Positions 1 through 64,000 of a DNA stretch of 64,000 nt are shown here, one piece after another (position 1 is the stretch's first letter; each line of letters opens with the position of its first letter). This stretch comes from Yamagishiella unicocca (lineage: Eukaryota > Chlorophyta > Chlorophyceae > Chlamydomonadales > Volvocaceae): positions 150,521-214,520 of the forward strand of contig BDSL01000138.1 in NCBI GenBank assembly GCA_003116995.1, in the 5' to 3' direction. Below the pieces are notes generated by a model. It was not told the origin of the DNA and searched no databases. It worked only from the letters and a program-made list of their open reading frames with translations. A program made the position numbers and the translations under genes.

Positions 1-84
1 CCGGGCTCCTGGCGGCCGTCACGGCAACCCTTCGCCTGCCCGAATCCCGGGCTCCTGGCGGCCGTCATGGCAACCCTTCGCCAG
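1..84. repeat. 45-bp direct repeat pair
   Basis: Two nearly identical stretches begin at 1 and 46 (CCGGGCTCCTGGCGGCCGTC...), differing by one base (cacgg/catgg). They lie downstream of the stop codon of the minus-strand F-box gene and may be part of a longer tandem array that continues outside the window. Nothing else is recognisable in 85-324, which is presumably 3' UTR of that gene. No minus-strand TGTAA signal is visible before the window edge. Confidence 0.6.
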
Positions 85-324
85 CCTCTCCGGCAACACC
101 CTACCGCCTTCGCCTCCGCCGTCGAAACCACCCTTGCAGCACGCAGTGCGGCAGCCCCAAAGCCCCGAAACCACCCGATTGATGCAACCGACACCGGGGC
201 TGCAATGTCACGTCATGCTGGCAGCGCTGCCAGGCAGCCCAAGCCGGCAGCCATGGGAGTGGCATGCCAAGACACTGCTGCTGCCATGCAACGCTTGACC
301 ACACGACGGGCTCGCTAGGGCACC

Positions 325-3300
325 TCAACCGTCCCCGTCGTTGCTGTCACTGCTACTGCTGCTCTCGCCGCCACTGCTGCTACTGCTTTCGTCGCTGCTG
401 CTGCTCTCGCTGCTACTGCTGCTACTGCTCCCGCCGCCGCTGCTCATAGGCGCACCCGCGCCCCACTCCTCGTCCTCCCCCTCCCCCTCGCCCGCCCCCT
501 CCTCCCCCAGCCCATCCCCCGCGTCCTCCGAGTCCATCCCCGAGCTCAGGCCCCCGCTCTCATCCAGCTCCGGATCGTCAGCCGCGTCAAGCGGGTCGTC
601 TTCGTCTTCATCGTCCATGTCGTCATCGTCCCCCATGCCGCTGCCGCTGCGGACTGACGAATCCTCCTCGTCCATATCCGAGTCCAGGTCGCTGTGCACC
701 AGCACCTCCCACTCGGGAAACAGGTCGTCGTCCGGAGCGCCGTACACATCTCGCACGAGGCGCCGCGCCTGTCGTACGCACGGGGCGCGACGGATCGCGT
801 CCCCAGGCGGGGGAAGGGGCGGGGCGGGGCGGGGAGTGTGTGTGTGTGTGTGTTTTATAAATGCTGAGCTGAGCCGCGAAGTATACGTAGCGCGAGGAGA
901 CCAAGGAATCCGGAGTCAGTGCGGGGCGCCAATAGTTACCGAAAGAAGCCCAGACTGGGTCCACGAGAAGCCAGAAGTCCAATTATGTAGCCGGCGGCCG
1001 CGCAGCGCTCCGATAGCCAGAAAGACGGTTGCGCCCCAACAACCGACGCCGCGCTGCTGCGGCGTAGGCGTGGCGCGAAGCACCTACAACTACCTAGCCT
1101 ATGTACCTATTTACCTATCCTAGTGCGCAAGGCAGTGTGTGTGTGTGTGCGTGTGTGTGGACACGGGTTGGGTTCGTTGTGGCGCTGGCGCACCCGCCTC
1201 ACTGACCCTCTGCCCCAGCACCCGGCACTCCCCCCCCCTCACCTTCTTCCTGACCTCCTTGTGCAGCCCCGCCCGCACGATGAGCTGCGGGGCCGCCACC
1301 TCGCACCCCACCACCCGCACCAGCTGCTCGCGGGACGAGAACGCAGCCGCCACCTCGCACCACTGCGCAGCGGACAGCGCCGCCACCCGGCCCGGGCTGG
1401 CAAGGGCCGCTGGCGGGGCCGCAGAGGGTCCCGCCGCGGCGGCGGCGGCGGCGGTGCCGGGCCTGTCCGCCGCGGCGGCGGCGGGAGTGGTGGCGGCGCC
1501 GCCGCTGCCGCGTCCGCCCCGCCCTCTGGGTCGCTGTGGGCCGGCTGCGGCTGCGGCTGCGCGAGATGGTGAGCCTGTGTGGGGTGAGGCGGGGTTGAGT
1601 GGCGCGGGTGTAGGGTTTAGAGGCGGTCGTGGGACTGCGGCCTTCAGCGGAGATAGCTGCGGGGAGGGAGGTGGGCGCGCGCCTCTTCCTCCCAACCCGC
1701 CCCTCGCCGCACCTGCTGGCACCCGATGCTGCTGCTGCTGCTCCTCGGGCTGCAGCTGCGCGGCGAGACACGCCTCCGAGTGGCTGTGTGCAGCCTGGAG
1801 CCGCGCGTCTGTGCTGACGTTGCCCACCTGCGGGGGAGGGAGGATTTAGGTTTTTTTGGGGCGGGGATTGCAGGGTTTTATGCTGGATGCGGCTCCTTTA
1901 CTCCCTTCGCTCCCTTCTGGTCACATTCGCCCCTCGCCGCCCCCACTCGCCCCTCGCCGCCCCCACTCCTCCTCGCCCCGCCCCCACTCGCCCCTCGCCG
2001 CCCCCACTCGCCCCTCGCCGCCCCCACTCGCCCCTCACCGCCCCCACTCGCCCCTCGCCGCCCCCACTCGCCCCTCGCCGCCCCCACTCGCCCCTCGCCG
2101 GCCCCCATCCTCCTCGCCCCCCCTTTTCACGCCCCGCCCCCCACCTTTCCGTTGCCCCATAGCCTGCAGTGCGCCATGGCCAGGCAGCCGTCCACCACCA
2201 GAGCGGTGCCGCACCAGCGCACATCGCAGCGCTCCAGCCGCGCCAGCGCCTCCGGCCCCACCTCCACTCCCACGCTGTTGTTCTGCAGCACGCAGCGAAC
2301 CAGCAGCAGCCGGCCCGTGTCCATCTGTACGGCCGCCAGGGACTGCGGGCGGGACGCGGCATAGTGGGATGGGAAGGGGGGTGGGGCAGGAACACGTGTT
2401 AGAGCGAGGGGGTGGGGGTAGGATTTTAGGGTTTTAGGGGAGCCGAGGGGTCAGGCAACGGAGACGTGAGGGCGCGGGGGGATGGAGCGGGGCCGGGGGC
2501 GGGGGGTGGCATAAGAACCGCTTACGGGACATGGATAGGATAGCTGGCGCATTGTCTTCGGACACCGAGCTGTAGGCGCATGCTGGAGCACTAGGATGGA
2601 CTACCGGGGGCGGGGGGGGTTGCTGGGGCCGGGGGCCGGTTTATAAACCACGCAGCCGGGTCCACACTCACCTGCGTGGTGCCGATGAGGGTGCAGTCGT
2701 ACAGCTCCAGGAGGGTCTGCCTGTCCATGCTGTACGGCACACGCAGGCCGGTGAGTCCGCTGAAGGTGCAGAACTCGAACCTGCGGGGGACGAGGCATGG
2801 GACGCCGAAGGGGGGAAGGGGGAGGGGGCAGGTAGAGAGACGGCGGGGGTGGGAGGGGGAGAGGGGGGGACGGGGAGGAGGGCAGATAGGGAGGCCCTAC
2901 ACGTACGGTATCCACCCTCCGGCGCTGCCGTACCTGGCCGCAGCTGCCCTGGGCGCGAAGCAGCAGATGCTCACTTCGTTGTGCGCGGTGGCGGTGTGGA
3001 ACTCCAGGCCGACGAAGCAGCACCTGGGGTGGCAGGGGGGCGGCGGGGCCAGCAGGGTGGCAGGGAAGGGTGGTCGGGCGGCGGGGGGGGGGGGGGTACG
3101 GAAAAGAATCGGTTACTCGACATGGCAAGTGTAGCTGGTGCATAGGCTTCGAACGCCTGGACGCGCGCGCATGCTATTGGACTTGGCTTTTGGGGCGGGG
3201 GAACGGGGGAGACAGAAAGGAGGCCCGTGGAAACCACATGGGAGATAAAAGAGATCCTGCCGCGGTGGGCGGCGGGGTGGAGATGTGCTCTTCTTCGCGC

Positions 3301-5478
3301 AGGCAGGAACCCCGACAGGGCAAACCCAAGCCGCCACCCGCCACCCCGTCCTGCCCGTTCACCTTCACCCCGCCGTACACGACCTGCGCCTCATCTTGTA
3401 ACAGCCCCCCCACTGACCCAGTTGCCATACCCAAAAGAGGCACCCCCCCGTTCCCTCTTGCCCACCCCTCCCTCTTGCCCACCCCTCCCTCTTGCCCACC
3501 CCTCCCTCTTGCCCACCCCTCCCTCTCGCCACCCCTCCCTCTTGCCCAGCCCTCCCTCTCGCCACCCCTCCCTCTTGCCCAGCCCTCCCTCTCGCCACCC
3601 CTCCCTCTTGCCCAGCCCTCCCTCTCGCCACCCCTCCCTCTTGCCCAGCCCTCCCTCTCGCCACCCCTCCCTCTTGCCCAGCCCTCCCTCTCGCCACCCC
3701 TCCCTCTTGCCCAGCCCTCCCTCTCGCCCAGCCCTCCCTCTCGCCCAGCCCTCCCTCTCGCCACCCCTCCCTCTCGCCCAGCCCTCCCTCTCGCCACCCC
3801 TCCCTCTTGCCCAGCCCTCCCTCTCGCCACCCCTCCCTCTTGCCCAGCCCTCCCTCTCGCCACCCCTCCCTCTTGCCCAGCCCTCCCTCTCGCCACCCCT
3901 CCCTCTTGCCCAGCCCTCCCTCTCGCCCAGCCCTCCCTCTCGCCCAGCCCTTCCTCTCGCCACCCCTCCCTCTCGCCCAGCCCTCCCTCTCGCCCAGCCC
4001 ACCCTATCGCCAGCCGTCCCTCTCGCCAGCCCTCCCTCTTGCCCAGCCCTCCCTCTTGCCCAGCCCTCCCTCTTGCCCAGCCCTCCCTCTCGCCAGCCCT
4101 CCCTCTCGCCAGCCCTCCCTCTTGTCCAGCCCTCCCGCGCCCCTCAACCCAGCCGCCTGCTCACCTGCTGTCCATAACCACCACGGGCGGCCGCAGCGAG
4201 AGCACCGTCACGGAGGGCACCGCGGGCCGTGGGGGCCCTCCCCCACCCTCTCCCTCTCCGCCATAACCAGCTGCCCCCTCACCCTCCTCTTCCGCCCGCA
4301 GCCACCCCCTGTTCTGCTGCTGCTGTCGCTGCTGCTGCTGTTGTTGTCGTTGCTGCAGCTGGTGCCGCAGCAGCAGCAGGGAGCCGGGTCCCGGACCAGG
4401 GCCGTCCGCTGCTGCCGCCTCCGCCAGCAGCTGCCTCCGCTGCCGCCTCCGCTGCTGCTGCCGTCGCTCCCACAGCCAGTGGTCCTGCGCCACCAGCCTC
4501 ACCGGCTTATCCACCAGGAGGGTCTCCTACGAAGAGAAGGGGAGGAGGAGGAGGAGGAGGAGGAAGGGCAGGTCTACCGCCGCCATTCCCTCTGCCGGTT
4601 CAATGGCCAGGGGTCATCCTCCCCTCTTTCCCTCCCCTCTTTCCCTCCCCTCTTTCCCTCCCCTCTTTCCCTCCCCTCTTCCCCCTCCCCTCTTTCCCTC
4701 CCTGGACCGGCCGCACCTGATACATGCCGGGCGGGCATATGATGGTGTCCCCGGGGGCGCACACCTCCAGCGCCTCGCTGAGGCTCTGACCGGGAGCGAG
4801 GTGGCGGCAGAAGGCGGGATCCAGCAGCAGCTCGTGCCATCGCCGGCAGACTGGGGGAGTGGTGTGGCGGAAGCGGTGTGGGGGAATGGTGTGGGGGGCA
4901 GCGGTGCGTGGGAGTGGTGTGGGGGAGCGGTGCGGGGGAGTGGTGTGGGGGGAGCGGTGTGGGGGAGTGGTGTGGGGGAGCGGTGCGGGGGAGTGGTGTG
5001 GGGGGAGCGGTGTGGGGGAGTGATGGGGCGGAGGGAGAGCGCATGTAGGGTAACAGAGGTGTGTTGGGATTCGGCCAGGTTGGGCCGTACGCGTGCAGTA
5101 AGGCGCATGGTGCGACAACCGGAGGGCATGGCGGCAACTGCGGCTGGGCAGGTCGGAGGAGCAGGAAGAGGAGGAGGAGGAGCAGGGCCGGGGGGGGGGC
5201 AGTGCGGTGATGGTGGTGGTTGGAGGTTGGGGTGCCAGGAAGGCTTGGCGGTCAGGCGCTGGGCAGGAACCAGTCCAGGGATGCTGCGATTGGTCCTTAC
5301 CGAGAGCCGCATACTGCTTGCACGGCGACGACAGCTTAGCGAAAATGAGCAAGAGCGTTTCGTTCGGAAGCGAGTCCGCGCCTGTGCTCTCCGCTGTAGC
5401 TCCAGGGCCCAAGCCTGCGACGATTTCAGCCATCTGGGCCGCGGCCACTGATTTGTTCTTGCTTTTCTTCCGCGTCAT
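325..5478 (-). CDS. F-box protein with right-handed parallel beta-helix (FBXO10/FBXO11-like)
   Basis: Nine phase-consistent exons on the minus strand: 5301-5478, 4717-4850, 4165-4526, 2934-3023, 2672-2780, 2145-2342, 1713-1827, 1243-1574, 325-768 (653 residues). The start is the first ATG of the open frame. Residues 36-75 are an F-box (DSLPNETLLLIF, then VCRRWHELLLD across the first intron). The haem-free hydrophobic motif GDTIICPPGMYQ and later turns such as LLELYDCTLIG and LLLVRCVLQNNSVGVEV (about 85-360) are typical of pectate-lyase-like PbH1 coils. Exon 3 is Gln/Arg-rich. The C-terminus (about 520-653) is very acidic with Ser tracts. Known family role: substrate receptor of an SCF (Skp1-Cullin-F-box) ubiquitin ligase, with the helix binding the substrate; the substrate here is unknown. 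Introns 2, 3 and 6 hold minisatellites. Confidence 0.85.
1918..2110. repeat. 20-bp minisatellite in F-box gene intron
   Basis: About nine head-to-tail units of CCCCTCGCCGCCCCCACTCG fill the intron between exons 6 and 7 (1828-2144). The long proline/arginine-rich reading frames over it are by-products of the repeat. Confidence 0.85.
3440..4135. repeat. Pyrimidine-rich minisatellite in F-box gene intron 3
   Basis: About 20 units of roughly 16-36 bp, built from CCCTCCCTCTTGCCCAG and CCCTCCCTCTCGCCACC blocks, occupy most of the 3024-4164 intron. One strand is almost pure pyrimidine, so non-B DNA is possible. Exon 3 (ends 4165, phase 2) joins exon 4 (starts 3023) in frame, so the whole array is intronic. 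Confidence 0.85.
4855..5042. repeat. GGGGGAG(C/T)GGTGTG minisatellite in F-box gene intron 1
   Basis: Short alternating units (gggggagcggtgtg / gggggagtggtgtg) form a purine-rich tract inside the first intron (4851-5300). A second simple tract, CCCTCCCCTCTTT repeats, lies at 4618-4710 in intron 2. Confidence 0.75.
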
Positions 5479-7301
5479 TTCGTGTTCTTGACTCTTGAGG
5501 CTCGAACGAGCTACGATTCGTATGCTTAATGCCTGTTGCCTCAGAATACAATGGCAGTATTTACTAGCTCAGTGTGAAGTGCGTTGAGCAGAGGTGTATT
5601 CTGCGAACATCGCAAGACAGTCGGCTGGATCCAGGCCACAGCATGGGGCAACCGCTGTCGTCAGGAGGCATCCTGTTACCATTACAGGCGTGGTGTGACA
5701 ATTCAATTGGGTAGATGTGAAATAATTTATGACGTTTTTCCTTTCCCCAACTGCTCAGTGAAGGTTCCCGCGACCTGTGTGTCGCCAACCACAGGTAAGC
5801 GGACCAATGAAGTTATCCATTACATCTGGACGCTTTTGTGCATTTGTCCATGCTGTTATCAGGCATCCGCAGTGGATGACACGCCAAAATTCCGGTGACA
5901 TGTTAACGTCACGTCTTGGCGAGCGTCCGAATTTCCCCATTGCGAAACCTAAGTACAGAAGAATCACAGACATCAGAAACGGCAAAACAAAGTACGCACG
6001 GAAGGTGTAGGCCGGTCAGGACGGTCAGGGTTCGAGAGGGTTTCAGACCTCTCTCCTGATCGGTTCTTGAAAGACGATGAGAGCTGGGAGTGAGGCACCA
6101 TTCCGTGGTCTGAACCCGGCAGAATTTGTGTTGCTGCGGCGGTCGCCATTGGGTACATCCAGTGCCCACACATCCGGGCGCAGCATGTGACTTACGGAGG
6201 ACCAGGGCCTTACAGGGCTCACGCTGCTGCGGACCGACACAACCAGAACGATTGACACCCGTGTACGTAGCAACGCGGGCACCTCGCAAGCCTCGCCAGC
6301 TGGTCGCAGCCCCTTGCCAGCCTGCCCCCGAGACGCCGAGAGCACCGGCCAAGGACCCAGAATACTCCAGAGGGCCTTACATCCCGATACGGTATTTTGA
6401 TAAGGACCCTCTCCGCAGACCTTTGTATTGCCCAGGGAAGGCACGCATGTGGGTGGTCGGGGACACCGGGAGTCCCCTCCCCTTCTCGAAGCTGCCCGAA
6501 GGTCAAGACCTGTCAAGCAGGGCCAGCCAGGGCCAGGCAGGGCCCAGGCAGGCCAGGCAGAGCCAGGTGGGCCAGGCAGGTCATTCTGGCACCGCGGTAT
6601 GGCGATGCATACCAAAACCTAATCGGTTTTATTTTTCAGTCCGACCTACGGGTTTCCTCTCATAATACCCCTGGCAGCAAAGGGAAAGGGTTTATTCGCG
6701 GCAAGATACATTTGATGGCTGACGTGCGCAGGTAATGTGCCGCGGCGGATCGGGGCTGTCGGCGTGTCGGTGACAAGTGAGGGCCAGGACAAGCCTGGTA
6801 CGCAAGTGACGACGTTGGTAAGTGACCTGGAGTCGGCGTCTGCAACGGCATGAGATTAATGGCTTGAATATGGCTTAACATACGAATATACCGATACCAA
6901 GGGCGCAGGTGCCAGTTGCGCAGCGGCTCGTAACGCGGTTCGTCATTTGCTCGTCCGAGATCCATGCGCAAGCACCAAAAACGAGCTAGGAAGGAAGGAC
7001 GGACGCGAGGAGCCCGTAGCACAGTTGTGAGGCACATTGGCGTATTTTATTATAAGTTTCAGGCCAAAATGTATTTGACACCTTACCACATATCGGTACA
7101 AACGACGATGCGCTGGGTTGGGTCTTCTGACCTTACAATAAGCAACCGGAGGGCAGCATCCTTTCAGAGCTTCTTAGTGAAATCCGCCCCCACAAAGCTA
7201 CTTAATTGTGGTAAAGCGCGGTGCCTTGCCCTAAACCGAAGGGCGCGAGCGACGACGTCAGTAACGGTAACAGCCAGAAGTATCAGACGCGGAAAACTTC
7301 A
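5479..7301. other. Divergent intergenic region
   Basis: The 1.8 kb between the start of the minus-strand F-box gene and the plus-strand start at 7302 must hold both promoters. No clear TATA box or gene could be recognised. A GGCCAGGCAGG-type simple repeat lies at 6515-6585. The small open frames here lack splice-consistent partners. Confidence 0.5.
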
Positions 7302-10300
7302 ATGCCTGGGGACGATGATAAGGTTGAGACAGCGAAGCGGAGCAACATGAACCGGTCCCGACGGGCGACGTCGGACCCGACCATTTTCGAGACAGAATGT
7401 TACGGCTGCAACACGGGATCGAGAGAAGCCGACGCCGAGGAGTTATATATCCCTTCTGTCACCAATTCCCGAGCAGCTGCCATTAGCGCCCCGCCGTCGC
7501 GCTTGGTCCTGCGCTGCCAGAGCGCACCGCAGCCGGAGCACACCAACGGCGCTACTGGTGCGACCGAAAACCCGTAGGGGTGCCTCGTCCGTGCATGCAT
7601 CTTCCTTTCACTTGCAATCCAAAGAGCTCCGAAGGTGCTGCCTATCCTGCTTTTTCCGTGGTATCCTTCAAACTCTTTGCGCGCACGTTTCCAGCATTCC
7701 CACCGAAGACCCGTTTCCTTGCCCCCGCCCCCGACCTCACACGACCGGCCTCCTTTCAGAGATCCTGCCATTCGTCACCTTGCTCATCCATCCGCGCTTG
7801 GCGTCAAGGGCGGCTTCTGGCGGTGGCCTCGCCTACTGCTTCTGCGACGGCGTGGAGGGCCATGTCGACTACGAGGACGAGGGCGTGCGCGACGCGTATG
7901 ATGAAGAAGGTTGCGACGACGCGGATTCCGTACAGCACCACAACAGAACGGAACAAGCCGTCGCCGTATCTGGGACGCAGCGCACAGCCCCCAGGACTCA
8001 CGCTGGTGCTGGTGAGGTCAGCGTTTGCAGCGTTGGCGGCGTCGGCGGCTCCGCCGCCGCCGAGGACATTGGGGGCCCCCTTGAAATTACTGGCCTCGGC
8101 ACCAAACTGCACGGCGGTGATATGTACGGCAAACTCCTGGAGCGCCTGACGGAGGCTTCACCACGGCTGCGGGCGATGCCGCGTGCGGCCTGGAACGACG
8201 TGAACGCCGTCAGCGGCGCGATCGCAGGGGACCTGGCGGCCGCCGCCGCTGCAGCGGCGGCCGCCACCGCGACCACCGCCACCGCATCGGCAGCCACGGC
8301 CGCCACCGCCGTCGCCGCCGCCGCGACCGCCGACACCACCACCTCCACCGCGGCCGCAGCCGCAGCCGCCGCTGCCGCTGCCGCCGCTGACACCCCGTGC
8401 GGTGCGCACGGGTCTAGACCGGCGGCGCTGAACCCCGGCGGCGAACCGTCACCGTTGACGCCGCCTCCCAACACTGCGGAATCCTGCCACGCTTCTCCGC
8501 CGTACACGCCGCCGCCGCCGCCGCCGGCGTCGGCCCTCCCGCCACTGCCGGCCCATCCGGCCCTCACCGTCGCCTACTTTACCCGTCAGGTCGAAGTCCT
8601 GCAGGAGCTGGTGGCCAGTCTGGTGGTCGTGCTGCAGCGGGCGCAGGCGCGGCGGAGCTTGCCGCTTCTTCCGTCGCCCCCCTTGCCCGACAGCCCCCAC
8701 CTGCACCCCCGCCCTTCCCAGCGCCGTCGCCTCTCGGACGTGTCGGCCGCGCGCACGGACAGCCACAGCGGACAGGCCCCGGCGCCGGCGCCGGCGCCGG
8801 CTGCCAGCCCCACCACCGGTTTGTCGGCAGTGGATTCGCGGATTCTCTTTAAACCCACCACCGCCACCGCCGCCGCAGCAGCAGCAACAGCAGCATCGCA
8901 CAACTCTCCCCGCCGGCCGGCGCCTCCGGCGGGGTCGCGTCCTCGCTTCAGCGGCACCGGCTACGACTGCCGTCCGCGGCCGCCGCCGCTACAGCAGCTA
9001 GGCCTGCCCTTCCCGCTGCTGCCGTCGCCGTTGCTGACGCCGACGGCGCCGCGCGCCGCTGTCAACCACAGCACTGCCTGTGCCACCGCAGCACCGCATG
9101 TGGTCGGTCCAGGCATTGCACCGGACATGGTACCGGACATGGTACCGGACATGGTACCGGACATGGTACCGGACATGGTACCGGACATGGTACCGGACAT
9201 GGGCCCGGACATGGTACCGGAGGTGGTCTCGGAGCCTGCCGCCGCTGGGTGTCTCAGTGGCACGGCGGCGGCGACCTCCGCGGCCCCACCTGGCGGCGCC
9301 GTCACACTCAGCGGCGGCAGCAGCACTCCCAGTGCCGCCTCCAAGTGCCGCCTGAGTTGCCTGGTACCACCCGAGGAGCCCTCCTCCTCCTCTCCCACCT
9401 CCCGCTGGACCTCCTCCTTTGCCTCCCCGTTCTTCCCCTCCGCCTCCCCCACCTCCGCGTCACTCGGCCGCTTCAACTCCGTGCGGTGCCAGGTGCGCCG
9501 CCCTCCCATCGTGCCGTATAGGGAAACACACACTCCACGGCCCGGCAGTCCGCTCCTTCAGCAGGCATGTGACCCGGAAAGCAGCCAACACCAGGACCAA
9601 GGATTTCCCGGGTACTCGCGGATCTTGCGGAGCTCCTGCCTGGCCGGTGGCGGTGGCGGTGGCACCGCTTCGGCCAATGCGGTCGCCGCCGCAGCCCGTC
9701 GCAGCCTGGCGGCAGCCCTGGAGGCGGCGCGGGGGGCCCGCCGGGTGATGTTCGGGGACGATCCGGCCTTCAACGAGGCGCGCAAGGTAGGTAGGGAGCC
9801 GGGGCGGGGAGCTCGCGGACTGACTGTGCGGGCGAATGTGGGCGGGCAGGGTTCTGTCGGACGGCGCCATGCCGGCTCACCCTCCCTTTCCCGACTACCG
9901 TAGTATCTTTTTTCGCTTTCTCCTGCCTCGTGTCGACGGGTTCTCTCGCCACTTCCCCACACAGCACGGCCGGATTAAGTAGACAGGTAGACAGCCCCTG
10001 CGCCGCTGACACAGAACCGTACCCTGCTTGCACCCCGCGATTCCGTACAGGTGTACGAGCAAAACTGGCGGGCGGCGCAGCAGGACAGTAGCAGCAACCG
10101 CTGGGTCCGGCGGCTCCTGGTGCTGGATGCGGCGTCGGACCCATTCGCCGCCACCTTGCAGGGGGGGGGTCCCCGCTCACCAGCCCGCGTCGGCGCCAAG
10201 TGGACCGCCGCCGCCGCCGCCGCCGTCAGCCTGCCTTGCAGCCGGGCCGCGCCTACTGACAGCGACGGCACCGGAGACGTTGGCTGCGGCGGCGGATGGT

Positions 10301-11116
10301 CCTCTGCTCGGCGCAGGGCCCAGCTGCAGGAAAGGATGGTGGATGAGGCGGTGACAGCTGTTGCGATGCACTTTGCCCAGCACCGGGTGGGTGGCTGGGC
10401 TGCTGCCTGGAAGGGAGGGGGGCCGGAGAGGAGGAAGGGAGGGCGGAGCAGAGACACAACACACGTTTGGCTCCACTAGCACGGCTCCGTCTTTCTCAGT
10501 GTCAGGCGATGTGCCCGATGGTTCTACTTTTGGGTCTGGAACCCACTGTAGCCGTTACAACAACAACGGCATGTATGAGGCGCCAACCCTGTATCCGATC
10601 CTGACCCGCCCTTCACTACGCTAGCTGCCTTGACCCCCCAATGTGTATGAAACGTTTCTGGCCCTAGTGGTCATGGACCTGCGCCACAGGGGGGGGGCAC
10701 AGATTCTGGTCGGGTTGCCTCTCACGGTGAAGAAGGGGGTGACCGGGGGTCGTCCGGGATAACTCAGGTTTGGACTAGCATAGGGCTGACCCCCATTGAG
10801 TCCCGTTGCGGTGATGTGTGCTCCACAGGCGCCCCTGTGCCTGATCAAGCTCGCTCCCCTAACATACGGTTTGGACAGCCGGCGGCTGCGCGTCAAGATG
10901 CTACCGGATGGGCGGCTGGCGACGCGGCAGGGGAGCGGCTGGGAGGAGCTGACGGCGGCACTGGCGAAGCTGCCGCTGCCGCGCGGCGGCGCGGCGGCGG
11001 CGACGCCGACGGCAGCGCGCGTGGCAACCGTGGCGCGTGTGTGGAGCACCGACATTGAGGGCAGTAGCGGGGCCGTGGTTGAGAGCAGGAAAAGGACCGG
11101 AGGGAGGCAGATGTGA
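7302..11116 (+). CDS. Low-complexity protein with possible C-terminal GAR (Gas2-related) domain
   Basis: Four exons with matching phases: 7302-7557, 7760-9786, 10051-10386, 10829-11116 (968 residues). The ATG at 7302 is the first in its frame. Exon 2 is dominated by Ala, Thr, Pro and Ser tracts and contains seven near-identical PDMV repeats. The conserved-looking part is exon 4: a YG-x-LRV-x-ML core (YGLDSRRLRVKML) followed by GWEELTAAL and PR. This spacing resembles the microtubule-binding GAR domain (Y-x-G, LR-x-V-R-x-L, G-x-GW, L-x-x-FL). If that is right, the protein could be cytoskeletal. The assignment is inference from a few residues; the N-terminal 760 residues are not recognised. Intron 3 carries a LINE tail fragment. 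No separate poly(A) signal was seen; the only nearby TGTAA (11171-11175) lies inside the tRNA-like sequence. Confidence 0.7.
9121..9206 (+). repeat. 12-bp coding minisatellite (PDMV repeats)
   Basis: Seven copies of CCGGACATGGTA in exon 2 of the 7302-11116 gene, in frame, encode repeated Pro-Asp-Met-Val. One copy reads GGGCCC in place of GGTACC. Being a multiple of 3, length changes keep the frame. Confidence 0.9.
10484..10575 (+). mobile_element. 5'-truncated LINE 3' end in an intron
   Basis: The stretch from CTCCGTCTTTCTCAGTGTCAGG to CCGTTACAACAACAAC matches 12960-13033 and 59690-59767, the 3' ends of two other copies here. It is a short copy ending in a (CAA)n-like tail, inserted in intron 3 of the 7302-11116 gene. 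Flanking acggc pentamers might be a target-site duplication but are too short to trust. Confidence 0.8.
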
Positions 11117-11138
11117 GGGCTGTTCCCTGAGATTGAGT

Positions 11139-11210
11139 GCCTTCATAGCTTAGTGGTAGAGCGTTCCCCTTGTAAGGGAAAGGTCTTGAGTTCAATCCTC
11201 AATGTGGGCA
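11139..11210 (+). tRNA. tRNA-Thr(TGT) or tRNA-derived SINE head
   Basis: A 72-nt cloverleaf can be drawn: acceptor GCCTTCA/TGTGGGC (one T-T mismatch), D stem GCTT/GAGC, anticodon stem TTCCC/GGGAA with loop CTTGTAA (anticodon TGT, Thr), T stem TTGAG/CTCAA with loop TTCAATC, discriminator A. The A and B box regions are present. There is no T-run terminator directly downstream, and an unrelated 230-bp tail follows before the LINE remains. It may therefore be the head of a tRNA-derived SINE or a decayed copy. Confidence 0.7.
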
Positions 11211-11440
11211 ATGTTGTTAACCCTAGAAGTGATTGCGACTAACGCTTCTGCCAGGGTTTTAAAGTATAAGCCTGGCTCCTTTGCATCTCTCAATATTATG
11301 TTTGTTTGGATCCCAAAAGTTGTTTGAAATCACTGGCACAAGTTTTGAAGCCCGCACCAAACTGCACACAGGACCTGAAAAGGGCCGTGCCTGAAGCAGG
11401 ATGCGCAGGAAAACATGAGCCTTTAGATATCTGAAACGTT
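11211..11440 (+). other. Unassigned tail after the tRNA-like sequence
   Basis: AT-richer than its surroundings, with no open frame or match elsewhere in the window. It could be the tRNA-unrelated body of a SINE. The first T-run (TTTT) is at about 11257-11260. Confidence 0.35.
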
Positions 11441-13033
11441 CACAGTAGACTGGTGATGCCGGTTTCCTCCCAGGGTATACCCCACGTTCTACCTGGGATA
11501 GAGGAAGTGGGGTCCATGCTCACCGTACGGTTGGGGTGGCGGTTGGGCGGGGGGGAGCCGCTGGCGCTGCGGGATACGACTGTTCGGGTTGGGACGGCTG
11601 TGCAATTGGTCGAGTTCGCGGACGCCCGGCGGGCCGCGCATGAGAAATTTGTGCGCGAAGCGCTTGGGGGTACCGGGCCTGTCCTGCCAGCGGCCCTGAA
11701 TGCCTTGCAGCAAGTGTTCCGGCGGCTCTGGTCTGGCATGAAGTGGGAGCCGGCCTATAAGGAGGGATGGTGGCGGTTGGCTGTAGATGGGATCCCCCTC
11801 CTCGGGAACTCTCATATGCGGACGGCAGCAGCAGCCCCTTGTGGGTGCGGTGTGCCGGCTGGAGAGTCTCCAGGGGCGGGTACCCCCCGCTTACACCACT
11901 TTTGGTTCTGCCCGGTGGCTCAAGCAGTGATTGCCCAACTCGAGACCCAGCTCGGTGCAGGGGTGACACGGGCGCAAGTTTGGTTGGTGCAAGCACCTAC
12001 CGGGGTACAGTCCTGCGTCTGGGATGTAGTAGTCCTGGCGGCTATTACTGCCATGGAGGTGGGGCGCCGGTTTATGGCCGCGGCCTTGAAAAGGGGGGGC
12101 TGGTGGTCCCCCTCTTACTCCGGGTAGTGGTCTTCTGGATCGTGCCATTCGCCGTGGGGTGGTGGAGTTTTGGGCCCTTTTGAGGGGCTTTGCTGCGCTG
12201 GGGCTTCCCAAGAAAGGCTGGGATGCAGTGGGGCCTCGGCATCCTTTCTTGCGGGTTGTCGCCAATCGCCTTATGTGCGGGGGACCGGCGGAGGTACTGG
12301 TGGATTCCTGATCGGCTCGGGTTGTCTTGGGGAGCGGGGTTTCCCGTGCTTCATACTTTCTGGCTATATAGGCGTGTTGAGCCCTGCTAGGGGTCCGTGC
12401 CTTATGGGATGAGAGGTGGCTGGTTCCGATGTTTGCATCGTTGCGGCGCTTCACTGGTTCGTCGGGTGCTGGGCTGTTAGGTTGGTTGGTGGCCGGTTCC
12501 TGATAGGGGAGTGTTGTATCACGTTCTGGACTTAACGTGATGGCGACAATGATCTGTTTCCCGCCAATTCTGCCTGTTCGACGTACACTACTGACGTACG
12601 TCTCTGAAGGCTGTAACTCTGCCGTTACAGACTGGAACTGTGAATCTGTCACAGTTGGGAATCTGTCCTGGGCTGACTGTTTCTGCATCGTTTGGAGAGC
12701 TGGGTCTAACGGTCTGTCGTTACCCACTGAGCCGGCTGTCGTACTGCTACAGCACTGTCAGTGTTCTTAAACACTTGCTGTTTCTCTAAACGGTAGTTCT
12801 GACTGCCCCCAGCAGTTGGACTTTAGCCTACAACAAGCTGGTATCGAGCCTCTAGTGCAAATTCCCCTGGGGTGCTGGCTGCTGCTCTGTATGCCTACGG
12901 CCTGTCAACTTGGTGTTCTGGTGGTTTGCCTTTGTTTCGGTGCATGTCGGTATTTGTTTCCTCCGTCTTTTTCAGTGTCAGGCGATGCGCCCGATGGTTC
13001 TACCTCTTGGTCTGGAACCCACTGTAACTGGAC
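11441..13033 (+). mobile_element. LINE fragment: C-terminal zinc-binding part of ORF2 plus 3' UTR
   Basis: An open frame at 11453-12127 encodes a piece with CGC...HHFWFCPVA, the Cys/His pattern of the zinc-binding domain that follows the reverse transcriptase in L1-type ORF2. Coding continues in other frames to about 12420, showing frameshift decay. The region 12450-13033 is the 3' UTR; parts recur at 10484-10575, 58680-58817 (inverted) and 59457-59767. The 5' end is missing. The copy abuts an oppositely oriented RT fragment at 13034. Confidence 0.8.
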
Positions 13034-14398
13034 GCAGCCAAGAAGTCCCGAAGAGCATCGCGAGCCGTCAGAACATCACCCAACGTCTTAATGGTCCAGC
13101 ACCCCACTAGTTCTGGGTGCAAGTATTCCAAGCCCGGCCTCCTGCCGACCCCCATCTGCCCAGACTGGCAGGCTGGGAGGAGCGGGTTGCCCCAAATCGG
13201 CACGTTCACACACCATGGGCCTGGCACCAGCGGCTCGCTACCGATGTCTTGTACCGGGGGCAAGGCCGCGAGCGCCGTGATCACCCGTCGGATATCAGCC
13301 GGCATCTCGTCCGCCCCCATCCACGGGCCCCTGCCTTGTGCTGTAAGCAGGTTCAGAAGTCCGAACGCCGGATGCACCCCCCTCAGGTACGTGTTAAGGC
13401 AAATGACCCATGGAGGCCGGCGCTCCCGGTGGCCCGCCATTGCCAGTACAAACCGCAGGGCCCAACCAGCCCAGCGCGCCCGTACGTGCTCCTTGAGGGC
13501 AATGGCCCCAAAGCCCCCGAGGGATGGGTGCCCGACCAGCAGCCGCTGTGGGACACCTGTTGCTCGTCGCTCCCTAGCATCTGGGGCTAAATCCCGGTCA
13601 ATGAGCTTCGCCGCCACCCGCTCTAACCCTTCCACCACGGTGTCTGGGGGTAGGCCCCCATGCTCCATGTGCCAGGTGACACGGTGCATCCCATATGCTG
13701 CGGCTGCTGTCGCCCTGCCAAACGTGGACAGGCGTAACCCCGCAATCCGCGAGAACCTACTTAATACCTTGTCCCTTTGTGACTCCCAGTCCAACATTGG
13801 GGACCCCCCTACGTCGGTAAACGGCAGATTCAGCGCCGTGGCCGAAGCTACGACCTTCAACCCTCCCATGTCATGCGGGCTAGGTCCCTCGACGCCAATT
13901 GACAATATCTCAACCTTATCCAGGTTCAGCCGTTGCCCAGAGGCTTGAGCGTATACCTCCATGGACGCCAGGAAAGCCGGCACTTCCGCTTGCCCCTCCA
14001 ACAGCACCTGAGTGTCGTCGGCAAACTGCACCGCGGTGGTTATGGGGCCCGCCCCTACTGCAAGCCGGATGCCAACCCCCCGTTGCTGTAACCAGCAAAG
14101 GAGGGCTTGGGCTACAAACAAATACAACAGAGATGCTAGCGGGCATCCTTGCCGTACCCCCGCCTCTATAGGTACCAGGCGGGACTTGTGCCCGTTGACC
14201 ACTGCCAACGACCTGGTGTCGGTCAGCAAGATCGGTGTCCAGGACATCAAACCCGCCCCCGCCCCCATCGCCTCATACAGGAAGCATCTGTCCACAGAAT
14301 CGTATGCTTTGGCAATATCCAGGAACGCCAGTACACACGACCGACCTTGTTGTGCCATGAGGTGGGGAATCTGCCGCAGGAACAGAACATTGGCTGGG
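13034..14398 (-). mobile_element. LINE reverse transcriptase fragment (5'- and 3'-truncated)
   Basis: One long minus-strand frame encodes the RT palm of an L1-type element. It contains NVLFLRQI, then LDIAKAYDSVDR (motif A Asp), then GVRQGCPLASLLY (motif B) and QFADDTQVLL (motif C, FADD in place of YADD). The catalytic Asp residues and frame are intact across about 450 codons, which argues for a recent copy. The endonuclease domain and 5' half are absent upstream of 14398. The 3' part stops at 13034 in mid-ORF where the plus-strand copy begins. The ATG at 14358 is an internal Met, not a true start. Confidence 0.9.
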
Positions 14399-14802
14399 TG
14401 TTACTGGTGTGTAAACTACCATGGTGGTGTATTCACCTTTCCAGGAGGTGTCACGCCACCTCGTGTGCTTGCCATATCATGTGGTGAACGCGCTATTTTA
14501 GGCTTTTCGAGTACTGTTTGTGAGTACCGGGGGTTCGGCTGCGCTAGGCGTGACCTGGGCGGGCTTCCCTGGAGCGTTGAGACTGGCGATAAGGCCAGCA
14601 TCAGTGCGAGACCAGTTATCTGCGTCTCGCACTGGGAAAGACTACGCCAGTGAGCCACGTCAGCTGTACAGCACCACGTTAGTTGGCGTGACAGAGGCGT
14701 CCCACCCCAGATATTTTACAGAACTACGGCCGGTGTACTGCTTATCTCGGTCGGCCAGTTTGTTCTTCTTCCTGAGTCTCTTTCAGTATCTCCAGTACGC
14801 AA
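14399..14802. other. No gene recognised
   Basis: A stretch between the LINE RT fragment and the inverted-repeat block. No open frame with splice support and no repeat shared with the rest of the window was found. Confidence 0.4.
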
Positions 14803-15345
14803 GGGTACCATCCCAATGGCGCCAGGCATGCCTGGCGCAATTACCATTTGAGTCCCCCCAGGCATGCCTAGGCATGCCTGGCCATTTGCTTTCTGCACGG
14901 GATGCCACAGCCCACTTTACGCTGTATTTCCTATTACGAAATGCGCCTACAGGCAAAGGCCATAGCCCCGCCCCTGAGAACGGGCAAATTAGGCCTGGGC
15001 CTGTATGTCCATCTCAATGGGCACAGGCATGCCTGAGCATGCCTAGGCATGTGACATCGCGCACGGGGGCTGCATGCACCTGCTACAAAGCTGCACCTGC
15101 GTCTGTGCCTACCAATGTAACCAGGGAGCCTTTGAAGGGTTTCCGAAAAGGCATGGGCACGCCTGCACGTTTTCTGGGGAGCGTGCCTGGGCCCATCCAT
15201 TTCAATGGCCACAGGTGTGCCTGGGCATGCCTACACGTGTACGACCACGCCTGGGGGCTGCACGCACCTGGTTCTGCGCCTGCCGGAGCGACCAGGGAGC
15301 CTTTGAAGGCTTCGCATGGGTGCAGAGCAGGTGGTAGCTGTGTGG
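14803..15345 (+). repeat. Left inverted-repeat arm (AGGCATGCCT subunits)
   Basis: Contains palindromic AGGCATGCCT motifs and about two subunits of a roughly 170-bp repeat ending in gcctgggggctg...gagcctttgaagg. It is the inverted partner of 18990-19856. Confidence 0.75.
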
Positions 15346-15403
15346 GAGCCAGAAAGGATCGTGTTTTGGTGCTATGCACTTCTTTGCTGTATGTCACAGG
15401 GGA

Positions 15404-15408
15404 TTACA
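15404..15408 (-). terminator. Candidate poly(A) signal TGTAA for the folded-back gene
   Basis: TTACA on the plus strand reads TGTAA on the minus strand, about 450 bp past the last recognisable exon of the minus-strand gene. TGTAA is the usual volvocine poly(A) signal. A single 5-mer is weak evidence. Confidence 0.35.
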
Positions 15409-15804
15409 GACTGAACATGTTACCAACTTGTCACCCCCTGATTTTGCCTACCACTCCGCTTGCTTAGTTAGTAACACAAGGATGTGGTGAACTTTTTCAT
15501 ATGCACTACAAAGGATTCCTCACTTAAACCAGTGGAAGCCTGCAGGCCAAGACTGCTCACTCGACCCCTTCAGGTGAAATAACAGTTACTACAACCAAGG
15601 GTTTCAATCCATGCCAGCAGTCATTGGCCAACTCATCAGGCCCACCTTCACGAACAAAACCAGCACGGCACAAATGCAGATCACTCCAACTCACAAGGCC
15701 ACCAGACACTGAGTCGTGACAAAGACAGCATGACATCATCAAACATCACCAACATTGTGTTTAAGCAAGAATGTCATGACCAGCAGCATTTAGCAGCGCA
15801 AATA

Positions 15805-16145
15805 TAACCTGATTGGAACGCCATTACTTGCAGGAACAGCTGCTCCCCCTGCTCCACGTCATTTTTGAAGCTGCCTTGAGCCGCAAGCACGACGGCTGCA
15901 ATCCTGACATGGTGCTGGGTCGGCTACGGGGGCCCGTAGCCGACCCAGCACCATGTCAGGATTGCAGCCCTCGTGCTTACGGCTCAAGGCAGCTTCGAAT
16001 AGGACCCCCCGTAGCCGACCCAGCACCATGTCAGGATTGCAGCCCTCGTGCTTGCGGCTCAAGGCAGCTTCGAATAGGACGTGAAGCAGGGGGGGCAGCT
16101 GTTCCTGCAAAAAAAGGCATTCCAATCAGGTTATATTCGCATCAA
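15805..16145. repeat. Exon-derived fold-back 1
   Basis: The left arm 15805-15930 and the right arms 15933-16006 and 16010-16145 are reverse complements around a 2-nt centre (CGGCTACGGG-gg-CCCGTAGCCG). The right side carries the arm twice in tandem. On the minus strand the arm is the exon EQLPPLLHVLFEAALSRKH...GRLR with its 3' splice site (ttttttgcag). The arms differ at a handful of bases, so the event is not brand new. Confidence 0.85.
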
Positions 16146-16803
16146 TGGCAATATCCGCTAGCGTGGTGATCAAGTGCTCGCCTAAGCTTACCTTGTTTGC
16201 GCTGCTTGATGGCAGGAAACGAACGCCCAGAGGCCACCATGATGGGGCCTTGCGGGGTCTCACCGCTGAAGCCAAGCTGCGCTGCGCCTTCGAGCTGAAC
16301 AGTTCTAGCTCGGCGATGATACCTGTGGTAGGGTTCACATCGCGAAGACAGTCTTAATCAAACCACACCCTTACACCCTTTCGGTTCACAGTAACACCGG
16401 GAACACGCCATGGCCATGGCCTTCAGTGTAAAAGGTAGCACAGTGTGGAACATTGCAGAGGTTTGGCATTTTACTCACTCTGAACTCTAGGAACCCCGCG
16501 CATGCTTGGTGACCGTGATGCATAGGGAGAGCCTGCGGCGGCCTTTTCCCTTGAAGGGCCCAGTCCATCGCCTGTGGGCAAGTGGAGGAGACGTAGGGTG
16601 CGTGATAGATGATACGTGATTCGTACAACAGGCACGAGGTAGGGTGCGTGATGCATGGCATGATATGTGATACGTACACCAGACAATAGGCAGGGTGCGT
16701 GATGCGTGATGTCAATATGTACAACAGACGCTTGAAAGCCAGCAGGCAAGACTAGCAATACATGATGATAGTGAACAAGCGTCTATGTTTAGAGCCTAGG
16801 CGC

Positions 16804-16942
16804 CCCTGACGGGGCCACCATTGCGGCATCAGATCAGCCAGGGCCGTCATCACCCTGTGAGTTGTTGACAAGGCTTGTCAACAACTCACAGGGTGATGAC
16901 GGCCCTGGCTGATCTGATGCCGCAATGGTGGCCCCGTCAGGG
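16804..16942. repeat. Perfect 69-bp palindrome (exon fold-back 2)
   Basis: 16804-16872 is the exact reverse complement of 16874-16942 with a single-base centre at 16873. The right arm encodes the end of exon 3 on the minus strand (PDGATIAASDQPG...); the left arm is its mirror image. Confidence 0.9.
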
Positions 16943-17552
16943 TGTTCACGAGGCTTGTTGGCATCTTGTGCTGTGCGGGCCCCTGAACAGCCAGGATGCG
17001 CCCGCGTGGACGCGCAAAGCACCATGTTGACGGCTGATTGAAGTGACTGTGCCTCAAGCAGCAGTGACGGCGGCAGCGGATGGGACTCATCCACCACAAT
17101 GACCTTGGTGCCATGCATGCGCTCACAGTAACACCGGGAACACGCCATGGCCATGGCCATGGCCATGGCCTTCAGTGTAAAAGGTAGCACAGTGTGGAAC
17201 ATTGCAGAGGTTTGGCATTTTACTCACTCTGAACTCTAGGAACCCCGCGCATGCTTGGTGACCGTGATGCATAGGGAGAGCCTGCGGCGGCCTTTTCCCT
17301 TGAAGGGCCCAGTCCATCGCCTGTGGGCAAGTGGAGGAGACGTAGGGTGCGTGATAGATGATACGTGATTCGTACAACAGGCACGAGGTAGGGTGCGTGA
17401 TGCATGGCATGATATGTGATACGTACACCAGACAATAGGCAGGGTGCGTGATGCGTGATGTCAATATGTACAACAGACGCTTGAAAGCCAGCAGGCAAGA
17501 CTAGCAATACATGATGATAGTGAACAAGCGTCTATGTTTAGAGCCTAGGCGC

Positions 17553-17691
17553 CCCTGACGGGGCCACCATTGCGGCATCAGATCAGCCAGGACCGTCATC
17601 ACCCTGTGAGTTGTTGACAAGGCTTGTCAACAACTCACAGGGTGATGACGGCCCTGGCTGATCTGATGCCGCAATGGTGGCCCCGTCAGGG
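17553..17691. repeat. 69-bp palindrome (exon fold-back 3)
   Basis: Second copy of the 16804-16942 palindrome, 749 bp further on. One mismatch (gga in place of ggg in the left arm) distinguishes it. Confidence 0.9.
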
Positions 17692-18989
17692 TGTTCACGA
17701 GGCTTGTTGGCATCTTGTGCTGTGCGGGCCCCTGAACAGCCAGGATGCGCCCGCGTGGACGCGCAAAGCACCATGTTGACGGCTGATTGAAGTGACTGTG
17801 CCTCAAGCAGCAGTGACGGCGGCAGCGGATGGGACTCATCCACCACAATGACCTTGGTGCCATGCATGCGCTCCTTCACTTCGTGGCTGGAGTATCCGTA
17901 CAGCGACTTAGACTGCCAGTCGTCAGCCACGTAGTGCAAGATGGACACCGCGCATCGCTCTTTCCCGGCCATCCTGCTGAGCACACCTACAGGCCCCGGT
18001 GCCGTAAGGAAACTGTGCTCGAGCCGTGCCGCACGCGCCAGCGCGTTTAAGCCGGGGATGCGACCTTTGCCGCCCGCAAGTCTCTGACCGTTTAGAGCAC
18101 GCGCCACTGGGGGAAGGGCACGCACGCGTTTGTGTGTGGGGGGGACCATGATAACATTAAGTTCACCCGCACGTATCTAACAAAATACCAAATTGGCGTT
18201 AGCATCGCACACGAAATCTTACTTTGCTCTTGCTGAGCTGCGTTCCGAGCGGCCTCCATGGCTGCAGCAAAGTCTTCCATGCAAGGATCGTCTTGTGCGC
18301 ATCCAGCCTTTGGAGTGGACGACGCCAGTCGCGTCAACCGGGCGTCTCCATTTGTTTTATGATCACGAGTTCCTGCGATACCAGTTACTGAATTGATAAC
18401 ATCGCTGCTGTCCTCGACAATTGTAAGTGAGGAAACGCATACCTCGTCGACGCGTTTGCAACTCGTCCCCATCGGCTTCTGCCGCGGACTCGTCCACCAC
18501 CTTGTCCTCGAACTCCTCGGTCTCAGACGAATTCGAATCGTCTGCGTCCGTTTGTGAGCCTTCGGACGTTTCTGACTTTGCTGCCCAAGGCTCTGCGTAG
18601 GATAGCCTTTTTATGATGCGCCCCGCTCTGGTTGTGGTTTGATCGGCCGTCAATCCCTCCATTTTTAAGATTGGGTCTGGCCAGAGCAATCCAATGGTAG
18701 ATTGAGAGCAATGAGTCGGACGCTCCTTGCCTCCCTTGTTTAGCAGGCTTCTACAACATGTCTGAATACATCCGTAAGTTAATCTCGCCACGAAAACTTG
18801 TCGACCTGAAAAAGCGTTCTGTGTTCAAACAAGGACTCTACTTAGATTTCACTTTTGACCGCCGTACTAGGACAGCCCTGCAAAATGAAAGACTTGTCGT
18901 TGCTTGCTTTTGATATATCAATGCACCCTTACATTAGGTATTATCATAACTTCCATTTCCAGCATGCATGGAGTTTGGTATGTGAGCCG

Positions 18990-19856
18990 TTGGAGCCGTT
19001 GGCGCCATTGGAATGGACATGCCCAGGCACGCTCCTCATGAAAACGCCCATACCCACTAGAGGCTCCTTTAGAGGCTCCCTGGTAGCTCCAGCAGGCACA
19101 GAACCAGGTGCATGCAGCCCCCAGGCGCGTTCGTACATGTGTAGGCATGGCCAGGCATGCCCAGGCACGCCTGGGGCCATTGGAACGGAGAGGCCCGGGC
19201 AAGCTCGCAAGAAAACGCCCATACCCACTCCAGGGTCCTTCACAGGCGCCTAGGTAGCTCGAACAGGAACAGAACCAGGTGCCTGCAGTCCCCCAGGCGC
19301 GTTCGTACACGTGTAGGCATGGCCAGGCATGCCCAGGCACGCCTGGGGCCATTGGAACGGACAGGCCCAAAACAACACCAATACATACCCCATCGAGGCT
19401 CCATGACAGCTCTGACAGATACAGAACCAGGTGCATGCAGCCCCCAGGCGCGTTCGTACATGTGTAGACATGCCCAGGCATGCCTGTGCCCATTGGGATT
19501 GACAGGCCCAGGCACGACGCGAGAAAACGCCCATACCTTGAGAAATCACTTTAGAGGCACCCTGGTATATCCGACTGGCCCAGTGCCAAGTTGATGAACC
19601 CCCCGGGCGCGATGTCATATGCCTAGGCATGCTCAGGCATGCCTGTGCCCATTGAGATGGACAGGCCCAGGCCTAACTTGCCCGTTCTGGGGGGCGCGGC
19701 TATGACCTTTGCCTGTAGGCGTATTTCGTAATAAGAAGATACAACACAAAGTGGGCTGTGGCATGCCGTGCAGAAAGCAAGTTGTCAGGCATGCCTGGGC
19801 ATGCCTGGGAGGACTCAATGCGCCAGGCATGCCTGGCGCCATTGGGATGGTACCAT
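18990..19856 (-). repeat. Right inverted-repeat arm with about 170-bp subunits
   Basis: About four tandem subunits (near 19015, 19190, 19370, 19510) share CCCCCAGGCGCGTTCGTACA, GTGTAGGCATGGCCAGGCAT and AAAACGCCCATACC. The outer 230 bp (19630-19856) match 14803-15060 in reverse orientation, including the box TTGCTTTCTGCACGG. Confidence 0.8.
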
Positions 19857-20237
19857 TCATACACTACATGTATACCTGCCTATCCAGCTACAGGAACGGC
19901 CATTTTCTTGTCATGTTAGATATTGCTGCTGATCTCAAACTTCTACTGATGATTATAAATCTTTTCGAGCCCATAGTAACAAGGTTTTGGCGAGAAATGC
20001 CGGTTAAAATTCTGGTCGGTTAGAATTCCGGCCGGTTAAAATTCCAAAGTGTGTCCAACAACAGCACATTCCGTACACATGACAATGTCACAGCCATTGT
20101 CAGGGGCGCCGCCGGGTGTCACAGCCACTCTTAGAGGCACCACCAGACGTCACAGCCATTGTCAGGCAGGGGCACCGCCAGATGCTGCTCAGTTTGCCAA
20201 CCATCTCCCTGGCGTTCCATTCCGCCGCACCCGCCAC
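19857..20237. other. 3' flank of holocytochrome c synthase gene, short repeats
   Basis: Contains three gccggttaaaattc-type units (19990-20045) and a small tandem of CACAGCCATTGTCAG blocks (20085-20185). No gene was recognised. A minus-strand TGTAA was not found. Confidence 0.45.
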
Positions 20238-22077
20238 TCAGCGCTCCATCCATCGACCGCTGACCACCCACGCGAACTGCATCCGGATGCGGTCCCATGC
20301 CGCGTCAACACTGTCCAACGCGGGCCGCACGTCCAGGAAGAACGCGGCAGGCGCCGTCTGACCGGGCTGTGGCGCGCCGTTGTAGAAGTCGATGATATAG
20401 CGCACCTGCAGCAGTCAGCGGCGGTGGGGCGGGCAGCCGAGGCAGGAGCAGCAGCGCAAGCGTCAGTGGCGAGGGTAGGGATGGACGGGGCGGGGCTGGC
20501 TCACGGACGCCGTTGGGCTGCTTGGGCAGGAGCGGTGGCGGGACAGAGGGAGGGGGGCGCAGTGGCGGGTTACGGCTGCAGCTTGGCGGGTAGGGCAATC
20601 CTCCGCGTCATGTATCAAAAATTGCCACTAGTACCAAGCGAGTGCAAGTGACACAGTCACGACACAGTCAGGACACAGTCACGACACAGTCACGACGTCC
20701 TGGCGGACACCAGCGGGTCATGAGTCCATGTTCGCCTGCACCCTGTTTTAGTTGCCGCAGTGGCGATGGTGGGCCCGCGGCGCCACCTCACCTCGCGGCC
20801 GCACCGATCCACCACCCAGTCGTGTCGATCGAAGGGCACTCCGAAGCCCTGGAGAGCGCGGCGGAGAGAGGCGAGGGTAGCTGGTGGACTGCGTCCCAGG
20901 CTCACAACATACGGCACGGCCTTTTACAACTTGACGCAACAAATTGACGCACGGCACGGCAGTGCAGGGCGAGCATGGTGTGATGCCTTCTGTATGCTTC
21001 GTGTCCGTTAGGCACTTTCGACGCTAATTGCCCTTCCCGCCGCTGCGAAATATCCAGCCCAAGGTCCAACCCAGGATCCAATCCAGGATCCAACCCAGGA
21101 TCCAACCCAAGTTCCAATTAAACGCCTGGGGAGATACCTCCGCGCCGCGCGGAAGCTGAAGGAAACTGACCATGAAGTTCAGCAGTCGCGCCTTGGGGCT
21201 GAGGTCGCTGGGCCGACCCTGGAACCGCTTGAGGCGTGGTGTAGGGCACTCCTCGCAGTGCAACCGCTCCCACGCCATCACCTCCCGCCACGCCCGCTCA
21301 TTGACTGTGTTGTGGATGGCCACGACGCTGTGCATGTCGTCCGTCTGGGGGTCCCATCCCTGGAGCCGGAAAGAAGCGGCGCAAGTGAAACACTGAGAGT
21401 GAGTTCCTGGTGTTGACGCGAATATTGGAAATCGGAAACCGATGTGGTGGCGGAAACATGTCGGGCGCGGCGCACGTTTGACAGCGTCGCTGGTGCCTGT
21501 GCTGGCGAGTGCGGGTTGCTTGAGCGGCAGCACCGGATGTACCGTTAGGAAGGAGCAGGGTGACGTTGCGGTGACAATGATTGCAGGTCAAAGGCGGCGA
21601 GTGCAGGGACGGCGCAAGCGGATGTGGGGTTTGGGTGGCGGGCGATAAGGAACTGTACGTTGCCGGCCGATGTCACCCACAAACCCAGGTTTATCCCCAC
21701 TCCCCAGTGGCAGTCGTAAGGAGTACCAAAATACACGCACCCATGGCTTGCGCCATCGCAACTTACACCCACATAACAACCCCCCTTCCCCGCACCTTGC
21801 GCTTCATGGCGTTGTAGAACATCTGCTCCGACGGGTACACCCAGTAGTCCTGCCCTGACTGCTGGTGCGGCGGCAGCTTCTCCGGTGGCGCCATGGGGAT
21901 GTTGGAGGTCTGACGCTGGACGTTAAGACCGGGAGCGGCCGGCTGGCTGGTAAGGCCGGCGGGGATGTTGTTAAGCGGATTGAGGGTGCCGCCATCGGCC
22001 GGCTGGACGGGGCAGCTGCCCGACGTGGAGGGCAACGGTGATGACGACGCTGTCGCGTAGGAGCAGGTTGAGGGCAC
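20238..22077 (-). CDS. HCCS: Holocytochrome c synthase (cytochrome c haem lyase)
   Basis: Four clear minus-strand exons: 21796-22077, 21171-21359, 20792-20848, 20238-20405, all phase 0, giving 231 residues up to the TGA at 20238. In order they show the haem-regulatory CPV motif (SGSCPVQP), NPLNNIP, WVYPSEQMFYNAMKRKGWDP, the conserved His-Asn segment AIHNTVNERAWREVMAWE, PFDRHDWVVDRCG, VRYIIDFY and FFLDVRPALDS. These are the signature blocks of the family. The enzyme attaches haem covalently to apocytochrome c in the mitochondrial intermembrane space. The first coding exon lies further upstream (about 22260-22440). An open stretch ending at a GGGTAAGC donor at about 22262 fits by phase, but it has no ATG in that frame, so the N-terminus is unresolved. 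Confidence 0.92.
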
Positions 22078-22617
22078 CTGAAAATACAGGAAGGTGCGCC
22101 GTGACCAGACCGTTGCGAGTAGGGAGGTGGTGCGCGCGGGTTGGGACAGGCGTACGGGCGACCCCTTGGGTAGCAGTACTGCCAGCGCATACGCGCTGAA
22201 GTGCCAACCTAAATATGATATTATGCATTGCAATTGATTGCTTACCCGCTCTTGCCGGCTTGGTGCGGACTGTGACGTCGAGCCATCAGCCGAAGCTCCG
22301 ACAGTGCCTGCTTCGACATCGCGATGTCTTATTGTCCATAATTATACATGCTATCGAAATTCAACATTGTAGCGAAGGGATACCTGCCGCTGTGGAAGCC
22401 GAGGCGCCGCAGTCCACGCCATTCGTTCTTGATGACAGCTTCGCAAACACCCGATTGGCCCGCTCAGCGGTGCCGTCACCTGGTGATGTTTTTACCATGC
22501 TTAACTGCCTACTATGAACCAAACTGTGCTAACTGTACACTTTCTTGGGTGACACGGCGTGCTGAAGCGTCTGAGGTCGGGAGCTCCGGTCGCGATCAGC
22601 TGTTGCTGAACGGGTAA

Positions 22618-22622
22618 TTACA
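22618..22622 (-). terminator. Candidate poly(A) signal TGTAA of the HPAT gene
   Basis: TTACA on the plus strand, about 810 bp past the HPAT stop codon and just upstream of the next minus-strand gene. This would give a long 3' UTR covering 22623-23429, a stretch with no other recognisable gene. Confidence 0.45.
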
Positions 22623-23429
22623 AAGTGTTCGCGACCGAGTTAAAATTACGATGATAGGGCGCATATCCATTGGAGCAACCCTGTCGTTCGTACAAATCAC
22701 AGAGGTAATGCGCGCTCAGCTCATGATCACGAGAGCACCTCAAAGTAAAACTAGTATCACTCAGCGTGTGCTGCATCTACAGACCACATTTGTAGCAGAA
22801 GATGCAGACACCACCCCCATTTAGACAGTCTCCAATCACAACGCCCTACGGCGTCCCGTTTGTCATACCCCCCATTCCCAAGACACACTGCCTCTTCCCG
22901 ACGCCGCTGCTGCAGCAACCTAGTTTGCGCAACCATCGTGCATGGGCTTGCGGCTAGGGACGGCCACTCTGCTGGGCCTCTATGCTGCCGTGCCACCCGC
23001 CACCGCGCCCGATCTCGAGTGCGCTGCGCACTTTGACACCTTGCCTGCGTTGCAAAGAACACACACAGGCAAGAGTCGTACAGCCGTCCTAGAGCGAAGA
23101 CAAAGGGCAGCTGCACCACGGCAACCAAATCGTTGGTCACGAAGCCGTGTGATGCACGTGCGTCCGTGTCGCGCGCGTTGCCAAAAGGCCTACATCGAAA
23201 CGGCAACTGCGTGACCTGCTAGCGTATGAAGCCAATACCCCTCTCCCCCACCAATCCAATTACGCCCCAGCCGAAGTCCGTGGCGCTCCACCTAAGCGGC
23301 ATGGCCGAGCCTCACTCGTCCCAGCGGCACGCCTTTGTAACCCCTGCCCAAGCCCCACCCTCTCGTTTCCCCCGAGAAGACCGTAATGGTGTCAGTTTCG
23401 TCCGTGCACCCACACAACCCTTTTCACTG

Positions 23430-26400
23430 CTACTCCGCAAATAGCTCGCGGCGTGCAGCATCACAAATCGACTTACTCGTGGCGTGGTAGTCGTCCCAGC
23501 AGGGCAGATTGTCGGTCGCCTCGTTGATCATGGCCACGATCAGCCGCACCAGGTTATTCTGAACGATCTGTGGTGGCGAGGGTAGGGCGGACGAGCGCGC
23601 TGGGTGGTGAGGATTGCTGAGCCAGATGCGGAAATTCGCCAGATGCGGAAATTCGCCAGACCGCCTGAGAAGAAAGGAACTACAAAAACATTGAGGGTTG
23701 CGCGGTTTTGTTTTTTGTTGGCCACTATTGTTTGATATCTACCTGAAGGCAAGGCTTACAGCACCGCAGCATGCGGAGGCCGGCGCTGTAGAGAGACACC
23801 CACACCCACGCACACGCGACACATTGCACCCCGCTACGCAAGGCGCGAGCAACGTGTGGCCCCCCACGCCACGCAGAGCGACGTCACGGGCGGCTCCGTA
23901 CCGGCGGCGGCATGGGCAGGTTGCGCGGAGGCGGCTTGACGCTGTACTCGCGCTTGTCAAAGGTGTACACGGCCAGCGTGCTGTTGTCCGTGATGTTGCC
24001 GTCCTTGTCGAAGCGGCAAGGGTAGGTGAGGTGCAGGAGGTAGAAGGGCCGCCCCTCGCTGTCCACCTCCTCCTTGTCGAACGGCGGGTGCGACAGCATG
24101 TTGGGGATCACCTGAGGCACAGGCACAGGCACAGGCGCGGATGGAGGGAGGGAGAGAGGCATGAGAGGAAACCCGTGGGCCTAGGAGGGGGAGCTCCAGG
24201 GGGGGTATGAGTGGGAACCCGTGGGCCGGAACTGAAGAGTAAAGCCGGTCAGGAAAAGTTTGGTTTACATGTCTAGGATTGCGAACTGGAGAAATTGGCT
24301 TTGGTAACTACGGAGTGAGGGAGGCTAGACGGACGCTGATGTGAGCTCACGGCACCCCGGATAGGGACACTTGAGGGCCAGATACCGTGGAGTAGTTGAG
24401 GCCCAGATACCGTGGAATATATTTGACGCTTAGCGGTGGATCAACACAAGGGGAGGACACGCACCGCACGTAGGAGACCCGCAAGCGCGTGGAAAGCACA
24501 CATGGCAGGCCGCAAGGGGTCAGATAGGTGACCCTTGGGTCCTTCCCTCCCTGCCAAATCCTGCCCGCCTGCTCTCCCTACCCCCCTTCCCACCCCACTG
24601 CGCCTCCGCTCCGTGCAACCGCCGCCGCCGCACCTTCATGTTGGCGTTCTGGCTGGCACGGTAGGTCGCCAGCGAGTATGCATACATCTCCAGCACCCAG
24701 TTCCACGCGTCGTGCGCCTCCTTGTCCTCATAGATCTCGATGGTGGTGTTGTACCAGATGGGGGCCAGCACCCGGAACTCCTCCACGCTCACGAAGGTGG
24801 GGCTATTGCCGATCTGCGGCACGCGGTGCACCTCCTCATCGGACACGTTGCCGATGAACTTGCGCACGACGCTGGGGTAGTTCCAGGGAACGATGTAGGA
24901 GAAGAGCGCAGCGCCCTGGCTCTCGCCGTTCATGAGGTTGGGCATGGGCCGCAGGAACAGGTGGTCGGTCTCGCACATGACGAAGTATTTCTGGTGGCGG
25001 CGTCGGTGTTGGCGGCGGGAGTGATGGTGGGAGTGACGATGGCGGCGTCGGTATTGGTGGCGGAAGTGATAGTGGGAGTGGCGATGGCGGCGGCGGAGGT
25101 CCAGCGAGAGATTAGACGGCGGCGGTGGCGCGATTATGGACGCGTGGAGCGAAGTGGGTGGGGAAGAGGGTAGGGCAAGCGGGGAGGGGCGCTGGTAAGA
25201 TGGGAGGAAATGGCTTGATGGGTTGGCATGAGGCGGAGGGGCGGCACGGTTAGGGCGGCGGTGGGAGCAGTGGCAGCGCATTCGCGTAGCCCCAAAACAG
25301 CCAAACACACATCATGTGTCCCTCCAACCCCATGTTCTTAGGTTGTACCTCCAGCCCCCTGTTTTTGGGTTGCACCTCCCAGTAAACACACGCACCCAGC
25401 GACCCCAGGAGCAGCATCCCTTCCCTACACCCGGCGCGGCCCGCTAGCCGGTCGTCGGGTTTTAGACCCGAAGCGGAGCAAGCAGGAGGGGGCACGAGGG
25501 TGTCTGTGCGGTGTGTGTGCCTTTTTAGGCCACACGCGGAACGTGCCATACGCCAGTCCCTCAGCTACCGTTTTGGGTTAATTTACTTTGGATATCACAA
25601 CGATTGACCCCCTAGGACATGGCAGCAATCCCGCGTATTTGAAAAAAGTCGCTTGCGTTCGGAACGCCCAGGCGTAACTGCGGTCTCCTCCCGCTTTCCA
25701 GCAACAGAGCGCAGTGGTGCCGAGCAGCGCTGGCGGTCATAGTCAGCTCCTGGGCTATACCCCTCCATTGCACGCGGCCTTTCCTGGCTTTTCAGCGCCC
25801 CTCTCCCCTCCATTTCCCCTTCCCCCCGCCCCGGCTTGCATGCACCCCACAACCAATGGATGCAGCTCGGTACCTAGCCGCACAGTTTGACCGCACGACA
25901 TGATATGCTCGGGGGGGAGGTGTACGGCAACCACTCCGGCACACGTAGCGGGGGGGGAGAGGTGTATGGCAACCACTCCAGCACACGTAGCGGGGGGCGG
26001 GAGAGGTGTACGGCAACCACTCCAGCACACGTAGCGGGGGGGGGGGCCGAGGTGTATGGCAACCACTCCAGCACACGTAGCGGGGGGGGGGAGAGGTGTA
26101 TGGCAACCACTCCAGCACACGTAGCGGGGGGAGGGCGAGGTGTATGGCAACCACTCCAGCACACGTAGCGGGGGGGGAGAGGTGTATGGCAACCACTCCA
26201 GCACACGTAGCGGGTGATCGCGGGGGAGGGGGGTCGATGCTTGCAGCGATGTGGGTATGCTGCCCTGCCGGCGGGCCGGTGCCCGACCCAATTGCCCTGC
26301 ACGTGGAGCTGCCCTGCACGCCTCCACGTGTGCCATACATGCGCCTCACCTCCGGGATGCTGACTTTATTGAGCCACTCCATGAACGCGTACGGCCTGTT

Positions 26401-26952
26401 GAGTACGATGTACGTCGTGTTCTTGGAGACGGAAGGGGGCAGCGGGTCCACCACCACGGTCGGAACCTCGTCCATAAGGTCGTCCGCTTTGCCGCTGTGG
26501 AGGATCCGCGTGAAACCACCCATGTCGCACGCCGCCTTGCGCAGGCATGCGTCGCGCTGCTTCTTGAACCAGTAGTAGTGGATGCGAGCCTGCCAGTGAT
26601 TGGAGAACCCCGCCGCGGTGGTGACCACGTGGTATGCCCGGGGGTTCTGCACTGTGCTGCCATACACCAATTTCGTGACGGTGACGGTCTCCGTCTTTAT
26701 CGGCACCTCCTTGCAAGGGCTCTCTGACGCGCCCTGCCCGTCGCCATTGAGCTTGACAAGGCTGCGGCTGCGGAATTGAGCAGTCAGGCCACTTGCACCG
26801 TTAGATCCGCCAGCAGCGTTGCTTCCAAAGCTGGCCTGGAAGACACTGTACGCAAAGAAGAGGAGCGCTGCGGCCACAAAGAACCCAGCGACGTGCTCAA
26901 GGCGGAATCCGCGTCTCCGTGCTGCAGGCTTAAGAGGACCGCCCGACTTCAT
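23430..26952 (-). CDS. HPAT: Hydroxyproline O-arabinosyltransferase (GT95 type)
   Basis: Four minus-strand exons, all phase 0: 26350-26952, 24634-24990, 23902-24111, 23430-23567 (435 residues). Residues about 20-42 form one membrane anchor after a basic N-terminus, as in a type II Golgi protein. Family blocks follow in order: NHWQARIHYYWFKKQRD, DMGGFTRILHSG, LMDEVPTVVVDPLP, VLNRPYAFMEWLN, TDHLFLRPMPNL, IGNSPTFVSVEE, WVLEMYAYSLA, FDKREYSVKPPPRNLPMPPP and a terminal NEATDNLPCW. The known enzyme adds the first arabinose to hydroxyproline in extensin-like wall proteins, and volvocine walls are rich in hydroxyproline glycoproteins. The last exon reads straight to a TAG at 23430; a GTAAGT near 23475 could alternatively be a donor. 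Intron 1 is 1.36 kb and repeat-rich. Confidence 0.93.
24170..24234. repeat. Dispersed CCCGTGGGCC...GGTATGAGTGG repeat
   Basis: A block reading cccgtgggcctaggagggggagctccagg and gggggtatgagtgg in HPAT intron 2. The same block recurs twice in tandem at 57003-57112 after the MCTP-type gene. Confidence 0.75.
25905..26216. repeat. About 45-bp minisatellite in HPAT intron 1
   Basis: Seven units of roughly 43-48 bp sharing GGCAACCACTCCAGCACACG followed by TAGCG, a poly-G run of variable length and GAGGTGTAT. Most length variation is in the G run. The rest of the intron (24991-25904) shows GT-rich trinucleotide repeats at 24998-25100 and nothing recognisable. Confidence 0.9.
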
Positions 26953-27184
26953 CTTGGCGCGTTGTCTCCCCTAGTAATCGTGATCGCGCTGCGAAAGCCG
27001 TCAGCGCACGTCAACGATGGTCCAGACTCGCGGCCGTTGCAACAGTGCGACAACGAGAGTTCCACTAGTGTGGCATTCTTATTATATGTATGCTGGTCAC
27101 GTGTGATATCTGTGTATGGGAAACGATGGAGCCGTCCGCACCAAATTAAGCAAGTAGCAATGGGTCGCTTCGCCGGTTTGCACA
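26953..27184. promoter_or_regulatory. 5' flank and presumed promoter of HPAT gene
   Basis: Only 232 bp separate the HPAT start codon from the target duplication of the 14-kb mobile block. The core promoter must lie here or has been displaced by the insertion. No TATA box could be assigned. Confidence 0.35.
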
Positions 27185-27191
27185 ACAGCTG

Positions 27192-27619
27192 CAGCTAAGT
27201 CTCCCGGTAAGGCGTCATACTCGGCATGGGATCATACGACATATGGCATGCCACATATTATAGGACGCCACAGTCAAACTAACTTTACATTAGGGACTGT
27301 AAAGTCAAACTTTCTATGCATGGCGTCCCATAATGCATATGACGCCAATATACATGGACGGATATGTCGCAGTGCAAGCAGAACAACAGTTGTAATGAAC
27401 ACATTTCCTTTATGAATAGCAACTGCGGTAATGTGAGATACCGGTAGAAACGTCTGTAGAAGTAAAAATGGCTGCGTTGCAGCACGGCGCGCGTCAGCGG
27501 CTATCGAACTCTTGGTGGCGTATCGTCGAGCGCTACCGCTCTATGACTATAAGCGCAATTACATCCTGTTAGGATGCGAGCTACACTCATTCCTTCAACG
27601 AGATGTCATCAGCAAGCAT
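27192..27619 (+). repeat. Left terminal inverted repeat of element A
   Basis: 428 bp whose reverse complement occurs at 41158-41301 (outer 144 bp or so) and 32708-32992 (inner 285 bp), almost without mismatches. Includes an inner imperfect palindrome around 27283-27312 (AAACTAACTTTACATTAGGG / ACTGTAAAGTCAAACTTT). Confidence 0.9.
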
Positions 27620-27639
27620 GTCGTTTCAGCGTTCCTCCG

Positions 27640-27835
27640 GCTCCACTTCTCTAAGAAGAGAACCTTTTTTAACAACACGAAATAATTCAGAGCGCAGTGG
27701 GGTGGCTCAGTCACGCAGCTGCGGATGAAGGCCCGGGTACGTTTGCGGATGCTTTCCTTGGGGGTCTTACCCGGCCCCACAATCAAAGCCCTTGCCGGCT
27801 GTCGCCCACTCGGCCCCAGTGAAAACTACTAAAGC
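27640..27835 (-). pseudogene. Shared coding remnant FSLG-x-x-GR-x-PARA-x-IVG-x-GKTP-x-ES (copy in A)
   Basis: On the minus strand this segment reads FSLGPSGRQPARALIVGPGK then TPKESIRKRTRAF. It aligns residue by residue with the copy in element B (33650-33800: FSLGRRGRLPARAVIVGAGK, TPNESAS). Conservation of protein sequence beside diverged satellites suggests a real exon on the far side of the satellite array from the other exons. Function unknown; the G-x-GK-T resembles a P-loop only superficially. Confidence 0.5.
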
Positions 27836-27859
27836 GGCAGGGCGGGGGGGCTAGCTTAA

Positions 27860-30800
27860 TCCCGCTTTTGGTGATCCAGGCGCTCCCTTGCTGCTGGATT
27901 AGGGAAAGTGCCCGATTGTTGCCGTAGGGGACCCTATGCTTCCACCGCCGCGCCCAACTAGTATCTAGTATGATAGTACAGAGCTGGTATGGCGCGGGGG
28001 ATGGTCTGGCTTGAATTAGGACAGCAATCCTGCTTTCGGTGGTCCAGGCGCTCCCTTGCTGCTAGCGGGGCTGGAAGAGGGAAAGCGCCCGATTGTTGCC
28101 GTAGGTGACCCTATGCTTCCACCGCCGCGCCCAACTAGTATCTAGTATGATAGTACAAAGCTGGTAAGGCGCGGGGGATGGTCTGGCTTGAATTAGGACA
28201 GCAATCCTGCTTTCGGTGGTTCAGGCGCTACCTTGCTGTTAGTGGGGCTGGAAGAGGGAAAGTGCCCGATTGTTGCCGTAGGGGACCCTATGCTTCCACC
28301 GCCGCGCCCAACTAGTATCTAGTATGATAGTACAGAGCTGGTATGGCGCGGGGGATGGTCTGGCTTGAATTAGGACAGCAATCCTGCTTTCGGTGGTCCA
28401 GGCGCTCCCTTGCTGCTAGCGGGGCTGGAAGAGGGAAAGCGCCCGATTGTTGCCGTAGGTGACCCTATGCTTCCACCGCCGCGCCCAACTAGTATCTAGT
28501 ATGATAGTACAGAGCTGGTAAGGCGCGGGGGATGGTCTGGCTTGAATTAGGACAGCAATCCTGCTTTCGGTGGTTCAGGCGCTACCTTGCTGTTAGTGGG
28601 GCTGGAAGAGGGAAAGTGCCCGATTGTTGCCGTAGGGGACCCTATGCTTCCACCGCCGCGCCCAACTAGTATCTAGTATGATAGTACAGAGCTGGTATGG
28701 CGCGGGGGATGGTCTGGCTTGAATTAGGACAGCAATCCTGCTTTCGGTGGTCCAGGCGCTCCCTTGCTGCTAGCGGGGCTGGAAGAGGGAAAGCGCCCGA
28801 TTGTTGCCGTAGGTGACCCTATGCTTCCACCGCCGCGCCCAACTAGTATCTAGTATGATAGTACAGAGCTGGTAAGGCGCGGGGGATGGTCTGGCTTGAA
28901 TTAGGACAGCAATCCTGCTTTCGGTGGTTCAGGCGCTACCTTGCTGTTAGTGGGGCTGGAAGAGGGAAAGTGCCCGATTGTTGCCGTAGGGGACCCTATG
29001 CTTCCACCGCCGCGCCCAACTAGTATCTAGTATGATAGTACAGAGCTGGTATGGCGCGGGGGATGGTCTGGCTTGAATTAGGACAGCAATCCTGCTTTCG
29101 GTGGTCCAGGCGCTCCCTTGCTGCTAGCGGGGCTGGAAGAGGGAAAGCGCCCGATTGTTGCCGTAGGTGACCCTATGCTTCCACCGCCGCGCCCAACTAG
29201 TATCTAGTATGATAGTACAAAGCTGGTAAGGCGCGGGGGATGGTCTGGCTTGAATTAGGACAGCAATCCTGCTTTCGGTGGTTCAGGCGCTACCTTGCTG
29301 TTAGTGGGGCTGGAAGAGGGAAAGTGCCCGATTGTTGCCGTAGGGGACCCTATGCTTCCACCGCCGCGCCCAACTAGTATCTAGTATGATAGTACAGAGC
29401 TGGTATGGCGCGGGGGATGGTCTGGCTTGAATTAGGACAGCAATCCTGCTTTCGGTGGTCCAGGCGCTCCCTTGCTGCTAGCGGGGCTGGAAGAGGGAAA
29501 GCGCCCGATTGTTGCCGTAGGTGACCCTATGCTTCCACCGCCGCGCCCAACTAGTATCTAGTATGATAGTACAGAGCTGGTAAGGCGCGGGGGATGGTCT
29601 GGCTTGAATTAGGACAGCAATCCTGCTTTCGGTGGTTCAGGCGCTACCTTGCTGTTAGTGGGGCTGGAAGAGGGAAAGTGCCCGATTGTTGCCGTAGGGG
29701 ACCCTATGCTTCCACCGCCGCGCCCAACTAGTATCTAGTATGATAGTACAGAGCTGGTATGGCGCGGGGGATGGTCTGGCTTGAATTAGGACAGCAATCC
29801 TGCTTTCGGTGGTCCAGGCGCTCCCTTGCTGCTAGCGGGGCTGGAAGAGGGTAAGCGCCCGATTGTTGCCGTAGGTGACCCTATGCTTCCACCGCCGCGC
29901 CCAACTAGTATCTAGTATGATAGTACAAAGCTGGTAAGGCGCGGGGGATGGTCTGGCTTGAATTAGGACAGCAATCCTGCTTTCGGTGGTTCAGGCGCTA
30001 CCTTGCTGTTAGTGGGGCTGGAAGAGGGAAAGTGCCCGATTGTTGCCGTAGGGGACCCTATGCTTCCACCGCCGCGCCCAACTAGTATCTAGTATGATAG
30101 TACAGAGCTGGTATGGCGCGGGGGATGGTCTGGCTTGAATTAGGACAGCAATCCTGCTTTCGGTGGTCCAGGCGCTCCCTTGCTGCTAGCGGGGCTGGAA
30201 GAGGGAAAGCGCCCGATTGTTGCCGTAGGTGACCCTATGCTTCCACCGCCGCGCCCAACTAGTATCTAGTATGATAGTACAAAGCTGGTAAGGCGCGGGG
30301 GATGGTCTGGCTTGAATTAGGACAGCAATCCTGCTTTCGGTGGTTCAGGCGCTACCTTGCTGTTAGTGGGGCTGGAAGAGGGAAAGTGCCCGATTGTTGC
30401 CGTAGGGGACCCTATGCTTCCACCGCCGCGCCCAACTAGTATCTAGTATGATAGTACAGAGCTGGTATGGCGCGGGGGATGGTCTGGCTTGAATTAGGAC
30501 AGCAATCCTGCTTTCAGTGGTCCAGGCGCTCCCTTGCTGCTAGCGGGGCTGGAAGAGGGAAAGCGCCCGATTGTTGCCGTAGGTGACCCTATGCTTCCAC
30601 CGCCGCGCCCAACTAGTATCTAGTATGATAGTACAGAGCTGGTAAGGCGCGGGGGATGGTCTGGCTTGAATTAGGACAGCAATCCTGCTTTCGGTGGTTC
30701 AGGCGCTACCTTGCTGTTAGTGGGGCTGGAAGAGGGAAAGTGCCCGATTGTTGCCGTAGGGGACCCTATGCTTCCACTGCCGCGCCCAACTAGTATCTAG

Positions 30801-32640
30801 TATGATAGTACAGAGCTGGTATGGCGCGGGGGATGGTCTGGCTTGAATTAGGACAGCAATCCTGCTTTCGGTGGTCCAGGCGCTCCCTTGCTGCTAGCGG
30901 GGCTGGAAGAGGGAAAGCGCCCGATTGTTGCCGTAGGTGACCCTATGCTTCCACCGCCGCGCCCAACTAGTATCTAGTATGATAGTACAAAGCTGGTAAG
31001 GCGCGGGGGATGGTCTGGCTTGAATTAGGACAGCAATCCTGCTTTCGGTGGTTCAGGCGCTACCTTGCTGTTAGTGGGGCTGGAAGAGGGAAAGTGCCCG
31101 ATTGTTGCCGTAGGGGACCCTATGCTTCCACCGCCGCGCCCAACTAGTATCTAGTATGATAGTACAGAGCTGGTATGGCGCGGGGGATGGTCTGGCTTGA
31201 ATTAGGACAGCAATCCTGCTTTCGGTGGTCCAGGCGCTCCCTTGCTGCTAGCGGGGCTGGAAGAGGGAAAGCGCCCGATTGTTGCCGTAGGTGACCCTAT
31301 GCTTCCACCGCCGCGCCCAACTAGTATCTAGTATGATAGTACAAAGCTGGTAAGGCGCGGGGGATGGTCTGGCTTGAATTAGGACAGCAATCCTGCTTTC
31401 GGTGGTTCAGGCGCTACCTTGCTGTTAGTGGGGCTGGAAGAGGGAAAGTGCCCGATTGTTGCCGTAGGGGACCCTATGCTTCCACCGCCGCGCCCAACTA
31501 GTATCTAGTATGATAGTACAGAGCTGGTATGGCGCGGGGGATGGTCTGGCTTGAATTAGGAGAGCAATCCTGCTTTCGGTGGTCCAGGCGCTCCCTTGCT
31601 GCTAGCGGGGCTGGAAGAGGGTAAGCGCCCGATTGTTGCCGTAGGTGACCCTATGCTTCCACCGCCGCGCCCAACTAGTATCTAGTATGATAGTACAGAG
31701 CTGGTAAGGCGCGGGGGATGGTCTGGCTTGAATTAGGACAGCAATCCTGCTTTCGGTGGTTCAGGCGCTACCTTGCTGTTAGTGGGGCTGGAAGAGGGAA
31801 AGTGCCCGATTGTTGCCGTAGGGGACCCTATGCTTCCACCGCCGCGCCCAACTAGTATCTAGTATGATAGTACAGAGCTGGTATGGCGCGGGGGATGGTC
31901 TGGCTTGAATTAGGAGAGCAATCCTGCTTTCGGTGGTCCAGGCGCTCCCTTGCTGCTAGCGGGGCTGGAAGAGGGTAAGCGCCCGATTGTTGCCGTAGGT
32001 GACCCTATGCTTCCACCGCCGCGCCCAACTAGTATCTAGTATGATAGTACAGAGCTGGTAAGGCGCGGGGGATGGTCTGGCTTGAATTAGGACAGCAATC
32101 CTGCTTTCGGTGGTTCAGGCGCTACCTTGCTGTTAGTGGGGCTGGAAGAGGGAAAGTGCCCGATTGTTGCCGTAGGGGACCCTATGCTTCCACCGCCGCG
32201 CCCAACTAGTATCTAGTATGATAGTACAGAGCTGGTATGGCGCGGGGGATGGTCTGGCTTGAATTAGGACAGCAATCCTGCTTTCGGTGGTCCAGGCGCT
32301 CCCTTGCTGCTAGCGGGGCTGGAAGAGGGTAAGCGCCCGATTGTTGCCGTAGGTGACCCTATGCTTCCACCGCCGCGCCCAACTAGTATCTAGTATGATA
32401 GTACAGAGCTGGTAAGGCGCGGGGGATGGTCTGGCTTGAATTAGGACAGCAATCCTGCTTTCGGTGGTTCAGGCGCTACCTTGCTGTTAGTGGGGCTGGA
32501 AGAGGGAAAGTGCCCGATTGTTGCCGTAGGGGACCCTATGCTTCCACCGCCGCGCCCAACTAGTATCTAGTATGATAGTACAGAGCTGGTATGGCGCGGG
32601 GGATGGTCTGGCTTGAATTAGGACAGCAATCCTGCTTTCT
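27860..32640. repeat. 177-bp satellite array with 354-bp dimeric higher-order repeat
   Basis: About 27 monomers spaced exactly 177 bp (for example GCAATCCTGC at 28024, 28201, 28378, 28555 ... 32626). Two monomer types alternate. One has GGTCCAGGCGCTCCC, AGCGGGG and GTAGGTGACCC; the other GGTTCAGGCGCTACC, AGTGGGG and GTAGGGGACCC. The dimers are nearly identical to each other over 4.7 kb, so homogenisation acted on the 354-bp unit. There are no reading frames. Confidence 0.95.
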
Positions 32641-32707
32641 GCCAGACTGTCTGCAGACACCGTAGCCTGTGGCGTCTGTGTGTTGCTGGCGATGGCGGAT
32701 ACCGTTG

Positions 32708-32992
32708 GCATGCTTGCTGATGACATCTCGTTGAAGGAATGAGTGTAGCTCGCATCCTAACAGGATGTAATTGCGCTTATAGTCATAGAGCGGTAGCGCT
32801 CGACGATACGCCACCAAGAGTTCGATAGCCGCTGACGCGCGCCGTGCTGCAACGCAGCCATTTTTACTTCTACAGACGTTTCTACCGGTATCTCACATTA
32901 CCGCAGTTGCTATTCATAAAGGAAATGTGCTCATTACAACTGTTGTTCTGCTTGCACTGCGACATATCCGTCCATGTATATTGGCGTCATAT
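32708..32992 (-). repeat. Inner part of right terminal inverted repeat of element A
   Basis: Reverse complement of 27335-27619. It ends abruptly at GGCGTCATAT (32992), where element B begins; the missing outer part resumes as GCATTATGGG at 41158. On the minus strand it contains an open stretch reading RRALPLYDYKRNYILLGCEL, which suggests that the TIR is partly coding. Confidence 0.9.
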
Positions 32993-33640
32993 CGGGTGCC
33001 GGCGGACCGGGCGCCGTACGCGCTCGTCCAGCCGGCCGACCCAGGGCGGACGCTCCGGCGGACGCGCCCTGTTTCGACCTGGCAACTCGCAGCTTCGGGC
33101 CGGCTCGCGCGACATTCCGGCAGAGAACCTTCCTACGGAACTTTTTCGGGTCGCTCGAGCGTCGCAGGAGCTGTGGCGACGCGCTTTGTGGAGCGATGCA
33201 CGTCCCATGGAGGCCAGCAAAGCCAGCAAAGCACTTTGGGCGGGCCAGGAGGCGCGCGGACGGCCACTCTGCCACTCCTGTATGGCAATGCACTCGCCAT
33301 TCCTCGCGAAAGTAAAAGCCGCGGGAAAGTAACGCTACACGAGCGTCCGTACAGGGCTTCTTTGCCAAGTCCAATCAGTATAATACGTAAAGGGGTGAGA
33401 CCCCTTCAGAGTCCGATGTGTTGCGGTCTGCGGTCAACATGCACAAGAGGAACGACTGTCGCTATCTCGGTGGCGTTGACGACCGCGGTTCTTGTAACGG
33501 CTGTTCATTGCTGTTCATTGCATAGCGTTACACCTCTTCAGAAGGTGTAAGCTTGCAGCTTACTTGAGCTAGATGATCGTCGTCGATCCTAAGCGCGCGC
33601 GCGCGAGCCCACCCTAAGCGCCAGGAAGGGCTCGGACTAC
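32993..33640. other. Left end of element B, no gene assigned
   Basis: GC-rich, with GGCGGACG/GGCGGACC motifs near the end (33000-33070). A plus-strand open frame to 33332 (…ELFRVARASQELWRRAL…) could be coding, but has no splice partners or family resemblance that I can name. Confidence 0.35.
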
Positions 33641-33642
33641 AC

Positions 33643-33830
33643 TCAGTTACACTCAGTGAATGCTGCAGCTCGGGCGTGCACCATGTTCTCGTGCAAGGCG
33701 CCGGTGCTCGCGCTTTCATTGGGGGTTTTGCCCGCCCCCACAATCACAGCCCTTGCCGGCAGTCGCCCCCTGCGCCCCAGAGAGAACTCCTGCGCCCCAT
33801 ACAGCGGGGGGGCCGGCTTAGTCCCGCTTT
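33643..33830 (-). pseudogene. Shared coding remnant (copy in element B)
   Basis: Minus-strand segment after a possible acceptor GGGGCGCAG: EFSLGRRGRLPARAVIVGAG then KTPNESASTGALHENM, stop at 33643. It is homologous to the copy in element A at 27640-27835, and is a candidate downstream exon of the gene that starts at 40826. Confidence 0.45.
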
Positions 33831-36800
33831 CGGCGGTCCAGGCGCTCCCTTGCTGCTGGAGGGGCTGGGAGAGGGAAAGTGCCCGATTGTTGCGGTACGC
33901 GACCCTAGGCCACCGCCGCCGCGCCCAACTAGTACCTAGTATGATATTTGAGAGCTGGTGGGGGGCGGGGGGCTGGTCTGGCTTTAACCAGGAGAGCAAA
34001 CCCGCTTTCGGCGGTCCAGGCGCTCCCTTGCTGCTGGAGGGGCTGGGAGAGGGAAAGTGCCCGATTGTTGCCGTACGCGACCCTAGGCCACCGCCGCCGC
34101 TCCCAACTAGTGCCTAGTATGATATTTGAGAGCTGGTGGGGCGCGGGGGGCTGGTCTGGCTTTAACCAGGAGAGCAAACCCGCTTTCGGCGGTCCAGGCG
34201 CTCCCTTGCTGCTGGAGGGGCTGGGAGAGGGAAAGTGCCCGGAGAGGGAAAGTGCCCGATTGTTGCCGTACGCGACCCTAGGCCACCGCCGCCGCGCCCA
34301 ACTAGTGCCTCGTATGATATTTGAGAGCTGGTGGGGCGCGGGGGGCTGGCCTGGCTTTAACCAGGAGAGCAAACCCGCTTTCGGCGGTCCAGGCGCTCCC
34401 TTGCTGCTGGAGGGGCTGGGAGAGGGAAAGTGCCCGATTGTTGCCGTACGCGACCCTAAGCCACCGCCGCCGCTCCCAACTAGTGCCTCGTATGATATTT
34501 GAGAGCTGGTGGGGCGCGGGGGGCTGGCCTGGCTTTAACCAGGAGAGCAAACCCGCTTTCGGCGGTCCAGGCGCTCCCTTGCTGCTGGAGGGGCTGGGAG
34601 AGGGAAAGTGCCCGATTGTTGCCGTACGCGACCCTAGGCCACCGCCGCCGCGCCCAACTAGTGCCTAGTATGATATTTGAGAGCTGGTGGGGCGCGGGGG
34701 GCTGGCCTGGCTTTAACCAGGAGAGCAAACCCGCTTTCGGCGGTCCAGGCGCTCCCTTGCTGCTGGAGGGCGGGCTGGGAGAGGGAAAGTGCCCGATTGT
34801 TGCCGTACGCGACCCTAGGCCACCGCCGCCGCTCCCAACTAGTGCCTAGTATGATATTTGAGAGCTGGTGGGGCGCGGGGGGCTGGTCTGGCTTTAACCA
34901 GGAGAGCAAACCCGCTTTCGGCGGTCCAGGCGCTCCCTTGCTGCTGGAGGGGCTGGGAGAGGGAAAGTGCCCGGAGAGGGAAAGTGCCCGATTGTTGCCG
35001 TACGCGACCCTAGGCCACCGCCGCCGCGCCCAACTAGTGCCTCGTATGATATTTGAGAGCTGGTGGGGCGCGGGGGGCTGGCCTGGCTTTAACCAGGAGA
35101 GCAAACCCGCTTTCGGCGGTCCAGGCGCTCCCTTGCTGCTGGAGGGGCTGGGAGAGGGAAAGTGCCCGATTGTTGCCGTACGCGACCCTAAGCCACCGCC
35201 GCCGCTCCCAACTAGTGCCTCGTATGATATTTGAGAGCTGGTGGGGCGCGGGGGGCTGGCCTGGCTTTAACCAGGAGAGCAAACCCGCTTTCGGCGGTCC
35301 AGGCGCTCCCTTGCTGCTGGAGGGGCTGGGAGAGGGAAAGTGCCCGATTGTTGCCGTACGCGACCCTAGGCCACCGCCGCCGCGCCCAAATAGTGCCTAG
35401 TATGATATTTGAGAGCTGGTGGGGCGCGGGGGGCTGGCCTGGCTTTAACCAGGAGAGCAAACCCGCTTTCGGCGGTCCAGGCGCTCCCTTGCTGCTGGAG
35501 GGGCTGGGAGAGGGAAAGTGCCCGATTGTTGCCGTACGCGACCCTAGGCCACCGCCGCCGCTCCCAACTAGTGCCTAGTATGATATTTGAGAGCTGGTGG
35601 GGCGCGGGGGGCTGGTCTGGCTTTAACCAGGAGAGCAAACCCGCTTTCGGCGGTCCAGGCGCTCCCTTGCTGCTGGAGGGGCTGGGAGAGGGAAAGTGCC
35701 CGGAGAGGGAAAGTGCCCGATTGTTGCCGTACGCGACCCTAGGCCACCGCCGCCGCGCCCAACTAGTGCCTCGTATGATATTTGAGAGCTGGTGGGGCGC
35801 GGGGGGCTGGCCTGGCTTTAACCAGGAGAGCAAACCCGCTTTCGGCGGTCCAGGCGCTCCCTTGCTGCTGGAGGGGCTGGGAGAGGGAAAGTGCCCGATT
35901 GTTGCCGTACGCGACCCTAGGCCACCGCCGCCGCTCCCAACTAGTGCCTAGTATGATATTTGAGAGCTGGTGGGGCGCGGGGGGCTGGTCTGGCTTTAAC
36001 CAGGAGAGCAAACCCGCTTTCGGCGGTCCAGGCGCTCCCTTGCTGCTGGAGGGGCTGGGAGAGGGAAAGTGCCCGGAGAGGGAAAGTGCCCGATTGTTGC
36101 CGTACGCGACCCTAGGCCACCGCCGCCGCGCCCAACTAGTGCCTCGTATGATATTTGAGAGCTGGTGGGGCGCGGGGGGCTGGCCTGGCTTTAACCAGGA
36201 GAGCAAACCCGCTTTCGGCGGTCCAGGCGCTCCCTTGCTGCTGGAGGGGCTGGGAGAGGGAAAGTGCCCGATTGTTGCCGTACGCGACCCTAAGCCACCG
36301 CCGCCGCTCCCAACTAGTGCCTCGTATGATATTTGAGAGCTGGTGGGGCGCGGGGGGCTGGCCTGGCTTTAACCAGGAGAGCAAACCCGCTTTCGGCGGT
36401 CCAGGCGCTCCCTTGCTGCTGGAGGGGCTGGGAGAGGGAAAGTGCCCGATTGTTGCCGTACGCGACCCTAGGCCACCGCCGCCGCGCCCAACTAGTGCCT
36501 CGTATGATATTTGAGAGCTGGTGGGGCGCGGGGGGCTGGCCTGGCTTTAACCAGGAGAGCAAACCCGCTTTCGGCGGTCCAGGCGCTCCCTTGCTGCTGG
36601 AGGGGCTGGGAGAGGGAAAGTGCCCGATTGTTGCCGTACGCGACCCTAGGCCACCGCCGCCGCTCCCAACTAGTGCCTAGTATGATATTTGAGAGCTGGT
36701 GGGGCGCGGGGGGCTGGTCTGGCTTTAACCAGGAGAGCAAACCCGCTTTCGGCGGTCCAGGCGCTCCCTTGCTGCTGGAGGGGCTGGGAGAGGGAAAGTG

Positions 36801-38692
36801 CCCGGAGAGGGAAAGTGCCCGATTGTTGCCGTACGCGACCCTAGGCCACCGCCGCCGCGCCCAACTAGTGCCTCGTATGATATTTGAGAGCTGGTGGGGC
36901 GCGGGGGGCTGGCCTGGCTTTAACCAGGAGAGCAAACCCGCTTTCGGCGGTCCAGGCGCTCCCTTGCTGCTGGAGGGGCTGGGAGAGGGAAAGTGCCCGA
37001 TTGTTGCCGTACGCGACCCTAAGCCACCGCCGCCGCTCCCAACTAGTGCCTCGTATGATATTTGAGAGCTGGTGGGGCGCGGGGGGCTGGCCTGGCTTTA
37101 ACCAGGAGAGCAAACCCGCTTTCGGCGGTCCAGGCGCTCCCTTGCTGCTGGAGGGGCTGGGAGAGGGAAAGTGCCCGATTGTTGCCGTACGCGACCCTAG
37201 GCCACCGCCGCCGCGCCCAACTAGTGCCTAGTATGATATTTGAGAGCTGGTGGGGCGCGGGGGGCTGGCCTGGCTTTAACCAGGAGAGCAAACCCGCTTT
37301 CGGCGGTCCAGGCGCTCCCTTGCTGCTGGAGGGGCTGGGAGAGGGAAAGTGCCCGATTGTTGCCGTACGCGACCCTAGGCCACCGCCGCCGCTCCCAACT
37401 AGTGCCTAGTATGATATTTGAGAGCTGGTGGGGCGCGGGGGGCTGGTCTGGCTTTAACCAGGAGAGCAAACCCGCTTTCGGCGGTCCAGGCGCTCCCTTG
37501 CTGCTGGAGGGGCTGGGAGAGGGAAAGTGCCCGGAGAGGGAAAGTGCCCGATTGTTGCCGTACGCGACCCTAGGCCACCGCCGCCGCGCCCAACTAGTGC
37601 CTCGTATGATATTTGAGAGCTGGTGGGGCGCGGGGGGCTGGCCTGGCTTTAACCAGGAGAGCAAACCCGCTTTCGGCGGTCCAGGCGCTCCCTTGCTGCT
37701 GGAGGGGCTGGGAGAGGGAAAGTGCCCGATTGTTGCCGTACGCGACCCTAAGCCACCGCCGCCGCTCCCAACTAGTGCCTCGTATGATATTTGAGAGCTG
37801 GTGGGGCGCGGGGGGCTGGCCTGGCTTTAACCAGGAGAGCAAACCCGCTTTCGGCGGTCCAGGCGCTCCCTTGCTGCTGGAGGGGCTGGGAGAGGGAAAG
37901 TGCCCGATTGTTGCCGTACGCGACCCTAGGCCACCGCCGCCGCGCCCAACTAGTGCCTAGTATGATATTTGAGAGCTGGTGGGGCGCGGGGGGCTGGTCT
38001 GGCTTTAACCAGGAGAGCAAACCCGCTTTCGGCGGTCCAGGCGCTCCCTTGCTGCTGGAGGGGCTGGGAGAGGGAAAGTGCCCGATTGTTGCCGTACGCG
38101 ACCCTAAGCCACCGCCGCCGCTCCCAACTAGTGCCTCGTATGATATTTGAGAGCTGGTGGGGCGCGGGGGGCTGGCCTGGCTTTAACCAGGAGAGCAAAC
38201 CCGCTTTCGGCGGTCCAGGCGCTCCCTTGCTGCTGGAGGGGCTGGGAGAGGGAAAGTGCCCGATTGTTGCCGTACGCGACCCTAGGCCACCGCCGCCGCG
38301 CCCAACTAGTGCCTAGTATGATATTTGAGTGCTGGTGGGGCGCGGGGGGCTGGCCTGGCTTTAACCAGGAGAGCAAACCCGCTTTCGGCGGTCCAGGCGC
38401 TCCCTTGCTGCTGGAGGGGCTGGGAGAGGGAAAGTGCCCGATTGTTGCCGTACGCGACCCTAAGCCACCGCCGCCGCTCCCAACTAGTGCCTCGTATGAT
38501 ATTTGAGAGCTGGTGGGGCGCGGGGGGCTGGCCTGGCTTTAACCAGGAGAGCAAACCCGCTTTCGGCGGTCCAGGCGCTCCCTTGCTGCTGGAGGGGCTG
38601 GGAGAGGGAAAGTGCCCGATTGTTGCCGTACGCGACCCTAGGCCACCGCCGCCGCGCCCAACTAGTGCCTCGTATGATATTTGAGAGCTGGT
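33830..38692. repeat. 178-bp satellite array with 729-bp tetrameric higher-order repeat
   Basis: About 27 monomers, related to but distinct from the 177-bp family in element A (shared CCAGGCGCTCCCTTGCTGCT and GTGCCCGATTGTTGC). Most are 178 bp; a 195-bp type with a 17-bp duplication (GGAGAGGGAAAGTGCCC twice) recurs. Boundaries of the 195-bp type at 34321, 35053, 35782, 36155, 36884 and 37613 are mostly 729 bp apart (178+178+178+195). Monomers on the right side (after 37613) lack the long type. The reading frames over the array are periodic artefacts. Confidence 0.95.
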
Positions 38693-39737
38693 GAGGCCTG
38701 GCGCGCCGGCAAACGCCAAGCCGCCCACGCCGCTGCCGCCAGCTACCCCCGTGAGGCCGCGCAAGTCCATGAGCGGCGAGGCTTGCGCCAGCTGCTGCTG
38801 CCCGCCGGGCGTGAGGCCTGGCGCGCCGGCAAACGCCAAGCCGCCCACGCCGCTGCCGCCAGCTACCCCCGTGAGGCCGCGCAAGTCCATGAGCGGCGAG
38901 GCTTGCGCCAGCTGCTGCTGCCCGCCGGGCGTGAGGCCTGGCGCGCCGGCAAACGCCAAGCCGCCCACGCCGCTGCCGCCAGCTGCCCCCGTGAGGCCGC
39001 GCAAGTCCATGAGCGGCGAGGCTTGCGCCAGCTGCTGCTGCCCGCCGGGCGTGAGGCCTGGCGCGCCGGCAAACGCCAAGCCGCCCACGCCGCTGCCGCC
39101 AGCTACCCCCGTGAGGCCGCGCAAGTCCATGAGCGGCGAGGCTTGCGCCAGCTGCTGCTGCCTGCCGGGCGTGAGGCCTGGCGCGCCGGCAAACGCCAAG
39201 CCGCCCACGCCGCTGCCGCCAGCTACCCCCGTGAGGCCGCGCAAGTCCATGAGCGGCGAGGCTTGCGCCAGCTGCTGCTGCCTGCCGGGCGTGAGGCCTG
39301 GCGCGCCGGCAAACGCCAAGCCGCCCACGCCGCTGCCGCCAGCTACCCCCGTGAGGCCGCGCAAGTCCATGAGCGGCGAGGCTTGCGCCAGCTGCTGCTG
39401 CCCGCCGGGCGTGAGGCCTGGCGCGCCGGCAAACGCCAAGCCGCCCACGCCGCTGCCGCCAGGTACCCCCGTGAGGCCGCGCAAGTCCATGAGCGGCGAG
39501 GCTTGCGCCAGCTGCTGCTGCCCGCCGGGCGTGAGGCCTGGCGCGCCGGCAAACGCCAAGCCGCCCACGCCGCTGCCGCCAGCTACCCCCGTGAGGCCGC
39601 GCAAGTCCATGAGCGGCGAGGCTTGCGCCAGCTGCTGCTGCCTGCCGGGCGTGAGGCCTGGCGCGCCGGCAAACGCCAAGCCGCCCACGCCGCTGCCGCC
39701 AGCTGCCCCCGTGAGGCCGCGCAAGTCCATGAGCGGT
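38691..39737. repeat. 120-bp tandem repeat array, about 8.7 copies
   Basis: Units of exactly 120 bp (GAGGCCTGGCGCGCCGGCAA ... CTGCTGCTGCC[C/T]GCCGGGCGT) differ at only three or four sites. Because 120 is divisible by 3, all frames stay open. One minus frame gives a 40-residue repeat (SPLMDLRGLTG ... GQQQLAQA). The upstream recombinase-like exon can end at a donor (39782) before the array, so it may be intronic. Confidence 0.93.
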
Positions 39738-39782
39738 GACCGTGTGGTGAAGCAGCTGCACGGTACACTGCCCAAGCGACAC

Positions 39783-40826
39783 CCGGTAGAGCGACTTCCA
39801 TCCGAGTCTCTGCATCGCAGCGGTGCCAGACGCCATCAGCGAGAACACCCTGCCAATCTGGTCCTCGTCGTAAGCGTCATTCACCGTCTGGGCGTGTGGG
39901 TCACGCGTGCGCCTGGAAAAAGACAGGAACTTAGTAAGGCCTCCTCCCCCACGAGAACAACTCTGGGGGTCTATCTTACTTTGAGCCCTTCTTGCCAAGA
40001 CATATTTCCTTGGCCAGTTCGTACTCATGCATAAACTCCTCCACAGCTGAGACAGCGGGCTCGTCCGAGGCGGTCGGCAGTGTCAGGCGGTTGGTTTTGT
40101 CCAATTTCACGATAGCGCTGCGCACTCCCTCAAGCGTTTTGAAGCCAACCTGTGCAAGTACAACATCCTTGTTATATGCATTCCATGGGGAAGATAATGT
40201 TCATTGTAATTATGGACCCTGCTTGTACCTTCTCCTCTGCGAGCTGCTTGAACAGGACTCCTGCGAGGGCACCAAGCTCCCTGCCGAAGGTCTTCCCCAT
40301 GTCGACGTCCTTTTTCTGGCATAGAGCCTGCAACGCACGGGCATGTAACAGGCTGTCAATAACCGTTTGATTCGTTGCCAAACACACTCGTGCCGTCCAA
40401 AACCCTGGCCCTCCTTCCCCCCACACTCCAGACCGCAAAACATGTTCCCTCACGCTCCCCCTCGCTCCCCCAAACACATTTCATTCCATATTTCATTTGT
40501 GCCCTGTGCAGTACCAACCAAGAGCTTGTTGAGCTGTGAGTCGTAGGTCCTCTTTGTGTTCGGCTTCCCGGACACCTTCGTGCGTTCCGCGAGATCCGCT
40601 CGCGCGTCGGAGTCATAGGCAAACCTGCATACACAGGATGACTTTTTATTACCATTGTTAATTGGGCGGGGCTTCTGGGTTGAGTGCGCGCGCCATGGTT
40701 GAACGGCTACATCCATCTTTCTTACCGCTTTTTCTGTTCACCATTAGCATCCTCCAACAAAACTTCTTCTCCATTATCCAATGCGTTATCCCACTCGCGT
40801 TCCAAGGCGCGAGCCGCTCCCGCCAT
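39783..40826 (-). CDS. Tyrosine-recombinase-like gene, N-terminal exons
   Basis: Five phase-consistent minus-strand exons: 40726-40826 (ATG at 40826), 40519-40624, 40229-40327, 39980-40149, 39783-39912, giving 202 residues. Residues about 50-75 read KPNTKRTYDSQLNKLL, like the start of the SAM-like core-binding domain of tyrosine recombinases (NT-x-RTY pattern). TLEGVRSAIVKL further on fits the next helices of that domain, and DEDQIGRVFSLM would be the start of the catalytic domain. The catalytic Arg, His-x-x-Arg and Tyr boxes were not found. They would lie past the 6-kb repeat arrays, or are lost. Alternatives are a DIRS-type recombinase or an unrelated helical protein. Confidence 0.5.
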
Positions 40827-41060
40827 CGGAGCGTTTACCTTGCGCGAGTCCCCTTACTTTGCGTGAGATACTTTTATGTTAACCGAGTATACTACAATGT
40901 CTTGACAAAGTGTCCTGCTGTCAGTCAAAGTCAGACCTATGCCTAAACGCGAACCTAAAAGGCGCAATTCTTTGTCCATAGGTTCGTCGTGAAAAGTCTT
41001 ACTTATAACACTTGTAGACCATGCGAATACTTCAGTTTTTGGGTGTTTATGACAGCTCAG
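40827..41060. promoter_or_regulatory. Presumed promoter region of the element B gene
   Basis: About 230 bp between the start codon at 40826 and the palindromic end motifs. AT-richer than the surroundings. No TATA box could be assigned with confidence. Confidence 0.3.
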
Positions 41061-41062
41061 AT

Positions 41063-41146
41063 GGCCGGCGGACCTGAAGGCACATAAATCAGGTCCGCCT
41101 TCGGTCCGCCGGTCGTACAATCCGGGTCCGCCGGACCCTGTTTATG
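41063..41146. repeat. GGCGGACC palindromes at the right end of element B
   Basis: GGCGGACCTGA at 41070 pairs with TCAGGTCCGCC at 41092 around a short spacer, followed by GGTCCGCCGG and GGGTCCGCCGGACCC. The left end has the related GTGCCGGCGGACCGG. Repeated inverted GGCGGACC units would suit recombinase binding sites. A further inverted pair GCGGACCCTG/CAGGGTCCGC lies outside the element at 41410-41440. Confidence 0.6.
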
Positions 41147-41480
41147 GCCCACATATGCATTATGGGACGCCATGCATAGAAAGTTTGACTTTACAGTCCC
41201 TAATGTAAAGTTAGTTTGACTGTGGCGTCCTATAATATGTGGCATGCCATATGTCGTATGATCCCATGCCGAGTATGACGCCTTACCGGGAGACTTAGCT
41301 GACAGCTGCTGCAGCACTGATCAGACAAAATCGATTTCTTATGTGCCAATTATCATCCGGTCTTTAATCTACGTACAATGCTGAAAAGAACACAAGTCAA
41401 CGTAATCAAATCCGTTTGTAGCGGACCCTGACCTTGGTGGGCAGGGTCCGCAACACCTCTATGCATGATGATATTGATTA

Positions 41481-41488
41481 TATAAATA
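41481..41488 (+). promoter_or_regulatory. TATA box of the MCTP-type gene
   Basis: TATAAATA lies 97 bp upstream of the start codon at 41578 and 180 bp from the edge of the mobile block, so the promoter of this gene abuts the insertion. Confidence 0.6.
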
Positions 41489-41577
41489 ATTTTGTCTCTG
41501 GTGCCTTAAGATTTGGAACAGACGCAGCTGACCTCCGTCGTTGAAAGGAATACAAGCCTCATACGCTGCGTAACAAC

Positions 41578-44500
41578 ATGGATATGTCAAGTTCTCCGCC
41601 TCGACATATGAACTCGCCTGCGTCTCCAAGCAGCCCGGAGGCGGGTGGAGCTAATGGGGTGCTGTCCGCATTTACCGGGACGTTCCGGCGTGTCCGGGAC
41701 CTGCGCCCAGGTAGGAGCAGGCGTATGCTAATATCGTTATGTTATAACCTAGCGTGGGCGTTTCCTCCGCAAGATAGCCCGTGATAAGGGTGTGTGTATG
41801 GGTGTTGCTACCATTGCCGGCAGCCCGCAGAGTCCTCGTAGGAATGAAAGTGTGTACGGCATCTCGAACAGTAAACTGTACGCGATCAAAGGGGAAAGGA
41901 TTTATGAAAGGCGCGAGCAAGACGCCAGCTGCCTGTGCGCCAAACATAAACAGGGGCTCAGCCTGGGGTTAGGGATGCGTCGGTTGTCTACCCGGCAAGC
42001 AATCCCCGCTTCCTCCGTATGCCCTCCTGTCTCGCCCACCTGCATCATGCACGCCGGTTGGAATCCATAACCAAAAACACAAAACACGAGACAGGCATTC
42101 AGGTCCCTCAGGCCGCTTGCGCCATGATTTGAAAGCAATGCCGTCGCGGACAGCATCGCACCGAGCATTTGTTGTGCATTATTGCCGCTCTTCGCTCTGC
42201 ATTCCCCCCTCCCTTCCCGTCCATTCCCTTCCCCGCTGCTGCTGCTGCTGCTGTTGCTGCTGCTATCTCCGGCCGCAGTGACGATGCTGCTGGGGGCCTT
42301 CCGGACAGCCTCGGCTGGGGGCCTGGCGACCAACTTGGACAGGCGGCAGCGGGAACCGGTGGGGCCTCGAGGGAGGAAGGGAGGGGGAGGAGGCAGGGGG
42401 GTAGCGAGAAGATCCGAGGAAGCAGGGGGGGAACAGGGGGGAATAGGCCATGTGGTGATGGTAGGAGAGCGGGTTAACCCTATCTGGGACAGGGAGGCGT
42501 TCAGCTGGGCGGGCAGGTGCAGCGCATATTGAGTTATTGACCATTACACTCCGCTACCTCGCAGCCCTGTGCCCCCTCCCGCCTGGAGGGGTGCCACCCA
42601 AAGCCCTCCGAAGACCTCTGAAGACGACCACACCCGCAACCCTTCTCGCTCCGGGCCCCCGACTTCTGCGCCAGCTACACTTCCCACGTCGCGTAAACGG
42701 TTTTTTTTGGCAACTCCCCCCCTCCTTTACCCATTCGTCGTTCCATGTCCGCGCCCCGAACGCCTTTAGGGCTTTAGGGTTTTAGGGTTTAAGCGCAGCA
42801 ACGCACTGGCCCCGAACGCGCGCCCTCCCGGACTCCGCAGGAGTCTCCCCCGGACCGGCGGATGATCTCCCTGGTACCACGGCCCGGGGCCCTTGGCGGC
42901 TCCGTGGGCGGCAGCGGAGCCGGTGCCGCGACCAGCCCCACACAGAAACACGGCGGCCGGGCGCGCGCAGTGCCCGTCTCCACGACCAAAGTGCAGGTCG
43001 GTACGGCGGCGGGTACGGCACAACGTACGGCCCCGTACGGCGTTGGTTGGGGACGGTACGGCGTGACGGTGCCGGTGGCGGAGGCGGGAGGGGGGCGCGC
43101 TCGGAGCCGCTTGCATGGCCGGGCCCTCGGGCGGGTTATCGGGTGCGGGTGCGGACGGGGGGCGGGCGCGGGACACAGTTCGTGGGTCGCGAGACGAGGG
43201 GGGTTTCGGGAGAATGGGTGGGTTTCGGAGCGCATTTCGGTTTGCTGCTGTGCGCTGTGCGCTCCGCTGCGCGTCATCGACCTCTGTGCGCTTCCCCCCT
43301 CCCCGGTTTTCTATGCACCCACTACATTTCCCCCGTCGAGTTACCGGTTCTTTTGTTGTAACCCCCGTGGGTTGTCTTTCATTTTTATCCCCCGCTGGCA
43401 GGACGGCGTCAAGTGGGTCAACCTTGTCCGCTTCGTCAACCTGGCGCGGCTCTTCACCCCCTGCCTGCGGCCGCGGGGCCGCCGCCGGGTGCGCTTCGGC
43501 ACCAGCCCCACGCAGCGCGCGCTGCTGATGACCTCCAGCGGCGGCTGCGACAACACAAAGGTGCGGTCCCCTGGAGCGGGGCCGGGAGGGGAGGGGTTAC
43601 AGAAAAGAACCGGTAGGGGGGGGAGGGGAGGGGAGGGAAGGGAATAGGGGGAGGGGAGGACGGTTCGGTCCCTGCCTTGTTGAAACAGCTGCCATGGATT
43701 ATTGGCGCTTGTTTCCCCTTTCGCACATCCCCTCCTTCCTCTCCCTCAAACCCAGACCTCCAGCATGGCACCAAACGTCAGCTAATCGGCTTTACTTTTC
43801 AGTTGCCGACCCGTGGGTTTCCTCCCCTTCCCGGCCCTCCCCCCGCCACCTGTCCTACTGCCCCCCTCCCCCCCCGTTCTTTTTTGTAACCCCCCTTATC
43901 CATTATCCCCCCCCCGAAACCCCCCATCCTTTACCCCCCCCCTCAGCCGACAGCCGACCAGGCAGCTGGTGGCCCCGGCACCACCTCGGCCGGCTTGTGC
44001 AACACGAAACCCATATACATCCAGGTACGGCATGACGACCGTCACCCGCCCCTCCTCATCGCCCTTGGTTTGCCGGCCGCGGATTCGCAGATATAAACAT
44101 TTTTACCCTCTTTCGTCGTGACGCGTGGCGACCCCGCGACCCCCCTCCTCATGCACGTACTCGCACCTCGCTCCCCCTCGGCCCCACCGCCGCCCCTCGC
44201 CCCCCCCCTCGCCCCCATCGCCCCCACCGCACCTCGCCCCCCGGCCCCCGCTCCTGGACCGTGCCCCCCGACTCCACGGATTTCCTCTCTGCCCCTCAAC
44301 CTCCGCTCGTGCCTGTCCCGTCGACTCTTACCCCCGCGCCCTCTACCCCGCCGCTGTCCCCGGCCCCTCCCTTCATCCTAACCTGAAGCTTCGGACACCT
44401 GAAAGTCCCAGGTCGGTCTCGGCCCCCCCCCCACCCCCTCCCTCCTTTCTCCTTTCCTACACGGGTCTTCCTCTTACCCCCTCCCCTCCTTCCAGGTCCG

Positions 44501-46140
44501 CCAGGGGCGCCACCTTGTGTGGCCCAGCTTCGAGGGAGTGGAGCACAGCTGCTTCTGCCTGCTGCTGGTGGGCAACCAGCCGAGGGGCTCCACGCAGGCG
44601 GTGCCGGTGTCCAGCTCCGGCCACAGCGCCAGCAATGCGGTGCAGTGGAACGAGGTATTCAGCTTCCCAAGGTCGATCCTGGAGGTGCGGGGGGGGCCAG
44701 GAGGGGGAGGGGGGGCGAGGAGGGGGAGGGGTGGCGAGGAGGCGAAGGGGTGGCGAGGAGGCGAAGGGGTGGCGAGGAGGGGAGGGGTGGCGAGGAAGGG
44801 GAGGGGAGGGGGAAGGAGGCCAGCGGGGGGGGACGCGTGGGAAAGAGAGTATCAGCTCGTGCCGTACCTCGCTGGTCTGGAGGTGGGGGAGGGCCGCCAG
44901 CGGGCAAGGCGTGGGAAAGGGACAGCGGGGGTGATAGGGGGGGTGGCAGCGGGCGGTGGTAGCGGGGGTGGCGTGGATGCTTCGAGGGTGGCGGGATCGT
45001 CGTCTCAACCCAGGTGACCCCACCAGGTAGACGAAGGGGGGTGCTTGAATAATGATCCTTGCTGTACCTCAAGTATCGCGACCCCCCCCCGCCCGTCTGG
45101 TAATCGTTTCCGACACTGGCGCCAGGCTGCCCCGCAACGCCCGCCGTTTCCTTCGTCGTCCGCACTTCGCGTCGCTGCCATTCTGTCAAATACGTTCTCT
45201 TTTTCCTTTCTACAGCCCCAAGACACTGGCTCCACAGGTTTGCCGGTCGTCCATCCCATTGCTCCAGCATGCGCCCGCATCCTCGCTGCCCGACGACCAT
45301 GCGCCCACTATCTTGTCGTTTATTTGTGTCACCGGTCTCACACCACCCCCCGCCCGTCTCGACCCCCTGCCGCCCCCAGGGCACCAGCGATGCGCGAGTG
45401 CAGTTCCAGGTGTGGAGCAGCGAGCAGTTCGGCGACGACGTGCTGGTGGGGCAGGCGGACCTGCTGCTGGGCCCTATGCTGGCGGCGGAGCAGCCGCACC
45501 CGCTGACCACGGTGTTGGAGCTGCAGGTGGGGAGGGGGTTAGGCGAGAGGGGGGGGGTGCGACCCCTGTTACTCGACATGGGATTTGTAGCTGCGACGGG
45601 GGGGTCCAATGGGGAAAGAGTGCTGATGGAAGCGTCTTAAGAGTAAGGAGCTGGGGTGGACGTGTGGCGGGGGGCGGGGGTGGTATCCGATCCAGTGGGG
45701 TTTTGCAGGCCAGCCCAAGTGCGGCGGCGGCAGCGCAGGGGCCGCGGGGCCTTGAGCTGCTGTGTCCACCACCCCATACTCCACCTGCTGCGGCTTCCCT
45801 CGTCACCCACCCACCCATAAATTGCCCAACGCTTTCCGCACGTACCCATGTCTCGCCCAGTCCCGCCGCCCGATCCTAACTACGTCTGCGTCCCTCCGCG
45901 GCCCTCGCACCCTTCAGGCCATCGATGACGACACGGGCCAGGTGGAGCCAGGCATCTGCGGCGAGGTGGTGGTGGCGGCGTGGGTGGAGCCGGAGGCGGA
46001 CACGGGTGGGTGCGGGAGGCGGACACGGGCGGGTGCGGGAGGCGGACACGGGTGGGTGCGGGAGATTGCCACTCCTCAACACACCTACAACCCTACCCAC
46101 GGGTTTTCCTTGCAACCCCACACTAGGTTTCGGCACGCCG

Positions 46141-46177
<37 letters not shown>

Positions 46178-49100
46178 AGCTCAGCTCAGCATTTATAAAA
46201 CACACACACACCAGCTACACTTCCCATCTCTAGTAACCGGTGCTTTTCTGTTTCAAAACTTCTGTTTTAAACGTTTTTTTCGGACATCCACGGGTTTCCC
46301 TCGAACCCCCCCCAAATGGATTTTTCTGGCATCCACGGGTCTTCCTCGAAAGCCCCCCCCCCCAAACAAAAACATTCGCCACTTAGTTTCTGCCCTCCAT
46401 TTCATATGTCGTGTAACTGGGTCCTCTCGCCACCCACTCCACCTACCACCCTACATGTCGACCTACGGGTCACCCCCCTTTTACCCTCCCCCGTGTCGGC
46501 TGTGAATTCGCGGATTATCCTTTACCCCCCGCCCTCCCCGCAGCCCGCGTGCTGCCGACCTGCCTGCCCACCAGCCCCCCCCCCCCACCACCCTACATGA
46601 CGACCCACGGGTCACTCCCCCTCTACCCTCCCTCTTCCCCCCCCCGCAGCCCGCGTGCTGCCCACCTGCCTGCCCACCAGCCACCCCGCCGACCTGCACG
46701 AGGCCGGGGTCATCACCAGCAACCTCTCGGCGCCCTGCGGCAGCAAGAGCATGCCGCAGGTGGTGCACAGCCCCCTGGGAACACTGTACGAGGAGCCGTG
46801 CGTGGTGGTGCTCAAGATGTCGGTGAGGGGGCGGGGAGGGGTGGCGGCGGCGGCGGTAAAATGTTTCCTTGTCGGTTTTCCTGTTCAGTGCCGACCCGCG
46901 GGTCTCCTCTCATTCCTCTCCGGTTGCCTTATAAACGGGTTTCCTCGCCAACCCCCATTTCCCGCGCGGGACGCCTTCTTCCGCACCCGCCCCCGCACGC
47001 CCGCAACCCTACGCCAAAAACCACGCGCCCTCCCCCCACCCTCTGCCCCCCTCCCCGCTCCTCCCCCCTCCTCCCCCCCTTCCTCCCTCTCCTCCCCCTT
47101 CCTAATCGGCCTCCAGTGCCGACCCACGGGTCTCCTCTCATACCCCCACCGCCCCCTCTCCCCCTCCCCGCACCACCACCCACCACCACCACCACCAGGT
47201 CGTTGGCTTGGTGGACCTGAACTACGAGATGCTGGTGACGAGCGCACAGCAGGGCGGCATCACCAAGCGGCGAGTGCGACTGGAAGGGGCGCAGCGCTCA
47301 AACAGCAACGTGCGGGACCGGCGCAAGGAGGGGCTGGGGGGACCACACCCCCAAGCTTCGGCATGCCCGGGGTGCCGTCGTCGGTGAGTGCCGGGTGGGT
47401 TGGTAGTTGGGTTGGGTTGGTAGTTGGGTTGGGTTGCTGACCGTAGCACCCAGGTGAAGGCCATATGGTGGTTGGGTTGGGTTGCTGGACATAGCACTGG
47501 GCTGTGCAGCTGTTGCTCCGAAACCCTCGATGTGGAACCTGGGCATTTTATCTTCCCCCCCTCCCTTCCTCCGTATGTGTGGCCGTCCAGTAGCATGCGC
47601 GCGCGTCCCGATGTCTGAAGGCTATGCACCAACTATATTTCCCCAGTCGTGTTACTGGTTCTTTATTTGTAACCCCTCCTGAACGGTCTTTCTTCAACGG
47701 TCTTTCTTCAACGGTCTTTCTTCAACGGTCTTTCTTCAACGGTCTTTCCTCGCACCCACGGGTCTTCTTCGCCACGCCCTCCTCCTCCCGCTCGGGGTGT
47801 CCAAAACCCAGCCGTACACCAACGCCGCCTCCTTCTTTTCCCTCTCCCACACACCCGACGTACCATGTACTACACGCTCTGTCGTACCAACGACCGACCC
47901 TCCCCAACCCCACCCCTCCCCACCCCTCCCCCACCCCGCGGACCCCAGCCCACGCACCCGCCACCGCCCGGCATGATCTACGCCAGTGCATCCATGAAGA
48001 AGGGCATGGGTGCTTACATGGCGCGGGCGCGAATGGACCGGAAGCAGCGCCAGGTGATGAAGCAGCTGCAGAAGGCGAGCCTCTACGCGCTCGATGGCAA
48101 GGCACCTGGCCTCACCGCCGCCGCCGCCGGCGGCGAAGCGGGCTGCGCGCCGGGCTGCTTGCCGATGCTCACTGCCGGCGCCTTCGGCGGGCCACGACCC
48201 AGGGGTCACAGCGCCGGCAGCGCCGGCGGCGCCCCGCCGGCGAACGCGGCTGCCGGCGGCGGCAACGTGTCGATCGCGGACGAGTTGATTGAGGAGGAGG
48301 AGGAGGTGTCCTTGACGGTGTCTGCAGGCGGCGCCGGCGGCAGCGGCGGCGGCGGTGACGACGGCCGGCCGGCTGCCGGGGACGACGGCGACGATGCCTC
48401 CTCCAGCATTGCCCTCAACCCCACGGCGCCGCTGATTGGTATGGCCCACGATGATGCCACTACGGTGGCGGGACAGGGCCAAGGCGTGTTCTGCTACTTC
48501 AAGGTGAGCGTGTCTGCTGCCATCTGCCGTCTGCAAGGCCGCTCCTGTCGCGCCCTGTTCAGCTGGTGTTTTGATTTCCTCCTCTGCCGGTCTTCGGGTT
48601 TCACCTTTTTAAGGGTAAACCCCTGCCTCCCCTTCCCCCTCCCTCCTCTCCTGCCGACCCACGGGTCTCCTCTCAACCCTCCTCTCCTACCTACTTCCCC
48701 CTCCCTCCTCTCCTACCTCGCCCTCATCTGAGAGCCACCCATGAACCCCCAACACCCCTTCCCCGTCTGCGGGGGAGCGCAGCATTCCCCTCACCACATT
48801 TCCCCAGTCGAGTTACCGGTCCTTTTATTGTAACCTATTATTGTAACCCTTCCCCGCCCCCGGAGTTCCTCATTTCAAAATCCCCTCTGTCGAGCTGTCG
48901 CACTGTTTCCTTGCAACCGCCCCCCCCCTCCGCCACCTGCTGCTTCATTCAGGTGTCGGTGGACAAGCAGTCCGACAAGAGCCGCCTGCGCTGGCTGGCT
49001 GCACCGCTGGCCGGACTGCCGCTGGTTGCCGACTCGTCCGCCGTGACGCTGCAGCCCTCGGTGTTCGTGTTTTCGATGCCGCGGCCGCTCAACAACTCGC

Positions 49101-50335
49101 CAGTGGGGCTCGCTCTGTACATCACAACGTCCGCAAGGTGGGGGGGGCCGAGAAGACCCGTGGGTCGGTGGGTGGGCAGCTGGCTGGCGCTGTACATCAC
49201 AACGTTCTCACCAAATGGGTTTCCTCTCGCGTTCCCGTCCCCCGCCGACGAAATCGCCGGCTTGATTCTGCCCCCTGTTGACTATGAAACCGGGTCTCTC
49301 CACACACACACACGCACACACACACACACATACACATTTATAAAACACGCATACACACGCACACACACACACATACACACACATACGCACACGCACACAC
49401 ACATACACACACATACACACACATACACACAAACACCCGGCCTCCAGGCGCCGCGGCCGCGTGGTGGGGCGGGTGGTGGCCCCGCTGTACGACATCCTGG
49501 ACCAGGTGCTGGGCCAGTCGTCCCGCCCCGGCGAGGGCCTCAGCGGCAAGCCGGTGGAGGTGGTGCTGCCGTTCGAGGAGCCGGAGCTGGGTGCGTCCGG
49601 GGGCCGGAGGGGGGGAAGGGGAAAACACGTGTACGAAAGGGAAGAACGACAGACGTTTCGAGACGCATGCTATGGCGAACTTGGTTGAGGAAACTAAAGT
49701 CGGAGGTCGTATGTGGGCCTTCGGCGGGGAGGGGGTCCGGGGTCCGTGTGGTGTGTGCTGTGCTTGGTCAGTCGTGGATTGGGCCTTGGGTGGGAGCCTA
49801 AGCGGTAACTCGACATGGGAAGTGAAGCTCGTGCATAGCCGGGGGGAGGGGCCTCGCCGCGTCAGGGGCAAGAAAGGGAGTGGTGGAGGGAGAGGGGAAG
49901 GGAAGGGAAGGGAGGGCGGACTGGCCGGCAGGGCCGTCGGCAGTAGGAGGGTAGGGGGAACCGGCATGAGACATGAAAGCAGAGAGCCTCCCTTCCTCGG
50001 AAACCGCGTCGTCAGGGGGCGGCAGCAGTGGAGGCCAGCGCCCAAACCCCCTTCTCCCTCCGGGCAGGTGCCGTACGCATGATCGTACAGCTGGCGGACC
50101 TGGACGAGCGCGCCGCCCTCTTCCACATGCCCCTGGTGTCCGACCCACAGCAGCTGCTCTTCTCAGAGGGGCAGTACGGCTGCTCGGCCGGCCTGTACGG
50201 CCCCGCTGTCGTACCGGTGGACGGCGGCGCCGCTGTCGGCCACACGGCGGGCGCACTGGGACCCGTCCTGTCGGACACGCCCCTGCTGCAGCGGGTGCTG
50301 GAAAGGTGCGGGGTGTGGGATGCGGTTTGCGGTGT

Positions 50336-50406
<71 letters not shown>

Positions 50407-53400
50407 TTATAGGTCGCTAGCGGCGGTGGTGATGTCGTCGTCGTCTACCCTTATCATGGACCCTACCTTGCACCGGCCCCCTCCTCCTGCCTTCGTCTCA
50501 TCCATCCCACCTTCCCCCCGTAGCCGGTTCTTTTATGTAACCCGCTTTCCTCGCCCCCCCCTCCTCTCCAGGTCGGGTGTGGATGCAGATGTGGGGGACT
50601 GGTTCTTCAACAGCTACGCGCGAGTGGGGTCGCTCAAGGTGGCGGGGATGGGCGGGCTGCAGGTAAGCGTACGACAGCAGCCGTACGGCGGGCGGGCGTT
50701 GGGTGCTTGTGTTTTGGGGGGTGGGGTGCGCGCTGGGAGGTGCCGCTGCGTGCGTGGGCGGTGGGGGGTTCGGTTTCGGGCGGGTTGGTGGTGGTGGTGT
50801 GGCAGGCTGCCAGGCCAGTGACGAGGGGAAGACCTTGCGGCTGGTGGGGGGTGGGTGGCGGGGGTGGACTGACACTGCGGCTGGAGGCGTGGGTACCGGT
50901 TGGCGGTGGCCCCTCCCTCTCTCACTTCTCGTGACGCCGCCCAAACACCACAGCACAACCGCCCCCTCTCGGGCCATGCGTTTCCTCCCTGTCTCCCCAC
51001 CAAGCTACGCTCCCCATGTCAAGTTACCGGTTCTTTTTCTGTAACCCCCCTTTCATTTTACACCCCACCAGCTACACTCCCTGTGTTCGAGTACTCGGTT
51101 CTTTTTCTGTAACCCCCCTCCGGAACCACGGAGGTGGCGCTCCTCCGCGCACCGCTTCCTCTCTCCTCCCCACCTCGGCAAGCCCTTCCTAGTCCAAGGG
51201 CTCGCCTCACACACCCACCTTGGCAAGCAAAACAACCCCGAATCCGCCCTCGCCTTCACCCTCACCCTCACCCTGGCCCCACCCTCGGCTCCGACAGGAC
51301 GGCGTGGCCAGTCCCTTCAACCAGGTGAGGTTCGGAGAGCCTCCCTGGAGCGGCCGGACGGCACCCAGCTTACTAAGTCCATCTCCGTCCAGCTCCGTCC
51401 AGCTCCGTCCAGCTCCGTCCAGCTCCGTCAAGGGGACTTGAGGCATACCCACGCACCCGTACTCGGTTAGCTGTATGACCACACACGGTTCGTGTCCATA
51501 CACGTTCCCTCCCCCCGGGTTCACTCCTCCCCCCTAGCCGCCGCCCCCGACCCATCTCCGTTTCCCCCACCAACCCTCTTCGCCCGTTCCCCTCGATGTC
51601 CACGAGTTTCCCTCGCCAACCCACCCACCCATACAAGGGGTTCCGCTCACACCTCTACTTTGGCGGCTCCCCTGGACTACTTTGTGCTCAGGAACACACT
51701 CTCTTCTCCACTGAACCCCCCCATATATCACATGGCAAACAAACGCACCTACGTTACCCACCCAGCCAAACTTGGGCGATTTGCCTGCTGGTACAACCTC
51801 CCAACCCACCCAACCACCTCACCCACCCAACCACCTCACCCACCCAACCACCTCACCCATCCAACCACCTCGCCCACCCAGCCACCTCACCCAACCCAAC
51901 CGACCACCTCACCCGCCCAATCACCACCTAGATGTTCAGCGGCTCCAACGCCCGCACCGCCGCCGCCACCGCCAGCGGCGGCCGCGCCATGTCCCAGCGC
52001 ATCAAGGGCTGCTCCGACCCCGCCGCCCTCACCGCCGCGATCTTCGACGAGGACGCCGCAGGAGGCCCCCCCCTGGAATCCCTCTTCGGTGACTTCGCAA
52101 ACGGCCCGTCGCCCTTTGCGGAGGAGCGGAACAACAACATCCCACTGCCCGGGATCCTCGCCAGCGGTGGCGGCGGCAGCGGGGCCGGAGCTGCAGCGGC
52201 GGGTACGGCGGGTACGGCAGCGCCTCACGTCCTCGGCTCGCTGGTTCTTCGCATCAGCTCCATCAACAGCAGCGGTGCCCTGGTGGGTAGCAGCAGCTGC
52301 TGCTGCATCGTCAAATGCGGGCCGCACTGGCTGAGGACGGTGGACCGGCTGCCGTCGGAGGGGGCGGGTGGGCTGCCGCAGTGGCAGGTGAGTGGCGGGG
52401 GGAGCGAGGGGGGGGGATGCCGCGTGGATGGTGGTGGGACGTGGTGGCTTGCGGGGGGGGGGCCCAGGTGGCGCCCCGACCTCCGCCTGGCGGTTGGCTT
52501 CCCTTCTTTGGACCATGCGTGCATCCGACCTGCCACCCAGGCGGCCCCTTCCTTGTCCAGGGAGGGACCCCCAGGACGAGCCCAACTCCCTCTTGTTCCC
52601 CCCGGGCCCCATCCCCGCCCCGCCCTCACTTGTCCCCCACACCTACCACGGGTTATCCTTGCAACCCATCCCTACCTCCAACCACCACTAACCACCACTA
52701 CCGGGTTTCCGTTTCCTCTCCAACCACCACCCCCAGGTGGTCATCCCGCTCTATAGCCCCGCGACCATCCTGACGGTGGGCATCTTCACCAACTCGGCCA
52801 AGTCGGTGAGCCGCTGGTCGCCTGCCGCGATTTTCCTTACTGGCTGCCGTACCTGTCGTACCATAGTCAAGACACCCCCCGGCCGCCACCTTGCCTCACC
52901 CGCCCTCTAGTCGCATCCCCTGCTGCCAGACCCTCGAATCGTGCGACCACACACCCATCGTCCCAAATCCCAACCTCCCAAGCAACCAACCAACCAACCT
53001 CCCCCCAACCTCCCCAACCGGCCGTCGACCGGCAAACCGACAAACCACCCGACCAACCCCCTGCTCCCCAGGTGATGGGCCTCACCTTCAGCGACAACCT
53101 CGTGCTGGTGTCCAGGGTGCGTCTCAAGCTCAACTCCGTAAGGCCCTTCAGGCGCTCCTGGCACGTCATCGCCATGTACATGAATGGTACGGCACGACGT
53201 GACACGTCACGGCGGGCGGGCGGGCGCGTGGCAGCCTCACTGTCATCCCCCGGTCCTCGTCCTCCTCCTCCACCAACCGCTCGCGCCGCCTATTCGCCTA
53301 TTCGCCACTTAGTTTCTGCTCCCCGTTTCCTAAGGCGTGTCTACACGCCACACCCCACGCGGCGCTGTATGCCCCCTCCCTCCCCGTTCTTTTCTGTCCC

Positions 53401-56400
53401 CCACACGCTTCCTGTCGTCTCGCCGTAGCCGATTTAGCTTAGCAGCCGAAGGTCCTCAACCTCCGACCTTCGGCTTTCGTATCCCCAACCCAGTTCTCCA
53501 GCATGCATCTCAAAACGTCAGTCCTAAACGGTTTTTTCTGGCATCCACGGATCTTCCTCGATCGAACCCTCCACGCGGCGAGTAACCGATGTCGAGTAAC
53601 CGTTCCTTTCCTGTACCACCACCGCCACCCCCACCCCACGCGGCCAGGTGCCACCGGGGCCGCCAGCGCAGCTGGGCCGCCCCTGGTGGGCGTGCTCGGC
53701 CTCAAGATGCAGTACAGCAGCGTCGCCGCGCTGGCGGCGTCGTACCTGATGGCACCCGCCCCCGAGTCGCTGTACGAGCTGGACTTGGAGACCGACGTGG
53801 CGCTCAAGATGGAGACGGACGCGCGGAAGATATCGGAGAAGTGCGTGTGGGATCTTGGGGGGGGGGGGCAGGGAAGCGCTGTGTATGAAAGGAAATCCTT
53901 TTAGGACATACGGTTGGAGGTGCATGCTGGAGAGCTTTGTGGGGGAGTGGGGAAAACCCGGTAACACGACATAGGAAGCGGAGGGTAGAAACTAGCTGTG
54001 CCGCCCCCGCCCCCTCACCCAACCCATGTGCGCCAGCGTGCGCACGCGACCAATTGTGTACGAAGCTTATGCGCCAGCTACACTTCCCACGTCGAGTAAC
54101 CGGTTCATTTCTGCCCCCCCTCACCCCGCTCCCTTAGCTGGCTGGGCTCCGCCCAGCCGCCCATCCCGCCCCAGGTGGCGCGGCTGCTGCTGGACGACGG
54201 CCGCACCACCTTCAACTTCGCCCGGACGAAGAACAACTGGAGGTGCTGATGTGGAGCTGGCGGGGGGCTGGGGGGGGGGGGCTGGCGGGGGGGGGGCTGG
54301 CGGGGGGGGGGCTGGCGGGGGGGGCTGGCGGGATGTCCGGGAGCCTCTGGGGGCCTAACACCATGCACACAATCCACATCATCCACACAATCAACACAAT
54401 CCACACAATCGACATCATCCACACAATCCACACAATCCACACAATCCATGTCTGTTATAGTCATAATCCACATTATAAGCTTCATCCAGGTTACAATCGT
54501 CATCCACGTGTAATCTTCATTTACCTTAAATAACCTTCATACACATTACAATCGTGTCACCCAAGTCCCTAGGGTCAGTCTTGTGGCCAGTGTGCCATCA
54601 GAGCACACCCGCCTAACGGCACCCGCTCTGCTCCCTCCCTCCCTCCCTCCTCTTTCCCTCCTCCCTCCCTCTCCCACCCTCCTCTTTCCCTCGTCCCTGC
54701 CTTCACCCCTCGGCGCGCGCGCGTCCAGGTGTCCGAACCCTATGCACCAGCTACACTTCCCATGTCGAGTACCGGTTCTCTTCTGAATCCCCCCCTCCTC
54801 CCATTGCCCAGGCGCGTCAAATCAGGCATGCGGCTAATGTTCGACCTGGTCAACTGGTTCTCACACATCATCAGCTGGACCAATCGCCGCGACAGCTTGG
54901 AGGTGGTCTTCTGCATCGCGCTGCTCTGCTACCTGCCCAGCATGGCCTGCAAGGCAAGATATAACACCCATATCGCAGCGGTGGCGGCAGGATAGGATAC
55001 CGTATCTTCACCCTAAAACCCCCAAACCCTAAAGCCCTAGTCCATTTCCCAACCAGCCCACGCATCCATCCATCCATTCCCTCAACCGCCCTTGCAGTCG
55101 TATCATCTACACCTGCAGCACCCACGATCGAGGTGTCCCTAGCTGCATGGCGCATTCGCAATCGTGTATTCTAGCTCCGCGCCCGTGCCATGCTTCATGG
55201 CTGTCATGTCTCATGGACGCCCTATCCCATGGGTGGTGTCTCCCGTCCCCTCAGCTATTTTTCTACATGATCGCTCTGCGAGGCCACCGGAGCTTCTTTG
55301 AATACAGGAAGAGGAACCTCGCCCTGGCGGAGGGGGGAGCAGACGAGGCGGCGGCTCTGCTCATCTCGCCCACGGCCGCCGCCGCCGCGGCGGCGGCCGG
55401 CGGCGGCGGGGCAGCGGCGGTGGCGGCCGCCACCGCCGCCGCCGCCGCTGCCGCCACCCAGGGGGCCCGGGAGCCTGTGGGCACTGTCGGCGATATGACC
55501 ATCGGCGGCGGTGTGGTGGACGAGGGTTCTGATGATGAGGCGGGGGAGAACAGCAAGGTCGCGGTGGGCACCGTGGCGGAGTTCAAGCGCAAGGTAAGGG
55601 GCCGGTGTGGGGTTGCGGAGTGGGGGGCGGAGTGGGGTTGCAAGGAAGACCCGTGTATGCGGCGGCGGTGTGGGGTGGGGGTAAGGGATAATTCGCGCGA
55701 ATCCACGGCCGCCGGTGGGGTGTAAAATGGGTGTTACGGGAAGGAACCGCTTACTTGACATGGGAAGTGTAGCTGGTGGGGTGTAAAATGGAAGGGGGGT
55801 ACCAGAAAAGAAACCGGTTACTCGACATGGGAAGTGTAGCTTGTGGGGTGGGGTGTGGGAAGAACCAATCAGACGACGTAGGAAACGGAGGGGAAACGGA
55901 GGGTTCAAACTAACTGGCGGCGGTGGGGAGAGGGGGAGATGCGGAGGGGCAGTCGGTGGAATGGCAAAGGAAAGTAAAGCGGCAACGGGGAAGGGGGGTT
56001 GCGAGGAAAACCCGTGCACGAAGGAAAACCGTTTAGGACAGACGTGCGTCTCTCACGTGAGTCTTTCGAGGCGCCTGCTGGAGCACTTGGTTGAGGGAAC
56101 TTAAGTCGGAGGTCGTATGTTGACCAAGGGGGGTTGACGAGCTGATGAAAGGGGGGCCAATGCACGTAGCTGTGAGGCATCGTCATGGCGCTGGTGACAT
56201 GGGTCCGTACACACAGGCACACGCCGCCAGCCTTGGGGTCCATACACACAGACACACGCCACCGGCCTGCCGCACCCTCGCCGACCTCGGGGGCCCCAAC
56301 TGCGCCCGCACCTCCCCCCCGCCGTCCCCTGTAGTTCGCCGAGCTGATCGAGCTCGGCCTGCTGCTCCAGAACCTGTTCGACGACGTGGCGTCCATCCTG

Positions 56401-56979
56401 GAGCGACTGCAGGTGCGGTGTCGTACCTACCGTTTCGTCGTACATGCACTGACCGCACCGGCGGCGGCGGGACGGCCCCTCCCGCCTTGCCCCCCAGCCC
56501 CCTCCTCCTCCGAAACCCACCCGCCCAGCCACCAGGTTCTTTTTTGTAACCCCACCCATCCACCCGCACTGGTTTTCCTTGCAGCCCGCCCACCCACCCG
56601 GGACCCCTGCCTCGCCCGCCGCCGCCGCCGCTCCATCCCCAGGCGGTCATGGCCCCCAGCCCCCTCCGAAACCCATCGACAGAACCAACCCACCCAGAAC
56701 CCAACCACCCACCCACCCAGGACACACTCATCCGGGACCCCCCCCGCCGCCGCCCCCCCCCAGGCTGTCATGGCCTTCCACGACGTGCTGGCCTCCGGCC
56801 TCTTCATCCTGGCCTGCCTGCTGCTGGTGTGCGTGGTGGCGCTGCTGGGCTTCCAGACCACCGTCTTCCTGTTCCTGCTGTGGCAGGTGCGGCCGCCCTC
56901 CCTGCGCGATGCGCTGCCGCCGCCGCCCTTCAGCTACTTCCTCAAGCTGCCCTGCAAGTCGTCGGCGGAGTTTGGGTGA
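41578..56979 (+). CDS. Multiple C2 domain and transmembrane region protein (MCTP-type)
   Basis: Twenty-three phase-consistent exons (1384 residues): 41578-41710, 42794-42996, 43402-43560, 44496-44684, 45380-45526, 45918-46005, 46650-46822, 47199-47309, 47949-48503, 48953-49137, 49448-49590, 50068-50305, 50572-50662, 51298-51324, 51932-52387, 52737-52805, 53072-53186, 53648-53840, 54138-54242, 54812-54953, 55255-55593, 56335-56412, 56764-56979. One C2 domain spans about 160-306 (WNEVFSFP, then VQFQVWSSEQFGDDVLVGQ) and another about 915-1027 (GSLVLRISSINS; LTVGIFTNS). A third C2-like part may lie at about 590-730. From about 1030 it matches the MCTP C-terminal (PRT_C) region, with hydrophobic hairpins near 1155-1185 and 1325-1356 and the ending PFSYFLKLPCK. 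Plant relatives tether ER to plasma membrane; by inference, this one may serve contact sites or lipid/Ca2+ traffic. The donor of exon 8 is the least certain (47309 or 47383). Exon 20 has a GC donor; exon 14 is only 27 bp. Confidence 0.88.
42765..42793. repeat. Telomere-type repeats at a 3' splice site
   Basis: TTTAGGGCTTTAGGGTTTTAGGGTTT lies immediately before the phase-matched acceptor AAG at 42791-42793 of exon 2. The motif equals the Chlamydomonas-type telomere repeat TTTTAGGG. A shorter GGATTTTAGGGTTTTAGGGG is at about 2419-2440. Confidence 0.7.
45130..45350 (+). repeat. Dispersed about 220-bp repeat, copy 1
   Basis: Shares CGCCGTTTCCTTCGTCGTCC, CAGGTTTGCCGGTCGTCC and CCATGCGCCCACTATCTTG with 58865-59085, with roughly ten per cent differences. 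It lies in intron 4 of the MCTP-type gene. Its nature (transposon fragment or other) is unknown. Confidence 0.8.
46141..46177. repeat. (AC)n microsatellite
   Basis: About 18 AC units in intron 6, followed by CAGCTCAGCATTTATAAAAC. The reverse complement of the same (AC)n-plus-tail block is at 836-875, and a related TTTATAAAACACGCA is within the AC tract at 49300-49434. The (AC)n seems to travel with this tail. Confidence 0.8.
46541..46578 (+). repeat. Duplicate of the 3' splice site and start of exon 7
   Basis: GCAGCCCGCGTGCTGCCGAC and about 16 further bases repeat the acceptor and first codons of exon 7 (46646-46681). Using the upstream acceptor would shift the frame at the second copy, so this is a decoy or relic. 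Confidence 0.75.
49300..49434. repeat. (AC)n/(ACACAT)n tract in intron 10
   Basis: A 135-bp alternating purine-pyrimidine tract of ACACAC and ACATACAC blocks directly upstream of exon 11 (49448). No other features. Confidence 0.85.
50333..50406. repeat. (TGTGCC)n microsatellite in intron 12
   Basis: About twelve perfect TGTGCC hexamers. The Cys-Ala and Leu-Cys runs read from it are not protein. Confidence 0.9.
51001..51120 (+). repeat. Dispersed short intronic repeat, two tandem copies
   Basis: Consensus CCAGCTACACTTCCCATGTC then GAGTAACCGGTTCTTTTCTG then TAACCCCC. Copies in plus orientation lie at about 42668, 43310, 46207, 47618, 48795, 51001, 51069, 54070 and 54740. Copies in minus orientation lie at about 2505, 3090, 45570, 49803, 53955, 55740 and 55805. 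All are in introns or gene flanks; none overlaps an exon in my models. Confidence 0.8.
53421..53572 (+). repeat. Dispersed repeat with AGCCGAAGGTC hairpin, copy 1
   Basis: Shares the blocks TTCGGCTTTCGTATCCCCAA and CCAGTTCTCCAGCAT with 59851-60013. The small inverted repeat AGCCGAAGGTC/GACCTTCGGCT is conserved as a hairpin despite changes in the loop. A shorter piece of its 3' end recurs at 46255-46310. Confidence 0.75.
54362..54452. repeat. CACAATC/CATCATC minisatellite in intron 19
   Basis: About ten units of ACACAATCC or ACATCATCC. Upstream at 54250-54340 is a GGCTGGCGGGGGG repeat. Both are intronic. Confidence 0.85.
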
Positions 56980-57002
56980 CGTGGCGTGTGTGAGGGGAGG
57001 AG

Positions 57003-57112
57003 AGCCCGTGGGCCCAGGAGGGGGAGCTCCAGGGGGGGTATGAGTGGGAGAACCCGTGGGCCCAGGAGGGGGAACTCCAGGGGGGGTATGAGTGGCAACC
57101 CGTGGGCCGGCA
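57003..57112. repeat. Two tandem copies of CCCGTGGGCC...GGTATGAGTGG
   Basis: Two units of about 55 bp directly after the MCTP stop codon, matching the HPAT intron copy at 24170-24234. They fall in the presumed 3' UTR. No TGTAA was found in 56980-57560, so the transcript end is not defined. Confidence 0.75.
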
Positions 57113-58679
57113 CTGAATGGGAAAACCGATGGGGGCGTGGCGGCTGAGTTTGGGTGGTGTGATGTGTTGCTGTGATGGGTGGGACGGGTCCACAGAGGTG
57201 GGCGAGGCGGCGTGCTGGTTTGGCGTGCGCGCGTGGTTGGTTGGTTGGTAGTAGGGCGAGGACTGACATGGAACTGCCTGAAGGCGAGGATCGGGAGGAC
57301 TAGGAGAACAATAAAAAGAGGAATTGGGAGTATAGGGATGAAGCGGGAGGTGGGGGGAGGGAGGTACAGACGGGAGCGGCCTAGCGTGCGGCCACACCGT
57401 TGTTCAGCAGTTGGCGCTTTGTCAGTTGCATGTTACGGAAAGTACGGAAGGGCCCCCAGAGGCAGCACCCGTTCGCAATCCTGTCGGGGGACTCGCTCAC
57501 AATTTCACATACATAAACTGATATTGAAGCGATCGGGCGGAATTGCGCCAGACCACGTCTACGTGCTGCAGCTTTTGTTTCGACATGTACGACATCATCA
57601 ACCGGGCCATCCACAATTTTTTTTCCGTCCGGTACCCTGCCGAGCGGCCCCCCCCTCCACTCGTGTCGTACATCCACGTGAATTCTCTTCATATATTATT
57701 AGATTGCCGCGCACTGTTACCGTTTCCACACGCTGCGCTGGCTTTGGGACTGACGCGCCACCCGGCGGCGCAACGACTATTTGGTTGGTTGGTATGCTGT
57801 GGTGGTTGCAGCTGTCTATGGGAGACACCGTACTTGTCGCCAGTTGAACTCCAAGCTCTCGCGGTCATGCTACCGGACTCGCGCTGTTATGCAAATGTGG
57901 CGGTTACATACATAGGTGGTTGTGTGTGCCCCTAGTAAATATTTGAAGGCCGGAAAACCCCCGGATACGGGTACTGGCAACAGCAGTGCGGGTTTCATTT
58001 CAAGCTTTCAACCGGTTGTGCTCCAGGGAAGCGCGATATCTCTCGGTACGGCCGCAATCAACAGTATCGCGTTGGGCGGATCTCATTTTGGACCATGCGC
58101 CGCCACTCGGTTTGCCCAAATGGGGCCCTGCGGCTGCCGTGACGCCGTGTTGTGTGTCCGGGTGAAGTAAGGCACACGTTGCTTCGTATGCCGCACAGCA
58201 TGATTGACGTTGTAGGCCCACTTCTCCGCCCCAGGAGGATCCTGAGATGTGCGCAAACGCGTGGCGCTCTTGGTCACGGCACTGCGGCATGCACCGGGAT
58301 GGTCTCCTTGCAGCCTCTTTCTCTCGCTCTCTCGTGACAGCACGGACGGGGGTGAGCAGATGAGGGCACAGATTGCCACCCTGGCGCAAACGCAGCCTCC
58401 TCGCCCACCATTTGAAACCCAGGGTATGTATGCCGCAACCGTCTATAGCCAGAGTCTGGTCTCCGGAACGAGGACGCGGCTCTCCTGCCCCGGACGCGCT
58501 GCTGCTGCTGCTGCCGCCCCTGGAGCCTCGTCCTCCTCGTCCTCCTCCTCCCCCGCGCCACAGCCGCGGTATCATCCCCGCACACTCGGCTGCCGGAGCC
58601 GCCGGGCGTGGTGGCGGTGGGGGTGGTGGTGGAAAGAGGGAGGCGGGCAGCTGGGTTCAGGTGCAGGTTCTGGCTGCAG
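57113..58679. other. No gene recognised
   Basis: Intergenic between the MCTP-type gene and the repeat cluster. There are open frames on both strands (for example 57916-58170 +, 58000-58575 -), but none has consistent splice partners or family motifs. AATAAA occurs at 57309 and could be incidental. Confidence 0.4.
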
Positions 58680-58817
58680 GTTCACAGTTCCCGTCTGTAA
58701 TGACAGAGTTACAGCCTTCAGGGACGTACGCCAGTAGTGTCCGGCGAACAGGCAGAATTGGCGGGAAACAGATCATGGTCGCCATCACGCTCAGTCCAGA
58801 ACGTGATACAGCACCTC
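58680..58817 (-). mobile_element. Inverted piece of LINE 3' UTR
   Basis: Reverse complement of 12515-12660 (shared blocks AACAGGCAGAATTGGCGGGA and AGAGTTACAGCCTTCAG). This is the part of the 3' UTR that is missing from the plus-strand copy at 59457-59767. Confidence 0.8.
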
Positions 58818-58864
58818 CCCTGGGCTCACCAGCGCAACCCCCCCCCCGCCCCACCGCAACCCCT

Positions 58865-59085
58865 GCCACCCGCCGTTTCCTTCGTCGTCCGCACTCCGCG
58901 TCGCCGCCATTCCGTCAAATACGTTTCCTTTTTTCCTTTCTGCAGCCCCAAGAAACCGGCTCCACAGGTTTGCCGGTCGTCCGTTGCAATGCTCCCGCAT
59001 GCGCCCACATCCTCGCTGTCCGCCGACCATGCGCCCACTATCTTGCCGTTTTTCGTGTCACCTACCGGTCTCACACACACACACC
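58865..59085 (+). repeat. Dispersed about 220-bp repeat, copy 2
   Basis: Partner of 45130-45350 in the same orientation. It sits between two LINE pieces. Confidence 0.8.
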
Positions 59086-59244
59086 CGCCTCTCTCCGCCC
59101 CTCCTGCCCCCCAGCCCCCTACCTCTCCCCCCCCAACCCCTGGGTTGGGCCTCTGTTCTGGTAGTTTTTTGCTAGTCGCTGCGTTCTTGTCTGCGGGCGT
59201 CGGGACCTGCGTCTGGGCTTTCGCGTCCCCCATGGCGGCGCGGC

Positions 59245-59347
59245 AGCCGGTCATTACCAGAGGAGGTCCGCTGTCGTCCAGGAGAGGAGGCGCGGCTTCG
59301 GCCTCCTCTCCTGGACGACAGCGGACCTCCTCTGGTAATGACCGGCT
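59245..59347. repeat. 47-bp perfect inverted repeat (hairpin)
   Basis: 59245-59291 is the exact reverse complement of 59301-59347, with a 9-nt loop GCGGCTTCG. No other copy of the arm sequence exists in the window. A transcript would fold into an uninterrupted 47-bp stem, in the size range of volvocine microRNA precursors; a fold-back repair product is the alternative. Confidence 0.9.
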
Positions 59348-59456
59348 TCCTCACGCATCTGGTCGGTATTCGGGCGGGTCGGGACGGGGACTCCGACTAG
59401 GACTGGGACTGGGACCGGACCGCGATGGCCGCTCTCCCATAGCGCACCCACTCCCA

Positions 59457-59767
59457 CAGTTTTGCGGCGCTTCACTGGTTTGTCGGATGCTGGGCTGTTA
59501 GGTTGGTTGGTGGCCAGTTCCTGATAGGGGAGCCTGGGTTTTAGGGTTTTAGGGTTTTTGGTGGCCAGTTCCTGATAGGGGTGCAAATTCCCCCTGGGGT
59601 GCTGGCTGCTGCTCTGTATGCCTACGGCCTGTCAATTTGGTGTTCTGGTGGTTTGCCTTTGTTTCGGTGCATGTCGGTTTTTGTTTCCTCCGTCTTGTTC
59701 AGTGTCAGGCGATGCGCCCGATGGTTCTACCTCTTGGTCTGGAACCCACTGTAACCGTTACAACAAG
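59457..59767 (+). mobile_element. LINE 3' end, rearranged, with telomeric insert
   Basis: 59457-59530 matches 12448-12505 and 59581-59767 matches 12852-13033 of the larger copy. The 350 bp between are replaced by a telomere-type insert. It ends in CCACTGTAACCGTTACAACA, the same tail as the intron copy at 10575. Confidence 0.85.
59507..59581. repeat. 24-bp direct repeat flanking TTTTAGGG repeats
   Basis: TTGGTGGCCAGTTCCTGATA plus GGGG occurs at 59507-59530 and 59558-59581. Between them is AGCCTGGG followed by TTTTAGGGTTTTAGGGTTT. The unrearranged LINE copy has this 24-bp sequence once (12482-12505, one base different). Confidence 0.85.
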
Positions 59768-59850
59768 TTTTCCTGCTAGCGCCCAAAACCGTTTTTGCGA
59801 AAACTTTCCGTGCGTCGCGTGGGGTCCTCGCTTCTTTGCGTCTCGGGGTC

Positions 59851-60013
59851 CTCGCCATAGCCGATATAGCTTAGCCGCCAAAGGTCATATTATTACGACC
59901 TTCGGCTTTCGTATCCCCAACCCAGTTCTCCAGCATCTCAAATGCATCTAATGCATCTCAAAACTTCTGTTTAAACGGTTTTTTTCGGACATCCACGGGT
60001 TTCCCTCGAACCC
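59851..60013 (+). repeat. Dispersed repeat with AAAGGTC hairpin, copy 2
   Basis: Partner of 53421-53572. Has a small duplication (CTCAAATGCATCTAATGCAT) in its middle. Confidence 0.7.
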
Positions 60014-60027
60014 CCCAACCCCTCACC

Positions 60028-60238
60028 TACCCCGCTGCAACCCCTCTTCGTCACCCCTCACCACCAGCTGCGTCCGAAACCCCTCCCCGCCACCCCCGCC
60101 ACCAGCCGCGTCCGAAACCCCTCCCCACCAACCCCACCACCAGCTGCGTCCGAAACCCTTCCCCGCCACCCCCACCACCAGCCGCGTCCGAAACCCCTGC
60201 CCGCCACCTCGCAACCACCAGCCGCGTCTGAAACAGCG
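60028..60238. repeat. About 42-bp tandem repeat, five units
   Basis: Units of CCACCAGC(T/C)GCGTCCGAAACCC followed by CTCCCCGCCACCCC. A further small repeat of CACTGCATTCC(CGCTG) lies at 60345-60420. No gene here. Confidence 0.85.
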
Positions 60239-60784
60239 GTTTCCTCGAACCCCCCCCGCTGCTTCCGGGGGCAGCCCAACCGTACGAGCCAGTCCCCCTA
60301 AGTTCCCTCCCGCGAAACCCCAGTCAATGGCGCAGTCTCGCCCCGCCCCGCACTGCATTCCCGCTGCACTGCATTCCGTCCCGCGCGCTGTAATGCATTC
60401 CCGCTGCACTGCATTCCCTCTGCACTGGGTAAATCGGTTACTGGCGGTATATCGGAGCGTCTATTGCCTAAAAGGCCGTCGGGTCCTTCTTTCGCAAGTG
60501 CCGTGGCTTCGGAGCCAGTGCCGTAGATTCGTGACTTTGAGATAGATGGCGATGTGCGAGGTCGATCTACGCATATACAATTGTGAAATTGAGTCAAGTC
60601 GGCCGCCTACTGCTACATCGCCCTACACCGACGTAGGCCGGCGACCGACTAGGGCCCCTGTTGCCAGCAGAGGGTAAACTTCGTGTAGCCGCTCGGCTTC
60701 AAAGATCCACCCAATGGCACTGGGAAACGTCCGGCTAAAATAAGATTTTAAAACAGCGGGATAAGGGCTGCGTCAGTCGCAGTA

Positions 60785-63646
60785 ATGGATCCAATTGGGT
60801 GTGCGCTCAGCATCGCCAACGTGGCCAGCAAGGTGGTAGCTGCGTTGGCGAACCTCAAGGACATCAAGCAAGATAGCCTTGCCCTGCGCACGCTGGTGCG
60901 ACGCGTGGGTACTGTGGTGGAAGATGCCTCAACGGACTTGGACTCAGGCAGTCTGTCCAAGCCCGGTGCCGTTTCCGCCCTTAAGGTGGGATGTTTAACG
61001 GCAACGCCTGTTTGCAAACGAAATATTTGAAAGCATTGCTGGTTACTGGTTGTTTGAGTCCCTCCCTTCGAGGGCGGTACGAGTCGACCGTGCGACCGTC
61101 GTCTGGTTTAAGCCGTTCTTTGTGTTGAACCACAGGGGCTGAATGAAACGATGGCGGACTGCCTGGCCTTGGTGGCGCGTCTGGCCAAAAAGTCGACCGT
61201 TACCAAGTTCTTCACAGCTGGTGCGCTGGATGGGATTCTGGATGAAAGACGAGATAGGTTTGCCACGTATTGACCTTGTTCCCGTTCTGTGTACGCCAGC
61301 CCTACTAGTATGCCCTATGCGATGCGCCTGTTCAGGCCATGTTATATATCTTTTCACAGGGCGAGTTGTTACTTCCAAACACAAAATGTCATCAAAGAGC
61401 ACATAAAGCTTACTTTGCCTAATATCCTGCGGCTTCTGATGCAGCGACCTCCTGGAAGACATAGAATGCGGCGGCATGCGATCGAGTATTGAGTTGGCGG
61501 CTATATATCTAGCGGGTGCCCTTTGCACTGTGGGGTTGCTGTGCACAGCGCCTGCACGACGTCATGCTCTCGATCACATGGCTTGTTGAGTCAGGCATGT
61601 CGCGCGCTGCGTCCTGCTGTAAAGTAGCACTATCAGGGGGCGAATTTAGCGACATGGATCAAGCCACCCGCACCCGCCCACCTGCCATCAGGCAACCACG
61701 TCGCGGAGTTGCGGGCCATCATGCTGCGGCTCTCCCAGGACCTGGGCGCCTTCCAAACCTCGTTGGGCATTGAGCAGCATGCCGATTTAAAAAAGGTGTT
61801 GGTGGAGTTGCGAGCAGACCTGGTCGACGTGCCACTGGAGGTGCTACGTGGCTTCGAGGCCATTGCGGCAAAGCTACATGAGCAGCTGGGCTGCATGAGG
61901 GAGGAGGCGCGGGTCGCAGCAGCAGGGCGTGTAGCCATCAGCTCAGCTGGCGCGGCACTAGTTGAGGAGCGTGTTGCGGCTGCAGTGCTGGCCAGCCTGG
62001 AGCAGGCGGGCGTGGTTAAGAAGGGCTGCACAGACATGAGTGCGCAGGTACGTGGGATCTGCTGGCAGTGGGGAGCAGGGCGCATGGAGACTGGCAAGCA
62101 AGGGTTGGTGCCCCGCTCAGTATTGCAGCGGCATCATGGAGGTTCTGCGGACTCGAGTGCAGAGAGCTGTGGAGTGTCGAAGTGTGGGGTCGCGAGGAAA
62201 CTTCGTTGTGGAAACGAAATAGGAAGAAGAGAGAAGATTATCTGAGGGACAATAGTCTAGCTATCTTGCTTGAGCACACATTCGTAGTTGCTTGCTGGAC
62301 AACTTAGTTTGATTCCCAGAAATCTGATGAGGACAAGTCCTTCCCGAAGCAGACAAGCAAGGAGGTCAGGAAAAGGGGCTGGCGTAAAATTTGGGGCGAG
62401 TGCGCACCACGTGGCCGAGGTAGTATGGTCGCTAGCCTGGTGGAGTTCTTTCCAGCAGTACGGATGCATGTCTTTGCTGCCGAATCGGGCGCTTGGCATA
62501 ATGTTCACGATTTGCTTGCTACTGTTGTGCATTGTATGTGGAAATATCTATGTAGGCTCACGCCTCCTTATCTAAGTACACGCACGCACCTCAGGCGGGT
62601 TTCAGTGAGGTGCGATGCCTGTTGTCGTACTGTGGCTGCAGGATGTGGCAGACATCACTGCCGCACTCGAGGGGGAGCTGAAGGAGCTGCGCCAGGACAA
62701 GCAGGACATGGAGGCCCAGTACCTGTCACAGATCGTGGCAGCACTGTCATTGCGCCAGGCGGAGGTCGACTCTGGGCGCGGTCGATTCTGGTCGGCGGAG
62801 GTCGATTCTAGCTTCTCCATGCCCAGCTCCATGCCGCCTGACTTCCTCTGCCCGATTACGATGTGTTTGATGCGCGACCCGGTCATTTTGGAGACCGGCC
62901 ACTCGTTCGAGCGGCAAGCCATCCAGCGGCACCTGGCCATGAAGAACACCAACCCCATCACCAGTGAGTGGTCCGGCCGAGCGGCACCGACCACCACAAT
63001 GCTACGCTAGCTATGTACCGGTCTGATCGCTGGTCCCATTTCTCTTTATTTTGGCATAGACCGTTGGTTGCATAGCGTGGCATGGATGGATGCGTGCCGA
63101 TGTAGCTGACATACATGCATGTAGCTGATGACACGCATGTAACTAATGACACGCCATGTCCGTTCCACATTTTACCTGTCACCTGCCACCGTCACCATTT
63201 TCGTGGATATCCTCGCTTCTCCTCTCAACTCTCCGCCCTCTGACCCACCCGACGCCTCAGACCTGTCCCTCACGTCCAAGACGCTTATTGACAACATTGG
63301 GCTGCGTAACTCCATCCAATCATGGTTGGATCAGCTTGGCCGGACACACGAGCAGGCAGACTCACTCGCTCAACCGCCGGTGCCCAAAAAGGACCTCGAG
63401 AAGCGTGACAAGGTACGATGTTCTGTACCTTATTATTTACTCATACACTGCAAATGGCAAAGTGTTGTGCATCAATCGGGGAAAGCTGCACACACCGCAC
63501 CGCCAACTGATGCCCAGGTTGTGCTCCGGGTTGGTCTGAAGCTGTTGGTGTACAGCACATGTGGTGAGGGCAGGGGTGGCCTCCGGGGTGGTGGATGGAA
63601 GACGAACCGAGGTAGGGAAGGCTGGGTGCACCCCCCCTCTGGCTGA
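60785..63646 (+). CDS. U-box E3 ubiquitin ligase with N-terminal helical domain
   Basis: Seven phase-consistent exons: 60785-60985, 61136-61257, 61445-61515, 61692-62047, 62642-62963, 63261-63412, 63518-63646 (450 residues). The ATG at 60785 opens the frame. Residues about 315-385 are a U-box: PPDFLCPITMCLMRDPVILE, TGHSFERQAIQRHL, NPIT, LTSKTLIDNIGLRNSIQSW. This is an E2-binding fold that needs no zinc. Residues 1-130 (IGCALSIANVASKVVAALAN ...) are amphipathic helices. They recall the four-helix N-terminal domains of plant U-box, NLR-helper and MLKL-type proteins; that likeness is only by pattern. Residues about 150-300 are helical and probably coiled coil. The last exon is the least sure: it reads to a TGA at 63644, and a GTGAGG at 63562 could be a donor instead. 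TGTAA follows at 63889. Confidence 0.87.
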
Positions 63647-63888
63647 GGCTGTTGTCGTCAGGTTTCGTTTCAAGGACAGTCGAAGAATGGATAGCTGTCA
63701 CAGGAATTTCTTGACTACGATTTATGAAGGGAAGTCATTCGTTGCTATCCGCTAGAATGGGAGGTCCAATCATGTGCGCATGACAATGCAGAGTGAGGTG
63801 GTGGCCTGTTAGCGAAATCAAACGGATGATGCGTGCAGAGTCGGCAGGGGCGGCCGTGATGGGGTCCGTCCCAGAGCACGGTTGAGGG

Positions 63889-63893
63889 TGTAA
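63889..63893 (+). terminator. Poly(A) signal TGTAA of the U-box gene
   Basis: TGTAA 243 bp past the predicted stop codon, the only one in the 3' flank of this gene before the window ends, at a usual volvocine distance. It supports 63518-63646 as the terminal exon. Confidence 0.6.
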
Positions 63894-64000
63894 CTGAGCC
63901 ATATTGGAATTAACTACTAGGGACAAACCAACAAGGAATACATTATCATTATATTATACTACGGCGGATACCGCTGAATGAAATTGGATCAGCCTAGTTA

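Follow-up and report, generated by a model that had tools for sequence, protein, structure and literature searches.

For short-range template switch mutations a four-point model has been used in great apes (PMC7954356), and template switching has been put forward as a source of RNA hairpins, including microRNA stems (PMC8794818). In maize, Mu killer consists of a transposase gene duplicated in inverted orientation (PMC3440606). In Volvox carteri, which possesses genes for Dicer, Argonaute and RdRP, the terminal inverted repeats (TIRs) of the transposon Jordan are microRNA precursors (PMC5093975). Laccaria Kyakuja, from one branch of the Kyakuja-Dileera-Zisupton (KDZ) transposons, has a 7-bp target-site duplication, CA...TG ends and no TIRs (PMC12730594).

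In the 64,000-nucleotide stretch of Yamagishiella unicocca DNA that was analysed (the window), three palindromes lie inside one transposon copy. It is likely that these palindromes are mutational scars in a decayed, non-autonomous, KDZ-like TIR transposon copy, and no function is needed to account for them. Each palindrome has its own history. The features concerned are as follows (positions in the window).

14793-19861, no strand: non-autonomous TIR transposon copy of 5,069 bp, with all three palindromes inside; ends CAGTACGCAAGGG... and ...CCATTCATA; no recognised target-site duplication
14793-15312, plus strand: left terminal inverted repeat, made of units of ~172 bp
15313-15802, no strand: subterminal stretch common to the related locus L009 and to C61; the alignment with L009 ends at 15802
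15798-16140, minus strand: palindrome 3, with an inverted arm at 15798-15931 and direct arms at 15933-16005 and 16008-16140
16386-17873, no strand: tandem duplication with units of ~0.74 kb (~16386-17122 and 17123-17873), containing palindromes 1 and 2
16804-16942, minus strand: palindrome 1, with arms of 69 bp at 16804-16872 and 16874-16942, no mismatches and a 1-nt centre
17553-17691, minus strand: palindrome 2, the second copy of palindrome 1, with arms of 69 bp at 17553-17621 and 17623-17691 and one mismatch
17583-18176, minus strand: open frame of 197 codons with coding-like substitutions over 17681-18130 and a GTKVIVVDESH stretch
18363-18824, minus strand: upstream open frame of the same interior gene, common to the related loci L009, L010 and L011
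19000-19861, minus strand: right terminal inverted repeat, made of tandem units of ~172 bp and 79% identical to the left repeat

The preliminary description of this DNA had reported two perfect 69-bp stems with a 1-nt centre, carried by a 0.74-kb tandem duplication. Palindrome 1 is indeed perfect, but palindrome 2 has an A at 17592 where the palindrome 1 copy has a G. The tandem duplication is present as described. Its copies (16407-17124 and 17156-17873) differ at only 1 of 718 aligned positions and stand at an offset of 749, and at the other edge a 36-bp block is found at offset 737. The two offsets result from an unequal length of a GGCCAT hexamer run, so that the duplication contains one substitution and one length change. 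When folded as minus-strand RNA, palindromes 1 and 2 reached -153.4 and -150.7 kcal/mol, respectively; in neither case was any of 200 shuffles equally stable.

For palindrome 1 the related locus L009 on contig C27 was taken as the ancestral state, and L010 (C87) and L011 (C91) agree with it there in the alignment. Compared with L009, palindrome 1 contains a single changed block. After GAGTTGTTGACA, 68 nt stand in place of the sequence CCCTCG (six bases): first a 5-nt filler (AGCCT), then 63 nt that repeat the immediately preceding DNA as its exact reverse complement. Together with four bases of homology (AGGG) at the exit, the reverse copy comprises 67 nt. One local replacement by filler and reverse copy with homology at the exit is the signature of a template switch, and both in palindrome 1 and in palindrome 2 the local bases have given way to a reverse-complement copy of ancestral DNA from close by. 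A probable course of events is that a polymerase switched template during replication, or during repair of an excision gap, copied the just-made DNA in reverse and returned at the short homology, which would produce palindrome 1 in a single step. Its doubling into palindromes 1 and 2 would then be due to a subsequent tandem duplication of ~0.74 kb. The filler needs an extra step in this scheme. Possibly it was itself copied, since the 8-mer ACAAGCCT (ACA plus the filler) has one occurrence upstream.

What a simple template switch does not predict is the conservation of the source arm. In palindrome 2 this arm is covered by 78 nt without a difference from L009 (17625-17702). No longer identical run occurs in the 1,124 aligned bases, and divergence from L009 outside this run is ~10%. 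Outside it, segments of equal size that are as conserved numbered 0 of 989 in the comparison with L009, 10 of 988 with L011 and 67 of 841 with L010. An L009-like template used in gap repair, or constraint, could explain this finding. Because of this odd conservation our confidence in the scar reading is slightly lower.

Palindrome 3 is the stem with a doubled arm that had been noticed at 15.8-16.1 kb. Both the stem and the doubled arm are present, but the arms have diverged. Over their common part the direct arms show 1 difference in 73 positions; 11 differences in 132 positions separate the inverted arm from the long direct arm, and palindrome 3 is thus imperfect and older than palindromes 1 and 2. 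Its predicted minus-strand fold has -283.8 kcal/mol, and equally stable folds were found in 0 of 100 shuffles. The only outgroup for palindrome 3 is L010, with 10 of 132 differences to the inverted arm and 14 of 132 to the long direct arm. Since L010 is about as far from the arms as the arms are from each other, palindrome 3 may have been copied in reverse from another element; this sole outgroup, equidistant from both arms, gives a template switch here no polarity. Palindrome 3 sits where the transposase segment is missing in the window copy. It probably represents an older inverted duplication at the site of this loss, with a 75-bp tandem duplication afterwards. On contig C1 (C1:2208710-2208765; 1501-1556 of locus L031) 56 bp repeat the centre of palindrome 3 without a difference in otherwise unrelated surroundings, which looks like a templated insertion.

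Perfect palindromes can also come from chimeras, and palindromes 1 and 2 hardly differ from each other, so that an assembly or library fold-back artefact has to be considered. We regard this as very unlikely. The change at palindrome 1 loses six ancestral bases and gains filler, palindrome 2 has a substitution of its own, the arms of palindrome 3 show 11 differences in 132 positions, and the 56 bp of its centre are found identically on another contig.

The scar reading places the palindromes in a transposon. The arrays of ~172-bp units flank the palindrome block on both sides and are mutually inverted. When the left end was searched for in the own genome (133,378,104 bases in 1,415 contigs), 122 candidate matches were obtained, several per copy, 40 of which were scored; 20 genome places were taken for the comparison of transposon ends. 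The ends of the family read CAGTAAGCAAGGG... on one side and GAGTTATGAATGG... on the other. Target-site duplications were recognised in 8 of the 12 copies with a recognised end pair, the window copy and L009 counted, and in 7 cases they were exactly 7 bp long. A 7-bp direct repeat occurred by chance in 0.4-1.8% of 1000 random flanks per copy; L056, where the direct repeat has 7-8 bp and is displaced by ~20 bases from the ends, had no such random-flank control. Among the 12 copies, no target-site duplication was recognised at L052, L054, L059 and the window copy, and for this reason the ends of the window copy may have been rearranged. Eleven loci (L010 and L061-L070) that showed no left-right end pair in the piece compared stand outside this tally. 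The shared inverted ends and the mostly 7-bp target-site duplications identify the family as a TIR DNA transposon, and on these features the palindrome block is placed inside a multi-copy family of this kind.

Beside the transposon, an open frame for a reverse transcriptase (RVT_1, E 2.4e-16) is located at 13000-14400 on the minus strand, probably part of a LINE-type element. The window also contains two hydroxyproline O-arabinosyltransferase frames at 24523-26970 on the minus strand. Among named relatives, the nearest to the one at 25795-26970, a host frame, come from Volvox africanus (74% identity) and Pleodorina starrii (72%); Tetrabaena socialis reaches 69%, and 51% of the query is covered in each case.

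L009 is a longer sister copy on C27 (~2.69-9.31 kb of the locus), in which the interior gene is present in single copy, with a transposase frame beyond. The ~1.44 kb that contain this frame (L009 5303-6743) are absent from the window copy between 15802 and 16321. With this loss, and with no transposase match on C138, the window's contig, the window copy is non-autonomous. The L009 frame matched the Pfam KDZ model (PF18758) with an E value of 0.018 and 15.2 bits, which is under the cut-off of 26.6. Of nine relatives scanned with this model, four gave a match below the cut-off and five gave none. In the alignment of nine transposase sequences, i. e. L009 and 8 of the 12 relatives found, the motifs YDNxC, LxREP, HxxGHxxC and NSxxxEQ are invariant. 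The 7-bp target-site duplications fit the KDZ pattern of 7 bp in Kyakuja and 8 bp in Zisupton and Dileera; the CA...TG ends without TIRs described for Kyakuja in Laccaria are not found in the family. KDZ-like is the best filing for the family, albeit not a proven one. Our literature search found no Volvox paper on Kyakuja-Dileera-Zisupton elements, and the family may nonetheless be published.

The fold-backs had been described as mirror images of adjoining coding sequence on the minus strand. This view is supported by coding-like DNA beside the stems and by the single arm at three related loci. By codon position, the substitutions relative to L009 are 23/11/7 at 17681-18130, with the third position favoured (chi-square p 0.006), and 14/8/4 at 18401-18670 (p 0.054), these stretches having been picked after the counts were seen and p values being given for these two only. 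At 18131-18400 they are 9/12/5 and the third position is not in excess; perhaps there are introns in this part. Within the arm, differences are too scarce for a codon-position test. The GTKVIVVDESH stretch resembles the Walker B motif of a P-loop ATPase. With Pfam, the interior frame gave matches under the cut-off throughout (AAA_22, far under it, with E 0.11-0.23; DUF1525, E 0.16). It had no match in PDB up to E 10, no family in NCBIfam, and none among 143 protein database candidates at E up to 1.

In the genome, the exon matches C27, C87, C91 and the window locus, and one arm each is found at L009, L010 and L011. The C27 copy has both transposon ends, at C87 one end was found, and at C91 no transposon end was detected in the 9.9 kb examined. 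The same interior frame is open on C27 and on C91, and C91 is 99.4% identical to the C27 transposon copy over 1,344 bp. Adjoining the related copy on C87, L010 5747-6343 holds an open frame for a JmjC domain, inside which 91 bp are duplicated in tandem. The search for an intact parent gene, which the preliminary description had recommended, thus yielded single-arm relatives and no clear host gene. Since the exon matches are limited to these loci and C27 is a transposon copy, the host-gene reading was set aside; C91, where the transposon end is lacking in the piece examined, leaves a small doubt about this rejection. What had been described as one gene is the interior of a TIR transposon copy instead of an ordinary host gene.

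This bears directly on the first proposal for the locus, the birth of a microRNA or siRNA gene by inverted duplication of a target gene. For a microRNA gene derived from a host target it could be argued that the inverted arms come from coding-like DNA and that a relative without a transposon end exists on C91. Yet the exon occurs only at the four loci named, the C91 relative is nearly identical to a transposon copy, and the whole palindrome block lies inside a transposon. Rfam gave 26 matches with E up to 1 over 14700-19900, none of them at the gathering score. MicroRNA models on the palindromes made up 25 of these; several hit both strands, which could be expected of any hairpin. With arms that stem from a transposon interior and no clear host parent gene, a microRNA origin of this kind is extremely unlikely.

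A small-RNA function could also be directed against the transposon family itself. In this case the locus would be a nascent hairpin-siRNA locus similar to Mu killer: its transcripts would form double-stranded RNA, Dicer would cleave them, and the siRNAs would silence the sister copies. Both strands together give 140 distinct 21-mers for palindrome 1 and 182 for palindrome 2. In each palindrome, 94 of these have exact matches in L009 and L011, and 22 in L010. Owing to these exact matches, hypothetical siRNAs could act on the relatives, a mode of action that has been proposed for Mu killer in maize (PMC3440606). Further points in favour are the very stable hairpins predicted at all three palindromes, the source arm as the best conserved stretch relative to L009, and the precedents cited above, namely Mu killer and the small-RNA genes and Jordan precursors of Volvox carteri. 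However, stems of 69 bp are short in comparison with the ~1.3-kb duplication of Mu killer, and a template switch requires no function. Moreover, the Volvox transposons Gypsy5-I and Kangaroo give siRNAs, which the text consulted does not connect with palindromes like these. We therefore consider a Mu-killer-like locus unlikely. Unlikely, too, is the combination in which a decaying transposon with template-switch and tandem-duplicated hairpins would yield siRNAs against its own autonomous relatives. If this were true, a small algal Mu killer would have been caught at birth.

Returning to the scars, fold-backs recur in the repeats of this genome, as is indicated by the 56-bp copy on C1 and by a second repeat family. 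When 182,549 bases, a non-random selection largely around this transposon family, were scanned for further fold-backs (minimum arm length 50 bp, maximum spacer 12 nt), only two came up. One is an end pair in L068; at L068 318-466, as at L052 3938-4025, two transposon ends of the same kind stand head to head, 8-9 bases apart. The other, at 59238-59354, has 54-bp arms with 3 mismatches and a 9-nt spacer, and is inside a different repeat family. This family gave 855 candidates, 40 of which were scored. Five had a 109-bp reverse match across the palindrome (99-100% identity) and the other 35 a 50-bp reverse match to one arm only. Among these one-arm places, 32 were at 81-84% identity and 46-52 bases shorter than the query stretch; the remaining three covered only the second half of the query stretch, at 98-99%.

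Taken together, the locus is best explained as a real structure in a decayed transposon that arose by a known mutational process. It offers an algal before-and-after case, in which a perfect 69-bp hairpin, seemingly made in one local event, was then duplicated, and three relatives with a single arm are preserved in the same genome. Such hairpins are raw material for possible small-RNA loci. They also call for caution, as a fold-back of coding sequence alone does not make a new regulatory gene.

Among the known systems, short-range template switch mutations share with this locus the reverse-complement copy beside its source and the perfect stem (PMC8794818, PMC7954356). Here, however, the reverse copy is 63-67 nt long, compared with 59 bp for the largest pattern of the rRNA set in the available text, and the event involved a 5-nt filler, took place inside a transposon and was followed by a tandem duplication. 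With Kyakuja and Zisupton the family has in common the KDZ-like frame in the sister copy L009 and a 7-bp target-site duplication as in Laccaria Kyakuja (PMC12730594). It differs in a Pfam score under the cut-off, and also in its CA...TC ends and long tandem-unit TIRs, where the Laccaria element as described in that paper has CA...TG ends and no TIRs. With Mu killer of maize the window copy shares an internal deletion and the inverted duplication of a gene belonging to the transposon itself (PMC3440606). Its arms, however, measure 69-134 bp instead of ~1.3 kb, the duplicated gene is not the transposase, and silencing would be hypothetical here. Jordan of Volvox carteri is likewise a volvocine transposon that folds back on itself; in Jordan it is the TIRs that do so, and microRNAs from them were detected (PMC5093975), whereas the fold-backs here are interior palindromes whose hairpin RNAs are predicted.
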